A stretch of DNA of 64,000 bases, from the NCBI RefSeq assembly GCF_001655615.1, contig NZ_CP011567.1, positions 2,241,001-2,305,000 on the forward strand, read 5' to 3'. This DNA comes from Pseudomonas sp. GR 6-02 (GTDB lineage Bacteria > Pseudomonadota > Gammaproteobacteria > Pseudomonadales > Pseudomonadaceae). The notes beneath the pieces were generated by a model. The model did not search any database. It was given only the letters and a program-made list of their open reading frames with translations, and was not told where the DNA came from. Position numbers and translations under genes: made by a program. Below, piece by piece: positions 1 through 64,000 of the stretch. Position 1 is the stretch's first letter, and each line of letters starts with the position of its first letter.

Positions 1-650
1 ACATGCTGTCGAGCATGATCGCGCCAATCTTCGGCTCCTTCACTCAGAGCGCCTTCGCCCAGAACGTCGGGCTGGTGGCGGTGACCGGGATCAAGAGCCG
101 ATTCGTGGTGGCCACGGGTGGTGTGTTTCTGGTGGTACTTGGGTTGCTGCCGTTCATGGGACGGGTCATCGCCGCCGTGCCAACCTCCGTACTTGGTGGC
201 GCCGGCATCGTGCTGTTCGGTACCGTCGCCGCCAGCGGCATTCGGACACTGTCCAAGGTCGACTACCGCAACAACGTCAACCTGATCATCGTCGCCACTT
301 CCATCGGTTTCGGCATGATCCCCATCGCCGCCCCGAACTTCTACGACCACTTTCCCAGCTGGTTCTCGACGATCTTCCACTCGGGCATCAGCTCCTCGGC
401 GATCATGGCCATCGTGCTGAACCTGACCTTCAACCACCTCACGGCCGGCAACTCGGACCAGCAATCGGTATTTGCCGCCGGTACTGAACGAGTCCTGCGT
501 TATCAAGACCTGGCGGCGCTGCGGGAAGGGGATTACTTCAGTGAGGGTAAACTGCGCGACTGCGACGGGAATGAGATTCCGGTGGTGGAGACGGATCATG
601 GGCATGCCGAGCTGCGTGCGGTGCATGCGAAAAGCAGTGAGCATGTCTAA
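1..650 (+). CDS. NCS2-family nucleobase (purine/xanthine/uracil) permease, C-terminal part
   Basis: Inner-membrane nucleobase:cation symporter. The 5' end lies outside the window; the visible 215 codons are the C-terminal half. The QNVGLVAVTG stretch matches the QNxGxxxxTG signature of the NCS2 (nucleobase-ascorbate transporter) family. Several hydrophobic segments follow, then a polar tail of about 50 residues that is probably cytoplasmic. The substrate (uric acid, xanthine or uracil) cannot be decided from this part. A palindrome with TCAAAAGAT arms directly follows the stop codon. Confidence 0.88.
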   Translation, partial: MLSSMIAPIFGSFTQSAFAQNVGLVAVTGIKSRFVVATGGVFLVVLGLLPFMGRVIAAVPTSVLGGAGIVLFGTVAASGIRTLSKVDYRNNVNLIIVATSIGFGMIPIAAPNFYDHFPSWFSTIFHSGISSSAIMAIVLNLTFNHLTAGNSDQQSVFAAGTERVLRYQDLAALREGDYFSEGKLRDCDGNEIPVVETDHGHAELRAVHAKSSEHV

Positions 651-659
651 AGATAGATA

Positions 660-690
660 GTCAAAAGATTGCGGTCTGCGATCTTTTGAC
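660..690. repeat. Palindrome after permease gene, REP-like
   Basis: Arms gtcaaaagat / atcttttgac around a GC-rich centre form a stable hairpin 10 bases after the permease stop. The same TCAAAAGATCGCAG core occurs in the repeats at 5188-5260 and 6859-6890, so it is probably a member of a dispersed repeat family that may also act as a terminator. Confidence 0.6.
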
Positions 691-703
691 TTTATGGCAA
701 GCA

Positions 704-742
704 CAAAAAAAGCCCCTGAACCTTTCGATTCAGGGGCTTTTC
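704..742 (-). terminator. Rho-independent terminator of tRNA-Asn
   Basis: On the minus strand agcccctgaa and its complement form a 10-bp stem with a short loop, followed by a run of seven T. It starts 12 bases after the tRNA-Asn CCA end. T-runs on both sides would let it also stop transcription from the permease gene. Confidence 0.85.
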
Positions 743-754
743 GATTTTGCTGTC

Positions 755-830
<76 letters not shown>

Positions 831-839
831 ATGGCGTGT

Positions 840-867
840 ATGTTACTGATTCAAAAAGAGAAGTCAA
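840..867 (-). promoter_or_regulatory. sigma70 promoter of tRNA-Asn
   Basis: Reading the minus strand, TTGACT (862-867), a 16-base spacer and TAACAT (840-845) lie immediately upstream of the tRNA 5' end. The -35 is near consensus. Confidence 0.6.
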
Positions 868-1057
868 GCCTCTGTTGGCAATTTGATGTTTTCATCGGAT
901 CAGAGGGAGGTTTATCGGCCATCGGCGGTTACCAGAAGCGCGGGAGAGGTCTACCATGGCTGCCCGGAAGTGGTGACACGCGCTGCCGGCCCTCAGCCGA
1001 AAAGGTATGCGCCATGAATCACCCAGCCTTCACACCCCGAAACAGTGGGGTGTTCCC

Positions 1058-1288
1058 ATGAGCATTGCTCAGATCAGCTTGCCCAAAGGTGTCGGCCCGC
1101 ACGCCGAGAAACTGTTCGACGCAATCACTCAGGCCAGCACCGCTGAAGAACTGAACCGCGCAGGCGGCAAGGCCGAAGGTTTTGTCCTGGGCCTGGAAAG
1201 CACCAAGGCGATCAAAAGTCAGGTGGCCGAGTCGCTTTATGTCGCCTATGACGACGCGGCCAGCCAGCGTGCGAGCGAATTGGCCTAA
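1058..1288 (+). CDS. Small conserved hypothetical protein (76 aa)
   Basis: I do not recognise a named family. Translation from ATG 1058 gives a soluble, alanine-rich 76-residue protein beginning MSIAQISLPKGVG, with no signal peptide or membrane segment. A GTGGGG ribosome site lies about 8 bases before this ATG; an in-frame ATG at 1013-1015 gives a longer product but has a poorer site. The stop codon overlaps the end of the convergent small membrane gene by four bases. Position next to the aminotransferase and uvrB suggests a stable Pseudomonas core gene. Function is unknown. Confidence 0.6.
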   Translation: MSIAQISLPKGVGPHAEKLFDAITQASTAEELNRAGGKAEGFVLGLESTKAIKSQVAESLYVAYDDAASQRASELA

Positions 1289-1485
1289 CCGCCAAAAGTG
1301 ATAGTGCCGAGCATCAGCTTGGCATACAGCATCGTGGCGGCCAGTTGCACCAGCCACAAGGCCAGGCCGCCAAGGAACACGCCCGCGGCCACTTGCAGCA
1401 CCAGGTTATTACCGCGTTTGGCCGAGGAGCGGGGCACGAAGTGGTCCAGTTCATCGCGGTCGGCGCGTAGGTCGTCGTTTTTCAT
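1285..1485 (-). CDS. Small predicted inner-membrane protein (66 aa)
   Basis: The 66-residue product has a charged N-terminal third (many Asp, Arg and Lys residues) and then two hydrophobic stretches at about residues 25-42 and 46-62, so it is probably anchored in the inner membrane. No family is recognised. It is convergent and overlaps the preceding small gene by four bases. The upstream terminator at 1576-1609 separates it from the aminotransferase, so it is likely transcribed alone. Confidence 0.6.
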   Translation of the reverse strand: MKNDDLRADRDELDHFVPRSSAKRGNNLVLQVAAGVFLGGLALWLVQLAATMLYAKLMLGTITFGG

Positions 1486-1575
1486 GTGGGTTCTCGCAAG
1501 AATTCTCGGGTGTACATAAAGCCTGTGGGAGTTTAAAGGGCGCAGCGGCTGCTTTGAGATTTATCTGAGGCCAAT

Positions 1576-1609
1576 AAAAAACGGGAAGCCATTTTGGCTT
1601 CCCGTTTTC
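1576..1609. terminator. Terminator downstream of the aminotransferase gene
   Basis: A perfect stem aacgggaagcc / ggcttcccgtt flanked by A- and T-runs follows the aminotransferase stop by 15 bases on the minus strand. The symmetry would allow function in both directions. Confidence 0.85.
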
Positions 1610-1624
1610 ATGTCACGCGACGAC

Positions 1625-2821
1625 TCAGATCACCTGAACGATGGCCTTGGTCACGGCGTCGATGTTGCTCTGGTTCAGCGCGGCAACGCAGATGCGGCCG
1701 GTGTCCAGGGCGTAGATGCCGAACTCGTTGCGCAGACGGGTCACTTGCTCAACCGTCAGGCCGGAGTAGGAGAACATGCCGCGCTGGCGACCGACGAAGC
1801 TGAAATCGCGCTGTGGAGCGTTTTTCGCCAGCAGGTCGACCATCTGGGTGCGCATGCCGCGAATCCGCAGACGCATTTCTGCCAGTTCTTCTTCCCACTG
1901 GGCACGCAATACCGGGCTGTTCAGCACAGCGGCGACGATGCTTGCACCGTGGGTCGGCGGGTTGGAGTAGTTGGTGCGGATCACGCGTTTGACTTGCGAC
2001 AGCACGCGCGCGCTTTCTTCTTTCGATTCGCTGACGATCGACAGGGCGCCAACGCGCTCGCCGTACAGCGAGAAGGATTTGGAGAACGAGCTGGAAACGA
2101 AGAAGGTCAGGTTCGATTCGGCGAACAGGCGCACAGCGGCAGCGTCTTCATCGATACCGTCGCCAAAGCCCTGGTAGGCCATGTCGAGGAATGGAATGTG
2201 ACCTTTGGCTTTCACCACGTCCAGCACGTTTTTCCAGTCCGCCGGGCTCAAGTCGACGCCAGTCGGGTTGTGGCAGCAAGCGTGCAGCACAACGATGGAG
2301 CCGGACGGCAGGGCGTTCAGGTCTTCCAGCAGGCCGGCGCGGTTAACGTCGTGGGTGGCGGCGTCATAGTAGCGATAGTTCTGTACTGGGAAACCAGCGG
2401 TTTCGAACAGTGCGCGGTGGTTTTCCCAGCTCGGGTCGCTGATCGCCACGACGGCGTTCGGCAGCAGTTGCTTGAGGAAATCGGCACCGATTTTCAGCGC
2501 GCCAGTACCGCCGACGGCCTGGGTGGTGATGACCCGGCCAGCAGCGATCAGTGGCGAGTCATTGCCGAACAGCAGTTTCTGCACGGCCTGGTCGTAGGCG
2601 GCGATGCCGTCGATCGGCAAGTAGCCACGGGAAACGTGTTGAGCGGCGCGAATCGTCTCGGCTTCGACAACGGCGCGCAGGAGAGGGATTCGCCCTTGCT
2701 CGTCGCAGTAAACACCGACCCCCAGGTTGACCTTGGTGGTACGGGTATCGGCATTGAATGCTTCGTTGAGGCCCAGGATTGGATCGCGTGGTGCCATTTC
2801 GACAGCGGAGAACAGGCTCAT
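1625..2821 (-). CDS. Aromatic/aspartate amino acid aminotransferase (class I)
   Basis: PLP-dependent transamination between aspartate or aromatic amino acids and 2-oxoglutarate. The 398-residue length and the N-terminal MSLFSAVEMAPRDPILGL are typical of the AspC/TyrB subfamily Ia. Visible signatures include the HACCHNPTGVD block around residue 190 and the SSSFSKSFSLYGERVG stretch carrying the PLP lysine near residue 247. Divergent from uvrB. A TATACT -10-like hexamer lies on the minus strand at about 2905-2910. AspC versus TyrB versus PhhC cannot be decided from sequence alone. Confidence 0.92.
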   Translation of the reverse strand: MSLFSAVEMAPRDPILGLNEAFNADTRTTKVNLGVGVYCDEQGRIPLLRAVVEAETIRAAQHVSRGYLPIDGIAAYDQAVQKLLFGNDSPLIAAGRVITTQAVGGTGALKIGADFLKQLLPNAVVAISDPSWENHRALFETAGFPVQNYRYYDAATHDVNRAGLLEDLNALPSGSIVVLHACCHNPTGVDLSPADWKNVLDVVKAKGHIPFLDMAYQGFGDGIDEDAAAVRLFAESNLTFFVSSSFSKSFSLYGERVGALSIVSESKEESARVLSQVKRVIRTNYSNPPTHGASIVAAVLNSPVLRAQWEEELAEMRLRIRGMRTQMVDLLAKNAPQRDFSFVGRQRGMFSYSGLTVEQVTRLRNEFGIYALDTGRICVAALNQSNIDAVTKAIVQVI

Positions 2822-3157
2822 TATTGCGGCGGCTCTGAATGGAGTGTGGAGGGACGTGTCGCGCTCCAGCCGAATGCACTAGAGCGGTGCACAAACGGGG
2901 AGCTAGTATAGAGGCCATCAGCGATTGATGGCGACAGGCGATTCGGCTTTTACGGTAAGTTTTTCCAATTATTTTTCGATCGTTGGTCGAGCGACGTCGT
3001 CAAAGGTTTTACCCGATGTAGGACGTTTGCCTTGAAAGGGATGGCAATCGGCTCCACATTGAGCACAATCCAGTTTTTTCCTCGGGCGACATCGGTCGTT
3101 TGCGGTCTTTCTCGTTCCTGTCCGGCTTAACCGGGCAAGAGTGAACCAGAGGTATGT
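2822..3157. promoter_or_regulatory. Divergent intergenic region, aminotransferase / uvrB
   Basis: This 336-base gap must hold both promoters. On the minus strand a TATACT hexamer is visible near 2907. For uvrB no convincing LexA operator (CTGT-N8-ACAG) is seen. A run of T and C around 3070-3120 is low in structure. No open frame of note. Confidence 0.4.
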
Positions 3158-5173
3158 ATGTCTGAATTCCAGCTAGTCACCCGCTTCGAGCCCGCCGGCG
3201 ATCAGCCGGAAGCCATCCGTCTGATGGTCGAGGGCATCGAGGCCGGGCTGGCGCACCAGACGCTGCTCGGTGTGACCGGCTCGGGCAAGACCTTCAGCAT
3301 CGCCAACGTGATCGCCCAAGTGCAGCGCCCGACGCTGGTGCTGGCGCCGAACAAGACCCTGGCCGCGCAGTTGTACGGCGAGTTCAAGGCGTTCTTCCCG
3401 AACAACGCCGTTGAATACTTCGTCTCCTATTACGACTACTACCAGCCCGAAGCTTATGTGCCGTCGTCCGACACCTTCATCGAGAAGGACGCCTCGATCA
3501 ACGACCACATCGAGCAGATGCGCCTGTCCGCGACCAAAGCGCTGCTGGAACGCAAAGACGCAATCATCGTCACCACGGTGTCGTGCATCTACGGTCTGGG
3601 CAGCCCGGAAACCTATTTGAAGATGGTGTTGCACGTGGATCGCGGCGACAAGCTCGACCAGCGTGCGCTGTTGCGTCGCCTGGCCGACCTGCAATACACC
3701 CGCAACGACGTGGACTTCGCCCGGGCGACTTTCCGGGTGCGCGGCGATGTGATTGATATCCACCCGGCGGAATCCGATTTTGAGGCGATCCGCATCGAGC
3801 TGTTCGATGACGAGGTGGAAAGCCTGTCCGCCTTCGATCCGCTGACGGGCGAAGTCATCCGCAAGCTGCCGCGCTTCACCTTCTATCCGAAGAGCCATTA
3901 CGTGACGCCTCGGGAAACCCTGCTCGACGCCGTCGAGGGGATCAAGGTCGAGTTGCAGGAGCGCCTGGAATACCTGCGCTCCAACAACAAGCTAGTGGAA
4001 GCCCAGCGGCTGGAGCAACGCACCCGTTTCGACCTGGAGATGATTCTGGAGCTGGGTTACTGCAACGGCATCGAAAACTACTCGCGCTACCTGTCGGGCC
4101 GTGCATCCGGCGAGGCGCCGCCCACCTTGTTTGACTACCTGCCAGCCGACGCCTTGCTGGTGATCGACGAATCCCACGTCAGCGTGCCGCAGGTCGGCGC
4201 CATGTATAAGGGCGACCGGTCCCGTAAGGAAACGCTGGTGGAATATGGCTTCCGCCTGCCATCGGCGCTGGATAACCGGCCGATGCGTTTCGACGAGTTC
4301 GAAGGCATCAGTCCGCAGACAATATTTGTCTCGGCCACACCGGGCAATTACGAGGCGGAGCACGCAGGGCGCGTGGTCGAGCAAGTGGTGCGCCCGACTG
4401 GCCTGGTGGACCCGCAGATCGAAATCCGTCCGGCGCTGACTCAGGTCGACGACTTGCTCTCGGAAATCACCAAGCGCGTAGCCCTGGAAGAGCGGGTGCT
4501 GGTGACCACGCTGACCAAGCGCATGTCCGAGGATTTGACCGATTACCTGGCCGATCACGGCGTGCGCGTGCGTTATCTGCACTCGGACATCGACACCGTG
4601 GAGCGGGTCGAGATCATCCGTGACTTGCGCCTCGGCACCTTCGATGTGCTGGTGGGGATCAACCTGCTGCGTGAAGGCCTGGACATGCCGGAAGTCTCGC
4701 TGGTGGCGATTCTCGATGCCGACAAGGAGGGCTTCCTGCGCTCCGAGCGCTCGCTGATCCAGACCATTGGCCGGGCGGCACGCAACCTTAATGGCCGGGC
4801 GATTCTGTATGCGGATCGGATTACTGGTTCCATGGAGCGGGCGATTGGCGAAACCGAGCGTCGTCGCGACAAGCAGATCGCCTTCAACCTGGCCAACGGC
4901 ATTACGCCCAAAGGGGTGTTCAAGGACGTCGCCGACATTATGGAAGGCGCGACTGTGCCGGGTTCGCGCAGCAAGAAGCGCAAAGGCATGGCCAAGGCTG
5001 CCGAGGAAAGCGCCAAATACGAAGCCGAATTGCGTTCGCCGAGCGAGATCACCAAGCGCATTCGTCAGCTGGAAGAGAAGATGTACCAGCTCGCCCGCGA
5101 CCTGGAATTCGAAGCCGCGGCGCAGCTGCGCGACGAAATCGGCAAGCTGCGGGAGCGGTTGATCGCGGTTTGA
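3158..5173 (+). CDS. uvrB: UvrABC system protein B, excinuclease helicase subunit
   Basis: Damage-verification subunit of nucleotide excision repair, loaded by UvrA and acting with UvrC in the cytoplasm. The 671 residues match the family's length. Walker A GVTGSGKT is at residues 38-45; the beta-hairpin region rich in tyrosine ([16 protein letters not shown]) is at about 88-105; a DEAD-like IDESH box is near 338; the helicase motif [11 protein letters not shown] is present; and the C-terminal UVR domain that contacts UvrC is at about 630-665. The chosen ATG has an AGAGG site upstream. No clear SOS box is visible, which would be unusual compared with E. coli. Confidence 0.98.
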
Positions 5174-5187
5174 CGCTCCCTCTGTAG

Positions 5188-5260
5188 AAGCTGCCGAAGG
5201 CTGCGATCCTTTGATCTTGTTTTTACAGGCAAAGTCAAAAGATCGCAGCCTTGGCAGCTC
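5188..5260. repeat. Inverted REP-type repeat between uvrB and gltX
   Basis: Two arms in inverted orientation (gctgccgaaggctgcgatc and its near-complement ending in ggcagctc) flank a 17-base centre. One arm recurs at 6859-6890, and a weaker relative sits at 660-690 and 26334-26463. Confidence 0.75.
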
Positions 5261-5361
5261 AGCAGCGCTTAAATCCTGCACTCACTGGAGCCGGGCGGCT
5301 ATCGCCTGTTACCATTCGCCCCTTGTTTGATCTTCGCTTTTCATTCTTTTTGAGACATGCC

Positions 5362-6843
5362 ATGACCACCGTCCGCACTCGCATCGCGCCATCGCCTACC
5401 GGGGACCCCCATGTAGGTACCGCTTACATCGCTTTGTTCAACTACTGCTTTGCCAAGCAGCATGGCGGTGAGTTCATCCTGCGGATCGAAGACACCGACC
5501 AACTGCGTTCGACCCGCGAGTCCGAACAGCAGATTTTCGACGCCCTGCGCTGGTTGGGTATCGACTGGAGCGAAGGCCCGGATGTCGGCGGCCCGCACGG
5601 TCCTTACCGTCAGAGTGAGCGCGGCGATATCTACCAGAAGTACTGCCAGCAACTGGTCGACATGGGCCATGCCTTCCCGTGCTTCTGCACCGCTGAAGAA
5701 CTGGACCAGATGCGCGCCGAGCAAATGGCCCGCGGTGAGACCCCGCGTTACGACGGCCGTGCGCTGTTGCTGTCCAAGGAAGAAGTCGCGCGCCGCCTGG
5801 CTGCCGGCGAACCCCACGTGATCCGCATGAAAGTGCCGACCGAAGGCGTGTGCGTGGTGCCGGACATGCTGCGTGGCGATGTCGAGATCCCGTGGGATCG
5901 CATGGACATGCAAGTGCTGATGAAGACCGACGGCCTGCCGACGTACTTCCTGGCCAACGTGGTCGACGACCACCTGATGGGCATCACCCACGTGCTGCGC
6001 GGGGAAGAATGGCTGCCTTCGGCACCGAAACTGATCCTGCTGTACGAGTACTTCGGCTGGGAACAGCCGCAGCTGTGCTACATGCCGCTGCTGCGTAACC
6101 CGGACAAGAGCAAGCTGTCCAAGCGCAAGAACCCGACCTCGGTGACGTTCTACGAGCGCATGGGCTTCATGCCGGAAGCGATGCTCAACTACCTGGGCCG
6201 CATGGGCTGGTCGATGCCGGACGAGCGCGAGAAGTTCTCCCTGCAGGAAATGGTCGACAACTTCGACTTGAGCCGCGTCTCGCTTGGCGGGCCGATTTTC
6301 GACATCGAGAAACTGTCGTGGCTCAACGGCCAGTGGTTGCGTGACCTGCCAGTGGAAGAGTTCGCCGCTCGCGTGCAGAAGTGGGCGCTGAACCCTGAAT
6401 ACATGATGAAGATCGCGCCGCACGTGCAGGGCCGGGTTGAAACCTTCAGCCAGGTCGCACCGCTGGCTGGCTTCTTCTTCGCTGGTGGCGTGAATCCGGA
6501 CGCTAAACTGTTCGAATCCAAGAAGCTCTCGGGCGATCAGGTTCGTCAGTTGATGCAATTGATCCTGTGGAAGCTGGAAAGCCTGCGTCAGTGGGAGAAG
6601 GACAGCATCACCGCAACGATTCAGGCGGTGGTTGAATCCCTGGAGCTGAAGCTGCGTGACGCCATGCCGCTGATGTTTGCTGCGATCACCGGGCAGGCCA
6701 GTTCGGTATCGGTACTCGACGCGATGGAAATCCTCGGTCCGGACCTGACCCGTTTCCGTCTGCGCCAGGCCATTGACCTGCTGGGCGGCGTGTCGAAGAA
6801 AGAAAACAAAGAGTGGGAAAAGCTTCTGGGCGCGATTGCCTGA
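5362..6843 (+). CDS. gltX: Glutamyl-tRNA synthetase
   Basis: Charges tRNA-Glu, which is encoded twice just downstream. Class I synthetase of 493 residues when started at ATG 5362, which puts the mandatory [15 protein letters not shown] segment at the N terminus; a longer in-frame reading from 5251 has no family support. The HIGH signature appears as HVGT at residues 17-20, and KMSKS as KLSKR near residue 252. Four cysteines around residues 98-139 include CFC, as in zinc-binding GluRS. Ends before a REP-like arm and the tRNA promoter. Confidence 0.97.
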
Positions 6844-6858
6844 CGGCGTTTGACTCAG

Positions 6859-6890
6859 TAGGAGCTGCCGAAGGCCGCGATCTTTTGATC
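6859..6890. repeat. Single REP-type arm after gltX
   Basis: The sequence ggagctgccgaaggccgcga and the following TCTTTTGATC match the left arm of the repeat at 5188-5260 with few differences. Confidence 0.65.
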
Positions 6891-6949
6891 CTGATCTTCG
6901 GCGCTTCCCCCGAATTTACGGGGGGAGGGCGGTAAGTGATTGTTATGTC

Positions 6950-7011
6950 GGCAAAAAATTTTAAATTTTTTGAAAAATAAGTTTGACAGCTTTCCGATGC
7001 GCCATTAAGAT
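6950..7011 (+). promoter_or_regulatory. Strong sigma70 promoter with UP-like element for the Ala/Glu tRNA block
   Basis: TTGACA (6983-6988), a 17-base spacer and TAAGAT (7006-7011). An A/T-only tract at about 6950-6980 resembles an UP element, and a GC-rich discriminator (TCGCCCCG) follows, as in growth-rate and stringently controlled stable-RNA promoters. Confidence 0.85.
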
Positions 7012-7032
7012 TCGCCCCGTCCTCAGCGATGA

Positions 7033-7108
<76 letters not shown>

Positions 7109-7187
7109 ATTTACACTTCAAGGTCTGGCCACACCGGCCTTGAATCGATCAGCTCTCAGCACTGATCAGTTGTATAGAAGGGTTTGC

Positions 7188-7263
7188 GTCCCCTTCGTCT
7201 AGTGGCCTAGGACACCGCCCTTTCACGGCGGTAACAGGGGTTCGAGTCCCCTAGGGGACGCCA
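7188..7263 (+). tRNA. tRNA-Glu (TTC), copy 1
   Basis: 76 nt with acceptor GTCCCCT/AGGGGAC, anticodon loop CTTTCAC with TTC, and encoded CCA. Identical to copy 2 at 7473-7548. Confidence 0.97.
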
Positions 7264-7316
7264 GTTTTACAGAAGCGATGTTGCAAGATATCGCTCCGCC
7301 GCGAGGCGAAAAATCC

Positions 7317-7392
<76 letters not shown>

Positions 7393-7472
7393 ATTTTACA
7401 GTTCAAGGTCTGGCCACACCGGCCTTGAATCGATCAGCTCTCAGCACTGATCAGTTGTATAGAAGGGTTTGC

Positions 7473-7548
7473 GTCCCCTTCGTCTAGTGGCCTAGGACAC
7501 CGCCCTTTCACGGCGGTAACAGGGGTTCGAGTCCCCTAGGGGACGCCA
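7473..7548 (+). tRNA. tRNA-Glu (TTC), copy 2
   Basis: Second copy of tRNA-Glu, last gene of the stable-RNA operon. The spacer separating it from tRNA-Ala is almost identical to the spacer in the first unit. Confidence 0.97.
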
Positions 7549-7554
7549 CGATTA

Positions 7555-7607
7555 CCCGCTTTGCGGGATTTTTAAGGGTCATTCAATTATTGAATGGCCC
7601 TTTTGTT
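7555..7607 (+). terminator. Double terminator after the tRNA block
   Basis: First hairpin cccgctttgcggg followed by ATTTTT; second hairpin gggtcattcaa / ttgaatggccc followed by TTTTGTTTG. Both lie directly behind the last tRNA. Confidence 0.85.
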
Positions 7608-7687
7608 TGTCTGGCGTTTGGCCAAATCTCCTTTTTCCCCAACACTGTTCTTCAGACCAGCGGTCACATCCACGACTTGCGGAAAAT

Positions 7688-7722
7688 TATTATGAGAATA
7701 ATATTCTAGTCGTAATATTCGG
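7688..7722. promoter_or_regulatory. AT-rich palindromes before the TetR gene, candidate operator
   Basis: An 11-base palindrome gaataatattc and a partly overlapping tattat/ataata dyad, with TAATATTC repeated 15 bases later, lie 10-40 bases before the TetR start. This is a plausible autorepression site; it is inferred from symmetry and position. Confidence 0.4.
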
Positions 7723-7730
7723 AGGCAACG

Positions 7731-8270
7731 ATGAACGATAAAAAAGCTCAAACCCGCGAACGCATCCTCAAGGCTGCCAGTGCAGCGCTGATCCAGCGCG
7801 GCCCGGCCGAGCCGAGCGTGGGTGAAGTGATGGGCGCGGCCGGCCTGACGGTCGGCGGTTTCTACGCGCACTTCGAAAGCAAGGACGCGTTGATGCTGGA
7901 GGCGTTCAAGCAGCTGCTCAGCCATCGTCGTGACTTGATCGCCGACATGGATGCCGAGTTGACCGGTGAAGAGCGTCGCGCGTTGGTCGCAGCGTTCTAC
8001 CTGTCGCGCAAACACCGTGATTCCACCGAGCAGGCATGCCCGGTTCCAGCGTCGATCAGTGAACTGGGCCGTCTGCCGGACGAATTTCGCGTGGCGTTGA
8101 ATGAACATATTGAATTGATGGTCGCGCAGTTGGCAGCCAGCCCGGAAGACATCGACAAGGTCTTGGCCGACATCGCCTTGATGGTGGGTGGTTTGGCGCT
8201 GGCGCGGGCGCTGGGGCCAGGAGAGTTGTCCGATCGATTGCTGCGCGCCGCCAAATCGGCGGTGCTGTGA
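7731..8270 (+). CDS. TetR/AcrR-family transcriptional regulator
   Basis: DNA-binding repressor of 179 residues. The N-terminal helix-turn-helix covers roughly residues 10-55, with the family-typical VGGFYAHFESKDALM segment at its end. A GGAGG ribosome site precedes the ATG. The hydrolase gene begins 31 bases downstream with its own ribosome site, then the thioesterase, so the regulator probably heads a small operon and controls it. The effector is unknown. Related regulators of the YxaF/LmrA type share this N-terminal pattern. Confidence 0.93.
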   Translation: MNDKKAQTRERILKAASAALIQRGPAEPSVGEVMGAAGLTVGGFYAHFESKDALMLEAFKQLLSHRRDLIADMDAELTGEERRALVAAFYLSRKHRDSTEQACPVPASISELGRLPDEFRVALNEHIELMVAQLAASPEDIDKVLADIALMVGGLALARALGPGELSDRLLRAAKSAVL

Positions 8271-8301
8271 CCTAAAGGCATCCAGCCTGAGGAGATGGGC
8301 G

Positions 8302-9135
8302 ATGAACACGTTGAGCTGGGTTCGTGGCGTTAATGGCACCTTGGGCTGGTTCGCACCGAAGCTGGTGGCGAGCAAGATGCGTCTGGCATTCATGACCCCG
8401 CGGGAGTTGCCGCCGCGTGATTGGGAATTGCCGCTGCTGGCGAAATCCGAGCGGATCACTTTGCGCTTCGGCCTCTCGGCGCTGCGTTGGGGACAGGGCC
8501 CGGCAGTGTTGTTGATGCACGGCTGGGAGGGCCGGCCAACGCAGTTTGCCGCGCTGATCACGGCGCTGGTCGATGCCGGTTACACCGTGGTCGCCCTGGA
8601 CGGCCCGGCTCATGGTCGCTCGCCTGGACGCGAAGCCAATGTGGTGCTGTTCGCCCGGGCGATGCTTGAAGCAGCTGCTGAACTACCGCCGCTGCAAGCG
8701 GTAATCGGTCACTCGATGGGCGGCGCCAGCGCCATGCTCGCGGTGCAGTTGGGTTTGCGCACCGAAACCCTGGTCTCGATCGCCGCCCCGGCGCGAATCC
8801 TTGGGGTGCTGCGCGGTTTTGCGCGCTATGTACGCCTGCCGCCCAAAGCCCGTTCGGCGTTCATTCGTCAGGTCGAAAAAGACGTCGGCATGCGCGCCGC
8901 TGCGCTGGATGTCGCGCACTACCAGCTCGACATGCCTGGCCTGATTGTCCATGCCGAGGACGACAGCTTTGTCTCGGTCAAGGAGTCCCAATTGATTCAC
9001 GAAGCCTGGTTCGACAGTCGCTTGTTGCGCCTGGAAGAGGGCGGTCATCAGCGGGTCCTGGCCGATCCGCGGGTGATCGATGGCGTGCTCTCGCTGCTGG
9101 CCGGTCGCAGCCTGCAATCGCGCCAATCGGCCTGA
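8302..9135 (+). CDS. Alpha/beta hydrolase
   Basis: Cytoplasmic serine hydrolase of 277 residues. Oxyanion motif MHGWEGRP lies near residue 71, the nucleophile elbow is GHSMGG near 138, the acid is probably in HAEDD near 219, and the histidine is in GGHQRV near 247. ATG 8302 was chosen because GAGGAG lies 7 bases ahead; a longer reading overlaps the TetR gene. Co-transcription with the TetR regulator suggests the substrate is related to the inducer. Substrate not predictable. Confidence 0.88.
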   Translation: MNTLSWVRGVNGTLGWFAPKLVASKMRLAFMTPRELPPRDWELPLLAKSERITLRFGLSALRWGQGPAVLLMHGWEGRPTQFAALITALVDAGYTVVALDGPAHGRSPGREANVVLFARAMLEAAAELPPLQAVIGHSMGGASAMLAVQLGLRTETLVSIAAPARILGVLRGFARYVRLPPKARSAFIRQVEKDVGMRAAALDVAHYQLDMPGLIVHAEDDSFVSVKESQLIHEAWFDSRLLRLEEGGHQRVLADPRVIDGVLSLLAGRSLQSRQSA

Positions 9136-9183
9136 GCTTCCGTTACACTGCCCCGGTCGAAATAATCTGACCGGGAGTGGGGC

Positions 9184-9621
9184 ATGGGCTGGGATCGGGC
9201 AACGCCGTTTATCATTGATCTGGAAGTGGGCGCCGAAGACATCGACGGGTTGGGCCACGCGAACAACGCGGTGTACGTGACCTGGCTCGAGCGCTGTGCC
9301 TGGCGTCACTCGCAGCGGCTGGGTCTGGACCTGGTCGAGTATCGGCGGCTGGACCGGGCGATGGCGGTGGTGCGGCACGAGATTGATTACCTGGCGGCGG
9401 CCTACGAAGGCGATGAGCTGCAGCTGGCGACCTGGATCGTCGATTGGGACCAGCGCCTGAGAATGACCCGACACTTCCAGCTGATCCGCCCCAGTGACAA
9501 CTCGACGTTGCTGCGGGCGCAGACCACGTTCGTGTGCATCGAGCTGTCGACCGGCAAGCCCAAGCGCATGCCGGCGGAATTCATCGAGGGCTATGGCTCG
9601 GCGTTGCAAGTTCCAAGCTGA
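9184..9621 (+). CDS. Acyl-CoA thioesterase, 4HBT hotdog family
   Basis: Hotdog-fold protein of 145 residues. The N-terminal DIDGLGHANNAVYVTWLE segment is the classic 4-hydroxybenzoyl-CoA thioesterase pattern, with the catalytic Asp/Asn region in GHANN. Hydrolyses acyl-CoA or a related thioester in the cytoplasm; specificity unknown. Start ATG 9184 follows a GGGAGTGGGGC ribosome site, 48 bases after the hydrolase. Confidence 0.9.
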   Translation: MGWDRATPFIIDLEVGAEDIDGLGHANNAVYVTWLERCAWRHSQRLGLDLVEYRRLDRAMAVVRHEIDYLAAAYEGDELQLATWIVDWDQRLRMTRHFQLIRPSDNSTLLRAQTTFVCIELSTGKPKRMPAEFIEGYGSALQVPS

Positions 9622-9718
9622 CACAGTCCGCACATTTGCCACCGCCCGGTCTGACGAAATACCTTCTGCACGCCGAAACCAGTAAACTGCCGCACGTTTT
9701 TCGTTGAGTGTGTTTTTC

Positions 9719-10678
9719 ATGCAAATTGCTTTGGCGCCCATGGAGGGGTTGGTCGACAACATCCTGCGGGACGTGCTGACCCGTGTGGGCGGTATCGATT
9801 GGTGTGTAACCGAGTTCATTCGGATCAACGATCAGCTGCTCACGCCTGCGTACTACCACAAGTTCGGCCCGGAACTGCTGACCGGCGCCCGTACCGCCTC
9901 CGGCGTGCCGCTGCGGGTGCAACTGCTTGGCTCCGATCCGGTGTGCCTGGCGGAAAACGCTGCACTGGCCTGCGAATTGGGTTCCGAAGTCATCGACCTG
10001 AACTTCGGCTGCCCGGCCAAGACCGTCAATAAGTCGCGCGGTGGCGCCGTTCTGCTCAAAGAGCCTGAGCTGCTCAACGAAATCGTCGAACATGTCCGCC
10101 GTGCGGTGCCAGCGCACATTCCAGTGACCGCCAAAATGCGCCTGGGCTTCGACAGTCCCGATGGCTCGCTGGTTTGCGCCACAGCCCTGGCCGAAGGCGG
10201 CGCGGCGCACATCGTGGTTCACGCGCGGACCAAAACGGATGGCTACAAGCCGCCAGCTCACTGGGAATGGATCCCGCGGGTGCAGGACGTGGTCAAGGTG
10301 CCAGTGTTTGCCAACGGTGACATCTGGAGCGTCGAGGACTGGCGCCGTTGCCGCGAGATCAGCGGCGTCGAAGACATCATGCTTGGTCGTGGCCTGGTGT
10401 CGCGTCCGGATCTGGCAAGGCAGATCGCTGCGGCGCGGGCCGGTGAGGAGGTCGTCGAGATGACCTGGGCCGAGCTGCTGCCGCTGATTCAGGATTTCTG
10501 GCTGCAAGCCAAGGCCCAGATGACACCACGCCAATCGCCGGGTCGCCTGAAGCAGTGGCTGGCAATGCTGACCCGTAATTATCCCGAAGCAGTAGAGTTG
10601 TTCGGCGTCCTGCGTCGTGAAACCGAGCTGGATCAGGTCTCGCGTTTACTGGGGTTGCAGGTGTCTGAGGCCGCCTGA
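9719..10678 (+). CDS. dusC: tRNA-dihydrouridine(16) synthase
   Basis: FMN-dependent reduction of uridine 16 in tRNA. Started at ATG 9719 the 319-residue protein opens [14 protein letters not shown], matching the APMEG opening of Dus enzymes; a TTG reading from 9704 adds five residues without family support. The catalytic cysteine is in [15 protein letters not shown] near residue 98, and HARTKTDGY and GRGLVSRPD are the FMN/phosphate-binding blocks. DusC rather than DusA or DusB is chosen from the overall N-terminal similarity and locus. Confidence 0.94.
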
Positions 10679-10708
10679 ATCTGCTTGAAAAAAATCTGAA
10701 AATAATCT

Positions 10709-10737
10709 CTTGAAAAGTAATCAGCGGTCCTTATCTA
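10709..10737 (+). promoter_or_regulatory. sigma32-like heat-shock promoter of ibpA
   Basis: CTTGAAAA at 10709-10716, a 12-base spacer and CCTTATCTA at 10729-10737 resemble the CTTGAAA-N11-14-CCCCATnT heat-shock consensus. A second CTTGAAAAAAA at 10684 lacks a matching -10. Confidence 0.65.
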
Positions 10738-10744
10738 AGGATTA

Positions 10745-10800
10745 CGCGATGCCGAATTCGGGTCGCGGAGACAAAAAAACTTGCTGATTATGTTCAGGAG
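10745..10800 (+). promoter_or_regulatory. ROSE-type RNA thermometer in the ibpA leader
   Basis: Two predicted hairpins. The first pairs CGCGA with TCGCG around an inner CCGAATTCGG palindrome (about 10745-10768). The second pairs CTTGCTGA (10780-10787) with TCAGGAG (10794-10800), masking the Shine-Dalgarno and leaving one unpaired G, the hallmark of the ROSE TTGCT motif. This form is established for small heat-shock genes in rhizobia and Pseudomonas. Confidence 0.82.
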
Positions 10801-10809
10801 ATTTGAATC

Positions 10810-11256
10810 ATGAGTACTGCATTTTCCTTGGCCCCACTGTTCCGTTCCTCGGTAGGTTTCGACCGTTTCAACGACCTGTTCGAAACCGCCCTGCGCAATG
10901 AGCCAGGCAGCACCTATCCACCCTACAACGTTGAAAAATACGGTGATGATCAATACCGCATCGTTGTGGCGGCCGCCGGTTTCCAGGAAGACGACCTGGA
11001 CCTGCAAGTAGAAAAAGGTGTACTGACCATCAGTGGCGGCAAACGTGACGCGGACGAAAACGTCACTTACCTGTACCAGGGCATCGCACAGCGCGCCTTC
11101 AAACTGTCGTTCCGTCTGGCGGACCACATCGAAATCAAGGCCGCCGAACTGCGCAACGGTTTGCTGAGTATCGACCTGCTGCGTGTGATCCCGGAAGAAG
11201 CGAAAGCCAAACGCATCCCGATCAACGGGGCGGAAAAACCGGCTCTGCAGCACTGA
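10810..11256 (+). CDS. ibpA: Small heat-shock protein IbpA (Hsp20)
   Basis: ATP-independent holdase that binds unfolding proteins and hands them to DnaK/ClpB. The 148 residues comprise a short N-terminal arm (MSTAFSLAPLFRSSVGFDR, as in IbpA), an alpha-crystallin domain at about 35-125, and a C-terminal tail with a KAKRIPI anchor of I-x-I/V type. Regulation seems two-layered: a sigma32-like promoter and a leader hairpin that hides AGGAG. A terminator follows. Next genes include an HscC chaperone module. Confidence 0.95.
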   Translation: MSTAFSLAPLFRSSVGFDRFNDLFETALRNEPGSTYPPYNVEKYGDDQYRIVVAAAGFQEDDLDLQVEKGVLTISGGKRDADENVTYLYQGIAQRAFKLSFRLADHIEIKAAELRNGLLSIDLLRVIPEEAKAKRIPINGAEKPALQH

Positions 11257-11304
11257 GTCATTGGAAGAAATACATTCGTCTGAACAGGCTGTAACCCGCT
11301 GAAT

Positions 11305-11335
11305 GAAGGCCCCGACTTGTCGGGGCCTTTTTGTT
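11305..11335 (+). terminator. Terminator of ibpA
   Basis: Stem aaggccccgac / gtcggggcctt followed by TTTTTG, 50 bases after the ibpA stop. Confidence 0.9.
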
Positions 11336-11445
11336 TTTCCGCCAAAACGGTCATGCAAGCTTTACCGCCTTATGGCGGCTTCTCTACAATCCGCGCCAGT
11401 TTTGCCGACCCCACATTCTGCCTGGTCGGCCCGGAGCTTTTTTTC

Positions 11446-12144
11446 ATGGAAGAGATACAACAGCGTTGGCTGTGCGGTCTTTCTGCGCCGATGGTGGCCC
11501 TTAATCCTCGTGCCGATTACGACGAGCCTGCTTTCTACTCCGATCCGCAATTTATTGACCTGCAATGCAGCTGGGGCATCAATGACCGGCCGCAGTTGTT
11601 GAGCATGCTCGAAGGGATGGCGGACGACGGTCATGCCTCACACCTCGATGGAGCGTATCGGGCGTGGCAGCGTTGCTTGCCTGGCGAATGGCAGGCACTG
11701 CTTGAAACACTGTCCCCCCGTGAGCGCGATTTGCACGAATTCGCCGGGCGTACCTTTGGTGGATGTGGACCGGGTGGTATCAGGGCCTGGGATCTCGGGC
11801 GTATGGGGTTTCTCTTGCGCTGTGGCTTGCGCAATGAGTGGATCGATTTATCCGAGAGTCTTTGGTTGCATGCCCGACTGGCTGTAAGGGCGCAATACCA
11901 TTACGGCAGTTGGTTTTCTTATTTCAACGGTTTCTTGGCTGGTCATGCGTTCTGGAGCTGTCTGGGTAACAGCGACGAACAGATGGCTCACGAGCTTGAT
12001 CGGCAAGGGGAGTCTTCGGGTAGCGCTTTCATTGCACGAGGTCTTGCGCGCGACATCCCTTCTTTCCTGACCGACTTGCCCTGGCACATAGACCTCGATC
12101 CGCCGCCGCGCCCGGCGTCCCTGGGGGAGTTCGACTGGTCATGA
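11446..12144 (+). CDS. DUF1266-type protein, YbeU/YbeR-like
   Basis: Soluble protein of 232 residues when started at ATG 11446. The GRTFGGCGPGGIRAWDLGR segment near residues 100-118, followed by RNEWIDLSESLW and SWFSYFNGFLAGHAFW, is the pattern of DUF1266, known from E. coli YbeU and YbeR. In E. coli those genes lie with the J-like djlB/djlC and hscC, the same partners as here. Its stop overlaps the next start (ATGA), so the two are translationally coupled. Biochemical function is not known; a role with the HscC chaperone is inferred from context. Confidence 0.75.
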   Translation: MEEIQQRWLCGLSAPMVALNPRADYDEPAFYSDPQFIDLQCSWGINDRPQLLSMLEGMADDGHASHLDGAYRAWQRCLPGEWQALLETLSPRERDLHEFAGRTFGGCGPGGIRAWDLGRMGFLLRCGLRNEWIDLSESLWLHARLAVRAQYHYGSWFSYFNGFLAGHAFWSCLGNSDEQMAHELDRQGESSGSAFIARGLARDIPSFLTDLPWHIDLDPPPRPASLGEFDWS

Positions 12145-14819
12145 GTTGCTGGACACGCTTGGGTATAGAGCCCACCAAAGATCAGGCACTGATTCGAGAT
12201 GCCTACCGCGCGCGTTTGCCGCAACATCACCCGGAGAGTGATCCCGAAGGCTTTCAGGCGCTGCGTGTCGCCTATGAAAGTGCCACCCGCTTTGCCCGTC
12301 ATGAAGAGGTCGAAGTCGAAGATGAGGACGCTAGTGTTCCCGAGATTCCGCAAACTTTGGTGGATTTTTACGCGTTGCTCGAAGATCCGGCTCGACGCTT
12401 CCATCCGCAGGCCTGGCGAGCATTTGTCAAAGCGTTGGATCAGCTGCCTCTGGACACACTTGATGACCTCAGTTGGGGGCTGTTTCACCCATTGACCAAT
12501 GCCGGACCGTTGTCTTACCGCTGCGCGAATCTGCTGGCGCAACGAATGGGGTGGGAGCATCAACTGCTGGATCTTGAGTTCGAGCAGGCGAATAAAGTCG
12601 AAGAGTTCCTGCAACGCATCAAGAAGCCAGACCCGTTCGACACGACACTGATGAGTGGCTGGTCCGAGCCTGTGCAGATGGAAACCCTGTGGTATGCCCG
12701 TAGCCTCGACTACCTCTTTGAGCATCGGCCGCTCCATGAATTCGAAGACTTCGCCAGCCATCACACCTGTCTGCCGCTGCCGTCGGACGAAGTATTCATC
12801 AAGCGCTTACTGGTGCAGTTCACTCAAGCCGGTATCGGTGGTGCAGGCCTGCTGCAACTGTGCGTCGAACGACAGGGGCAAGCACCAGACGATAGCGATT
12901 GGCTTTATCTGTTGGCTTGCCAAAGCAGTTTGTTGGGCCTTGAAGATCAAGCGCTGCCTTGCTGGATCCGGCTCTGGCTGGAGTACCGTCATCCGAAGGC
13001 CGAAAGCTGCTTGCTGGAGCTTTGTGCCAAACGTCAGCCGGACTTTCTCGCGCTGCTGATCCAGGCATTCGACCGTTTGGAAAATTTCCGTGACTGGTCC
13101 CATGACCTTGACGATGTTACTCAAGAATATGGCAGCCCTTCACAGCGTCCCGAAACGTTGGCTCGCTGGCTTGGGGTCGGGCAACTCGATCTGCAAGGTT
13201 TGGCAGGCGCATTTGTCGATTGGCGAATGACGGGGGATGAACTGCCTCTGCTGGCATTGCTGCTAGGAGAGCATGCGGATTCCCGCTTGCAGCGTCTATA
13301 CCAGCATGCATGGGCCTTGCATCGTGGGGATGTGGGGTTGTTGCAACAAATACTGGACGAGCCGCATCCGTTCGATGCCCTTGAGGGGTTGGTGTTGACC
13401 GGGTTCAAGTATCAGGCAGAGCAGCAACTCTGTTGGTTGAACCAGGCGCCGATTCCGTTGGCAATGAAGGTCTTTCTCAACAGTCGTTCAGTTGAACCGA
13501 AACTGGCCGAGGAACTGACAAAAGGCGAGCCGCACAAGATTTGCCGCCTGTGGCTGAGCAGGCTGCGGGGCTACGATCAGTCTGCTCTGGTGCGGATCGA
13601 TCAGGTATTTGATTTGCTGGACGCAGAAGCGGACGTGAACTTGCGCAGCTTGAGTCTGCTGGTCCAGTTGGGGCAGCGAGGCGCAGTCCTGCCGGTCATT
13701 GCGCAAGGCGAGGCTGCGTGGCAATGGCACGCTCAAACTGTATTCCTGTTGGCGTTGCTCGAACAGCCGGAACGTTGGCTGACGTTGATCGATACCCAAT
13801 GTCTGGAGCGACTGGAGCTCAACCCGGCTCACCCCCTGAGTCGGCTTCAGCCGTTATTGCGGCGCCTGCAGCGCGAGCAAGGTAACTGCGCGGGTTTGCT
13901 GGGGTGGCTGCAAGGTACCGACCCGGTTCATGGCCTGCTCGTGCAGCAGCTGTTCAATGTGCAACAGGCCCTCGACAGCGCAGCACTGCCCGCTAATGCG
14001 CAGCTCTATACCTGCATTGAAAGTGATCCTGATGCGTGCGGCGAGGATTTGCTGGGGCTGATGCTGCTCTGGGGTGTGCTGTATCACGACCCGAGCCTTG
14101 ACGCCGAGCAGCATCGCGCACTGTTGCAATCCATCGCCGCTATCAGTTGTGAAGATGGTTGGTTCGAAGCGTTTCGTAATGGTTTGATCAAAGGAGAGCC
14201 TGTTTGGCCACCGCGCAAAGTGCTGACGGATTTCGACGTCGACAAGCTGCTGGTCTATGAAGTCCTCGATACGCTGAAAAGTCTGATTCGTTATGGCGCC
14301 TCAGGAGTGCCCAGGACCAAGGTGCTGCAACAGTTGCAGCGTGGCAAGGATGACGCCGCGAACAGTGTGGGCCTGCGTCTGGCATTGACTGCCTTGCTGT
14401 CCTGGAGTGAGCGTCTGCTCCTGGCCAAAAGCGACACGCGCCCGGTGCCGTCCACTGCGGTCTGGCGCTTGGGCTCTCGATTGGGGCGCAAGGCGTTTAT
14501 CGGGCAGGTGCTGGGAGGTGTGCTGATCACCCCGATCATGGTGCTGCTCAATGGCACCGTTGTCTTGGGAGTTGTCATGCTGCTGGGCATCGCGCTGTTG
14601 CTCAGTGCGATTCTGCGTCGGCTGCATGACATGGGGCGGGGGATTCCCACGCTGCTGATCTTTGCCTGTCTGACGCCGGTATTGCCGTTCCTGCCTCTGG
14701 TGTTGTTCGGCTTTCCCGGCGACAAGCTGCCTAACCGCTATGGTGTGCCGCCGGGCAGCGCCGGTGAGGACACGCTGCCCGGTGGCTTGCAGGCGACTCT
14801 GCGGCGGCTTAATGGCTAA
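12141..14819 (+). CDS. Large J-domain-like protein with C-terminal DUF805 membrane domain (DjlB/DjlC-like)
   Basis: 892 residues. The N terminus (about 1-55) resembles a J domain: RLGIEPTKDQALIRDAYRA, then HHPESDPEGFQALRVAYE. The usual HPD tripeptide reads HPE at residues 30-32. A long alpha-helical middle of about 700 residues has no recognised domain. The last 120 residues carry two or three hydrophobic helices with RRLHDMGRG and a PNRYGVPPG tail, a DUF805 signature, so the protein is probably membrane-anchored. It probably serves as co-chaperone of the convergent HscC. It is much longer than what I remember for E. coli DjlB/DjlC (about 475-485). Confidence 0.75.
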   Translation: MSCWTRLGIEPTKDQALIRDAYRARLPQHHPESDPEGFQALRVAYESATRFARHEEVEVEDEDASVPEIPQTLVDFYALLEDPARRFHPQAWRAFVKALDQLPLDTLDDLSWGLFHPLTNAGPLSYRCANLLAQRMGWEHQLLDLEFEQANKVEEFLQRIKKPDPFDTTLMSGWSEPVQMETLWYARSLDYLFEHRPLHEFEDFASHHTCLPLPSDEVFIKRLLVQFTQAGIGGAGLLQLCVERQGQAPDDSDWLYLLACQSSLLGLEDQALPCWIRLWLEYRHPKAESCLLELCAKRQPDFLALLIQAFDRLENFRDWSHDLDDVTQEYGSPSQRPETLARWLGVGQLDLQGLAGAFVDWRMTGDELPLLALLLGEHADSRLQRLYQHAWALHRGDVGLLQQILDEPHPFDALEGLVLTGFKYQAEQQLCWLNQAPIPLAMKVFLNSRSVEPKLAEELTKGEPHKICRLWLSRLRGYDQSALVRIDQVFDLLDAEADVNLRSLSLLVQLGQRGAVLPVIAQGEAAWQWHAQTVFLLALLEQPERWLTLIDTQCLERLELNPAHPLSRLQPLLRRLQREQGNCAGLLGWLQGTDPVHGLLVQQLFNVQQALDSAALPANAQLYTCIESDPDACGEDLLGLMLLWGVLYHDPSLDAEQHRALLQSIAAISCEDGWFEAFRNGLIKGEPVWPPRKVLTDFDVDKLLVYEVLDTLKSLIRYGASGVPRTKVLQQLQRGKDDAANSVGLRLALTALLSWSERLLLAKSDTRPVPSTAVWRLGSRLGRKAFIGQVLGGVLITPIMVLLNGTVVLGVVMLLGIALLLSAILRRLHDMGRGIPTLLIFACLTPVLPFLPLVLFGFPGDKLPNRYGVPPGSAGEDTLPGGLQATLRRLNG

Positions 14820-16507
14820 AGGCGCAGCTGATCCAGTGCTTTATTGAGTTGTGACCGATGGCTGGCAATCTCCACCGATTGCTGGCCACCGAGCACGGCG
14901 GTAAAAGTATCCAGCCAATCGGCAATTTGTTCGCGTTCGTCGCCCAGGCTTTGCGTCCATGCACGCTCCAGTCGCGCCAGCAGAGTGCGATTGGGCAGCG
15001 CGTCCCGTGGATGGATTTTCAGGGCTTTGAGCCGCTCATGGCTGCTTTTCCGTGATTGTGGGTCGAGCCCGGTGGGGCTGCGATCGATGCTGTGGCTGTG
15101 GCGTTCGCCGCTGGCCAGCAGGGTCACGTCGACTTCAAGCAAACCGTTGATGTCGTAGCTGAAGCGCACATCCAGGGCTTGCGTCTGGTCGCTGGGTGCT
15201 ACCGCGACGTCGAAGGCATCGATGAAAATATTATCCCGCACCCACGGCCGCTCTCCCTGATAGACCTCGATACGGATGTGGTCTTGCTGCGGATGGGTGG
15301 TGTAGAAGCGTTGCACCCGAGAAGTCGGGATCACGGTGTTGCGTTCGATGATCGGCGAGAAGGCGCCGCTGACGTCCTCACCGCGACGGGTCGAAATGCC
15401 CAGCGTGTATGGGCATACGTCAGTGAGAATCAGCTCCTCGATTGCGCTGTCTCGGGCCTTGCACGCTGCCTGGGTAGCGGCGCCCAGTGCGACAATCGTG
15501 TCCGGGTCGAGGTGGCGATAGGGCAGGCGCCCGAACAGCGTGGCGACCATCTGCTGCACGACAGGCATCCGCGTTGCGCCTCCGACCAGCACCAGGCTGT
15601 CGAGGTCCCGAGGCTTGAGCCGTGCATCGCGCAGGGCTTGTTCGATGGGGGCGCGCAACCGGGCCAGCAGCGGTTCCCAGATTTTCAGCGCGACGGCCTC
15701 ATCCAGCGACCACTCGCGCAAGGCACCGGCGCCGTTCCAGTTCAGGTGCTGGGTGCCTTCACTGAGTTTGCATTTGAGTTGCTCCAGAGCATCGCCCAGG
15801 CTGGCCAACCCCTGGTTATCGATCTGTTGAGAGGTGAGTTGCCAGTCTTTCAGGCAGGCCTGCAACAACGCGGCGGTGAAGTCTTCACCGCCGAGGAAGT
15901 TGTCGCCGGTGGAGGCATGCACTTCGATCAGCGGCAGTGCGTATTCCAGTACCGTGACATCAAAGGTGCCGCCGCCCAAGTCGAAAATCAGCGTGCGCTC
16001 GAACTTCTGCTCGTGCAGTCCGTAGGCCATGGCCGCGGCGGTCGGTTCGTTGATCAGCCGCGACACTGTCAGGCCTGCCAGTTCGGCGGCAAACAGCGTG
16101 CGTTTGCGTTGCTCGTCACTGAAATAGGCCGGCACCGAAATCACCGCCTCATACACCGGATGGCCTAGCCAGGCTTCAGCATCCTGCTTGAGCGAGCCGA
16201 TCACCAGTGCCGACAGCTCTTCGGGGCTGAATTGCCGTCCGCCCAGTTCGAACTGTTTGTCGCTGCCCATAAAACGCTTGAACGCCGCCACCGTGCGTTC
16301 CGGATGGGTGGTCAGACGCGCGCGGGCGGCCTTGCCTACCAGAATGCTGTCGTCCTCATCGAGGCTGACCACTGAAGGGGTGAGGACATCGCCAAGGGCG
16401 TTCGGAATCAACTGCGCCTGACCTTCCTGCCAAACGGCGATCAGGCTATTGGTGGTCCCAAGGTCGATGCCCAGCAAGGCCGGACGGGAGAGGGTTGCAT
16501 CCTGCAT
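14816..16507 (-). CDS. hscC: HscC-type Hsp70 chaperone
   Basis: Specialised Hsp70 of 563 residues when started at ATG 16507, which puts LLGIDLGTTNSLIAVW near the N terminus; a longer frame adds 17 residues without family support. The ATPase phosphate and adenosine motifs are present: DLGTTNS, FDLGGGTFDVT and VLVGGATRMP. The substrate-binding part is present but the helical lid is short, as in HscC (about 556 aa in E. coli). The gene is convergent with the J-like gene and overlaps its stop by four bases. In E. coli HscC works with DjlB/DjlC-type partners, which supports a functional unit. Confidence 0.93.
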   Translation of the reverse strand: MQDATLSRPALLGIDLGTTNSLIAVWQEGQAQLIPNALGDVLTPSVVSLDEDDSILVGKAARARLTTHPERTVAAFKRFMGSDKQFELGGRQFSPEELSALVIGSLKQDAEAWLGHPVYEAVISVPAYFSDEQRKRTLFAAELAGLTVSRLINEPTAAAMAYGLHEQKFERTLIFDLGGGTFDVTVLEYALPLIEVHASTGDNFLGGEDFTAALLQACLKDWQLTSQQIDNQGLASLGDALEQLKCKLSEGTQHLNWNGAGALREWSLDEAVALKIWEPLLARLRAPIEQALRDARLKPRDLDSLVLVGGATRMPVVQQMVATLFGRLPYRHLDPDTIVALGAATQAACKARDSAIEELILTDVCPYTLGISTRRGEDVSGAFSPIIERNTVIPTSRVQRFYTTHPQQDHIRIEVYQGERPWVRDNIFIDAFDVAVAPSDQTQALDVRFSYDINGLLEVDVTLLASGERHSHSIDRSPTGLDPQSRKSSHERLKALKIHPRDALPNRTLLARLERAWTQSLGDEREQIADWLDTFTAVLGGQQSVEIASHRSQLNKALDQLRL

Positions 16508-16606
16508 GGTTGATCTCTTTGAGGCAGTAAAAAAAAAGCGCGACCCTACAGGTTGCAAGAAAAACTGGCAATTGGAGCACCTGTTACGGAACGTCTCCCA
16601 TGCGGA

Positions 16607-19600
16607 CTATTTGAGCAGTTTCTGAAACTCCTCCACCAGCAACGGCCGGCTGTGCAAATACCCCTGATACAAATGGCAGCCCAGCCCTTGCAAGAACTCC
16701 AGTTGCTCCTCGGTTTCAACCCCTTCGGCAATCACTTCCAGTTCCAGGCTGCGGGCCATGGCGACGATGGCGCGAATGATTTCGGCATCGTTGGGGTCGG
16801 TGGTGGCGTCGCGGACGAATGACTGGTCGATTTTCAGGGTGTCGACCGGCAGGCGCTTGAGGTAGGTCAGCGAGGAGTAACCGGTGCCGAAATCGTCCAT
16901 GGCAAAGCTCACGCCGAGTTTTTTCAGGCGTCGCATTTTGCTGATGGTGTCGTCCAGGTTCTGGATGACGATGCCTTCGGTGATTTCCAGTTTCAGCAAC
17001 GAGCAGGGCAGGTCGTGGCTGCCGAGGCTGTGCTCGATGCGTTCGACGAAGTCGTTCTGACGGAATTGCCGCGGGCTGATATTCACGCACAGGCTGAAAT
17101 TGAGCGGGTCGATCAGGCCTTTGGCGATCAGGCGTTTGAAGGCCGCACAAGCTTCGTCGAGGATCCATGTGCCGACTTCCAGAATCAGCCCGCTGTCTTC
17201 CAGCACCTTGATGAACTCGGTCGGCGATTGCGCGCCCAGTTGCGGATGGTGCCAGCGCACCAGGGCTTCGGCGCCGGTAATGCGGTTGTTGCGGGCGTCC
17301 ACCTGAGGCTGGTATTGCACGCTGAATTCACCCCGGGAAAGGGCCAGGCGCAGGTCGGTTTCCATGCGCAGGCGTTCGCTGGCGGCCTTCTGCATGGTGT
17401 TGTGATACATCTGCGTCGTGTTGCGGCCCGAGTCCTTGGCGCGATAGAGGGCGATATCGGCGCGTTTTAACAGATCGGTCGGGGTCGAGCCGTGGTCGGG
17501 GATCAGCGCGATGCCGATGCTCGGCGTCACTTGCAGGCGCTGTCCATCGAGGAACATCGGTTCGGACAGCAATTCGCGCAAGGTATCCGCCAGTTCCCGG
17601 ACTTGAGCGCTGACGTCGGTGCGCGAGCCTTCCAGGCCACTGAGCAGCACCACGAACTCATCGCCGCCCAGGCGTGCGACGGTGTCTTCCATGCGTACGC
17701 TGGCTTCAAGGCGCGCGGTGATGATTTTCAGCACCGTATCGCCCACCGGGTGGCCGAGGGAGTCGTTGATGTGCTTGAAGTGGTCGAGGTCGAGGAACAT
17801 CAGGGCGCCACGCAAGTTGTGGCGCTTGAGCAGGGCGATCTGCTGGCTCAGGCGGTCCATCAACAGCGCGCGGTTCGGCAGGTTGGTCAGCGGGTCGTGG
17901 TAGGCCAGGTGACGGATCTGCGCTTCGGCATTTTTCAGCAGGCTGACGTCCCGGGCGGTCAGCAGCAGGCAGGCAGTTTCGTTGAGGGTGATCGGTTCCA
18001 CCGAGACTTCGACGGTCAGCAACTCGCCGCGCTTGTTGCGCCCGAGCATTTCCAGGTGGTGAACCCGGCCCTTGATCTGTAGTTCGGCCAGCAACGCCGA
18101 GCGTTGTTTCTCCTCGGCCCAGATGCCGACCTGATACACCGTGCGGCCCACCACTTCATCGGCACGGTAGCCGGTCAGGCGGCAGAAGCCGTCGTTAACT
18201 TCCAGATAGCGTCCAGTGTCGCGCTCGGTAATGGTGATGGCGTCGGGGCTTGAATGGAAGGCCTTGGCGAACTTCTCTTCGCTGGCCTTGAGCGCCGCTT
18301 CCGAGCGTTGCTGTTGGGTGATGTCGCGCAGGGTGGTGACGATGCACGGCTGGTCGCCGACGCTGATCTGGCGGCTGGAGATCACGCAGGTCAGGGATTG
18401 CCCGTCCTTGTGTTGAACGATGATCGCCACATTGTTCAGGCCCTGTTCGCGGATGACCCGCTCGATCCTTTGCAGGCTTTTCGCCGAGGCGTCCCACAGG
18501 CCGATTTCGTCGGCGCTGCGGCCGATGACGTCGGTGGTGCTCCAGCCGAACGTCTGGGTGAAGCTGGAGTTGATCTCGATGAAGTGGCCGGTGTCCTGAC
18601 GCGTGACGCAGATCGGGTCGGGGCTGACCTGGAACAACGTGGCGAATTTCTCTTCCGACGCTATCAGTTGCTGCTCGCGCTCCACTTGCTCGGTGATGTC
18701 CAGCAATGTGCCGGCCATGCGCAGCGGGTTGCCGCTATCATCGCGGTAGAGTCTGGCGCGGCTTTCCAGGTAGCGCGAACTGCCGTCCGGCAGTTGCACG
18801 CGGTACGTCAGTTGATAATTGCCGGCCGGGCCTTCGCGTAAGCTGCGGTAAGCGTCGCGCATGGTGTCGCGTTCTTCACCGGGTACACCTTCGAAAAACG
18901 CATCGAAGGATTCATGGAAGGGTTTGGGCTCCAGACCATGCAGCTGGGCGGCCCGCGCCGAGCCATAAAGCATGCCGCTGGGGATGTGCCAGTCCCAGGT
19001 GCCGAGTTGTGCTGAATCCAGGGCCAGGTCGAGGCGTTCCTGGCTGTCTTTGAGGGCGTGCTCGGCGATTTTTCGTTCGGTGGTGTCAAGGAATGTGCTC
19101 AGCAGATAGGGCTGGCCTTCGAGCTCGACCTTTTGCGCGCTGAGAATGCCGTCGTGAACCTGCCCGTTGCTGGCGCGAAATTGCACCTCCATGTTGATCA
19201 GCTCACCTTTGGCCTTGGTGGCCTTGACCAGTTCCGCCCGTTGCTCCGGGTTGACCCAAAGGCCCAGTTCCAGGGTGGTTCGGCCGATTGCGTCTTGCAC
19301 CGGCCAGCCGAACAGGCTTTCGAAATACTGGTTGGCTTCGCTGATCAGGCCGTCTTCCTGACGGGTCAGCAGCACCATATTCGGGCACAGGTGAAACAGC
19401 GTGGCGAAGCGTTTTTCCGAGCTGCTCAGCGCTTGTTCACGCTGGCGCTGGTGGGTGATTTCACGGATGACCCCGATCATTCGTGGCCGGCCGTTTTTGT
19501 CCGGTAGCAGGCTGCCGTTGATTTCCAGCCAGTGCAGGCTGCCGTCGGGCCAGCGGATGCGGTGGTGCATGGCCTGCTCCAGCGGGGCGCCGGCGATCAC

Positions 19601-19885
19601 TGCATTGAAGGCGCGGATGGCTTTCGCCCGATCCTCCTGGGGCAGCAGGTCGAGGTATTCCAGATCCTCGGGCAACGGTTGTCGGGGATCGAAGCCGAAC
19701 AACGCCTGAGTGCCCCGTGACCAACTGATCTGTCCGCGCTCGATGTCCCAATACCAGGCGCCCAGTCGGGCACCATTGAGGGCCGCGAGCAACTGTGGGG
19801 CGCTTTCCCAGCTCTGCTCGGACCGTTTTGGGTCAATTGCCTGAATTCGCGGCATTGGCGGCATACGTTCAACAGATTTGGGCAT
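16607..19885 (-). CDS. PAS-GGDEF-EAL cyclic-di-GMP regulator with five PAS domains
   Basis: 1092 residues with no membrane segment. Five PAS/PAC modules occupy about 28-660 (repeated EKFATLF / DITxQ-type boundaries). A GGDEF domain has intact RLGGDEFVVLL near 738, with an RxxD inhibitory site (RMED) five residues ahead. The EAL domain (about 850-1090) has AEALVRWHHP, and conserved LEITEG, DDFGTGYSS and EGVET blocks. Both cyclase and phosphodiesterase activities look possible; which dominates is unknown. The start is uncertain, with in-frame ATGs at residues 8 and 11. It precedes hscC on the same strand by 99 bases. Confidence 0.92.
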   Translation of the reverse strand: MPKSVERMPPMPRIQAIDPKRSEQSWESAPQLLAALNGARLGAWYWDIERGQISWSRGTQALFGFDPRQPLPEDLEYLDLLPQEDRAKAIRAFNAVIAGAPLEQAMHHRIRWPDGSLHWLEINGSLLPDKNGRPRMIGVIREITHQRQREQALSSSEKRFATLFHLCPNMVLLTRQEDGLISEANQYFESLFGWPVQDAIGRTTLELGLWVNPEQRAELVKATKAKGELINMEVQFRASNGQVHDGILSAQKVELEGQPYLLSTFLDTTERKIAEHALKDSQERLDLALDSAQLGTWDWHIPSGMLYGSARAAQLHGLEPKPFHESFDAFFEGVPGEERDTMRDAYRSLREGPAGNYQLTYRVQLPDGSSRYLESRARLYRDDSGNPLRMAGTLLDITEQVEREQQLIASEEKFATLFQVSPDPICVTRQDTGHFIEINSSFTQTFGWSTTDVIGRSADEIGLWDASAKSLQRIERVIREQGLNNVAIIVQHKDGQSLTCVISSRQISVGDQPCIVTTLRDITQQQRSEAALKASEEKFAKAFHSSPDAITITERDTGRYLEVNDGFCRLTGYRADEVVGRTVYQVGIWAEEKQRSALLAELQIKGRVHHLEMLGRNKRGELLTVEVSVEPITLNETACLLLTARDVSLLKNAEAQIRHLAYHDPLTNLPNRALLMDRLSQQIALLKRHNLRGALMFLDLDHFKHINDSLGHPVGDTVLKIITARLEASVRMEDTVARLGGDEFVVLLSGLEGSRTDVSAQVRELADTLRELLSEPMFLDGQRLQVTPSIGIALIPDHGSTPTDLLKRADIALYRAKDSGRNTTQMYHNTMQKAASERLRMETDLRLALSRGEFSVQYQPQVDARNNRITGAEALVRWHHPQLGAQSPTEFIKVLEDSGLILEVGTWILDEACAAFKRLIAKGLIDPLNFSLCVNISPRQFRQNDFVERIEHSLGSHDLPCSLLKLEITEGIVIQNLDDTISKMRRLKKLGVSFAMDDFGTGYSSLTYLKRLPVDTLKIDQSFVRDATTDPNDAEIIRAIVAMARSLELEVIAEGVETEEQLEFLQGLGCHLYQGYLHSRPLLVEEFQKLLK

Positions 19886-19968
19886 GGATGACAGGCCTTG
19901 GGCTGAATTGGGCGTTAGGCACAGGGTTTTGGGGCTCTATAGGCGTAGCACAAAAGAAGAAGCACAGC

Positions 19969-20859
19969 TTAGCCGCGAGTCCCTGGCTGATCGATTTGTG
20001 CATCCAGCAAAGCCATGAAGGCCTTTGCCGCGTTCGACAGCGTCCGTTCGGTGTGCAGGATATAGCCTAGCTGGCGAGTGAGCTGTATGCCCGGCAAAGG
20101 TATGCGCGCCACTTGCTCATCCAGCATGGTGCGCGGCAAAACGCTCCAGGCCAGGCCGATCGAGACCATCATCTTGATGGTCTCCAGATAATTGGTGCTC
20201 ATGGCGATGTTCGGCGTCAGGCCCTGGGCCTCGAACAGGCGTTGCACGATGTGGTGGGTAAAGGTGTTGCCGCCGGGGAAAACCGCGGGGTGCAGGGCAA
20301 TGTCCGCCAGGCTGACCGCACCGTTGCTGATCAGCGGATGCTCTGGGGCGGCCACGAAATCCAGTGGGTCGTCCCACACGGGCGTGGCCTTGACCAATGT
20401 GTGAGGTTCCGGTGCAAGGGTGATGACTGCCAGTTCAGCGCGGCCATGTAGGATTTCTTCGTAGGCCACTTCCGAATCGAGGAACTGAATATCCAGCGCC
20501 ACTTGCGGGTAACGTCGGGTGAACTCCCTTAATAAGGGCGGCAAGCGATGCAGGCCGATGTGATGGCTGGTGGCCAATGTCACACGACCGGTCACTTCGC
20601 CAGTCAGGTTGGTCAGGGCGCGGCGGGTGTCATCCAGTACATTGAGGATCTGATAGGCCCGTGGCAGCAAGGCGCGGCCGGCTTCGGTCAGGCCGACTTC
20701 CCGGCCCAGTCGATCGAACAGTCGCACCTTCAATTGCTGCTCCAGCCCGGCGATGCGCTTGCTGATGGCCGGTTGCGTCAGGTGCAGTCGTTCACCGGCG
20801 CCGGAGAAGCTTCCGGTCTCGGCAATCGCGATAAAAGCGTTGAGGTTGGCGAGGTCCAT
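19969..20859 (-). CDS. LysR-family regulator divergent from leuC
   Basis: 296 residues. The winged helix-turn-helix covers residues 1-60 (MDLANLNAFIAIAETGSF, LTQPAISKRIAGLEQQL); the remainder is a periplasmic-binding-like effector domain. Divergent from leuC over 159 bases containing a T-N11-A palindrome at 20889-20901. Divergent placement suggests it controls the leucine genes or itself, but the effector is not known. Confidence 0.92.
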   Translation of the reverse strand: MDLANLNAFIAIAETGSFSGAGERLHLTQPAISKRIAGLEQQLKVRLFDRLGREVGLTEAGRALLPRAYQILNVLDDTRRALTNLTGEVTGRVTLATSHHIGLHRLPPLLREFTRRYPQVALDIQFLDSEVAYEEILHGRAELAVITLAPEPHTLVKATPVWDDPLDFVAAPEHPLISNGAVSLADIALHPAVFPGGNTFTHHIVQRLFEAQGLTPNIAMSTNYLETIKMMVSIGLAWSVLPRTMLDEQVARIPLPGIQLTRQLGYILHTERTLSNAAKAFMALLDAQIDQPGTRG

Positions 20860-20888
20860 AATGAGGTCTCAGTGACATTCCAGTTGGT

Positions 20889-20901
20889 TATGCAAAGCAT
20901 A
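20889..20901. promoter_or_regulatory. Candidate LysR operator (T-N11-A palindrome)
   Basis: TATGCAAAGCATA is a perfect 13-base dyad of the T-N11-A form that LysR proteins bind, 30 bases upstream of the LysR start and about 120 bases before leuC. Confidence 0.5.
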
Positions 20902-21018
20902 AAAAATATGAATTTGAGTTATTTAATGTAACCCCCTAGGATCGACCTCACAAGCCAAGGGGTTATTGAATTACTCAAGATCCGGGGCATAGAAACAAGC
21001 TGATGAGGAAACCGTCTG

Positions 21019-22437
21019 ATGGCCGGCAAAACGCTCTACGACAAGCTCTGGGATTCGCATTTGGTCAAGCAGCGCGACGATGGCTCTGCGCTGATCTACA
21101 TCGATCGTCACATCATCCATGAAGTGACCTCGCCGCAAGCCTTCGAAGGCCTGCGTCTGGCCGGGCGCAAGCCTTGGCGCATCGATGCCAACATCGCGAC
21201 CCCGGACCACAACGTACCGACCACCCCGGAGCGCAAGGGCGGCATCGAAGCGATCGTCGACCAGGTCTCGCGTTTGCAGGTTCAGACCCTCGACGATAAC
21301 TGTGACGAATACGGCATCGTCGAATTCAAGATGAATGACGTCCGCCAAGGCATCGTCCACGTCATCGGCCCGGAGCAGGGCGCCACCTTGCCGGGCATGA
21401 CCGTGGTCTGCGGCGACTCCCACACCTCGACCCACGGCGCATTCGGTGCCCTGGCTCACGGTATCGGCACCTCCGAGGTCGAGCACGTGCTCGCCACTCA
21501 GTGCCTGGTCGCCAAGAAAATGAAGAACATGCTGGTGTTGGTCGAGGGCAAATTGCCGTTCGGCGTGACTGCCAAGGACATCGTCCTCGCCGTGATCGGC
21601 AAGATCGGCACCGCCGGCGGTAATGGCCACGCCATCGAATTCGCCGGTAGCGCGATTCGCGACCTGTCCGTTGAAGGCCGCATGACCATCTGCAACATGT
21701 CCATCGAAGCCGGCGCCCGTGTTGGCCTGGTGGCTGCCGACGAAAAAACCGTGGCTTACGTCAAGGGCCGTCCATTTGCTCCGAAGGGCGCGGAATGGGA
21801 TTTGGCCGTCGAAGCCTGGAAAGACCTGGTCTCCGACGCCGATGCCAAGTTCGACACCATCGTCGAGCTCGATGCCTCTCAGATCAAGCCGCAAGTCAGC
21901 TGGGGCACCTCGCCTGAGATGGTGTTGGCCGTGGATCAGAACGTACCGGATCCGGCCAAGGAAATGGACCTGGTCAAGCGCGATTCCATCGAACGCGCCT
22001 TGAAATACATGGGTTTGACCGCCAATCAGGCGATCACCGACATTCAGTTGGACCGTGTATTCATCGGCTCCTGCACCAACTCGCGGATCGAAGACCTGCG
22101 CGCCGCCGCGGTGATCGCCAAGGGCCGCAAAGTGGCTTCGACCATCAAGCAGGCCATCGTGGTGCCGGGTTCGGGGCTGGTGAAGGCTCAGGCCGAATCC
22201 GAAGGCCTGGACAAGATTTTTATCGAGGCCGGTTTTGAATGGCGTGAGCCTGGCTGCTCGATGTGCCTGGCGATGAACCCGGACCGTTTGGAGTCGGGCG
22301 AGCATTGCGCGTCGACCTCCAACCGTAACTTCGAAGGCCGTCAGGGCGCCGGTGGTCGTACCCACCTCGTCAGCCCGGCCATGGCCGCCGCCGCCGCTGT
22401 GAACGGTCGTTTCGTCGACGTCCGTGAATTGATCTAA
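21019..22437 (+). CDS. leuC: 3-isopropylmalate dehydratase large subunit
   Basis: Isomerises 2-isopropylmalate to 3-isopropylmalate with LeuD in leucine synthesis. 472 residues. The [4Fe-4S] ligands are visible as the cysteine of GSCTNSR (near 347) and the pair in CSMCLAM (near 407/410). The substrate-binding [13 protein letters not shown] block is near 131. A GAGGAAACC ribosome site precedes the ATG. leuD follows 11 bases later. Confidence 0.98.
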
Positions 22438-22448
22438 AGGAGCGCAGC

Positions 22449-23093
22449 ATGAAAGCTTTTACCCAGCACACTGGTCTTGTCGCGCCTTTGGATCGTGCCA
22501 ACGTCGACACCGACCAGATCATCCCGAAGCAGTTCTTGAAGTCGATCAAACGCACCGGTTTCGGTCCGAACCTGTTCGATGAGTGGCGTTATCTGGACGT
22601 TGGCCAGCCGTATCAGGACAACTCCAAGCGCCCGCTGAACAAGGACTTCGTCCTCAACGCCGAGCGTTATCAAGGCGCCAGCGTGTTGCTGGCCCGCGAG
22701 AACTTCGGTTGCGGCTCCAGCCGCGAGCACGCGCCGTGGGCACTGGAAGAGTACGGTTTCCGCAGCATCATCGCGCCGAGCTACGCCGACATCTTCTTCA
22801 ACAACAGCTTCAAGAACGGCTTGTTGCCGATCATCTTGAGCGACGCTGAAGTCGATGAGCTGTTCAAGCAGGTTGAAGCGAACCCGGGCTACCAGTTGCA
22901 GATCGATTTGCAGGCCCAGACCGTGACCCGTCCGGACGGCAAAGTGCTGAGTTTCGAGATCGATGCCTTCCGTAAGCACTGCCTGCTCAATGGCCTGGAC
23001 GATATCGGTCTGACTTTGCAGGATCACGAAGCGATTGCCACGTTTGAAGCCAAGCACCGCGCGAGCCAGCCATGGTTGTTTCGCGACGCCTGA
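22449..23093 (+). CDS. leuD: 3-isopropylmalate dehydratase small subunit
   Basis: Swivel-domain partner of LeuC. 214 residues beginning [22 protein letters not shown]. The substrate-specificity loop [16 protein letters not shown] (near 77-92) is intact. AAAGGAGCGCAGC ribosome site precedes the ATG and the gene is 11 bases from leuC, so the two form an operon. Confidence 0.98.
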
Positions 23094-23180
23094 GATTGAT
23101 CTGGAATCGATGTAATCAGGGCCGGCCTCTTCGCGGGCAGGCCCAGACAGCGCAAGGTTAAACCTAAAAAGGAAGTCCCG

Positions 23181-23948
23181 ATGACCAGCACCGCGCAGCA
23201 CAGCCAGGTAGTCCAAAAACAATTCGGTGAACAGGCCTCGGCCTATCTGAGCAGCGCCGTACACGCTCAAGGCACCGAATTCGCGCTGCTACAGGCTGAA
23301 CTGGCGGGGCAGGGCGATGCCCGGGTACTGGACCTGGGTTGCGGTGCCGGTCATGTGAGTTTTCATGTGGCCTCGCTGGTCAAGGAAGTCGTCGCTTACG
23401 ACCTGTCCCAGCAGATGCTCGATGTGGTCGCCGCCGCCGCTGTCGACCGGGGTTTGAGCAATGTGACCACGGTCAACGGCGCCGCCGAGCGTCTGCCGTT
23501 CGCCGATGGTGAGTTCGATTTCGTCTTCAGCCGCTATTCGGCGCACCATTGGAGCGACCTCGGCGTGGCCCTGCGCGAAGTTCGCCGGGTGCTGAAGCCG
23601 GGCGGGGTGGCGGCGTTCATCGATGTGTTGTCGCCGGGCAGCCCGTTGTTCGACACTTACCTGCAAAGCGTCGAAGTGCTGCGCGACACCAGCCACGTGC
23701 GCGATTATTCTGCGGGCGAGTGGTTGCGTCAGGTCAGCGAAGCGGGGTTGCATACCCGCAGCACCACGCGTCAACGGTTGCGCCTGGAGTACACCTCCTG
23801 GGTCGAGCGCATGCGTACGCCGCAGGTGATGCGCGCGGCGATCCTCGAGTTGCAGCAATCGATGGGCAACGAGGTGCGCGAATATTTTGAGATTGAAGCC
23901 GATGGTTCGTTCAGCACCGATGTGCTGGTGCTGATGGCTGAACGATAG
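23181..23948 (+). CDS. Class I SAM-dependent methyltransferase between leuD and leuB
   Basis: 255 residues of the UbiE/methyltransferase-11 type. The SAM-binding motif I is VLDLGCGAGHVSF near residues 46-58; the post-motif FDFVFSRYSAHHW and VLKPGG blocks follow. An AAAAAGGAAG ribosome site precedes the ATG. It lies inside the leucine gene cluster with short gaps on both sides (87 and 51 bases), and I recall the same arrangement in other Pseudomonas. Substrate unknown; no evidence that it participates in leucine synthesis. Confidence 0.9.
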   Translation: MTSTAQHSQVVQKQFGEQASAYLSSAVHAQGTEFALLQAELAGQGDARVLDLGCGAGHVSFHVASLVKEVVAYDLSQQMLDVVAAAAVDRGLSNVTTVNGAAERLPFADGEFDFVFSRYSAHHWSDLGVALREVRRVLKPGGVAAFIDVLSPGSPLFDTYLQSVEVLRDTSHVRDYSAGEWLRQVSEAGLHTRSTTRQRLRLEYTSWVERMRTPQVMRAAILELQQSMGNEVREYFEIEADGSFSTDVLVLMAER

Positions 23949-23999
23949 AATTTTTCCGGGCGCGCCTCAGGGCGCGCCGACTGATGACATGAGGAAAGC

Positions 24000-25082
<1,083 letters not shown>

Positions 25083-25150
25083 TCTCTCTGGCCCGCTGCA
25101 ATTTTCAACCTTGAAAGCAGCGGCCCACTTTTCAAGAAGGTGTAGTTGCG

Positions 25151-26263
25151 ATGAAACGTGTAGGTCTGATCGGTTGGCGCGGCATGGTCGGTTCCGTGCT
25201 CATGCAGCGGATGCTGGAAGAGCAGGATTTCGATCTTATCGAGCCGGTGTTTTTCACCACTTCCAATGTCGGTGGCCAAGGCCCGTCCGTGGGCAAGGAC
25301 ATTGCTCCGCTCAAGGACGCTTACAGCATTGAAGAGCTGAAAACCCTCGACGTGATTCTGACCTGCCAAGGTGGCGACTACACCAGCGAAGTGTTCCCGA
25401 AGCTGCGCGAAGCCGGCTGGCAGGGTTACTGGATCGACGCCGCTTCCAGCCTGCGCATGCAGGATGACGCGGTGATCGTGCTGGACCCGGTGAACCGCAA
25501 GGTTATCGACCAGCAGCTCGACGCGGGCACCAAGAACTACATCGGCGGCAACTGCACCGTCAGCCTGATGCTGATGGGCTTGGGTGGCCTGTTCGAAGCC
25601 GGTCTGGTGGAGTGGATGAGCGCCATGACCTATCAGGCGGCCTCTGGTGGCGGCGCGCAGCACATGCGTGAGCTGATCAAGCAAATGGGTGTGACCCACG
25701 GCGCTGTCGCCGATCAACTGGCCGATCCGGCCAGCGCCATCCTCGACATCGACCGCCGTGTTGCCGAAGCCATGCGCAGCGACGCGTACCCGACCGAAAA
25801 CTTTGGCGTACCGCTGGCCGGCAGCCTGATCCCATGGATCGACAAGGAACTGCCGAACGGCCAGAGCCGTGAAGAGTGGAAGGCCCAGGCCGAGACCAAC
25901 AAGATCCTCGGTCGCTTCAAGAGCCCGATCCCGGTGGACGGTATCTGCGTGCGCATCGGCGCCATGCGTTGCCACAGCCAGGCGCTGACCATCAAGCTGA
26001 ACAAAGACGTGCCGATCGCTGATATCGAAGGGCTGATCAGCCAGCACAACCCTTGGGTCAAGCTGGTGCCGAACAACCGTGAAATCAGCATGCAGGAGCT
26101 GAGCCCGACGAAAGTCACCGGCACCCTGAACGTGCCGGTCGGTCGTCTGCGCAAGCTGAACATGGGTTCGCAATTCGTCGGTGCCTTCACCGTTGGCGAC
26201 CAACTGCTGTGGGGCGCGGCCGAGCCGCTGCGTCGCATGCTGCGGATCCTGCTTGAGCGTTGA
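25151..26263 (+). CDS. asd: Aspartate-semialdehyde dehydrogenase
   Basis: Makes aspartate semialdehyde from aspartyl phosphate with NADPH, feeding lysine/diaminopimelate, threonine and methionine. 370 residues. Nucleotide-binding [14 protein letters not shown] at the N terminus; catalytic cysteine in GGNCTVSLM near residue 136; catalytic histidine in [12 protein letters not shown] near 275. Ends before a strong terminator. A second, degenerate homologue lies 277 bases downstream. Confidence 0.97.
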
Positions 26264-26280
26264 TCGATTGATGCAATGAA

Positions 26281-26313
26281 AGAACCCGTGCCTTGAAAGA
26301 GGTGCGGGTTTTT
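26281..26313 (+). terminator. Terminator of asd
   Basis: Stem aacccgtgcct / aggtgcgggtt followed by six T, 17 bases after the asd stop. Confidence 0.85.
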
Positions 26314-26333
26314 TATGCGCGCCATCCAACTTC

Positions 26334-26463
26334 TGTAGCAGCTGGCGAAGCCTGCGTCCGGCTGCGCAGCAGTCGTAAACCCTGCGCGCGCGGTTTGCCT
26401 GAATGATCGGGATCGCCATGACGAGGACTTCGTCCTCGAACGCAGCCTTCGGCAGCTGCTACA
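26334..26463. repeat. Long inverted REP pair between asd and usg
   Basis: Left arm tgtagcagctggcgaagcct and right arm acgcagccttcggcagctgc plus TACA are inverted relatives about 80 bases apart, forming a BIME-like unit. This accounts for most of the 276-base gap. Confidence 0.75.
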
Positions 26464-26539
26464 AGGCTTCCCCATTCATTGCCTCGCCACCAACCACCCG
26501 GTAAAGTGCCGCTCCCCCCGTTTCGCCAGAGGTAGAACC

Positions 26540-27550
26540 ATGAGCCAGTCCTTCGATATTGCCGTGATCGGTGCCACCGGTACTGTCGGCGAAACACTCG
26601 TCCAGATTCTCGAAGAGCGCGACTTCCCGGTCGGCAATCTGCACCTGCTGGCGAGCAGTGAATCGGCCGGACACTCGGTGCCGTTTCGCGGCAAGAACGT
26701 GCGGGTGCGCGAAGTCGATGAGTTCGACTTCAGCAAAGTCCAGTTGGTGTTCTTCGCCGCCGGTCCGGCGGTGACCCTCAGTTTCGCCCCGCGCGCTACG
26801 GCCGCCGGTTGCTCGCTGATCGACCTGTCCGGCGCGTTGCCGGCCGATCAGGCGCCGCAAGTGGTGCCCGAGGCCAATGCTGCAATTCTTGCCGGCCTGA
26901 AAAAGCCCTTCCAGGTCAGCAGCCCAAGCCCTTCGGCGACAGCGCTGGCGGTGGTGCTGGCGCCGCTGCTCGACTTGCTCGACCTGCAACGCATCAGCCT
27001 GACGGCGTGCCTGGCGGTATCCGCCCAGGGCCGCGAAGCCGTCAGCGAGCTGGCCCGGCAAACCGCCGAACTGCTCAACGTGCGTCCGCTGGAGCCGGCT
27101 TTCTTCGATCGGCAGATGGCTTTTAACCTGTTGGCGCAAGTCGGTGCGCCCGATGCTCAGGGCCACACGTTGCTGGAAAAGCGTCTGGTGCGCGAGCTGC
27201 GTCAGGTCTTGTCGCTGCCTTTATTAAAGATTTCCGTCACTTGCATTCAAGCCCCGGTGTTTTTTGGCGATAGCTATAGCGTGACCTTGCAGTCATCGAG
27301 CGCTGTCGACCTGGCGAAAGTCAACGCGGCACTGGAAGCGGCGCCCGGTATCGAGCTGGTCGAGGCGGGCGATTACCCGACTCCGGTAGGCGATGCGGTA
27401 GGGCAGGACGTGGTTTACGTTGGTCGGGTTCGCAGCGGGATCGACGACCCGGCGGAACTTAACGTATGGCTGACGTCAGATAACGTACGCAAAGGCGCCG
27501 CGCTCAATGCTGTGCAGGTGGCTGAATTGTTGATAAAAGACCTGCTGTAA
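26540..27550 (+). CDS. usg: Asd-like protein (Usg type), probably non-catalytic
   Basis: 336 residues of the aspartate-semialdehyde dehydrogenase fold: IAVIGATGTVGETLVQIL nucleotide-binding start and a dimerisation domain. At the position of the catalytic NC pair the sequence reads SSPSPSATAL, with no cysteine, so classical dehydrogenase activity is not expected. Such paralogues (Usg-1 in E. coli and Pseudomonas) often precede fimV/truA; their role is unknown. GCCAGAGG ribosome site before the ATG. Confidence 0.9.
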   Translation: MSQSFDIAVIGATGTVGETLVQILEERDFPVGNLHLLASSESAGHSVPFRGKNVRVREVDEFDFSKVQLVFFAAGPAVTLSFAPRATAAGCSLIDLSGALPADQAPQVVPEANAAILAGLKKPFQVSSPSPSATALAVVLAPLLDLLDLQRISLTACLAVSAQGREAVSELARQTAELLNVRPLEPAFFDRQMAFNLLAQVGAPDAQGHTLLEKRLVRELRQVLSLPLLKISVTCIQAPVFFGDSYSVTLQSSSAVDLAKVNAALEAAPGIELVEAGDYPTPVGDAVGQDVVYVGRVRSGIDDPAELNVWLTSDNVRKGAALNAVQVAELLIKDLL

Positions 27551-27758
27551 AAGATACTTGGCAACAATTTTTTCTAGTGGTTCCAGCCGAACACCATGTT
27601 TGGCTGGAATGCTTGAGGCGAGCCATCCCGCAGGGCTTTCGTCGCATGAATGAAACGATCGCGCGCGACGACCCTTCGCCGTCGCGCGCAACGCCTTACG
27701 GCAGCGGCAATCAACACCTTCTCGCTGGCCGAGGAATGTTCAAACAAAGGATGAGGCT
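27551..27758. other. usg-fimV spacer with two hairpins
   Basis: One hairpin is ttccagccgaa ... ttggctggaa at 27581-27609; the second, very GC-rich, pairs gcgcgcgacg with cgtcgcgcgc at 27661-27689. Neither has a T-run, so they may be leader structures of fimV rather than terminators. Confidence 0.5.
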
Positions 27759-30398
27759 ATGGTTCAAGTTCGCAAACTGGTGTTAGCAATAGCGGCCGCC
27801 TCGGCGCTGTCCTCCGGTATGGCGCATGCCCTCGGGCTTGGGGAATTGACCCTGAAATCGACGCTGAACCAGCCTCTGGTAGCAGAAATCGAGTTGCTCG
27901 ACGTCAAGGATCTCACGGCTGCCGAAGTGGTGCCGAGCCTGGCCTCGCCCGAAGATTTCGCCAAGGCCGGTGTCGATCGTCAGGCGTTCCTCAACGACCT
28001 GACTTTCACGCCGGTGCTTAACGCCAGCGGCAAAAGCATCCTGCGCATCACCTCCAGCAAACCGCTGTCCGAACCGATGGTGAAATTCCTGGTTCAGGTG
28101 ATGTGGCCAAGCGGTCGTCTGCTGCGTGATTACAGCGTGCTGCTCGATCCGTCCAAATTCTCGCCGCAAACCGCCGATGCCGCCGCGCAACCGGCGCCAG
28201 CCCAGGCGGTGACCGCGCCAGTCACCGGCGCGACCAAATCGACGCAATACACCACCACGTCGCGCGATACCTTATGGGAAATCGCCGCGAAGGCGCGTAA
28301 CGGTGGATCGATCCAGCAAACCATGCTGGCCATCCAGGCGCTGAACCCGGATGCCTTTATCGACGGCAACATCAACCGGCTGAAAGCCGGCCAGGTGCTG
28401 CGTCTGCCGGATCAGGTGCAAAGCGCCAGCCTGCCGCAACCCAAGGCCATCGCTGAAGTCGCGGCGCAGAACTCTGCATGGCGCCACGGTCGTCGCTATG
28501 TGGCGAAGCCTGGAAGCGGGCAGCAGCAACTCGACGCCACCAAGCGTGCTCGCGGTGACGGCGCTTCGTCGCAAATCGCCACGGACAAGCTGAGCCTGGT
28601 CTCTGCCGACACCGGCAAGGGCCGTGGCAAAGGTGCCGCCGGTGATGCGAAAGCCTTGAGCAACAAGCTGGCCGTGACCCAGGAAAGCCTCGACACGGCT
28701 CGCCGTGACAACGCTGAACTGAAAAGCCGCATGAACGACCTGCAAAGCCAGCTGGACAAGCTGCAGCGCCTGATCGAACTGAAGAATAATCAGTTGGCCA
28801 AGCTGCAAGCCGAAGGCGGCGCGGGCGCACCGGCGGCTACGACCGCTCCGGCGATGTCGGCCGAGCTGGCAGCCAGCCCGGCGGCAACACCTGTTGAAGT
28901 GACTCCGGCGGCTCCTGCGCCGGAAGTCGTTCCGGCGCCAGCCGTCGAGCCGACGCCTGTGGCGTCCGACGAGCAGAAATTCAACGAACTGCTGACCAAC
29001 CCGATCCTGCTGGGTCTGGTGGGTGGCGGTGCAGTGGTTCTGCTGCTCTTGCTGCTGTTGCTGGCCCGTCGCCGCAAAGCTCAGCAAGAAGCAGAAAAAC
29101 ATCTGCGCATGGCCCGTGCCTTGGCTGAGGAGCAAGAGTTCTCCGCCGACCTCGACCTGCCGGAAAGCAGCTTCGAAGGTCTGGAAGTCCCGCCGCCAAG
29201 CGTGAAACTCGCGACCGCACCAACGCCTGCACCTGCACCGGCCCCGGTGATTGCCCCGGTTGTGATGACGCCACCGATCGCTGCACCGTTGGTTGCGCCT
29301 GCCGCCGAACGCTCTGACGACGTCTTGGCCCAGGCTCAGTCGCACATCGCGGCTGGTCGCCTGAATCAGGCTGCCGCGCTGCTGGAAGACGCTATCAAGC
29401 AAGAGCCGCAACGCAGCGACCTGCGCCTGAAGCTGATGGAAGTCTACGGTCAGCAGGGCGATCGCGATGCGTTCGTCGCTCAGGAGCGTCAACTGGTGGC
29501 CAACGGCGACAACTTCGCCCGGGTCGAACAGCTGAAAAGCCGCTTCCCGGCCATGGTGGTCGCGGCGGTGGGCGGTCTGGCCGCCGCAGCTGTCGCCGCC
29601 GAGCTGGACGCACAGTACGTCAAGGACCTGCTGCTGGACGAGCCGCAAGCCCCGGAACCGGCATTGGCTGACTTTGACAGTGCTTTCGATCTGAGTCTCG
29701 ACGATCTGGAAGCGGCTACTCCGATCACGCCTGCGGTTGCAGTCGAGCCGGCACCGCAGCCACAGCCTGAGCCAGAACCAGAGTCTCTGGCTGAGCTGGA
29801 TGAGTTTCCGCTGGACGACGACCTGAGCTTTGAGTCGGTGTTGCAACAACAGACTGAAATCAAGGAAAGCCTCGACGACCTGTCGGACTTTGACCTGGAC
29901 ATGGATCTGGGCGGCGATGCTTCCCCGGAGACTCTGGCTGAAGACGACTTCCTGCTGAGCCTGGATGACGACCTCAAGGACTTGCCTGTCGCTGAAGTGC
30001 CGACCGTCACTGAGGCGCCAACGGTGACTGAGGCGCCGCTCGACGATCTGGAGTTGCCGGCTGATTTCGATCTGTCGCTGGCCGATGAAATGGACGCCGC
30101 CCCGGGTAAGCCTGACGCCTTTGAAAACGAACTCAACGACGTCAATGCCGAGCTGGATCGTTTGTCCCAGAGCCTCGGCGAGCCAAGCTTCACCGAGGAA
30201 GATGCGTTGGCCGCGTCAGATGACGAGCTCGATTTCCTCTCTGGTGCTGATGAAGTCGCCACCAAACTCGACTTGGCCCAGGCCTACATCGACATGGGCG
30301 ACAATGACGGTGCTCGGGACATCCTCAATGAGGTGGTGACCGAGGGCGATGCGGGGCAGAAGAGCGAAGCCAAGGAAATGCTCTCGCGTCTGGCGTGA
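27759..30398 (+). CDS. fimV: FimV, pole-organising peptidoglycan-binding protein
   Basis: Inner-membrane hub for type IV pilus assembly, twitching and cell polarity in Pseudomonas. 879 residues. Signal peptide 1-24 (AHA before LGLGELTLKS); conserved N-terminal domain with MWPSGRLLRDYSVLLDP; LysM at about 160-215; coiled coil at about 305-350; Pro/Ala linker; membrane span at about 412-438; long acidic cytoplasmic part; and a C-terminal TPR-type motif with LDLAQAYIDMGDNDGARDIL at 830-879. Slightly shorter than what I recall for P. aeruginosa (about 920). Followed by a terminator. Confidence 0.96.
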   Translation: MVQVRKLVLAIAAASALSSGMAHALGLGELTLKSTLNQPLVAEIELLDVKDLTAAEVVPSLASPEDFAKAGVDRQAFLNDLTFTPVLNASGKSILRITSSKPLSEPMVKFLVQVMWPSGRLLRDYSVLLDPSKFSPQTADAAAQPAPAQAVTAPVTGATKSTQYTTTSRDTLWEIAAKARNGGSIQQTMLAIQALNPDAFIDGNINRLKAGQVLRLPDQVQSASLPQPKAIAEVAAQNSAWRHGRRYVAKPGSGQQQLDATKRARGDGASSQIATDKLSLVSADTGKGRGKGAAGDAKALSNKLAVTQESLDTARRDNAELKSRMNDLQSQLDKLQRLIELKNNQLAKLQAEGGAGAPAATTAPAMSAELAASPAATPVEVTPAAPAPEVVPAPAVEPTPVASDEQKFNELLTNPILLGLVGGGAVVLLLLLLLLARRRKAQQEAEKHLRMARALAEEQEFSADLDLPESSFEGLEVPPPSVKLATAPTPAPAPAPVIAPVVMTPPIAAPLVAPAAERSDDVLAQAQSHIAAGRLNQAAALLEDAIKQEPQRSDLRLKLMEVYGQQGDRDAFVAQERQLVANGDNFARVEQLKSRFPAMVVAAVGGLAAAAVAAELDAQYVKDLLLDEPQAPEPALADFDSAFDLSLDDLEAATPITPAVAVEPAPQPQPEPEPESLAELDEFPLDDDLSFESVLQQQTEIKESLDDLSDFDLDMDLGGDASPETLAEDDFLLSLDDDLKDLPVAEVPTVTEAPTVTEAPLDDLELPADFDLSLADEMDAAPGKPDAFENELNDVNAELDRLSQSLGEPSFTEEDALAASDDELDFLSGADEVATKLDLAQAYIDMGDNDGARDILNEVVTEGDAGQKSEAKEMLSRLA

Positions 30399-30417
30399 AT
30401 CGTCGGTAAGGCTTAAA

Positions 30418-30455
30418 CAAAACGGCAGCCCATCCAGGCTGCCGTTTTTGTTTGG
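30418..30455 (+). terminator. Terminator of fimV
   Basis: Stem aaaacggcagcc / ggctgccgtttt with a 7-base loop and a T-rich tail, 20 bases after the fimV stop. Confidence 0.9.
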
Positions 30456-30523
30456 GGGGTGCGATGGGGTTGGTACATTCAACGCCGTGTCACAGTTACA
30501 CTGGCATCCCGGTCCGGCGGCCT

Positions 30524-30529
30524 TATAAT
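30524..30529 (+). promoter_or_regulatory. Consensus -10 box before truA
   Basis: TATAAT in GC-rich surroundings, after the fimV terminator and 66 bases before the truA ATG. The -35 region (about 30501-30506, CTGGCA) is poor. Confidence 0.45.
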
Positions 30530-30594
30530 GCCTGCCTTTGCGTAGATCAGCAGGCTGTCACCCCTTGGCAAATATAGATAATCCGGCCGCCGAA

Positions 30595-31419
30595 ATGGCG
30601 GCCGACGGCTTTTTCCGGATCGCGTTGGGCGTTGAATATAAAGGTTCGCGTTATCGCGGCTGGCAACGTCAGGCCTCCGGTGTGGACACGGTGCAGGAGC
30701 TTCTTGAAAAGGCCTTGTCCAAAGTCGCCGACTCACCCGTGTCGCTGCATTGCGCCGGGCGCACCGACGCCGGTGTGCATGCTTGCGGCCAAGTGGTGCA
30801 TTTCGACACCCAGGTTGAGCGCTCGATGAAGGCCTGGGTCATGGGTGCCAACATCAACTTGCCGCACGACATCAGCGTCAGCTGGGCCAAGGTCATGCCG
30901 GCGCATTTCCATGCGCGGTTCAAAGCCATCGCCCGGCGCTATCGCTACGTGATCTACAACGATCAGATCCGCCCGGCGCACCTGAACGAAGAAATCACCT
31001 GGAACCACCGCCCGCTGGACGTTGAGCGCATGTCCGAGGCCGCCCAGTATCTGGTCGGCACCCACGACTTCAGTGCTTTCCGCGCCGGCCAGTGCCAGGC
31101 CAAGTCGCCGATCAAGGAGCTGCATCACCTGCGCGTTACCCGCCATGGCAAAATGATCGTGCTGGATATCCGTGCCAGTGCGTTCCTGCACCACATGGTG
31201 CGCAACATCGCAGGCGTCTTGATGACTATCGGTGCTGGCGAGCGTCCCGTGGAGTGGATGAAAGAGGTGCTGGAGAGTCGTATTCGCCGTTCCGGTGGGG
31301 TGACGGCTCATCCGTTTGGTCTGTATCTGGTGCAGGTCGAGTATCGCGACGAGTTCGAATTGCCCGAGCGTTACATCGGCCCACACTTCCTCACCGGCTT
31401 CTCGGAACTTGACGGCTGA
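30595..31419 (+). CDS. truA: tRNA pseudouridine(38-40) synthase
   Basis: Converts uridines 38-40 in the anticodon stem. Started at ATG 30595 the protein has 274 residues and opens MAADGFFRIALGVEYKGSRY, the usual start of the Pseudomonas enzyme; an upstream TTG frame adds 19 unlikely residues. The catalytic aspartate is in CAGRTDAGVHA near residue 59, and HHMVRNIAGVL is conserved near 200. trpF follows 63 bases later. Confidence 0.96.
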   Translation: MAADGFFRIALGVEYKGSRYRGWQRQASGVDTVQELLEKALSKVADSPVSLHCAGRTDAGVHACGQVVHFDTQVERSMKAWVMGANINLPHDISVSWAKVMPAHFHARFKAIARRYRYVIYNDQIRPAHLNEEITWNHRPLDVERMSEAAQYLVGTHDFSAFRAGQCQAKSPIKELHHLRVTRHGKMIVLDIRASAFLHHMVRNIAGVLMTIGAGERPVEWMKEVLESRIRRSGGVTAHPFGLYLVQVEYRDEFELPERYIGPHFLTGFSELDG

Positions 31420-31482
31420 CGCCTTCGAACGCTTTTGATACCATCCGGGACTTTCCCGCAATTGCCCTGAGGTTCTATCGAC

Positions 31483-32115
31483 ATGTCGGCCGTTCGCAGC
31501 AAAATTTGTGGGATTACCCGCATAGAGGATGCGTTGGCGGCGGTTGAGGCCGGGGCCGATGCCATCGGATTTGTGTTCTACGCCAAAAGCCCGCGGGCCG
31601 TGACGTTCCAGCAGGCGAGGGCGATCATCAAGGCCTTGCCGCCGTTCGTGACCACCGTGGGTTTGTTCGTCAACGCCAGCCGTTGCGAGTTGGGGGAAAT
31701 CCTCGATGCCGTGCCACTGGACCTGTTGCAGTTCCATGGCGACGAAACCGCCGCTGATTGCGAAGGCTGGCACCGACCGTACATCAAGGCATTGCGGGTC
31801 AAGGCCGGTGATGACATCGCGGCAGCTTGTGACGCATACCCAAGTGCCAGCGGTATTTTGCTCGACGCCTATGTCGAAGGTGTTCCTGGTGGAACCGGTG
31901 AAGCCTTCGATTGGTCACTGATACCGCAAGGCTTGAGCAAGCCGATCATCCTGGCGGGTGGCTTGACGCCAGATAACGTCGCCGAGGCGATTGCCCGGGT
32001 TCGGCCTTACGCGGTGGACGTCAGCGGAGGGGTAGAGGCGAGCAAGGGCATCAAGGATCACGCAAAGATTCAGGCATTCATCAAAGCGGTACGCGGTAGC
32101 ACGTCGTTGATGTGA
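31483..32115 (+). CDS. trpF: N-(5'-phosphoribosyl)anthranilate isomerase
   Basis: Amadori rearrangement step in tryptophan synthesis. 210-residue TIM barrel. Catalytic cysteine in [12 protein letters not shown] near residue 8; phosphate-binding segments [14 protein letters not shown] and [10 protein letters not shown] are intact, with the catalytic aspartate in LLDAY. Stand-alone trpF apart from other trp genes, placed with truA and accD, is the known Pseudomonas order. Confidence 0.97.
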
Positions 32116-32206
32116 CGGCTGGCAGACTGCCGCCGTCCACTGCTCTGTACAAAAGAGGTGCACCTGCACAAAGCAGGCATGGCTGAGAATTTTTGGGTCG
32201 TACGCA

Positions 32207-32225
32207 GGTCAGCGTCTCGCTGACC
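32207..32225. other. Hairpin in accD leader
   Basis: ggtcagcg and cgctgacc form an 8-bp stem with a 3-base loop between trpF and accD, about 100 bases before the accD start. It has no T-run; possible leader structure. Confidence 0.4.
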
Positions 32226-32327
32226 CGGCAATCCATCGATCATCGCTACACATATGAATTTAGCTCAAGGGCATACGCGGGGCTGCGAACCAGAGCGTTC
32301 GGGCCGCCGGTACTGGAGAAAGAAAGC

Positions 32328-33248
32328 ATGAGCAACTGGTTAGTAGACAAACTGATCCCTTCGATCATGCGTTCCGAGGTCAAGAAGAGCTCGGTGCCTG
32401 AAGGTCTGTGGCACAAATGCCCGTCTTGCGAGGCGGTGCTGTATCGTCCGGAGCTGGAAAAGACCCTGGACGTTTGCCCCAAGTGCAACCACCACATGCG
32501 TATCGGCGCACGCGCGCGCATCGACATCTTCCTCGACGCTGAAGGTCGTGCCGAACTGGGCGCGGACCTGGAGCCGGTTGACCGTCTGAAATTCCGTGAC
32601 GGCAAGAAGTACAAGGATCGCCTGACCGCTGCACAAAAGCAGACCGGCGAAAAAGACGCACTGATCTCCATGAGCGGCACCTTGCTGGGCATGCCGGTCG
32701 TGGTGTCGGCTTTCGAATTCTCCTTCATGGGTGGCTCGATGGGTGCCATCGTCGGTGAGCGCTTTGTGCGCGCCGCCAACTACGCCCTGGAAAACCGTTG
32801 CCCGATGATCTGCTTCTCCGCTTCCGGCGGTGCACGGATGCAGGAAGCGCTGATCTCCCTGATGCAAATGGCCAAGACCTCCGCGGTGCTGGCACGTCTG
32901 CGCGAAGAAGGCATTCCGTTCATCTCGGTGCTGACCGACCCGGTCTACGGCGGTGTTTCCGCCAGTCTGGCGATGCTCGGCGACGTGATCGTCGGTGAGC
33001 CGAAAGCCCTGATCGGTTTCGCCGGTCCGCGCGTGATCGAACAAACCGTTCGCGAAAAACTGCCGGAAGGCTTCCAGCGCAGCGAGTTCCTGCTGGAGCA
33101 CGGCGCGATCGACATGATCATCCCTCGTCAGGAGCTGCGTCCCCGTCTGGGCAACCTGTTGGCGCAACTGACCGGCAAGCCGACGCCTAAATTCGTCGCC
33201 GCGCCAGTCGAGCCGATCGTGGTCCCACCGGTACCTGCGAACCTATGA
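32328..33248 (+). CDS. accD: Acetyl-CoA carboxylase carboxyltransferase subunit beta
   Basis: Transfers carboxyl from biotin to acetyl-CoA to make malonyl-CoA, with AccA. 306 residues from ATG 32328 (GGAGAAAGAAAGC site). The four-cysteine zinc ribbon is [10 protein letters not shown]...VCPKCNHH at about residues 27-49, followed by the crotonase-like carboxyltransferase domain with [10 protein letters not shown] and [10 protein letters not shown] short proline-rich tail ends the protein. The stop overlaps the folC start by four bases. Confidence 0.97.
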
Positions 33249-34552
33249 TCGAGCGCACCCTTGGCGAGTGGCTCGCCTACCTTGAACAGTTGCATCCTTC
33301 GGCCATCGACATGGGGTTGGAGCGTTCGCAACAGGTAGCGTCCCGCATGGGGCTGGGCAAGCCGGCGCCTCGGGTGATCACGGTCACCGGCACCAACGGC
33401 AAAGGGTCTACCTGCGCATTCGTGGCTTCATTGCTGCGGTCGCAGGGCCTGAACGTGGGTGTCTACAATTCTCCGCACCTGCTGCGTTACAACGAGCGGG
33501 TGCAGGTCAATGGTGTCGAAGCCACTGACGCGCAGCTGTGTGAAGCCTTTGCCGCGGTCGAGGCGGGTCGCGGCGAAACATCCCTGACTTACTTCGAAAT
33601 GGGCACCCTGGCGGCGTTCTGGCTGTTTCAACAGGCCGGTCTCGATGCGGTGGTGCTGGAAGTCGGCCTGGGCGGGCGCCTGGACACGGTCAACGTGGTG
33701 GACGCCGATATCGCGCTGGTCACCAGCATTGGTGTCGACCATGCGGATTACCTGGGTGATACCCGCGAATCCGTGGCCTTCGAAAAGGCCGGAATCTTCC
33801 GCCAGGGCGCTCCTGCACTGTGCGGCGATCTGAATCCTCCTCAACCTCTGCTGGATAAGGCGCGCGAGCTCAATTGCCCGTTTTTCCTGCGTGGGCGCGA
33901 TTTCGACCTCGGTATCACCGATTACAACTGGCAATGGCGCGGCGTTGATGCTCAAGGGCGTGCGGTCGAATTGCACGATCTGCCATTGCTCGATCTGCCG
34001 ATGGAAAACGCTGCACTGGCGTTGCAGGCTTACCTTCTGCTCGGTTTGCCTTGGGTGGATGCGCAGATTATTGAAGCGTTGAAAGCGACGCGGATCGTCG
34101 GTCGTCTTGATCGTCGGCAGTTCGACTGGCAGGGCAAGCGTCTGAATCTGCTGCTGGACGTGGGGCACAACCCTCACGCGGCAGAATATCTGGCTCGGCG
34201 TCTGGCCAGTCGACCGCTGGCCGGCAAGCGTCTGGCGGTGTTCGGGTTGTTGGCGGACAAGGACCTGGATGGTGTTGTCGGTGAATTGAATGCTAGTGTC
34301 CAGCATTGGGCCGTCGCGCCGCTGGATTCGCCGCGGGCACGGCCGGTAGCTCAGTTGCACGCAGCGTTGCAGAACCTTGGCGCCTCGGTTACGTCCTATG
34401 ACAGCGTGGCCGCTGCCCTGGAAGGGCAGTGCGCGCAGGCGACGAGCGACGACGAGATTCTGTTATTCGGATCATTTTATTGTGTCGCCGAGGCCCTTGA
34501 GTGGCTGGCCCGGCGCTCCACGGAGGAAGCGGCAAATGGCTTTGCTGGATAA
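33245..34552 (+). CDS. folC: Folylpolyglutamate synthase / dihydrofolate synthase
   Basis: Adds glutamate to dihydropteroate and tetrahydrofolate. 435 residues of the Mur-ligase type. The P-loop is [12 protein letters not shown] near residue 48; [13 protein letters not shown] and [13 protein letters not shown] are folate-ligase signatures; DVGHNPHA marks the C-terminal domain. Overlaps accD by four bases and dedD by seventeen, so accD-folC-dedD are probably one operon. Confidence 0.96.
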
Positions 34553-35198
34553 GGCGTACAAGCAGCGCATGGTCGGTGCCTTGGTGCTGGTGGCGCTGGC
34601 GGTGATTTTCTTGCCGATGCTGTTTTCCCGTCAGGACGAACAGCGCCAGGTAAGGGTCGACGCGCCTGCCGCACCGCATGCCTCCTCGTTACCGCAAGTG
34701 CAGATCGAGCCGGTCGCGGTGCCTGAACCACAGGCATTGCCGCAAGAGCCTGTGCCAAGCGACGACGAAATTGCCGAGCAGCAAGCGCCGTCGGCACCGA
34801 TTGCACCAACGGCTCCCGTAGCGCCAGCGCCGCCGGCTGCCAAGCCAGTCGCGCCGCCAGCAGCGCCAGTTGCCAAGCCTGTGCCGGCACCTGCCCAGCC
34901 AATCGCGGTTGCACCGACCAAGCCGGTCGCTACTCCAAGTCGCGTCGATGCCAATGGCCTGTCGGTCAGCTGGTCGGTGCAACTGGCAAGCCTGGCGAGC
35001 CGTGAGAGTGCTGAAAGTTTGCAGAAAACCCTGCGCAGCCAAGGCTATAACGCCTACATTCGCTCCGCCGATGGCAAGAATCGAGTGTTCGTCGGGCCGC
35101 TGATCGAGCGTGCGGAAGCCGATCGTCTGCGTGATTTGTTGAGTCGCCAGCAGAACCTCAAGGGTTTTGTGGTGCGTTTCCAGCCTGAGCGCGGCTAA
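34536..35198 (+). CDS. dedD: DedD-like SPOR-domain inner-membrane protein
   Basis: 220 residues from ATG 34536, inside the folC end, with GGAGGAAGCGG as ribosome site. A short cytoplasmic start, one membrane helix at about 12-30 (MVGALVLVALAVIFLPML), a long Ala/Pro-rich periplasmic linker, then a SPOR domain at about 143-216 (WSVQLASLASRESAE, NRVFVGPL). SPOR domains bind denuded septal peptidoglycan; E. coli DedD helps division and has the same folC-dedD-cvpA-purF context. Confidence 0.92.
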   Translation: MALLDKAYKQRMVGALVLVALAVIFLPMLFSRQDEQRQVRVDAPAAPHASSLPQVQIEPVAVPEPQALPQEPVPSDDEIAEQQAPSAPIAPTAPVAPAPPAAKPVAPPAAPVAKPVPAPAQPIAVAPTKPVATPSRVDANGLSVSWSVQLASLASRESAESLQKTLRSQGYNAYIRSADGKNRVFVGPLIERAEADRLRDLLSRQQNLKGFVVRFQPERG

Positions 35199-35296
35199 AT
35201 CTATCACCCCGATTTGAAAAGCACTGACAATCTCAGCTTACCGACAGCCATGGGCTCTGCTAAAATGCGCCGCCTCATCTGTCTGTAGGCTGCACT

Positions 35297-35857
35297 GTGC
35301 CATTTACCTGGGTTGACTGGGCGATCGTTGCAATCATCGCCATCTCCGCTTTGATCAGTCTGAGCCGCGGCTTCGTCAAGGAAGCACTCTCGCTGCTGAC
35401 CTGGATCATCGCAGGAGTCGTTGCCTGGATGTTCGGTGGTTCATTGTCCGAGTACCTGGGCGGATATATTGCTACGCCGTCGGCTCGTGTGATCACGGGC
35501 TGTGCCATCATGTTTGTCGCCACTTTAATCGTAGGCGCAATGATCAATTATCTTATCGGCGAGTTGGTTCGCGTCACCGGGCTATCCGGGACCGATCGAT
35601 TCCTCGGCATGGCTTTCGGCGGGGCGCGTGGCGTGTTGCTGGTGGTCGTGGCGGTCGGGCTGTTGAGCCTGGGGCCGGTACAGCAGGACGAGTGGTGGAA
35701 AGAGTCACAGCTCGTGCCAAAATTTCTATTGGTCGCAGACTGGTCCAAAAACCTGATCCTCGGGTGGAGCAGTCAGTGGCTTGCCAGCGGAATCAGCGTA
35801 CCCGCTGATATTCCGTTCAAGGAGCACCTCTTGCCGACGGCCAAAACGCCTCAGTGA
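35297..35857 (+). CDS. cvpA: CvpA family membrane protein
   Basis: Inner-membrane protein of 186 residues with about four hydrophobic helices, opening MPFTWVDWAIVAIIAISALISL from a GTG start at 35297. The conserved LSRGFVKEALSLLTWI loop is present. CvpA was named for colicin V production in E. coli and sits before purF there too; its general function is unsettled. purF follows 41 bases later. Confidence 0.94.
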   Translation: MPFTWVDWAIVAIIAISALISLSRGFVKEALSLLTWIIAGVVAWMFGGSLSEYLGGYIATPSARVITGCAIMFVATLIVGAMINYLIGELVRVTGLSGTDRFLGMAFGGARGVLLVVVAVGLLSLGPVQQDEWWKESQLVPKFLLVADWSKNLILGWSSQWLASGISVPADIPFKEHLLPTAKTPQ

Positions 35858-35898
35858 GTTGTGTTCAGTTCAGATCCATTAAGTAGGGGTTGCGTCGC

Positions 35899-37404
35899 AT
35901 GTGTGGCATCGTCGGTATCGTCGGTAAGTCGAACGTCAATCAGGCGCTGTATGACGCGCTAACCGTCCTCCAGCACCGCGGCCAGGACGCTGCCGGTATC
36001 GTGACCAGCCACGATGGCCGGTTATTCCTGCGCAAGGACAATGGCCTGGTGCGTGACGTGTTCCATCAGCGTCACATGCAGCGCCTGGTCGGCCACATGG
36101 GCATTGGCCATGTGCGTTATCCGACCGCGGGCAGCTCGACCTCGGCCGAAGCTCAACCGTTTTACGTCAACTCGCCGTACGGCATTACCCTGGCGCACAA
36201 CGGTAACCTGACCAACGTTGAACAATTGGCCAAGGAGATTTACGAATCTGACCTGCGCCACGTCAACACCAACTCCGATTCGGAAGTGCTGCTCAACGTG
36301 TTCGCACACGAGCTGGCCCAGCGTGGCAAGTTGCAGCCGACTGAAGAAGACGTGTTCGCGGCCGTCACCGACGTGCATAACCGTTGCGTCGGTGGTTACG
36401 CAGTCGTGGCGATGGTGACCGGTTATGGCATCGTCGGTTTCCGCGATCCGCACGGCATCCGCCCAATCGTTTTCGGTCAGCGTCATACCGACGAAGGCGT
36501 CGAGTACATGATCGCCTCCGAAAGCGTCTCCCTGGACGTGCTCGGTTTCACCCTGATTCGCGACCTGGCACCGGGCGAAGCGGTCTACATTACTGAAGAC
36601 GGCAAGCTGCACACCCGTCAGTGCGCGACCAACCCGTCGCTGACCCCGTGCATCTTCGAACACGTCTACCTGGCACGTCCGGACTCGATCATCGACGGCG
36701 TTTCGGTTTACAAGGCGCGTCTGCGCATGGGCGAGAAGCTCGCCGAGAAGATCCTGCGCGAGCGTCCGGACCACGACATCGACGTGGTCATCCCGATTCC
36801 GGACACCAGCCGCACCGCGGCCCTGGAGCTGGCGAACCACTTGGGCGTCAAGTTCCGCGAAGGCTTCGTGAAGAACCGCTACATCGGTCGGACCTTCATC
36901 ATGCCGGGTCAGGCTGCGCGGAAAAAATCCGTACGCCAGAAGCTCAACGCCATCGAACTGGAATTCCGCGGCAAGAACGTGATGCTGGTGGACGACTCCA
37001 TCGTTCGTGGCACCACCTGCAAGCAGATCATCCAGATGGCGCGCGAAGCCGGCGCCAAGAACGTCTATTTCTGCTCCGCGGCCCCGGCCGTGCGTTACCC
37101 GAACGTCTACGGCATCGACATGCCGAGCGCTCACGAGCTGATCGCCCACAACCGTTCGACCCAGGACGTGGCCGACCTGATCGGCGCTGACTGGTTGATC
37201 TATCAAGATCTGCCTGACTTGATCGAAGCGGTCGGTGGCGGCAAGATCAAGATCGACAAGTTCGATTGCGCGGTGTTCGATGGCCATTACGTCACCGGCG
37301 ACGTCGACGAGGCTTACCTGAACAAGATCGAGCAGGCACGTAACGATGCCTCCAAGGTCAAGACCCAGGCAGTCAGTGCGATCATTGATCTGTACAACAA
37401 CTGA
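35899..37404 (+). CDS. purF: Amidophosphoribosyltransferase
   Basis: First committed purine step: glutamine plus PRPP gives phosphoribosylamine. Started at ATG 35899 the protein (501 residues) exposes Cys2 (MCGIVGIVG), the N-terminal nucleophile; a start nine bases earlier would bury it. The glutaminase domain covers about 1-235 and the phosphoribosyltransferase domain has the PRPP loop [14 protein letters not shown] near 365. Followed by a terminator. Confidence 0.98.
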
Positions 37405-37410
37405 GTAACT

Positions 37411-37434
37411 ACCGGCCCTGAGGGGCCGGTTTTG
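37411..37434 (+). terminator. Terminator of purF
   Basis: Stem accggccc / ggggccggt with a short loop and a TTTTG tail, just behind the purF stop. Confidence 0.75.
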
Positions 37435-37471
37435 TATCTACTAAATAAAGAGCAAGGCAAGGAGTGACAGC

Positions 37472-38683
37472 ATGAGTCAGGATTGGGATGCCGGTCGGCT
37501 GGACAGCGACCTCGAAGGCGTAGCGTTCGATACCCTGGCCGTACGCGCCGGTCAGCACCGCACGCCGGAAGGCGAACACGGTGATCCAATGTTCTTCACT
37601 TCCAGCTACGTATTCCGTACCGCCGCCGACGCGGCTGCGCGTTTTGCCGGTGAAGTGCCGGGTAACGTTTACTCGCGCTACACCAACCCGACCGTGCGCG
37701 CGTTCGAAGAGCGCATTGCCGCGCTGGAAAGCGCCGAGCAGGCCGTGGCTACGGCGACTGGCATGGCCGCGATCATGGCGGTGGTAATGAGCCTGTGCAG
37801 TGCCGGCGATCACGTGCTGGTGTCGCGCAGCGTGTTCGGCTCGACCATCAGTCTGTTCGAGAAGTACTTCAAGCGCTTTGGCATCGAAGTCGATTACGTA
37901 GCTCTGGCGGACTTGTCCGGCTGGGATGCGGCGATCAAGGCCAACACCAAATTGCTTTTCGTGGAATCGCCTTCCAACCCACTGGCCGAGCTGGTGGATA
38001 TCACCGCCCTGTCGGAAATCGCTCACGCCAAGGGCGCGATGCTGGTGGTCGACAACTGCTTCTGCACGCCTGCGCTGCAGCAGCCACTGAAGCTGGGCGC
38101 GGACATTGTCGTGCACTCGGCGACCAAGTTCATCGACGGCCAGGGTCGTTGCATGGGCGGTGTCGTGGCGGGTCGCAGCGAGCAGATGAAGGAAGTCGTC
38201 GGTTTCCTGCGCACTGCCGGGCCGACCCTGAGTCCGTTCAATGCCTGGATTTTCCTCAAGGGCCTGGAAACGCTGAGCCTGCGCATGAAGGCGCATTGCG
38301 CCAATGCCCAGCAACTGGCTGAGTGGCTGGAGCAGCAGGACGGCATCGAGAAAGTCCATTACGCCGGCCTCAAGAGCCATCCGCAGCACGAACTGGCCCA
38401 GCGTCAGCAGAAGGGTTTCGGTGCGGTCGTGAGCTTCGAGGTCAAAGGCGGCAAAGAGGGCGCCTGGCGCTTTATCGATGCGACTCGCCTGATCTCCATT
38501 ACCGCCAACCTGGGCGACAGCAAAACCACCATCACGCACCCGAGCACCACCTCTCACGGCCGTCTGGCGCCGCAAGAGCGTGAAGCCGCGGGGATTCGTG
38601 ACAGCCTGATTCGCATTGCGGTCGGTCTGGAAGACGTGGCAGACCTGCAAGCCGATCTGGCGCGCGGGTTGGCTGCCTTGTGA
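37472..38683 (+). CDS. metZ: O-succinylhomoserine sulfhydrylase
   Basis: PLP enzyme forming homocysteine directly from O-succinylhomoserine and sulfide, the Pseudomonas route to methionine. 403 residues of the Cys/Met metabolism family. The PLP lysine is in [13 protein letters not shown] near residue 212; the [17 protein letters not shown] and GMAAI segments are conserved. AAGGAGTG ribosome site. Its TGA overlaps the GTG start of the next gene (GTGA). Confidence 0.95.
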
Positions 38684-39456
38684 TCGAGTTGTCGTCGCCG
38701 ACCACGGGTACCCATGGCCGCGTCGCGCTGGTCACCGGTGCCGCGCGCGGCATTGGCCTGGGCATTGCGGCCTGGCTGATCAGCGAAGGCTGGCAGGTGG
38801 TGTTGACCGATCTGGATCGCGAGCGTGGTTCGAAAGTGGCGAAGGTGCTCGGCGAAAACGCCTGGTTCATCGCCATGGACGTCGCGAATGAAGCGCAGGT
38901 GGCGCTGGGTGTGGCCGAGGTGCTGGGGCAGTTCGGGCGTCTGGATGCGCTGGTGTGCAATGCGGCGGTGGCCGATCCGCACAACATCACCCTGGAAAGC
39001 CTCGACCTGGCCTACTGGAACCGGGTGTTGGCAGTGAACCTCAGTGGGCCGATGCTGTTGGCCAAGCACTGTGCGCCGTACCTGCGCGCTCACAGCGGCG
39101 CGATCGTCAACCTGGCCTCGACCCGCGCCGCGCAGTCGGAACCCGACACAGAGGCTTATGCGGCGAGCAAGGGCGGCCTGTTGGCCCTGACTCACGCCCT
39201 GGCCATCAGTTTGGGGCCAGAGATTCGCGTCAATGCGGTCAGTCCCGGCTGGATCGATGCGCGGGATCCAGCGGCACGGCGCGCCGAACCGCTGACTGAC
39301 GCTGATCATGCGCAGCATCCGGCGGGCAGGGTAGGGACTGTCGAGGACGTGGCGGCAATGGTGGCCTGGTTGTTGTCGAAGAACGCTGGTTTCGTCACAG
39401 GCCAGGAGTTTGTGGTCGATGGTGGCATGACCAAGAAGATGATTTACAGCGAGTAA
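38680..39456 (+). CDS. Short-chain dehydrogenase/reductase
   Basis: NAD(P)-dependent oxidoreductase of 258 residues with GTG start overlapping the metZ stop, so translationally coupled. The cofactor motif is [15 protein letters not shown] near residues 12-25, NAAVADP near 90, and the catalytic YAASK near 160. An acidic residue after beta-2 (LTDLDRERG) suggests NAD(H) preference. Substrate unknown; the pairing with metZ is what I recall from other Pseudomonas. Confidence 0.9.
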
Positions 39457-39725
39457 CAGGGCAGGGGCGCTGTCCCCGGCATTGATGTTGAATGTGTTGC
39501 CATCATCGTCGGCTCACCGCCGAGAGTCGGGTCGCTCCCACATTAGAAAACCTGTTGTCTGAAGAGGCGCGGTCCACTGTGGGGGCGAGCGTGCTCGCGA
39601 AAGCGGTCTGACGGTTGTCGGCCTCGTCCGGAATGACACGATTTTGTCTTTTTTAGAAAAACTTCAAGCGGGGTATTGACTTAGCTTCGGTACCTGCGTA
39701 AATTTCGCGGCCTCAGAGATGCAAA
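39457..39725. other. Intergenic region with REP palindrome and tRNA promoter
   Basis: No coding frame. It holds a REP palindrome with the arms GCGAGC / GCTCGC around 39577-39606 and the tRNA-Val promoter near its end. Confidence 0.6.
39676..39704 (+). promoter_or_regulatory. sigma70 promoter of tRNA-Val/Asp/Asp
   Basis: TTGACT (39676-39681), a 17-base spacer and TAAATT (39699-39704), with transcription expected to begin about 15 bases before tRNA-Val. Confidence 0.75.
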
Positions 39726-39801
39726 GGGTGATTAGCTCAGCTGGGAGAGCGTCTGCCTTACAAGCAGAATGTCGGCGGTTCGATCCCGTCATCACCCACC
39801 A
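39726..39801 (+). tRNA. tRNA-Val (TAC)
   Basis: 76 nt, acceptor GGGTGAT pairs with ATCACCC, anticodon loop CTTACAA with TAC, and encoded CCA. Confidence 0.96.
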
Positions 39802-39855
39802 ACTCTTGAGACTCTTGTGTAAGCAAGAGGGAAGCTGAAAAGCCTCCACCGACGC

Positions 39856-39932
39856 GCAGCGGTAGTTCAGTCGGTTAGAATACCGGCCTGTCACGCCGGG
39901 GGTCGCGGGTTCGAGTCCCGTCCGCTGCGCCA
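39856..39932 (+). tRNA. tRNA-Asp (GTC), copy 1
   Basis: 77 nt, acceptor GCAGCGG/CCGCTGC, anticodon loop CTGTCAC with GTC, and encoded CCA. Confidence 0.97.
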
Positions 39933-40037
39933 TATTTTCCGAGTCAGGTTTACCCTGGTTCGAGATTGAAAAGCGAGATTGAAAAGTCTCGAAGTTTCAA
40001 TCAGACGAGTTACTTGAGCGTCAGCTCAAAGCGATAC

Positions 40038-40114
40038 GCAGCGGTAGTTCAGTCGGTTAGAATACCGGCCTGTCACGCCGGGGGTCGCGGGTTCGAGTCC
40101 CGTCCGCTGCGCCA
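40038..40114 (+). tRNA. tRNA-Asp (GTC), copy 2
   Basis: Identical to the copy at 39856, 182 bases downstream, in the same transcription unit. Confidence 0.97.
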
Positions 40115-40187
40115 TATCTGCCTCAAGGCACACTGAACGCCTTGAAGCTACGAAGAAGGCCGTTGGCAATCTTCGAGTCGATAGCAA

Positions 40188-40217
40188 AGACCCTGGTCGA
40201 AAGACCGGGGTTTTTTG
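40188..40217 (+). terminator. Terminator of the Val/Asp/Asp tRNA operon
   Basis: Stem accctggtc / gaccggggt around a GAAA tetraloop, followed by six T. The rest of the 40115-40378 gap holds no gene I can support. Confidence 0.85.
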
Positions 40218-40378
40218 TGTCTGCGATTTGGCTTTTTCTTCTTTCGCGCCTTTGCGCTCTGATCCTTCTGCATCCAGTCTCGGCGCTACAACGGCCGAGT
40301 CACTTTGCGCGCCACTGACATCTGTTGGGCTTCGACGGCGACTTCGCTACAAGAAGTCGCCGCTCCTGAGTCGGTCGA

Positions 40379-41662
40379 TCAGACCCCGAGCTTGTCCCGC
40401 AATCCGTAATACCAGGCGCCCAACGCTGCGAACGGTGTGCGCAGCAATTGCCCGCCGGGGAACGGGTAGTGGGGGAGGTCGGCGAAGGCGTCGAAGCGTT
40501 CAGCCTGACCACGCAATGCTTCGGCCAATACCTTGCCCGCCAGGTGCGTATACGTCACGCCGTGGCCACTGCAACCCTGGGAGTAGTAGATGTTATCGCC
40601 CAGTCGCCCGACCTGAGGAAGACGCGACAGGGTCAGCAGGAAATTGCCGGTCCAGGCGTAATCGATCTTCACGTCCTTGAGTTGCGGGAAGGCCTTGAGC
40701 ATCTTCGGTCGAATGATCGCCTCGATGTTCGCCGGGTCCCGCGCGCCATACACCACGCCGCCACCAAATATCAGGCGTTTGTCGGCGCTCAGGCGGTAGT
40801 AGTCGAGCAGGTAGTTACAGTCTTCGACGCAGTAGTCCTGAGGCAGCAGGCGTTTGGCCAATTCATCGCCCAAGGGTTCGGTGGTGATCACTTGAGTCCC
40901 GCAGGGCATCGACTTGGCCGCCAGCTCCGGCACCAGATTGCCGATGTACGCGTTGCCGGCGACGATGATGAATTTGGCCCTGACCTTGCCCTGAGGCGTA
41001 TGCACCACCGGGTTGGCACTGCGCTCGATGCGCACTGCCGGCGATTGCTCGTAAATAGTGCCGCCCAACGACTCCACGGCTGCTGCTTCGCCCAAGGCAA
41101 GATTGAGTGGATGAATATGCCCGCCACTCATATCGAGCATGCCGCCGACATATTGATCGCAAGCCACTACCTCGCGGATGCGACGCTGATCCAGTAGCTC
41201 AAGCTGCGTATGACCGAAACGCTCCCACAGGCGCTTCTGAGACTCCAGATGGCCCATCTGCTTGTCGGTAATGGCGGCGAACACACCGCCATCCTTCAGG
41301 TCGCACTGGATATTATATTTGGCCACTCGTTCACGAATGATCCGCCCACCTTCGAACGCCATCTGCCCCAGCAACTGAGCTTGCTTGGGGCCGACGCTGC
41401 GCTCAATCACATCGATATCACGGCTGTAGCTGTTAACGATCTGGCCACCGTTGCGTCCCGACGCACCGAAACCGACCTTGGCGGCTTCCAGCACCGTAAC
41501 CTTGAAACCGTTTTCCAGCAGGAACAGGGCAGAGGACAGGCCGGTGTAACCGGCGCCGATTACACAGACATCAGTCTCTACATCATCCTGCAAGGCCGGG
41601 CGCGCTGGCGCTGCATTGGCCGACGCGGCGTAATAGGACTCTGGGTAGGGAGTGTTCGCCAT
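40379..41662 (-). CDS. puuB: FAD-dependent amine oxidase, gamma-glutamylputrescine oxidase-like
   Basis: 427-residue DAO-type flavoenzyme. The FAD motif DVCVIGAGYTGLSSALFLLENG is near residues 31-52 and GASGRNGGQI near 67, as in PuuB/OrdL. Predicted to oxidise gamma-glutamylputrescine or a related amine to aldehyde plus H2O2 in the cytoplasm. Stand-alone gene between tRNA operons with no other puu gene next to it, so substrate assignment is a family inference. Confidence 0.85.
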   Translation of the reverse strand: MANTPYPESYYAASANAAPARPALQDDVETDVCVIGAGYTGLSSALFLLENGFKVTVLEAAKVGFGASGRNGGQIVNSYSRDIDVIERSVGPKQAQLLGQMAFEGGRIIRERVAKYNIQCDLKDGGVFAAITDKQMGHLESQKRLWERFGHTQLELLDQRRIREVVACDQYVGGMLDMSGGHIHPLNLALGEAAAVESLGGTIYEQSPAVRIERSANPVVHTPQGKVRAKFIIVAGNAYIGNLVPELAAKSMPCGTQVITTEPLGDELAKRLLPQDYCVEDCNYLLDYYRLSADKRLIFGGGVVYGARDPANIEAIIRPKMLKAFPQLKDVKIDYAWTGNFLLTLSRLPQVGRLGDNIYYSQGCSGHGVTYTHLAGKVLAEALRGQAERFDAFADLPHYPFPGGQLLRTPFAALGAWYYGLRDKLGV

Positions 41663-41804
41663 CCTGCAGCCTCTGTTTAATATATTTTACGAGTGCATTG
41701 ATCCTACCCGAGTTAAAAATCGACCGCCAGCCACCGGAAAATCTTCTTTGCCACAGCGAAATTAAATATTTTGCATATTCATAGGGTTAGGTGAAAAAAA
41801 GGTG

Positions 41805-41832
41805 TTGACACCCCTCCGGAATTCCGTAGAAT
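41805..41832 (+). promoter_or_regulatory. sigma70 promoter of tRNA-Val (GAC)
   Basis: TTGACA (41805-41810), a 16-base spacer and TAGAAT (41827-41832), 13 bases before the tRNA. Confidence 0.8.
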
Positions 41833-41845
41833 GCCGCCTCACAGC

Positions 41846-41922
41846 AGGCACGTAGCTCAGTTGGTTAGAGCACCACCTTGACATGGTGGGGGTCGTTGGT
41901 TCGAGTCCAATCGCGCCTACCA
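41846..41922 (+). tRNA. tRNA-Val (GAC)
   Basis: 77 nt with anticodon loop TTGACAT (GAC) and encoded CCA. The acceptor strands AGGCACG and CGCGCCT pair at six of seven positions; position 5-68 is A opposite C. Confidence 0.93.
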
Positions 41923-41951
41923 AACAAAATCCGCTCTGCTGGGCGGTCTGG

Positions 41952-41982
41952 AAGGGCTCACCGAAAGGTGGGCCCTTTTTTG
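41952..41982 (+). terminator. Terminator of tRNA-Val (GAC)
   Basis: Stem agggctcacc / ggtgggccct with GAAA loop and six T. Confidence 0.9.
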
Positions 41983-42124
41983 TTGTCCGCGATTTACCTG
42001 GCTTTTGCAAAATCCTCAAAAACGCCAACTCGGCGCCTTACTTCCAGTAAACACTGTTGCTGAACTAATACCGCCATAGCCGTCTACATTCTTCAGGGGA
42101 CATCCCCTTTCGGAGAGAACGGAT

Positions 42125-42592
42125 ATGTTTAGATCTCGCTCGTTGATCGCCGCTATGACGTGTCTTGCCTTGGTGTCCGGTTCAGTGACTGCATTGGCCG
42201 ACCCGGGAAACGGGAAAGGCCAGGGAGGTGGCAAGGGAAATCCACAATACAACCAGGACCATGGCAACTCCGGCCATGGAAACAAAGGGAAAGGTTCAGG
42301 GGGGGACGATTGGAGTCACGGCCCGAGCATCAACCACGGTAGCGTCCTTGGCATCGTGGGTGGTTATCGTGACTACTGGAGCCCTGGGCCCGCCTTGCCA
42401 CCCGGTATTCAGAAAAACCTCGCGCGCGGTAAACCTCTGCCGCCGGGGATCGCCAAAAAACTCGATGGCCGTCTGCTCGGCCAGCTTCCCCACTACGATG
42501 GCTATGAGTGGCAGCAGGCTGGCACTGACTTGATTTTGGTGGCCATCGCTACCGGGATCATCTACGAGGTGCTCAATGGCGCATTCGATTGA
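42125..42592 (+). CDS. Secreted CigR/RcnB-like protein
   Basis: 155 residues. Signal peptide 1-25 (ALA before DPGNG). The mature N-terminal half is Gly/Asn/Lys/His-rich and probably disordered. The LPPGIQKNLARGKPLPPG segment with a duplicated PPGI near residues 91-110 is the hallmark of the RcnB/CigR family, and the protein ends in a hydrophobic segment (LILVAIATGIIYEVL). CigR in Salmonella is an anti-virulence membrane protein; here only the family, not the role, is supported. GGAGAGAACGGAT ribosome site. Confidence 0.8.
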   Translation: MFRSRSLIAAMTCLALVSGSVTALADPGNGKGQGGGKGNPQYNQDHGNSGHGNKGKGSGGDDWSHGPSINHGSVLGIVGGYRDYWSPGPALPPGIQKNLARGKPLPPGIAKKLDGRLLGQLPHYDGYEWQQAGTDLILVAIATGIIYEVLNGAFD

Positions 42593-42770
42593 AGTGAGGG
42601 CGATAAATTTCAATCGCGCCCTTGCCGCATAACGACCCGCAACATCGCGGGAAGCAGTGTGCCGGTTCGATCACTGCACATTGCTTGCCCGCTGGTCGCC
42701 GGCCTTTGAACTGTGTGGGGGGGAGACGGTCAATTATTCCGTGCAATATCAACCTCCACGGAACCTCACC

Positions 42771-43412
42771 ATGCTATTAAAAAACAAGAGTTTTGTTGCC
42801 GTCATGTCCTGCGTGATGATGCTTGCAGCCGCCCCGTTATTGCCCGCTGAACTGTCCATCATGAGCTCCGCCTACGCGAAGGATGGTGGCAATGGAGGTG
42901 GTGGCGGCGGTGGTAACGGTGGTGGCAATGGCGGCGGTAACGGCGGTGGTCATGGTGGCAACGGCGGTTCCGGCCATTCCGGCGGCGTCAGTAGCAATGG
43001 CCGTGGCGCAGGCTTGAGTAGCGACCATGTCGGTCTTGGTGCAGGCTTGAGTGGCACCCATGTCGGCCGTGGTGCAGGCTTGAGTGGCACCCATGTCGGT
43101 CGTGGTGCAGGCTTGAGCAGCGACCACGTCGGCCGTGGCGCAGGCTTGAGTGGCACCCATGTCGGCCGTGGCGCAGGCTTGAGCAGTGATCACGCCGGCA
43201 AAGCCGTCCGGGACCGTGGCGTCAATGGCAACCACTTTGGTAGTGAACGTAACAGTGACCGTGGCCATGGCGCAGTCACTTCGGGCATTGCGCATTCCAG
43301 GGACACGCGAGGAGTTGCCAAGGCCTCTGCCATTTCGGCCACTACGCCTGGCGATCACAACACGAAAGGGTTGAGCAGCGCTCGTACTTCGATCTCGAAA
43401 CGACTGGATTAA
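42771..43412 (+). CDS. Secreted glycine-rich protein with six 11-residue repeats
   Basis: 213 residues from ATG 42771; a longer frame from 42657 lacks a signal peptide. Signal peptide about 1-36 (AYA before KDGG). Then a Gly/Asn tract (about 38-75) and six tandem copies of an 11-residue unit of the form GRGAGLS(GT/SD)HV at residues 77-142. A polar Ser/Arg/His tail follows. No family is recognised. Low-complexity repeats with alternating GTH and SDH suggest a surface or matrix protein. It follows the CigR-like gene by 178 bases and ends at a strong terminator. Confidence 0.75.
   Translation: MLLKNKSFVAVMSCVMMLAAAPLLPAELSIMSSAYAKDGGNGGGGGGGNGGGNGGGNGGGHGGNGGSGHSGGVSSNGRGAGLSSDHVGLGAGLSGTHVGRGAGLSGTHVGRGAGLSSDHVGRGAGLSGTHVGRGAGLSSDHAGKAVRDRGVNGNHFGSERNSDRGHGAVTSGIAHSRDTRGVAKASAISATTPGDHNTKGLSSARTSISKRLD
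42999..43196 (+). repeat. Six tandem 33-bp coding repeats
   Basis: Six units of 33 bases, in frame with the secreted protein, each beginning ggccgtggcgcaggcttgag or a near variant. Differences are mostly silent or switch GTH to SDH, consistent with recent expansion. Confidence 0.9.
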
Positions 43413-43425
43413 GTCCAGGACTCTC

Positions 43426-43462
43426 AAAAACCGGGTATCCATCAGGAACCCGGTTTTTTTTT
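43426..43462 (+). terminator. Terminator after the repeat protein
   Basis: Stem aaaaaccgggt / acccggttttt followed by a long T-run. Confidence 0.9.
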
Positions 43463-43578
43463 CGCCTGCAATTTGCCCGATGGCGAGGTGCGGGAGATCA
43501 GCCCAGCTACATGCGTGAGCAAATCCGACACGATGGACTACTACTGTAAGGCTGATTCAACTTTGTCCTGATGGGAGT

Positions 43579-44040
43579 ATGTCGATGCTGGCTCACTGGT
43601 TTCTGGCGGCGGTTCACCTCTTGGCCTTTGGTCTGGGTTTTTGGGCTGTACTGACCCGCGGTACGGCGTTACGTCGTCTGAGTGCCGGGGCAGGGGACGC
43701 TCGCCGTGTTTTGATTGCAGATAATCTGTGGGGGATCTCTGCAGTCACTCTGCTGATCACGGGTGGGCTACGAGCCTTTGGCGGGTACGAAAAAGGCACT
43801 GATTACTATCTTCACCAACCCCTGTTTCATCTCAAGATGACGCTCTTGGTGTTCATCCTGTTGCTTGAGATTGCACCGATGGTGACGCTGATCAAATGGC
43901 GGATTGCGCTGGGGCGCGGCGCGGCTATAGATACCGGGCGCGCAACGCTGTTTGCCCGTATCAGTCATATCGAGGCGCTGTTGCTGGTGCTGATGGTCGT
44001 GGCGGCCACGGGCATGGCGCGTGGTGTGACGTTTGGCTAA
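43579..44040 (+). CDS. DUF2214-type inner-membrane protein
   Basis: 153 residues with four hydrophobic helices (about 4-25, 47-68, 84-107 and 130-148) joined by short charged loops. The LADNLWGISAVTLLITGGLRAF-like region (ADNLWG) and FHLKMTLLVFILLLE match what I know of DUF2214. Function unknown. A GGGAGTATGTCG start context is present. Flanked by a terminator upstream, so transcribed independently. Confidence 0.75.
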   Translation: MSMLAHWFLAAVHLLAFGLGFWAVLTRGTALRRLSAGAGDARRVLIADNLWGISAVTLLITGGLRAFGGYEKGTDYYLHQPLFHLKMTLLVFILLLEIAPMVTLIKWRIALGRGAAIDTGRATLFARISHIEALLLVLMVVAATGMARGVTFG

Positions 44041-44181
44041 CCGGGCAGGGGAGCGCTCTTTCTCGCTGCAAATCCGAAACGTCTGACAGTCATGGCAGGA
44101 GCCAGGGCAGTAGTATCGGCTCCGTGTTGCGATGGCATCGCAAAGAGAGACGGAGCGCAGAACGATGCGGCACTTGAATCT

Positions 44182-44215
44182 TAGCCAGCCGTTACTCGAG
44201 GCAGAATGGGCTGGC
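44182..44215. other. Hairpin between membrane gene and csrA
   Basis: agccagcc and ggctggct form an 8-bp stem at 44182-44215, just past the csrA stop on the minus strand. No clear T-run, so a weak terminator at most. Confidence 0.4.
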
Positions 44216-44233
44216 TACTGACTGCAGCAGGAT

Positions 44234-44428
44234 TCAGGGCGTTTGCGGCTTGTCCGGGGCGGTCAGGCCAGCCTGGATGCGTTGATAAATTTCTTCGCGA
44301 TGCACCGCAACGTCTTTCGGGGCGTTGATGCCAATCCTGACTTGCTGGCCGCTAACGCCCAGGATGGTGATCGTAATGTCATCACCGATGTTTATGCTTT
44401 CACCGACTTTGCGGGTGAGTATCAGCAT
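44234..44428 (-). CDS. csrA: CsrA/RsmA-family RNA-binding regulator (RsmE-like)
   Basis: 64 residues from ATG 44428, opening [19 protein letters not shown], with [21 protein letters not shown] as the RNA-contacting segment including the conserved Arg44. Binds GGA motifs in mRNA leaders and is antagonised by Rsm sRNAs. Not in the alaS/lysC context of RsmA, so it is a paralogue; the TAPDKPQTP tail fits RsmE best. AAGGAG ribosome site 7 bases ahead. Confidence 0.93.
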
Positions 44429-44678
44429 GGTTTTCTCCTTGATTGCTTTGTAGGGCACCTGATTCGGACAGTGCAGAGGTCGGTATTAGATATAGATTAG
44501 TGCGAAGTTTCACGGTTTGGGTGCCTCTTTCTGACGCGCAGATGCTGCATTAATTCCCAAGGTGTAACTATACAGAGGCCGCCACCATCATTCTCGTTGT
44601 TTTGAGCCCATTTTGCGGCACTCGGGATGGATCCATGGATGTTAAAATCGCCGCTTTAAGCATTCGGAGGAAAGCGTT

Positions 44679-45044
44679 GTGCGCAAAATGGTCTTGGTAA
44701 TCGCGGTACTGACGCTGGCCGGATGCGGTGAGGATAAAGGGGTTGACGCTCAAAAGCCGCAACCGGCAGTCGCCTCCGTTCCCGCGGCGGTAACGGGCCC
44801 GCAGTGGGATGTCGAAGTGCGCGGCGAGACACCCCAGGCGGTCAGTGACCTGAGCGGTTGGTTGATTGAGCACAGCTTCGTTCCCAACGTCGTGAAGGAA
44901 AATGGAAAGGTTCGTATTCTGGTCGGGCCGTTCGGTTCGCAGGCCGAGGCGCAGGTCAGGCAAGCTGAAATAACGGCGGCGCTGACCCGGGCGAAAAAGA
45001 TGAACATCGAATCGCTGATCGTCGAACACCCGACGGCTCAGTAA
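44679..45044 (+). CDS. SPOR-like lipoprotein
   Basis: 121 residues from GTG 44679 with GGAGG site. Lipobox LAGC with lipidated Cys16. After a short linker, residues about 42-115 (QWDVEVRGETPQAVSDL, GKVRILVGPFGSQAEAQ) resemble a SPOR domain, so it probably binds septal peptidoglycan from the membrane. A hairpin separates it from the convergent radical SAM gene. Confidence 0.75.
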   Translation: MRKMVLVIAVLTLAGCGEDKGVDAQKPQPAVASVPAAVTGPQWDVEVRGETPQAVSDLSGWLIEHSFVPNVVKENGKVRILVGPFGSQAEAQVRQAEITAALTRAKKMNIESLIVEHPTAQ

Positions 45045-45086
45045 CCGTCCTTTTCGCAACGCGCAGACCCGCATGCCGGGTGATGT

Positions 45087-45119
45087 GCCAGGGAAGCGAT
45101 CTTCGAGGTCGCTTCCCTG
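45087..45119. terminator. Hairpin between convergent genes
   Basis: A 14-bp stem ccagggaagcgatc / ggtcgcttccctgg with a short loop lies between the lipoprotein and the radical SAM gene; T-runs are missing. Confidence 0.55.
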
Positions 45120-45139
45120 GTGATGCGTCGGCATAAACG

Positions 45140-46603
45140 TCACATCAAGTTATTTTGCGGCAACCCCAGCAGGCCGGTCAGGGTGTTGATGATCGCTTGT
45201 TGCCGGGCACGGTCTGTCTGGTGCACGGCTTCCGCGGCGGCGACATCAGCGTCGCAGTGGGGGCACGTCACTTCGTGTGCATGGATGTACTGCAAGCAGC
45301 CACGACACAGCGCCAGTTGCGGTGGAATACGTCCTTCGTCAGGCGATTTCTGGCCCTGGTTCGCCCAGGCCAGTTTGATCACCTGGCCGCTGTCGCTGAC
45401 GCTGTTCACCTTCTCGCCGGTATCGATGCGCTCGGTAATCAGATCAAAACGTCCGACGGCGAAGGAGGTTTTTGCCGCATCCTCGAGCTTGACGATGCGC
45501 TCGCGTAGCCCGCGTTTTTGCAGGTCCAGCGCGCGGTAATGGCAGTAGGGATTATTGCCGGGTTTGCCGAGCAGGGAGTGCGAGGTCCAGGTGCAGCCGC
45601 CACGGCAGACGTCGTTGTAGTAACAGCCTCGGCAGTAGCCCCACAGGTCGTCGACCGACCGCAGGCGGCCAAAGTGCATGCCTTCGCTGTAATGCCAGAT
45701 ATCGTGCAGGCTCATGTTGCGTACGTTGCCGCCCGAAAACCCCACCGTGGCCAATGACGGGCAACCCTTTACCGTGCCGTCGGCTTCCAGCGCCAGCACA
45801 GTCTGGCCGGCGGCGCAGCCACTCCAGTGCACGCGCTCGTCGCCGAAGCCACGCCACATGTGCTCGTAAGGGCCGTAGTAACCGATGTTGTTGCCCACGT
45901 TCATCAGCAGGCCGCGATCAACCCCTTCGCGGTAGAGGCGCGCCAGCAACGGCATCACTTCCAGCAGTTGGTAGGGTTGCAACAGCAGCTCCGGGTGATC
46001 GACGGCATTGCCCATGGCGACCGTCAGCTGGATCTGCCAATGAGTGGCGCCGAGGTCGATGATCAGGTCCATCAGCTCGGGCAAGTCGGGCAACGTGGCC
46101 GCGCCGATTTGTGTGTTGACGCTCACCGCAAGCCCGGACTGTTTGGCGCGTCGCAGGGTGTCCACCGCCTTGTCGAACGAGCCCGGAACATTGCGCACTG
46201 CGTCATGCAGTGGGGCCAGTCCATCCAGTGACACACCGACGCCATTGAGTCCGGCGTCCACCGCTGCCTGCATTTTTGCGGGCGTCAGGTTGCGCCCACC
46301 CGTTTGTATCGCGCAATACATGCCGTGATCGTGGATAGCCTGGATCAGTTGGGTCCAGTCCTTGCGCAAATAGGCTTCACCGCCGATCAGGGTGATCTCG
46401 CGGGTGCCGAGTGCCGCCAGGGAATCGATGACGTCCAGGCACTCCCGGGTGTTCAGTTCATCGGGGCGTCGATGGCCGGCGCGTGAGCCGCAATGCAAGC
46501 ATTTGAGATCGCAAGCCAGAGTGATTTCCCAGACCACATGCACCGGCACGTAGCGTTTGAGGTCGGTTTCACTGAGGTAGCGGGCAGGGCGACTGTCTGA
46601 CAT
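45140..46603 (-). CDS. Radical SAM/SPASM maturase associated with GDL/DUF1843 proteins
   Basis: 487 residues from ATG 46603 with AAGGA site. The radical SAM cluster CX3CX2C is C31-C35-C38, with the SAM motif IGGEAY at 73-78. A complete SPASM domain follows: C263-X12-GX4-C281, then C324, C327, C333, C337 and C354, enough for two auxiliary [4Fe-4S] clusters. A C-terminal four-cysteine ribbon (C433, C436, C447, C450) is extra. SPASM enzymes modify peptides or proteins at unactivated carbons. Last gene of a minus-strand operon with three DUF1843-domain proteins. I recall a database family called GDL-motif peptide-associated radical SAM/SPASM maturase that fits; not verified here. Confidence 0.88.
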   Translation of the reverse strand: MSDSRPARYLSETDLKRYVPVHVVWEITLACDLKCLHCGSRAGHRRPDELNTRECLDVIDSLAALGTREITLIGGEAYLRKDWTQLIQAIHDHGMYCAIQTGGRNLTPAKMQAAVDAGLNGVGVSLDGLAPLHDAVRNVPGSFDKAVDTLRRAKQSGLAVSVNTQIGAATLPDLPELMDLIIDLGATHWQIQLTVAMGNAVDHPELLLQPYQLLEVMPLLARLYREGVDRGLLMNVGNNIGYYGPYEHMWRGFGDERVHWSGCAAGQTVLALEADGTVKGCPSLATVGFSGGNVRNMSLHDIWHYSEGMHFGRLRSVDDLWGYCRGCYYNDVCRGGCTWTSHSLLGKPGNNPYCHYRALDLQKRGLRERIVKLEDAAKTSFAVGRFDLITERIDTGEKVNSVSDSGQVIKLAWANQGQKSPDEGRIPPQLALCRGCLQYIHAHEVTCPHCDADVAAAEAVHQTDRARQQAIINTLTGLLGLPQNNLM

Positions 46604-46720
46604 GGGAAATCCTTGCGCACCAACGCGTGCGCGGCACGAATCCATCGAAGTGTTCGCGCCTTCCTTGAGTCAATGGCGCGACCGGATTTACCTTTTGTTG
46701 TTGGTCTATAGCGCGGAGTC

Positions 46721-46748
46721 TGTGGGAGCGGGCTTGCCTGCTCCCACA
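46721..46748. repeat. REP palindrome inside the GDL operon
   Basis: tgtgggagcgggcttgcctg followed by CTCCCACA is a near-perfect palindrome in the 170-base gap between the first DUF1842/1843 gene and the maturase gene. It may lower maturase expression. Confidence 0.75.
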
Positions 46749-46773
46749 GGGGGTTGCGCTTAACTGCCTGGGG

Positions 46774-47355
46774 TTAGCGGGCCTCCAGGCGGGCGATTTC
46801 AGCGTTCAGCTGCTCCAGAGCGCTGCGCAGGGCACCGCTGTTGGCCAATTGCTGTTCACCCTGGCTCACCACGGACTTCAGTTGCGCCAGGTCACCGCTG
46901 GTTTGCGCTTGCTGTACCGCGACGGCATAGAGCGGCACCGCATGGTGCGGATGCTCTGGGCGCTCAATCACTGGGGCCTGGCTGACAGCTGCGTGTTTCA
47001 CGTAATGCCAGATACCCTGGTCCTGGTACTTGTAGTCGACATAACCGCTCGCCCAGTCGGCGCCTAAAATGCCTTTCAAGCCGAAAGTCTGGGCGATCTG
47101 GCTGAGAGGGCCGCTCGGGCTGCCCGCCAAGGTGAGGATGATGTGGTTTTCGGCCGTCGGCACCAGTTTGGCCTCGGAGTATTCACCCCATACACGGGCA
47201 CGGAAGTTGAGAGGCGGATAGGTGCTTTGGAAAATGCTGGCAACCCCGCTGACTTTTTTCTTTACGGTATCTACCAGCAGGTCCAGGGTTAAAACCGGTG
47301 CGCCCAATAGGTGACTACTGACATTCAGGCGGGTATGAAAAAGTCCGATTGACAT
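46774..47355 (-). CDS. DUF1842-DUF1843 protein, GDL family member 1
   Basis: 193 residues, no signal peptide. Residues about 1-125 form a beta-rich domain (DUF1842-like) with WGEYSEAKLVPT and GADWASGYVDYKYQDQG. A linker follows, then the shared 55-residue C-terminal domain (139-193) beginning AVPLYAVAVQQAQTSGDL and ending EIARLEAR. GGGAG ribosome site ahead of the ATG. It lies between the second family member and the maturase. Function unknown; likely substrate or partner of the radical SAM enzyme. Confidence 0.8.
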   Translation of the reverse strand: MSIGLFHTRLNVSSHLLGAPVLTLDLLVDTVKKKVSGVASIFQSTYPPLNFRARVWGEYSEAKLVPTAENHIILTLAGSPSGPLSQIAQTFGLKGILGADWASGYVDYKYQDQGIWHYVKHAAVSQAPVIERPEHPHHAVPLYAVAVQQAQTSGDLAQLKSVVSQGEQQLANSGALRSALEQLNAEIARLEAR

Positions 47356-47409
47356 GGTGCTACTCCCTTATTTGTATTCTGGACAACTCGGGCATGTTTC
47401 GTGAGCGGG

Positions 47410-48045
47410 TCAGCGGCGTTCCTGCCGGCTGATTTCGCCCTTGGCCGTTTCAAGCGCGCTCTGCAGTTGGGGTTGCTGATCCAGTTGTTGTTGGGCCAGG
47501 CGGGCCAGGTTTTTCATCTGGGCCAGGTCACCGCTGGCAATGGCACTTTGAATCGGTGCGGCGTACAGCGGCATGATCGGTGGATAGGCTGGAATGACCG
47601 GGCCGGGCTCCAAAGGCACCGATTTATAAGCGTTGGAGGGTACCGCCTCGACAAGATGAGCGGGAGCAGTGACCTGGACCCACCGTTCACCATTGAAGTA
47701 CTCGTAATTGGCGACGCCTTCTCTCCAGTCGCTACCGACCACCAAGAGCAGCTTGAAATTCACGATTGAGTTCGAGCCTGGGCCGCCGTTATTACCTTGA
47801 GCGGTGATCAGGATCTTGCTGACGCCAGGGCTCATGACCGTCAGGTAGGTGTATTCGCCCCAGACATCGGAGTGCACATCCAATGGCGGGTTAGTGGCCT
47901 GAGTAATTTCGGCAGTGCCGCTTACCGTTTGATCTGGGGTAAAAACCAGAAGATTGAGTGCCAGGTTTTGTGCGCCCGCGGCCGAAGTACCAATTCGATA
48001 GCAGAGTGGGAACAAGCCGACAGGTTGTTGATTGGAACCAGACAT
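47410..48045 (-). CDS. DUF1842-DUF1843 protein, GDL family member 2
   Basis: 211 residues from ATG 48045, chosen for the GGAGG site. N-terminal DUF1842-like domain with WGEYTYLTV and VGSDWREGVANYEYFNGERW corresponds in order to member 1. A Pro-rich linker (GPVIPAYPPIMPLY) leads to the 55-residue domain at 157-211 with SGDLAQMKNL and the GEISRQERR end. Separated by 54 bases from member 1 and 41 bases from the 62-aa protein upstream, so one operon. Confidence 0.8.
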   Translation of the reverse strand: MSGSNQQPVGLFPLCYRIGTSAAGAQNLALNLLVFTPDQTVSGTAEITQATNPPLDVHSDVWGEYTYLTVMSPGVSKILITAQGNNGGPGSNSIVNFKLLLVVGSDWREGVANYEYFNGERWVQVTAPAHLVEAVPSNAYKSVPLEPGPVIPAYPPIMPLYAAPIQSAIASGDLAQMKNLARLAQQQLDQQPQLQSALETAKGEISRQERR

Positions 48046-48086
48046 AATTATTGCCTCCATTGCAATAAGGGGCGTGGAAATAGCTA

Positions 48087-48275
48087 TTAGTGCTTTTCCA
48101 GGCGTGCGATTTCCTTAACCAACTGCTCGTAAGCAGTTTTTAGCTCTTTATTTTCTGGTGTGGATGCATCGCGTTGTTTCAACAGCGTCTTCATTTGCGG
48201 CAGGTCGCCTGCCTTGATCGCGCCTTGGATGGCCACCCCATAGGGGGGCATGCTATGGCGAGTTGAAGTGCTCAT
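48087..48275 (-). CDS. Short DUF1843 protein, GDL family member 3 (candidate precursor peptide)
   Basis: 62 residues from ATG 48275 with a GGAAGGA site; an upstream in-frame start would add 13 residues without a better site. After seven polar residues the rest is the 55-residue shared domain: MPPYGVAIQGAIKAGDLPQMK, then a charged helix ending EIARLEKH. First gene of the minus-strand operon. Size, position and pairing with a SPASM enzyme make it the best candidate for a ribosomally made, modified peptide, but a regulatory or adaptor role is possible. Confidence 0.8.
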   Translation of the reverse strand: MSTSTRHSMPPYGVAIQGAIKAGDLPQMKTLLKQRDASTPENKELKTAYEQLVKEIARLEKH

Positions 48276-48532
48276 AACGATTCCTTCCGTGGTGTTTGCG
48301 GGCACTGCTGTCATCAGCAGTTTTTGCAGTTAAGCAGGCGCCGATAAATATGCAATGGGCTGTGCAAGAGTAATTTTTAATATCGTTTTATTTATCGCGG
48401 CGGGTGAGCAGTCGAGATATTTGATATTAAGATTGGCGATAAGTTAGTGCGATTCCTCATGAGTCCTTATTGTTTTTATCGCCATTGATAAAGAGTGTTG
48501 GGGCGGTCTGTAACGCCCTGGACTGAGATCAT
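48276..48532. promoter_or_regulatory. AT-rich promoter region of the GDL operon
   Basis: 257 bases, clearly richer in A/T than the flanking genes. Three copies of TTATCGC(C) alternate in orientation: 48392-48398 (+), 48435-48442 (as GGCGATAA) and 48476-48483 (+), about 41-43 bases apart. No gene seen. Confidence 0.5.
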
Positions 48533-49504
48533 TCAAACAGCGCTGACCTTGTGCCCGAACCGTTCCCGATACACCGAAGGCGGCACGCCGACCACGCTGC
48601 GAAATGCCACCCGGAAACTCTCCACCGAGCGATAACCGCAGTGCTGGGCAATCTGGTCGGTGTTTTGATTCGTACTCTCCAGCAGCTCGCGGGCCCGGGC
48701 CAGGCGTTCATGCTGCAGCCACGCTTTGGGGGGCATACCGCTGGCTTCGGTGAACCGCCGCAGAAACGTGCGCTCACTCATGGCCGCCTCGCTGGCGAGG
48801 TCGCGAACTTCCAGCGGTTCATGCAGACGTTCCCGCGCCCACTGCATGACCCGCGACAGATCGCTGCGCGGTGTCGGGCTGACCGGTGACGGAATGAACT
48901 GTGCCTGGCCGCCGGTGCGTTGCGGCGACATCACCAACCGCCGGGCCACCGAGTTGGCCACCTGCGTGCCGAAATCCCGCGCGACCAGATGCAGGCAGGC
49001 ATCGATGCCGGCGGCGCTGCCTGCCGAAGTGATCAACTGACCAGAATCGACATACAGCACGTCCGGATCCACCAGAATGTTCGGGAAGCGCTCGGCCAGT
49101 TCAGCGGTGTAGCGCCAATGGGTGGTGGCGCCGTGACCGTCCAGCAAACCGGTGGCCGCCAGTACGAATACCCCGGAACAGATCGACAGCAACCGCGCGC
49201 CTCGGGCATGGGCCTGGCGCAGCGCGGCGAGCAAGGGCTCCGGCACCGGTGCGCTGCGGTCGCGCCAGCCGGGGATGATGATGGTTCGGGCGCGCTCAAG
49301 CAGTTCCATCCCGCCGTCGGCCAGCACCTGAATGCCGCCCATGGCGCGCATCGGCCCTTGGTCGACGGCGACGATGCGGTGCTCGTACCAAGGGAAATCG
49401 AACTCTGGCCGCGCCAGGCCGAAGATCTCCACGGCAATGCCGAATTCGAAGGTGCAGAGGCCGTCGTAGGCCAGAATCGCGACTAAACCTGGGGTGGGCT
49501 GCAT
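48533..49504 (-). CDS. ftrA: FtrA-like GATase1/AraC transcriptional regulator
   Basis: 323 residues from ATG 49504. N-terminal DJ-1/PfpI-like domain (about 5-185) with SICSGVFVLAATGLL and a C-terminal AraC helix-turn-helix pair (about 225-315: LASEAAMSERTFLRRF and QIAQHCGYRSVESFRVAF). GlxA/FtrA subfamily regulators sense small metabolites. Divergent from the rhodanese gene, which it probably controls. A longer frame adds 16 residues. Confidence 0.88.
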   Translation of the reverse strand: MQPTPGLVAILAYDGLCTFEFGIAVEIFGLARPEFDFPWYEHRIVAVDQGPMRAMGGIQVLADGGMELLERARTIIIPGWRDRSAPVPEPLLAALRQAHARGARLLSICSGVFVLAATGLLDGHGATTHWRYTAELAERFPNILVDPDVLYVDSGQLITSAGSAAGIDACLHLVARDFGTQVANSVARRLVMSPQRTGGQAQFIPSPVSPTPRSDLSRVMQWARERLHEPLEVRDLASEAAMSERTFLRRFTEASGMPPKAWLQHERLARARELLESTNQNTDQIAQHCGYRSVESFRVAFRSVVGVPPSVYRERFGHKVSAV

Positions 49505-49605
49505 TTGGCGGAAAATTCCCGGTGAGTGTCTTGTGCGCCACTGTAGCGGCAAGGCCGGAGCAGATAAAGTTTTCTCACACCCATTGAGACTTTGGAGTAC
49601 AGCCC

Positions 49606-50040
49606 ATGCCTAGCCTGGTTCGCGAGATTCCCGCAGCCCCGTCCGCCATCGCCCTGATGCACTTCAGCAATCGTCTGACCTTCGAAACCGATTGTTCCGA
49701 CGTCTACAGCAGCCAAGAGGCCGGCGAGGTGGATTTTGTTCTGGTGGACGTGCGCGGACCGTTGGCGTTCGAACGCGGACATGTGCCAGGCGCGATCAAC
49801 ATCCCGAGTCGATTGATCACAGCGGATAGCCTGGCGGACTATCCGAAGTCCACGCTGTTTGTGGTCTATTGCGCCGGACCTCACTGCAACGGCGCCAACA
49901 AGGCCGCGGTGAAGCTGGCGGCACTGGGTTACCCGGTCAAGGAGATGATCGGCGGGGTGACCGGGTGGCTGGATGAAGGGTTTGAGTTGAGTGTTGCGGT
50001 GCAACCCGCCATTGCGATGACCATTAAGTGTGAATGCTGA
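49606..50040 (+). CDS. Rhodanese-domain sulfurtransferase
   Basis: 144 residues, single rhodanese domain. LVDVRGPLAFERGHVPGAINIP is the conserved N-terminal block and the active-site loop CAGPHCNGA carries Cys89. Cytoplasmic; transfers sulfane sulfur to an unknown acceptor. It begins 101 bases from the divergent FtrA-like gene; the stop codon abuts the convergent amidotransferase. Confidence 0.9.
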   Translation: MPSLVREIPAAPSAIALMHFSNRLTFETDCSDVYSSQEAGEVDFVLVDVRGPLAFERGHVPGAINIPSRLITADSLADYPKSTLFVVYCAGPHCNGANKAAVKLAALGYPVKEMIGGVTGWLDEGFELSVAVQPAIAMTIKCEC

Positions 50041-50691
50041 CTAAATGTGGCGATTAGCTGATGAAGCGCTCCACCATCCATCCAGCGTCACCCGCAACCA
50101 GTCAAACACCGTTGCATAAGCGGCGCTGTCTTGCGGCTCCCGGGGCAACGGTGATTCCTCGCCAAAGTGCTCATTGAGGATCGCCACCGATTCAGCATTC
50201 CATTCCGGGTGGAACTGCAACCCCACCCGCGTCGGGCCAACGCGATACATCTGCTGCTCACAAACCTCGCTGCTGGCCAGCAACTGCGCAGAGGGCGGCA
50301 GATCGATCGCGTCTTCGTGCCATTCCAGCACCTTCAGCGTCTGGCCATCGGCAAAGGTCACGGTAGTCCAGCCGGTTTCGGTGTGAGCCATCCGCCGCAC
50401 ATTGCCGCCCAGGCTCAGCGCCAGCAACTGCGCCCCCAGGCAAATCGCGAACACCGCCGCGCCCTGATCCAGGCTGCCCGCCAGCCACTGACGCTCTGTT
50501 TCCAGCCATACCGGCCCGGCACCTGATTCATAAGGCCCACCCAATAGAATCAGCGGTGTCGCGCTCACCGACGGCAACTGACCGAGGTCGGCGCGAAACA
50601 CGTTCAGGGTAATGCCTCGGGACCGGGCCCATTCGGCAATGGCGCCGGGGCCTTCGGCAGGATGGTGCTGGATCAGATTCAGCGCGGGCAT
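50041..50691 (-). CDS. Class I glutamine amidotransferase
   Basis: 216 residues from ATG 50691 (a GTG lies three bases before). GuaA-type fold: ILLGGPYESG near residue 49, nucleophile cysteine in AICLGAQLLALSLGG near 84, and catalytic His-Glu in LQFHPEW near 160. The complete triad suggests active amide hydrolysis, perhaps of gamma-glutamyl amines, as relatives are PuuD-like or GuaA-like. No synthetase partner adjacent. Confidence 0.88.
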   Translation of the reverse strand: MPALNLIQHHPAEGPGAIAEWARSRGITLNVFRADLGQLPSVSATPLILLGGPYESGAGPVWLETERQWLAGSLDQGAAVFAICLGAQLLALSLGGNVRRMAHTETGWTTVTFADGQTLKVLEWHEDAIDLPPSAQLLASSEVCEQQMYRVGPTRVGLQFHPEWNAESVAILNEHFGEESPLPREPQDSAAYATVFDWLRVTLDGWWSASSANRHI

Positions 50692-51012
50692 CACGTTTCT
50701 CTTGTGGGGGCGGTTGGCGGGTCAATGTGAGGCAAAAAATGGTTCATCGCCAGTGCGACTCTTCGATCGGATCAGTACCCGAAAACGTGTAGGTTTTGTC
50801 TCAAGCAAAGGATTGTCCTACAGTCCTTGCACCACCTCGGAGCACACTTCAAGTGCCTCGAATCCCTCGGCTTCTTTTTTATAAGTATTTGTCGCCTAAA
50901 CACAATTTGCCCTCCTGTAGCCGCTCTAGACTGCCGGCCACTTCGGTCTTCACTAGCCGAAAGTTGCCAATCGAAAGCTGCCAATAAAAGCCTCCGCACA
51001 CAGGAGTTATAA
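50692..51012. promoter_or_regulatory. Intergenic region before the amino-acid binding protein
   Basis: A 321-base gap that must contain the promoter of the binding-protein gene. Imperfect direct repeats cgaaagttgccaatc / gaaagctgccaataa lie around 50957-50991. No clear sigma70 pair and no gene I can support. Confidence 0.4.
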
Positions 51013-51792
51013 ATGAAGAAGCGAGTGATGTTCGGTGCCCTGGCACTGTCGATGTTGTCCCTGACCGCCGTGGCCGAAGACGCCAAACCGATTCGCCTCG
51101 GGATCGAAGCCGGTTACCCGCCATTCTCGATGAAAACCCCCGACGGCAAACTCACCGGTTTCGACGTGGACATCGGTGACGCGCTGTGTGAACAGATGAA
51201 AGTGAAGTGCACTTGGGTCGAGCAAGAGTTCGATGGCCTGATCCCGGCCCTGAAGGTCAAGAAAATCGACGCGATCCTGTCGTCCATGACCATCACCGAC
51301 GACCGCAAGAAGAACGTCGATTTCACCATCAAGTACTACCACACCCCGGCGCGTTTCGTGATGAAGGAAGGCACCGACGTCAAGGATCCGCTGACCGAGC
51401 TCAAGGGCAAGAAAGTGGGTGTACTGCGCGCCAGTACCCACGACCGCTTCGCCACCGAAGTGCTGGTGCCGGCCGGCATCGACCTGGTGCGTTATGGTTC
51501 CCAGCAGGAAGCCAACCTGGACATGGTTGCCGGTCGCCTTGACGCGATGCTGGCCGACTCGGTCAACCTGGACGACGGTTTCCTGAAAACCGATGCCGGT
51601 AAAGGCTTCGCGTTTGTCGGCCCGACCTACGAAGACGCCAAGTACTTCGGCGGTGGTGCCGGTATTGCCGTGCGCAAGGGCGATAAAGAGCTGGCAGACA
51701 AATTCAACACCGCCATCACGGAAATCCGCGCCAACGGCAAGTACAAGCAAGTGCAGGACAAGTACTTCAACTTCGATGTTTACGGCCATTAA
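51013..51792 (+). CDS. Periplasmic basic amino acid-binding protein of an ABC transporter
   Basis: 259 residues. Signal peptide 1-21 (AVA before EDAKP). Family 3 solute-binding protein; the [22 protein letters not shown] signature (residues about 30-51, here in two pieces: [11 protein letters not shown] and [12 protein letters not shown]) and [11 protein letters not shown] are those of Lys/Arg/ornithine or His binding proteins such as AotJ. No permease or ATPase follows; instead an AstE/AspA-like gene, as next to aotJ in P. aeruginosa. Followed by a terminator. Confidence 0.9.
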
Positions 51793-51806
51793 TACGCCGT
51801 AGAGAA

Positions 51807-51837
51807 GTGGCCACCGTGGATGCGGTGGCCATTTTTT
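51807..51837 (+). terminator. Terminator of binding-protein gene
   Basis: Stem gtggccaccg / gcggtggcca followed by TTTTTT. Confidence 0.85.
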
Positions 51838-51848
51838 CATGCTGGACT

Positions 51849-51878
51849 TTGTGGGTGCGGGCAGGCTCGCTCCCACAA
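51849..51878. repeat. REP palindrome
   Basis: ttgtgggtgcgggcaggctc followed by GCTCCCACAA, same family as 46721-46748. Confidence 0.75.
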
Positions 51879-51913
51879 GAATGGCCTCATCGCACAGATA
51901 TTCAGGAGTCCCC

Positions 51914-53026
51914 ATGCAACGCATCGATCATTCACTGCCCTGGAGCCATCTGGGGACTGAACGCACGCTCAGCGTGTTTCGTTATGGCGCGGGTACTCGC
52001 AAGGTTTACATCCAGGCCAGCCTGCACGCGGACGAACTGCCGGGCATGCGCACCGCCTGGGAACTGAAGAAGCGTCTGGCCGAGCTCGAAACCCAGGGGC
52101 AACTTCAGGGCATTATCGAACTGGTGCCGGTAGCCAATCCCATCGGCCTCGATCAGCACCTGCAAGGCAGCCACATGGGTCGCTTCGAATTGGGCAGCGG
52201 CAAGAACTTCAACCGCTCGTTCGTTGAACTCAGCGCACCGGTGGCTGAGTTGATCGGCGATCAATTGGGTGGTGACGCCCAGGCCAACATCGTACTGATT
52301 CGCCAGACCATGGGGCAGGTGCTCGATGGTTTGCCGGCACCGCTTTCGCAATTGGAAGCCATGCACCGCTTGCTGCTGCGCCACGCCTGCGAGGCCGACA
52401 TCACCCTCGACTTGCATTGCGATTTCGACGCGGCGATTCACCTGTATGCCTTGCCGCAGCATTGGCCGCAATGGCGCTCCCTGGCGGCTCGCCTGAAGGC
52501 CGGGGTGGCGTTGTTGTGTGAGGATTCCGGCGGCAGCTCTTTCGATGAGTCGTGCTCTACGCCGTGGTTGCGCCTGGCACGGGCCTTTCCCGAGGCAGCG
52601 ATCCCGCCGGCCAACCTGGCGACCACGCTGGAGCTGGGCAGCATGGGCGATACACGGGTCGATCAGGCCCAGGCCAACTGCGAGGCGATCCTGGGGTTCC
52701 TCGCCGAACAGGGTTTCATCACCGGCACCTGGCCGTCAGCGCCAAGCGAATGCTGTGAGGGCCTGCCGTTCGAAGGCACCGAGTACCTGTTTGCACCGCA
52801 TCACGGGGTGGTCAGTTTCCTGCGCAATTCAGGTGAATGGGTGGAGCGGGGCGACGCGTTGTTTGAAGTAGTCGATCCATTGAGCGACCGGGCCACCACC
52901 GTGTGCGCCGGAACCAGCGGCGTGCTGTTTGCCATCGATCGCGGACGCTACACGCAACCGGGCACCTGGCAGGCGAAAGTCGCCGGACGTGAGCCGATCC
53001 GGGTCGGGAAACTGGTCAACGACTGA
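51914..53026 (+). CDS. Succinylglutamate desuccinylase/aspartoacylase family (M14-like) protein, AotO-like
   Basis: 370 residues from ATG 51914 with AGGAG site. Zinc carboxypeptidase-like fold: metal ligands in HADELPGM (His-x-x-Glu, residue about 38) and LDLHCD (near 160); catalytic region LELGSMGD near 238. The C-terminal barrel-like part (EGTEYLFAPHHGVV) is typical. AotO of the arginine/ornithine transport locus belongs to this group, and the neighbour is an AotJ-like binding protein. Substrate unproven. Confidence 0.85.
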   Translation: MQRIDHSLPWSHLGTERTLSVFRYGAGTRKVYIQASLHADELPGMRTAWELKKRLAELETQGQLQGIIELVPVANPIGLDQHLQGSHMGRFELGSGKNFNRSFVELSAPVAELIGDQLGGDAQANIVLIRQTMGQVLDGLPAPLSQLEAMHRLLLRHACEADITLDLHCDFDAAIHLYALPQHWPQWRSLAARLKAGVALLCEDSGGSSFDESCSTPWLRLARAFPEAAIPPANLATTLELGSMGDTRVDQAQANCEAILGFLAEQGFITGTWPSAPSECCEGLPFEGTEYLFAPHHGVVSFLRNSGEWVERGDALFEVVDPLSDRATTVCAGTSGVLFAIDRGRYTQPGTWQAKVAGREPIRVGKLVND

Positions 53027-53155
53027 CGTCCCGACGCGATTCAACATGTAGGCGCTGCCTCCTGCGGGGGCGCGGTGCATCAGAGGGAAACGGTGCATCG
53101 GCGGGAAGAGATGTTAGGCTCTGCCCCGAATCCTGCGCGCTGTGAAGGAAGGTTT

Positions 53156-53872
53156 ATGTTGAAGTTTCTCGCTCTGCTCACGCTCCTGGCGTCCACCGCC
53201 GTCCACGCTGAAATCCCGCTACACACCGATCTGCCGCTCAAGTACCTGGAACAGGCCAACGTTGAATCCCGTAACCAGCCCTTGGTGATTTTCCTGCACG
53301 GTTACGGCAGCAACGAGCAGGACCTGTTCGGCATCAAGGATGAATTGCCGCCGCAGTACACCTACCTGTCGGTGCGGGCGCCGATGACGTTGGAAGAGGG
53401 CAGTTACCAGTGGTTTCGCAAAAAGGGCGAGGGCGCCTATAACGGCGAGACGGACGACCTGAAGGCTAGCGGCCAGGTGCTGCTGGATTTCGTGGCACAA
53501 GCGGCAAAGAAATATCACACCGAAACGGACAAGGTTTTCCTGGTGGGCTTCAGCCAGGGCGCGATCATGTCCTATGAAGTCGCGTTGCGTCATCCCGAGG
53601 CGGTGGGCGGCATTGCGGCGTTGAGCGGGCGCATCCTGCCGGTGCTCAAGTCCGAACTCAAACCGGATGAAAAACGCCAGTCGCTGGCGATTTTCATCGG
53701 TCATGGCACCGCCGACAAACGCCTGCCCTACACCGACGGCACTGAGGCCGACAGCCTGTTGCAACGCCTGTCACTCAAGCCCGAGTTCCATGCCTACGAA
53801 GGTGTCGGCCACAGCATCAGCGCCACCGAGATGCAGGATTTGAGCGCCTGGTTGCAGCGCCTCAATCCCTGA
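53156..53872 (+). CDS. Exported alpha/beta hydrolase (carboxylesterase/phospholipase type)
   Basis: 238 residues from ATG 53156 with AAGGAAGG site. Signal peptide 1-18 (VHA before EIPL). FLHGYGSNEQDL is the oxyanion part, GFSQG the nucleophile elbow near residue 140, the acid is in GTADKRLP and the histidine in GVGHSIS. This is the YpfH/phospholipase-carboxylesterase type, here predicted to act in the periplasm. Confidence 0.88.
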   Translation: MLKFLALLTLLASTAVHAEIPLHTDLPLKYLEQANVESRNQPLVIFLHGYGSNEQDLFGIKDELPPQYTYLSVRAPMTLEEGSYQWFRKKGEGAYNGETDDLKASGQVLLDFVAQAAKKYHTETDKVFLVGFSQGAIMSYEVALRHPEAVGGIAALSGRILPVLKSELKPDEKRQSLAIFIGHGTADKRLPYTDGTEADSLLQRLSLKPEFHAYEGVGHSISATEMQDLSAWLQRLNP

Positions 53873-53883
53873 GCCGGTCGGGT

Positions 53884-54471
53884 TTATTTGCCGGTGATGA
53901 TCTGGTTCACCAGCGTTTCGTGGCCGGTTTTGTCGTTGGGACGGGAGATGACCTGAATGATGGCCATGCGAGTGCCAGAGGCGGCCATCAGCGAGGTGTC
54001 GAGGGTCATGCCGCCGCCTTGGGTGGCGGTGCTGTCGATCTGTCGCAGGCCCAGCCCCGTGCTTTTCTGGGTCAGGCTTTTTTCGCTCAGCTTGTTGAAG
54101 TCCGGCAAGGCGTTGCGTTGCTCGGTGGCGAAGGCGGACACGGTGGCGTCGAGGAACTCACCGTCGTTGTCCTTGACGTTGGCGCCGCCGGGAATGGTGT
54201 TTTCAGCGGCAATCACCACGGTTTTAGTGGTCTGGTTGGTGTACATCGTGCCCGTCGCCCCGGCGGTGCCGGTGGCCGCGTCGCCGGCCGGCAGCGGATT
54301 GGCGATGAAGCCCTTGGGCAGGGTGAAGGTGAACTTGCCGCCGAGCATCGAGACCTTCTGGGTCGGCGCTTTGTCGCTGGTAGTGGCCTTGGCCGCCTGC
54401 GCATTCAAGGCCCCCAGGCTGGCAGCCGCTGTCAGCAGCAGAACAACGGCTTTTTTACTCAACAATGACAT
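53884..54471 (-). CDS. Periplasmic protein of unknown function
   Basis: 195 residues. Signal peptide about 1-26 (AQA before AKATT). The mature part has a VSMLGGKFTFTLPKGF start and alternating hydrophobic strands without cysteines or membrane segments. The opening resembles DcrB/PsbP-like folds but I do not assign a family. Convergent with the esterase gene. Confidence 0.65.
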   Translation of the reverse strand: MSLLSKKAVVLLLTAAASLGALNAQAAKATTSDKAPTQKVSMLGGKFTFTLPKGFIANPLPAGDAATGTAGATGTMYTNQTTKTVVIAAENTIPGGANVKDNDGEFLDATVSAFATEQRNALPDFNKLSEKSLTQKSTGLGLRQIDSTATQGGGMTLDTSLMAASGTRMAIIQVISRPNDKTGHETLVNQIITGK

Positions 54472-54528
54472 TCAAACTCTCCGTGGGATGGTCGCGCTAT
54501 GACGGCGATCATCCCACGGATCGCGATT

Positions 54529-54564
54529 TGTAGCAGCAGCCTCGCAAGCTCGACAGCTGCTACA
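54529..54564. repeat. REP palindrome
   Basis: tgtagcagcagcctcgcaag followed by a complement ending AGCTGCTACA; similar to the arms at 26334-26463. Confidence 0.7.
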
Positions 54565-54579
54565 CAAGGCGTGTGGTGA

Positions 54580-55362
54580 TCATCGTTGCCGTTCGTTGAA
54601 ACGATAAGGCGCCGGGCGCAATGCCCGTTGTTTAGTCACCAACAGCATCCCGAGCGAGGCGCCTATCCCCAATGCAAATCCCGTCCAGCCGAACCTCGGC
54701 AACGCCAACGCCAGCACCAGACAAAACGCCGCGAACGAATACATCCCGGTAGCTGTAGCCCGCAGCAACGCCGCCGTAAACGCCGGACCGCGAGTCTGCT
54801 GGGAAAACACAGCCATCACACTGCCCAGCACCGGGAACACTGCGAGCAATCCGCTCCAGCGCTCGCCGACGGTGCTGGCCAGCACCGTCACGGCCAACGT
54901 GAGCAGGGCGCCAGCCATCATGCGCAGCAGCAGTTTGTCGGATTTGGGCGCCGGGCCTGAAACGACGGGTTGCACCGAGGGAAACAGGTACGGCGCGGCC
55001 AGCAACGCGGTGGCGGCGGCGATCACCGAGAGCGCCAGCGATGGCGGGATCAGCGACAGCACAACAGCCACCGACGCCCAGACCAGCAGCGCCATCGTTA
55101 GCGCCCACGGCCAGCTCAAGCGTTGTGCGACCTGGGCATACGTCACGCAGAAGGCAATCATCGCGAACATGGCTGACAGCGCCGCCGTTGCCGCCTGAGC
55201 GGCGAACACATGGCCTTGCTCGATGGCGAGGAACAACAGAATCGGCCCGACCACCACCGGCAACCCCGACAGCCAACCGGCCACGCTTGGTCCCCAGCGT
55301 TTACCGGCCAGGGAAATCAGCAACAGAAACCCCGGAATCACCAGCAGCTTGAGCATCAGCAC
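54580..55362 (-). CDS. Polytopic inner-membrane protein of unknown function
   Basis: 260 residues from a GTG at 55362, which has a GGAG site eight bases ahead; an ATG two codons later is possible. About seven to eight hydrophobic helices and a basic C-terminal tail. The RWGPSVAGWLSGLPVVVGP region shows the helix-breaking Gly/Pro pattern of transporters, but no family is recognised. Confidence 0.7.
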   Translation of the reverse strand: MLMLKLLVIPGFLLLISLAGKRWGPSVAGWLSGLPVVVGPILLFLAIEQGHVFAAQAATAALSAMFAMIAFCVTYAQVAQRLSWPWALTMALLVWASVAVVLSLIPPSLALSVIAAATALLAAPYLFPSVQPVVSGPAPKSDKLLLRMMAGALLTLAVTVLASTVGERWSGLLAVFPVLGSVMAVFSQQTRGPAFTAALLRATATGMYSFAAFCLVLALALPRFGWTGFALGIGASLGMLLVTKQRALRPAPYRFNERQR

Positions 55363-55510
55363 GCACGCATCTCCATTTGTGTGTGCCGGTCACGTTAGCA
55401 TTGCGGGCGATGGATTGCTTAAGGCGGTCTCTGCGCAAGCGTTGAGCGCCCTACACCCGGGGGCGCGAAACGTCTAAGCTGCGCGCTCCCACCTGTTGAC
55501 GGATGCTTGC

Positions 55511-56830
55511 GTGAAATTCAGTTTGCCCAAAGTCGGCACCGCGCCGTTTTGCCCACCGGAAGTGGCCGGCACGGTTGCCGTTGACCCTGGTGCTTCGTTC
55601 TACAAGCGCGTTCTGCGTTTTGCCGGCCCCGGTTTGCTGGTGTCCATCGGCTACATGGACCCGGGCAACTGGGCCACGGCCATCGAGGCCGGTTCGCGGT
55701 TTGGCTATAGCCTGTTGTTCGTGGTGTTGCTGGCGAGCATGGCGGGGATGGTGGTGCAGTGTTTGTGCTCGCGTCTGGGTATCGCCACCGGGCGCGACCT
55801 GGCGCAGTTATGCCGGGAGCGCTACAGCACGCGGACCGCACGGACCCAGTGGCTGCTGGCGGAAATTTCGATCATCGCCACCGACCTCGCCGAAGTGCTC
55901 GGCTGCGCCTTGGCGTTCCACTTGCTGTTGGGCTGTTCGCTGACGTTTGGCATCGCGCTCACCGCGTTCGACACGTTGCTGGTATTGGCCCTGCAAAACC
56001 GGGGTTTCCGCCGGTTGGAGGCGATCATGCTGGTGCTGGTGGGCACTATTGGCGCGTGTTTCTTCGTCGAACTGCTGCTGATCAAACCCTATTGGCCGGA
56101 TGTCGCTCGCGGTTTCACACCGTCACTTTCGGCGATTGGCGATGCGGCGCCGTTGTACCTGGCCATCGGCATTCTCGGGGCCACGGTGATGCCGCATAAC
56201 TTGTTCCTGCATACCTCGATCGTGCAGACGCGGATGATCGGCAAAGACCTGGCCAGCAAGCAGGACGCGGTCAAACTGGCGCGCATCGACACCATCGGCT
56301 CCCTGGCCCTGGCACTGCTGGTCAACGCGGCGATCCTGATTCTTGCTTCCGCGGCCTTCCACAAGACCGGGCACACCGACGTGGTGGACATCCAGGATGC
56401 CTATCACTTGCTCGATCCATTGGTGGGCGGGGCGTTGGCCAGTGTGTTGTTTGGTGTGGCGTTGCTGGCGTCGGGGCAGAGCTCGACCTTCACCGGCACC
56501 ATCGCGGGCCAAGTGATCATGGAGGGCTACCTGAACCTGCGCTTGCCCTGCTGGCAACGGCGCTTGATCACTCGCGGGCTGGCGCTGATCCCGGCGTTTA
56601 TCGGCGTGTGGCTGATGGGCGACGGGGCAATCGGCAAACTGCTGGTGTTGAGTCAGGTGGTACTCAGCCTGCAACTGCCGTTCGCGTTGTACCCGTTGAT
56701 TCGCATGACCAACGATCAGACGCTCATGGGGCCGTTTGTGAATCGGCTGCCAACTCGGGTGTTGGCGTGGGGATTGTTTACGGTAATCAGTGCGGCCAAC
56801 AGCTGGTTGATTTTGCAGTTTGTGGGCTGA
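55511..56830 (+). CDS. mntH: Nramp-family manganese/divalent metal transporter
   Basis: Proton-coupled Mn(II)/Fe(II) uptake. 439 residues from GTG 55511; a TTG at 55496 is an alternative. The metal-binding DPGNWAT in helix 1 (near 53) and MPHNLFLHTS in helix 6 (near 226) are intact, with about 11 helices. No obvious MntR or Fur site could be read upstream. Confidence 0.94.
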   Translation: MKFSLPKVGTAPFCPPEVAGTVAVDPGASFYKRVLRFAGPGLLVSIGYMDPGNWATAIEAGSRFGYSLLFVVLLASMAGMVVQCLCSRLGIATGRDLAQLCRERYSTRTARTQWLLAEISIIATDLAEVLGCALAFHLLLGCSLTFGIALTAFDTLLVLALQNRGFRRLEAIMLVLVGTIGACFFVELLLIKPYWPDVARGFTPSLSAIGDAAPLYLAIGILGATVMPHNLFLHTSIVQTRMIGKDLASKQDAVKLARIDTIGSLALALLVNAAILILASAAFHKTGHTDVVDIQDAYHLLDPLVGGALASVLFGVALLASGQSSTFTGTIAGQVIMEGYLNLRLPCWQRRLITRGLALIPAFIGVWLMGDGAIGKLLVLSQVVLSLQLPFALYPLIRMTNDQTLMGPFVNRLPTRVLAWGLFTVISAANSWLILQFVG

Positions 56831-56939
56831 TCACGCAGGGTGGGTAGTCTGGGTGGCCTCATCGCGAGCCCGGGCGGTCCGTTGCCGGTCTTGAGTCTGG
56901 TGAAATTTGCCTGAGGGCCAGACATAAAGGAACCCGGTT

Positions 56940-57067
56940 TGTGGCGAGGGAGCTTGCTCCCGCTTGAGTGCGTAGCACTCACAAAATCTGCGGAAAGTAC
57001 CGAGATTTTGGGGCCGCTGCGCAGCCCAGCGGGACGGTGCGGCGGTCCGACAAGCTCCCTCGCCACA
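56940..57067. repeat. Long inverted REP pair (BIME-like)
   Basis: Left arm tgtggcgagggagcttgct and right arm caagctccctcgccaca are inverted copies about 90 bases apart, with smaller palindromes (gtgcgtagcactcac) between. It fills most of the mntH-atoB gap. Confidence 0.8.
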
Positions 57068-57092
57068 GGGTATCGGGTGTAGCCAGAGAGGC

Positions 57093-58274
57093 TTATGCCC
57101 GTTCTATGGCCAATGCCACGCCTTGTCCGCCACCGATGCACAAGGTGGCCAGGCCTTTCTTGGCGTCACGCTTGATCATCTCGTGCAGCAAGGTCACCAG
57201 CACCCGGCAACCCGACGCTCCAATCGGATGACCCAGGGCAATCGCGCCACCGTTGACGTTGACCTTGCTCAGGTCCCATTCCAGGTCCTTGGCCACCGCC
57301 AGGGATTGCGCGGCGAAGGCTTCGTTGGCCTCGATCAGCTCCAGTTGATCGATGGACCAGCCGGCCTTGTCCAGGCAACGACGGGTGGCGCTGACCGGGC
57401 CGATGCCCATGATCGCCGGGTCGACGCCCGCGTTGGCGTACGCGGCGATTTTCGCCAGCACCGGCAGGCCGAGGGCCTTGGCTTTTGCGGCGCTCATCAG
57501 GATCACCGCGGCGGCGCCGTCGTTCAGCGAAGAGGCGTTGCCGGCGGTCACCGAGCCGTCCTTCTTGAAGGCCGGTTTCAGCTTGCCCAGGGACTCGGCG
57601 GTGGTGCCGGCACGCGGCTGTTCATCGGTGGCGAAGGCCAGTGGATCGCCCTTGCGCTGGGGGATCAGGATCGGGGTGATTTCATCGACGAAACGCCCGG
57701 CTTCGATGGCGGCCACGGCTTTCTGTTGCGAGGCGGCAGCGAAGGCGTCCTGGGCTTCACGGCTGATGCCGTACTTATCCACCAGGTTCTCGGCGGTGAT
57801 GCCCATGTGGTAATCGTTGAACGCATCCCACAAACCGTCGCTGATCATCGTGTCGACGATCTGGCTGTGGCCCATGCGCAGACCGGTGCGGGCGCCCGGC
57901 AGCACGTAATTGGCCAGGCTCATGTTTTCCTGGCCACCGGCGATGATCACCTCGGCATCGCCGCAGCGAATCGCCTGCGCCGCCAGGTGCAGCGCTTTGA
58001 GGCCCGAGCCGCAGACCTTGTTCAGGGTCATGGCCGGTACGGCGTGGGGCAGGCCGGCCTTGATCGCAGCCTGACGCGCAGGGTTTTGCCCGGCGCCGGC
58101 GGTCAATACCTGGCCCATGATCACTTCATCGACCTGCGCCGGGTCCAGATCGGTTTGCGCCAGCAACTGGCGGATCACCGCAGCACCGAGGTCCACCGCG
58201 GACACATTGGCCAACGCGCCCTGGAAACTGCCGATGGCAGTGCGAGTGGCAGCAACAATCACAACGTCTTGCAT
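57093..58274 (-). CDS. atoB: Acetyl-CoA C-acetyltransferase (thiolase)
   Basis: Cleaves acetoacetyl-CoA to two acetyl-CoA. 393 residues from ATG 58274 (GAGGA site). Active-site cysteine in [11 protein letters not shown] near 88, catalytic histidine in [11 protein letters not shown] near 349 and second cysteine in [10 protein letters not shown] near 379. It follows dhcB by 11 bases, so it probably ends the CoA-transferase operon. Confidence 0.95.
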
Positions 58275-58285
58275 GGACGGATTCC

Positions 58286-58951
58286 TCACTGGGCAGCGAA
58301 CTGCATTTCCGGGACGTGGTCAGGCACGATCAGTTTGCCGGCGGTCTTGGCGACGATTTCCTCAACGCTCACGCCTGGTGCGCGTTCCTTGAGAATGAAC
58401 GCACCGTTGTGGATTTCCAAGTAGGCCAGGTCAGTCAGCACGCGTTTGATGCAACCGGCGCCGGTCAGCGGCAGGCTGCAGCGGGGCAGCAGTTTCGACT
58501 CACCGTCCTTGGAGGCGTGGGTCATGGTGACGATGATGTTGTCCGCACCGGCCACCAGGTCCATCGCACCGCCCATGCCCTTGACCAGTTTGCCGGGGAT
58601 CATCCAGGAGGCGATGTTGCCTTCGACGTCCACTTCGAACGCACCGAGCACGGTCAGGTCGATGTGGCCACCGCGGATCATCGCGAACGATTCGGCGGAG
58701 GAGAAAATCGACGCGCCGATACGCGCGGTCACGGTTTGCTTGCCGGCGTTGATCATGTCGGCGTCGACTTCGGCGTCGGTCGGAAAGGCGCCCATGCCGA
58801 GCAGGCCGTTTTCCGATTGCAGCATGACTTCCATGCCTTCGGGGATGTAGTTGGCGACCAAGGTCGGAATGCCGATGCCGAGGTTCACGTAGTAGCCGTC
58901 CTGCATTTCGCGGGCGACGCGCTGAGCCATTTGTTCGCGGGAAAGTGCCAT
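58286..58951 (-). CDS. dhcB: 3-oxoacid CoA-transferase subunit B (DhcB/ScoB)
   Basis: 221 residues. The catalytic glutamate is in [11 protein letters not shown] near residue 46. Pairs with subunit A upstream. In P. aeruginosa the same dhcA-dhcB-atoB order serves 3-dehydrocarnitine (carnitine breakdown); succinyl-CoA:acetoacetate transfer is the alternative reading and cannot be excluded. Confidence 0.92.
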
Positions 58952-58987
58952 TGTTGTTATTCCTTCATTCGGTCCGGGGGCAGGGGA

Positions 58988-59686
58988 TCACTTACGCACG
59001 GTGCGCTGTTCGATGCGCTTTTCGAACGTGCCGCAAATGACCCGGTCGACGTAGATGCCAGGGGTGTGGATCTGCGACGGGTCCAGCTCGCCGGGTTCGA
59101 CGATTTCTTCGACTTCGACCACGGTGATCTTGCCTGCGGTGGCGGCCAGCGGGTTGAAGTTCTGGGCGGTGTGGCGATAGACCACGTTACCGAAATGGTC
59201 GGCTTTCCAGCCTTTGACGATGGCGAAGTCACCGGTGATGGATTCTTCCATCAGGTACTGGCGGCCCTTGAATTCGCGCACTTCCTTGCCTTCAGCGACT
59301 GGAGTGCCGACGCCGGTGGCGGTGAAGAACGCCGGGATGCCGGCACCGCCTGCGCGCATTTTCTCGGCGAGGGTGCCTTGGGGGGTCAGGACGACTTCTA
59401 TTTCGCCTTTAAGCAGTTGGTCTTCGAACAGTTTGTTCTCGCCGACGTAGGAGGCCACCACTTTGCGGATCTGCCGGTCCACCAGCAGCACGCCGAGACC
59501 GAACCCATCGACGCCGCAGTTGTTGGAGACCACGGTGAGGTCACGGGTGCCCCGGTGCTGGATCTCGGCGATGAGGTTTTCCGGAATCCCGCACAGGCCG
59601 AAGCCGCCGGAGATCACGGTCATGCCGTCTTCAAGACCGGCCATCGCTTCCTCATAGGAATACACGCGCTTGTCGAACCCTGCCAT
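58988..59686 (-). CDS. dhcA: 3-oxoacid CoA-transferase subunit A (DhcA/ScoA)
   Basis: 232 residues from ATG 59686 with AGAGGTG site. [15 protein letters not shown] near residue 25 and [11 protein letters not shown] near 55 are subunit A signatures, with CoA-binding [15 protein letters not shown]. First gene of the minus-strand operon, divergent from a LysR gene over about 150 bases. Confidence 0.92.
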
Positions 59687-59834
59687 ATGCACCTCTTTTA
59701 TTCTTTGTGGGCGGCTGGCTAGCCGGATGGGGAGGGAGTGTCTCGCCACAGGATTTATTTGTTAAGTTGATTTTTAAGGTTGATTGATAGATAAAACTCA
59801 CCAATGAGTGCGCGCTACGTTGGAGACAGTGGCC

Positions 59835-60728
59835 ATGACCGTTAAACAGATCCGCGCCTTCCTGGCCGTGGCCCAGAGTTTGAGCTTTGCTGTGGCTTGC
59901 GAACGGCTGCACCTGTCCCAGTCGGCGTTGAGCCTGACCATCAAGGCGCTGGAGGAGGGCCTGGGTGGGCGCCTGTTCACCCGCAATACCCGCAACGTCG
60001 CACTGACCGCCGAGGGTGAATCGCTGCTGCCACTGGCCCGTCGGCTGATCGCGGACTGGGACAATGCCGAGGATGAACTGCGCCAACGCTTCACCCTTCA
60101 GCGTGGCCGCGTGACGCTCGCGGCGATGCCATCGTTTGCCGGCAACCTGCTGCCGCCGATCCTCAAGACCTTCCGCGCGCGTTATCCCAAGGTCAACGTC
60201 ACGGTGAACGACGTGATCAACGAGCAGGTGCTGGAAATGGTCCGCGACCGTCAGGTGGAATTGGGCGTGGCGTTTGAGCCGACCCAGAGTTCGTCGCTGC
60301 AATTCACCCCGTTGTACATCGACCGGTTTGTGGCGGTGGTGCCGCTTGATTCACCGCTGGCGGACCTGGGCGATATCGATTGGCAGACCCTGCTCAAGGA
60401 ACCGTTCATTACCTTGCAGCGACCGTCCACGGTGCGGGTGATGCTCGAAGAGCACTTGCAGGCGCGGGGCATGAAATTGCCGGTGGAGTTTGAAAGTCAT
60501 CAGTTGGCAACGGTCGGGCGGATGGTGGCCAGCGGACTGGGCGTGAGCGCGGTGCCAGCGTTGTGCGCCGGGCAGATGCGCGAGCTGGGCGCGCGTTGCA
60601 TCACCCTGCGCGACCCGGTGGTGGAACGGGCGATCGGGGTGCTGACGACGGGGCAAGAACTGTCGGCGGCGGCGCAGGCGTTGTTCGATATTCTCAAGGC
60701 CGAAAACCTGGGTGAGCGTCTGAGCTGA
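59835..60728 (+). CDS. dhcR: LysR-family regulator divergent from dhcA (DhcR-like)
   Basis: 297 residues from ATG 59835. Winged helix-turn-helix at 1-60 (MTVKQIRAFLAVAQSLSF, LSQSALSLTIKALEEGLGG) and an effector domain. Divergent placement and gene order match dhcR of P. aeruginosa, an activator responding to dehydrocarnitine. The effector in this strain is not shown by sequence. Confidence 0.88.
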   Translation: MTVKQIRAFLAVAQSLSFAVACERLHLSQSALSLTIKALEEGLGGRLFTRNTRNVALTAEGESLLPLARRLIADWDNAEDELRQRFTLQRGRVTLAAMPSFAGNLLPPILKTFRARYPKVNVTVNDVINEQVLEMVRDRQVELGVAFEPTQSSSLQFTPLYIDRFVAVVPLDSPLADLGDIDWQTLLKEPFITLQRPSTVRVMLEEHLQARGMKLPVEFESHQLATVGRMVASGLGVSAVPALCAGQMRELGARCITLRDPVVERAIGVLTTGQELSAAAQALFDILKAENLGERLS

Positions 60729-60753
60729 TCACGGTCACCTGTTGAAATGGACC

Positions 60754-60781
60754 GTGGCGAGGGGGCAAGCCCCCTCGCCAC
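60754..60781. repeat. REP palindrome
   Basis: gtggcgagggggcaagcccc followed by CTCGCCAC, a near-perfect palindrome behind dhcR. Confidence 0.75.
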
Positions 60782-60834
60782 AAAAGCACACCCCGACAGG
60801 GTGGGTTTAGCCTGCCTGGGTGATGCGCCTGCCC

Positions 60835-61881
60835 TTATTTACGCGCCTCCAGAATCAGGTTGAACGGCGTTTCCGTGGCTCGCCGGAACTGGGTGAACCC
60901 CGCCTCGGTGAAGACCTTGCGCAACCGTGCCTCGCCTGCCTGGGCACCGAGCCCGAGGCCGACCTCCTGGGACAGCGAGTTGGGTGTGCAGATAAAGGTC
61001 GAGGCGGCGTAGAACAGCCGTCCCACCGGGTTGGTGTTCTCGTCAAGCGTGTCGTTGGCGAAGGGCTCAACCAGCAGCACCGTGCCGTCGGGTTTGAGCG
61101 ATTCATAGGCATGCTTTGCGGCACCGACCGGGTCACCCATGTCGTGCAGGCAATCGAAATAGCAAATCAGGTCATAGTCGTCGCCCGGATAGCTCTTGGC
61201 GTTGCCCTGGAAGAACCGCGCCCGACCGGACACGCCACCTTCTTCGGCGCGCTGGGTGGCGACGGTGATCGAAGGCGCGTGGTAATCGAAACCGACGAAC
61301 CGCGACTCGGGGAAAGCCTGGGCCATGATCACGGTCGAGGCGCCGTGGCCGCAGCCGATGTCTGCCACTTTCGCGCCGGCTTCCAGTTTGGCGACCACCC
61401 CGTCGAGGGCTGGCAGCCACTCGCTGACCAGATGCGCCTTGTAGCCTGGGCGGAAGAACCGCTCGGTGCCGCTGAACATGCAAGGATGGTGATCGCCCCA
61501 GGGCAGGGCGCCGTTGCCGCGCATAGCGTTGACCAATTTGTCCTTGTCATGGAAAAACGACGCAACCACCGCCATACCGCCGGCTACATAAACCGGTGAG
61601 TCTTCGATCGCCAGCGCCAGGGCTTGCTCTTCGGGCAGGCGGAACTGGCCGTCGCGGTGTTCCATGTAACCGGAGGCGGCGTGGGCGCTGAGCCATTCAC
61701 GCAGCAGGCGGGTGTTGCAGCCGGTCTTCGCGGCGAGTGTTTCGGGGGTGACGGGCTGACTGTCGGCCATGGCCCGGTACAGGCCGAGTTCTTCGCCGAG
61801 GATGACGTTGGCGAGCATCGCCGCGCCACCCATGTCGCTCACCAGTTTGCCCATGAAATCATTGAGTCTGGCCTCGTCCAT
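60835..61881 (-). CDS. SAM-dependent methyltransferase with N-terminal winged helix
   Basis: 348 residues from ATG 61881 with AAGGAG site. N-terminal winged-helix/dimerisation region (about 1-90, ETLAAKTGCNTRLLREWL) and C-terminal class I methyltransferase with motif I VADIGCGHGASTVIMAQ near 178-194 and CYFDCLHDMGDP. This layout occurs in O-methyltransferases and in Rv2258c-like proteins. Divergent from bufB. Substrate unknown. Confidence 0.85.
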   Translation of the reverse strand: MDEARLNDFMGKLVSDMGGAAMLANVILGEELGLYRAMADSQPVTPETLAAKTGCNTRLLREWLSAHAASGYMEHRDGQFRLPEEQALALAIEDSPVYVAGGMAVVASFFHDKDKLVNAMRGNGALPWGDHHPCMFSGTERFFRPGYKAHLVSEWLPALDGVVAKLEAGAKVADIGCGHGASTVIMAQAFPESRFVGFDYHAPSITVATQRAEEGGVSGRARFFQGNAKSYPGDDYDLICYFDCLHDMGDPVGAAKHAYESLKPDGTVLLVEPFANDTLDENTNPVGRLFYAASTFICTPNSLSQEVGLGLGAQAGEARLRKVFTEAGFTQFRRATETPFNLILEARK

Positions 61882-62181
61882 CTTGTGTGCTCCTTCAGCA
61901 GGATCACAGCCCGCAGGCATTGTTTGTCGAGGCATGCGCCTGTGGGCGGTGATCGTGGGAATGAACAGGACGATAACCGCGTCCTGGCTCCCCCCTGCGG
62001 GGGTAATCAACAAGTCTAGTTCGTGTATCCCTCTGTATCTGGCTGCCTGTCCGATACAGTGCGCTGAGAAGAGGGGTGTTTGCGCACACAGACCCGACAC
62101 ACCGAGGCGTTTGACTGGGCCTGCCGGCCGGCACTGAGTGTTCAGGCGCTGGAGACCGGATCCCAGGATGAGATCGACACC
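61882..62181. promoter_or_regulatory. Divergent region, methyltransferase / bufB
   Basis: 300 bases. Checked for a short cysteine-rich BufA-like (DUF2282) frame: none is evident. A ctgcggggg-type palindrome lies around 61988-62001. Promoters for both directions are expected but no strong consensus is visible. Confidence 0.4.
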
Positions 62182-63021
62182 ATGCAAATTCCCCTCACAT
62201 CTGCGCAGGCGACCGTCGGGCTAGGCTTGCGCCGCGGTTTGATGAAGGACCTTCAAGCAGCCTCGGCGGGCGCTTTCGATTTTCTGGAAGTCGCGCCGGA
62301 AAACTGGATTGGCATCGGCGGCGCGCATGGCGCGGCGTTTCGTGCCCTGGCCGAGTGTTATCCGTTGTCCTGTCACGGCTTGTCCTTGTCGTTGGGCGGG
62401 CCGGCGCCGCTGGACGTAGGCTTCCTGCAAGAAGTGCGGGTTTTCCTCGATCGCTACAAAGTGCCGCTGTACAGCGAACACCTGAGCTACTGCAGCGATG
62501 ACGGGCATCTTTACGATCTGCTGCCGTTGCCGTTTACCGAGGAAGCGGTGCATCACGTCGCCGCCCGAATTCGTCAGGCACAGGACATTCTCGGTCGGCG
62601 TCTGGCGGTGGAAAACGTCTCCTACTACGCCGCGCCGCAGCAGGACATGGACGAATTGACGTTCACCAACGCAGTGCTGCGCGAAGCCGATTGCGACCTG
62701 CTGCTGGACGTCAACAATGTCTACGTCAACTCGATCAATCACGGTTTCGATCCGCAGACGTTTCTGGCGGGCATCGACACGGGGCGGGTAGTCGCAATGC
62801 ACGTGGCGGGACACTTCGATGAGTCCGATACGCTGAAAATCGACACCCACGGCGCCTCGGTCAAACCGGTGGTCTGGGCTTTGCTGGCCGAAGCGTATGC
62901 GCGGTTCGGCGTACAGCCGACGCTGCTTGAACGGGACTTCAACTACCCGGCGTTCTCTGAATTGGTCAGCGAGTTGCAGACCATCCGCCGACTGCAAGAC
63001 GAGGAGGCGAACCGTGGATAA
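62182..63021 (+). CDS. bufB: DUF692 multinuclear non-haem iron oxidative enzyme (BufB/HvfB-like)
   Basis: 279 residues from ATG 62182, TIM-barrel MNIO family. Metal ligands are visible in CHGLSLS (near 60), [11 protein letters not shown] (near 96), VENVSYY (near 144), [10 protein letters not shown] (near 176), HVAGH (near 210) and DTHGASV. MNIO enzymes modify cysteines or backbone in bufferin-type peptides with the DUF2063 partner. bufC overlaps it by eight bases. No BufA substrate gene is visible upstream. Confidence 0.9.
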
Positions 63022-63784
63022 GCCGACGCTGCACCAGCAGCAAGACACCTTGACTCGCTACCTGCGCGACCCTGAGCACTGTGCTCCACCCGCCGGGATG
63101 GACGTGGCACGGGCGCAGGTTTATCGCGACCTGGTGTTCTCGAACCTGTCGTCGTTGCTCAGCGGCACCTTTCCGGTGTTGGTGAGAATACTGGGCGACA
63201 GTGACTGGCGTTCTCTGGTGCGGATCTTCCTGCGGGACTACCGCGCTCAAACGCCCAAATTCGGCGAGATTGCCCAGGAGTTCGTCGAGTTCCTCGCATC
63301 GATGCCGCGGGCGCTGAACGATGGGCCGTGGCCACCGTTCATGGTCGAGCTGGCGCATTACGAATGGGTCGAAATGGCCCTGCAACAATCCGACGCCGAG
63401 CCGCTACCCGCCGGTGATGCAGGGCTGCTGCTGGATCAACCGTTGCAGGTTTCGCCACTGGCCTGGCCGTTGGCCTATGGCTGGCCGGTGCAAAAAGTGG
63501 GGCCGGATTATCGGCCGCAAGTGCCTCCGACTCAGCCGACGTTGCTGTTGGTGCGTCGGGCCGAGGACTGGAGTGTGCACTTCTCCGAACTGAGCCCGTT
63601 GGCGTGGCGATTGTTGCAGCGGATCGGGGAATTTCCTCAGCTCGATGGCCGGTCGCAACTGGAAGGGCTGGCGGTGGAGGCGGGGATGGCGGGGGCGCAG
63701 GCCTTTATCGATAGTGGATTGGCGTTGTTGCGGCAGATGCATGGGGAGGGGGTAATCGGCATAGCGGTCTTTAGTCGCTGCTAA
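63014..63784 (+). CDS. bufC: DUF2063 partner protein (BufC/HvfC-like)
   Basis: 256 residues from GTG 63014 with a strong GAGGAGG site inside the bufB end. N-terminal DUF2063 domain (about 5-95: [21 protein letters not shown] and a [23 protein letters not shown] helix), linked to a C-terminal domain. The RiPP-recognition partner of DUF692 enzymes. Overlap indicates translational coupling with bufB. Confidence 0.9.
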
Positions 63785-63885
63785 TCAGCGAATCGCCCTA
63801 CATCCATTTCCACCTTTCCCGACTTCATTCCTGATCGATCCCCCGCAAAGTCCCCGCGCCTAATTTTCTGCGCAAGGGATTGCTT

Positions 63886-63933
63886 ATGTTCGACTCCTTT
63901 TCTCCCGTCACTGCCTACTTTCCGGTGCGTTGA
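63886..63933 (+). CDS. Possible 15-residue leader peptide
   Basis: MFDSFSPVTAYFPVR, preceded by an AAGGGA site 6 bases away. The TGA overlaps the next ATG by one base (TGATG), so it might couple translation. It is too short for support from composition. Confidence 0.3.
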   Translation: MFDSFSPVTAYFPVR

Positions 63934-64000
63934 TGGAGCACATCGCCCGTATCGAGCAGGAGCTAGACCGTTTTCCGGACTCCCTGACGCTCTACCGCAA
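63933..64000 (+). CDS. Start of an unidentified gene, cut by window end
   Basis: The first 22 codons read MEHIARIEQELDRFPDSLTL and continue in frame to the window edge. No family can be assigned from this fragment. The ATG overlaps the stop of the short frame just before it. Confidence 0.45.
   Translation, partial: MEHIARIEQELDRFPDSLTLYR

Follow-up and report, generated by a model that had tools for sequence, protein, structure and literature searches.

A DUF1843 operon of Pseudomonas sp. GR 6-02 as a candidate splicease-type protein-modification system

Spliceases excise tyramine at X-Tyr-Gly sites. A four-gene operon of Pseudomonas sp. GR 6-02, located within a stretch of 64,000 nucleotides (the window), encodes three DUF1843 proteins and a radical SAM/SPASM enzyme (Table 1) and, judging from sequence comparisons, is probably a splicease-type protein-modification system that would excise tyramine at a tyrosine of the DUF1843 domain. 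The initial annotation had called it a probable protein- or peptide-modification system; that reading is supported and can be sharpened to the splicease clade by profile scores, trees and the identity to a cyanobacterial enzyme. The four genes, for products of 62, 211, 193 and 487 aa, were confirmed on one strand from the ORFs and translations; their starts are those first annotated, and longer ORFs from upstream start codons exist for three of them. An inverted repeat that lies after the substrate genes and ahead of the enzyme gene is presumably of the REP type. The genome contains 22 copies of its 17-nt arm, compared with none for the reversed control, and the 191-nt stretch 46600-46790 has a fold z-score of -5.1.

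Table 1 Features of the operon (positions within the window)
Feature	Position	Strand	Basis
62-aa DUF1843 protein, presumed substrate 1 (MSTSTRHSMPPYGVAIQ...)	48087..48275	-	Pfam PF08898 49.5 bits
211-aa DUF1842 + DUF1843 protein, presumed substrate 2	47410..48045	-	PF08896 113.2, PF08898 57.2 bits
193-aa DUF1842 + DUF1843 protein, presumed substrate 3	46774..47355	-	PF08896 107.5, PF08898 68.7 bits
487-aa radical SAM/SPASM enzyme, TIGR03913, splicease clade	45140..46603	-	1047.6 bits; PlpX-type identity; trees
Pro-Tyr-Gly codons of 62-aa protein, predicted modification site	48237..48245	-	Translation; Tyr invariant across DUF1843 set
Leu-Tyr-Ala codons, residues 160-162 of 211-aa protein	47560..47568	-	Y161 invariant in 27-row alignment
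Leu-Tyr-Ala codons, residues 142-144 of 193-aa protein	46924..46932	-	Tyr invariant across DUF1843 set
Radical SAM CX3CX2C motif (C31, C35, C38)	46490..46513	-	Translation; alignment of family members
SPASM segment, seven cysteines (C263 to C354)	45542..45817	-	PF13186 30.6 bits, residues 263-328; cysteines invariant
C-terminal zinc-ribbon-like CX2C-X10-CX2C (C433-C450) of enzyme	45254..45307	-	Invariant in family alignment
REP-type inverted repeat (RNA hairpin), gap between substrate genes and enzyme gene	46720..46749	.	Fold z-score; genome repeat count

The enzyme is a full member of TIGR03913 (rad_SAM_trio), exceeding the family cut-off of 591.75 bits with residues 3-479 aligned to positions 1-477 of the 477-position model, and the second defining feature of the family, three GDL (DUF1843) proteins encoded directly upstream, is present. 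The complete radical SAM and SPASM cysteines noted at the outset (CX3CX2C, then C263, C281, C324, C327, C333, C337 and C354) are borne out, and together with the C-terminal pairs C433/436 and C447/450 they are invariant across 19 aligned family members. Zinc-ribbon matches to this C-terminal end are sub-threshold in Pfam; in one genome, G718, a separate ORF encodes the zinc-ribbon-like part. The AlphaFold model of the enzyme (pLDDT 67.5) is too weak for claims about the active site. The TIGR03913 label already points to the tyrosine ten residues before the GDL and the model name gives no reaction; what is added here is the connection with splicease chemistry and an analysis of the X-Tyr-[Gly/Ala] site. 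This system may have been covered before, by Scott et al. in 2022.

All three non-enzyme products match DUF1843 above the Pfam cut-off of 23.3 bits, and 16 of the 17 matches to the 62 aa protein carry a DUF1843 annotation. Their C-termini align over 55 residues free of gaps, as first read off the translations, and share P3, Y5, Q10, A12, G16-D17-L18, Q20, K22 and an E-I-x-R-x-E end. The tyrosine ten residues before the GDL is present in all 198 unique DUF1843 domains, where it is preceded by L (124), P (70) or M (4) and followed by G (100) or A (98), counts that are not independent since Pseudomonas contributes 44 of the 80 loci. The set derives from 238 rows, filtered at E below 1e-5 (below 1 for locus L053) and to one row per ORF, which gave 229 domains; three of the nine rows dropped are 11-residue matches to N-terminal PPYG tags (L049, L050 and L053), the others being weak. 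The site reads PYG in the 62 aa protein of the window and LYA in the 211 and 193 aa proteins. Among 81 operons, the 80 loci plus the window, three (L059, L065 and L074) have Tyr-Ala only, or six if the three N-terminal PPYG tags are left out.

The enzyme is accompanied by at least one upstream DUF1843 domain in all 80 loci kept, out of 433 found, which represent 13 named genera and four loci without a genus. Widespread DUF1843 genes without a maturase had been named as an observation that would speak against a modification system; this check, run in part, revealed no such pattern in the genomes searched. The four of 198 Pseudomonadaceae genomes with a full-length DUF1843 are the same four in which TIGR03913 scores above its cut-off, and in 40 whole genomes, which between them carry 40 of the 80 enzyme loci, every DUF1843 match listed sits at the enzyme locus. 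The TIGR03913 search covered these 198 family genomes and five chosen ones, and the DUF1843 search 398 genomes. Five candidates for DUF1843 without a maturase (G080, G116, G498, G528 and G507; PF08898 21.8 to 27.2 bits, G080 and G498 above the cut-off) were rejected as chance matches that extend only from position 13 or 14 to 50, in frames of 742-774 aa, and lack the tyrosine part. The one that was read, L129 of G498, resembles a monomeric isocitrate dehydrogenase. G718 has a divergent system, in which a single DUF1843 domain (36 bits, Tyr-Asp) accompanies a splicease-clade enzyme that scores 497 bits, below the TIGR03913 cut-off.

The runner-up family for the window enzyme is TIGR04103, at 436 bits against a cut-off of 725, followed by a third family at 162 bits. 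TIGR04103 presumably corresponds to IPR026482. PlpX is a member of IPR026482 (PMC11002830) and is reported to be a splicease that targets MYG and LYG without requiring the leader (PMC10533398, PMC11002830). The window enzyme is 47% identical over 377 aa to a cyanobacterial PlpX-type enzyme, L084, whose gene adjoins that of a Nif11-like precursor with the core QPLYGV. Reciprocally, the TIGR04103-like enzymes L084, L092 and L093, of which only L084 exceeds the TIGR04103 cut-off, and the deeper-branching L095 and L096 all have TIGR03913 as their second family, at 374-424 bits, with the next at 151-164. Trees unite the GDL enzymes, the PlpX type and the deeper group against other SPASM enzymes with support of 98/99, and of 96 and 100 in two other trees, the last with 4 outgroup rows. 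Residues kept clade-wide, for example GGEA instead of GGEP, are missing from most or all outgroup rows. The GDL enzymes form a clade of their own (98/99) but their position as sister of the PlpX type reaches only 76/72; for the deeper group, long-branch attraction to the outgroup is possible.

The two kinds of system share this joint clade and the same SPASM layout, and a target of the P-L-Y-G-V type occurs in both. TIGR04103 loci L114-L121 encode Nif11-like precursors with YG cores, [QR]PLYG[VI] in seven of the eight, and PLYG[VI] cores are present in both the DUF1843 and the cyanobacterial substrate sets. In PlpX systems the precursors have a Nif11-like leader with GG and the core at the C-terminus, whereas the present substrates would be proteins whose C-terminal part is a helical follower; no match to a Nif11 or NHLP leader is listed for the three proteins (Pfam E up to 1, NCBIfam E up to 0.1). 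The present system further differs in having Tyr-Ala besides Tyr-Gly, Pro before Tyr and the zinc-ribbon-like enzyme end, and no PlpY, a truncated RRE, was recognised: no RRE match is listed in the C-terminal 113 aa of the enzyme, and neighbours of at least 90 aa were compared, with no reference PlpY sequence used.

Because the enzyme has diverged from PlpX in these respects, tolerating Tyr-Ala and a Pro ahead of the Tyr and having a zinc ribbon where PlpX relies on PlpY, it may be argued that the same tyrosine is targeted by another chemistry, such as cross-linking, oxidation, decarboxylation or cleavage, and this is the most serious alternative, although a rather unlikely one. Tyr-Ala occurs at 98 of the 198 sites, whereas the 20 splicease contexts found in cyanobacteria are without exception Tyr-Gly, and Tyr-Asp occurs in G718; the separate clade of the GDL enzymes and the C-terminal extension past the alignment with L084 point the same way. 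The missed TIGR04103 cut-off and the failure to recognise a Nif11 leader or a PlpY-like protein also count against splicease chemistry, as do the three operons with Tyr-Ala alone. Against a different reaction stand the identity to the PlpX-type enzyme, the retained clade signature residues and the PLYG[VI] cores common to both substrate sets. A further point against the splicease reading is that PlpXY is itself selective about the context of a tag: of 16 combinations of tag and site in FtsZ, two were reportedly modified, and both LYG-form combinations were left unmodified (PMC10533398).

The initial annotation had proposed the GDL domain as recognition site or modified part. Were the GDL helices or another residue modified, the tyrosine motif would serve only for docking or helix capping. 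The NCBI model is named after the GDL, which most members conserve well, but its conservation (G 187, D 147 and L 176 of 198) is below that of the tyrosine. In the Chromobacterium loci L049, L050 and L053, where a separate small gene was not found, the GDL has decayed and yet PPYG, P[LM]YA and TLYA are all kept. Modification of the GDL helices or of another residue is not favoured, and seems improbable, because the upstream tyrosine site is invariant and persists where the GDL has decayed; a more plausible role for the GDL is that of a follower or of a helix for recognition.

The 211 and 193 aa proteins also contain an N-terminal DUF1842 domain, which was absent from the initial description. 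In the AlphaFold model of the 211 aa protein, beta strands (11-131) and a low-confidence linker precede helices from residue 162, and Tyr161 lies between the linker and the first helix. Outside such operons eight DUF1842 copies were seen, and the seven that were read all lack both DUF1843 and [LPM]Y[GA]. A DUF1842 structure, 8t0b (Q63NT7), was obtained from protein made in E. coli and describes a probable monomer with no oligomers, in which the DUF1843 part is not resolved; the term radical SAM does not appear in the text of that paper (PMC10994174). The 8t0b chain, in distinction to the products proposed here, is probably unmodified because it is recombinant from E. coli and the enzyme goes unmentioned in the text of the paper. 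The suggestion of the structural biologists, from paralogous copies in one operon (PMC10994174), that DUF1843 serves self-assembly or as a scaffold, which would leave the enzyme with another substrate, is the least probable alternative, given the monomer, even if probably unmodified, the co-occurrence with the enzyme and the three operons with a single DUF1843 gene (L059, L065 and L074).

The statement that no protease or exporter lies in the operon holds, and none is shared across genera among the listed neighbours of at least 90 aa in a rough comparison, where ORFs were picked greedily by length, the enzyme ORF is missing from its cluster in 13 of the 80 loci and several clusters are antisense. 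No exporter was found among ten scanned neighbours of the operon. The product of 50041-50694, which lies beyond the operon, is taken to be an amidotransferase, with a GATase match (55.9 bits) and a weak one to Peptidase_C26 (22.6, cut-off 20.5). LysR-like genes (16 Pseudomonas ORFs, two Burkholderia) and GlxA-like regulators (two Pseudomonas, three Nitrospirillum) also occur near the operons.

It is proposed that the TIGR03913 enzyme would recognise the helical DUF1843 (GDL) follower, with its C-terminal zinc ribbon in a partner role, and act on an exposed X-Tyr-[Gly/Ala] just ahead of it, with a predicted mass change of −135.07 Da. A reactive ketone would thereby be planted inside ordinary proteins. 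The products would be intact soluble proteins with an electrophilic ketoamide, two of them with a beta-barrel domain; the operon encodes no cleavage or export. Such ketoamides could be used, for example, to inhibit proteases or for covalent capture during stationary phase. According to two expression studies, three DUF genes are strongly induced (log2 4.9, 5.1 and 5.3) in early-stationary, quorum-sensing-positive Chromobacterium subtsugae (PMC12114271), and such genes are among the most induced listed in stationary-phase B. thailandensis (8.0, 7.7 and 7.5, column heading not visible; PMC12322963). A fuller version, which we put forward only tentatively, holds that alpha-keto-beta-amino acids, including proline-derived ones, arise at Tyr-Ala as well as Tyr-Gly in cytoplasmic proteins that stay intact and undergo neither cleavage nor export, that the helical follower and built-in zinc ribbon replace the leader and PlpY, and that the cell makes these products with a built-in electrophile during stationary phase or under the control of quorum sensing.

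The splicease reading makes a sharp prediction, the above mass change at a single named residue, both for DUF1843 and DUF1842 and for a family of which only the motif is known. If true, it may yield new short-tag enzymes for ketone labelling, and radical backbone splicing would serve larger proteins besides peptides in pseudomonads, Chromobacterium, Burkholderia relatives, Acidobacteriota and Alphaproteobacteria.

The initial annotation had placed four same-strand genes here, and the ORFs of the window confirm their positions and sizes, on the minus strand: a radical SAM/SPASM enzyme of 487 aa and three small products of 62, 211 and 193 aa. According to Pfam, DUF1843 forms the C-terminal end of all three small products, and the 211-aa and 193-aa proteins, which share 40% identity, additionally contain an N-terminal DUF1842. 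Many source labels read "Y-X(10)_GDL-associated radical SAM protein", and these labels together with the NCBI grouping indicate that the enzyme/GDL pairing itself was already known to annotators. A REP hairpin located between the substrate genes and the enzyme gene might reduce enzyme relative to substrate. Such operons are induced in early stationary phase according to reports from other laboratories (PMC12114271; PMC12322963). Neighbouring genes are listed in the table; in two Pseudomonas and three Nitrospirillum loci, no more than 6 kb separates the enzyme from a relative of the GlxA-like regulator.

GTDB species genomes were scanned with a 19-row enzyme alignment and the best 80 of 433 confirmed loci were kept, which belong to Pseudomonas (44), Chromobacterium (9), Caulobacter (7), Nitrospirillum (4), Trinickia, Burkholderia and Paraburkholderia (2 each), Granulicella, Insolitispirillum, Niveispirillum, Azospirillum, Tistrella and Calothrix (1 each), and hosts without genus (4). 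At least one DUF1843 domain is encoded upstream of the enzyme in all of these best 80, and by domain count the 81 operons including the window hold three in 68 cases, two in six, one in five and four in two. DUF1842 is present in 19 of the 26 genomes searched for it, and in the other seven (hosts of loci L059, L061, L063, L065, L067, L074 and L083) the enzyme is still accompanied by DUF1843, so that DUF1843 and enzyme are the constant pair. Extra-operon DUF1842 genes without DUF1843 (L165-L171) come from genomes of Chromobacterium (five), Trinickia (one) and Nitrospirillum (one).

DUF1843 and this enzyme co-occur: TIGR03913, the family of the window enzyme, exceeds its cut-off in 4 of 198 Pseudomonadaceae genomes, and the same four hold full-length DUF1843, with three matches each. 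Whole-genome searches of 40 hosts, covering 40 of the 80 loci, placed all DUF1843 matches listed inside the fetched locus range in 40/40. A set of 398 genomes from across the phylum yielded three with a DUF1843 that includes the Tyr part (the window's own genome, G030 and G718), and in each this domain adjoins an enzyme of the splicease clade, that of G718 being divergent and under the TIGR03913 cut-off. Weak partial DUF1843 matches without the Tyr part (three in the 398-genome set, two in the family set) were taken as chance.

After its own family the window enzyme scores best against TIGR04103 (436 bits, with a third model at 162), which we take to be the same family as IPR026482. The prototype splicease PlpX is assigned to IPR026482 in PMC11002830; against a splicease reading, the window enzyme falls below the TIGR04103 cut-off. 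It shares 47% identity over 377 aa with the TIGR04103-like cyanobacterial enzyme L084. Trees join the GDL enzymes, the PlpX-type enzymes and a third small group against other SPASM enzymes (support 96 in one tree, 98/99 in another), with GDL as sister of PlpX-type at 76/72. Residues that the three groups retain and that few or none of 12 outgroup rows share include I73, A77, G102, N163, Q209, P210, K279, T340 and R367. The nearest outgroup to the splicease clade in the second of these trees consists of enzymes from small (about 2 Mb) genomes of the cyanobacterial set (L100-L103; 180-190 bits against TIGR04103).

At XYG, PlpXY cuts out a tyramine equivalent (C8H9NO); MYG and LYG are its natural sites, GYG is accepted as an engineered one, and no leader is needed for activity on a ten-residue tag and within proteins (PMC10533398). 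Initial DUF1843 segments, for instance PLYGVPIQ and PLYAAPIQ, closely resemble the PlpA2-core-derived tag PIRPLYGLPI and its engineered form PIRPGYGLPI described there; a background of 878 ORFs from the loci (269,474 aa) contains PLYGV just twice. Tag use by PlpXY is, however, context-dependent in the same account: in FtsZ, 2 of 16 combinations of tag and place were modified, neither with LYG, which counts against easy transfer of the tag (PMC10533398). Spliceotide products are described as protease inhibitors (PMC10373908; PMC11117315).

The third DUF1843 residue is Tyr in all 198 unique domains, preceded by Leu (124), Pro (70) or Met (4) and followed by Gly (100) or Ala (98), PYG occurring 70 times and PYA never; the GDL letters are retained in 187 (G), 147 (D) and 176 (L). 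Whole-genome searches of Chromobacterium amazonense, C. sinusclupearum and C. alticapitis found no separate small DUF1843 gene; their first DUF1842 protein bears a PPYGTALQQAQ tag near its N-terminus, and the two remaining sites read PLYA/PMYA and TLYA despite a decayed GDL part. Eight extra-operon DUF1842 genes were seen in system-bearing genomes, and the tag is absent from all seven that were read. The invariance of Tyr, the decay of GDL and these tagless genes suggest that it is the X-Tyr-[Gly/Ala] site that selection preserves. That half of the sites are Tyr-Ala, and that G718 has Tyr-Asp, speaks against a splicease; where Pseudomonas has LYA, the corresponding sites of Burkholderia and Paraburkholderia have LYG, which suggests that Tyr-Ala and Tyr-Gly are handled alike.

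A TIGR04103 search of 146 genomes from the phylum of the Calothrix host gave some SPASM-type match in 129 and exceeded the cut-off in eight. These eight loci (L114-L121) encode Nif11-like precursors ending in GG plus YG cores, for example IRPLYGVVIWPP and IQPLYGVVWPPY, with [QR]PLYG[VI] in seven, L120 having MLYGG and QIYGS instead. Of two precursors checked, that of L117 passes the NCBIfam Nif11 leader model (53.9, cut-off 32.3), and that of L121 is below it (29.8) and above the Pfam Nif11 cut-off (26.5 against 23.8). Twenty splicease contexts chosen by Nif11-like words, with Tyr-Ala permitted, all have Tyr-Gly, with Leu (15) or Met (2) before Tyr, Pro at −2 in 12 and Val at +2 in 14. The 59-73-aa ORFs following the enzyme in L114, L117 and L119 share a conserved LLPRSxWxS...RxKxALDRIExEAG end and might be the partner PlpY; two scanned against Pfam and NCBIfam gave no family. 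The L123 ORF looks like a multi-core splicease precursor, and the L124 protein is a possible third, lipoprotein-like substrate type.

Features beside the operon and at compared loci
Locus	Coordinates	Strand	Feature
Window	48533-49552	-	GlxA-like regulator gene (DJ-1/PfpI, AraC-type HTH), upstream of operon, same direction
Window	44234-44458	-	Small CsrA-family gene (97.7 bits), about 0.7 kb past 3' end of enzyme gene
Window	42657-43412	+	ORF with GRGAGLSGTHV repeats and glycine-rich segments; no match in Pfam scan
L114	8401-8622		ORF following PlpX-type enzyme
L117	6296-6478		ORF following PlpX-type enzyme
L119	6629-6808		ORF following PlpX-type enzyme
L123 (G281)	3400-4224	-	274-aa ORF, repeated APMYGMP, adjoining TIGR04103-like enzyme (615 bits, under cut-off)
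L124 (G269)	4264-4602	-	112-aa protein adjoining start of deeper splicease-clade enzyme L095; N-terminal CX2C...CX2C like C-terminus of GDL enzyme, hydrophobic stretch, ACYGAPPP
L134 (G718)	7404-9105	+	Divergent system: single DUF1843, zinc ribbon as own overlapping ORF

In the proposed working the DUF1843 helices would present the tag to the enzyme; the AlphaFold model of the 211-aa protein puts Tyr161 where a low-confidence linker meets the first helix. No PlpY was recognised, a further point against a splicease. The C-terminal zinc ribbon of the enzyme may stand in for such a partner: G718 encodes a protein resembling this ribbon (49% over 35 aa) as a separate ORF that overlaps the end of the enzyme by four bases. 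The system is real and conserved; NCBI already groups the enzyme family, and the system may already have been covered by Scott et al. (2022). By this evidence it would be a branch of the splicease kind directed at proteins, with tyramine excision as its predicted reaction.
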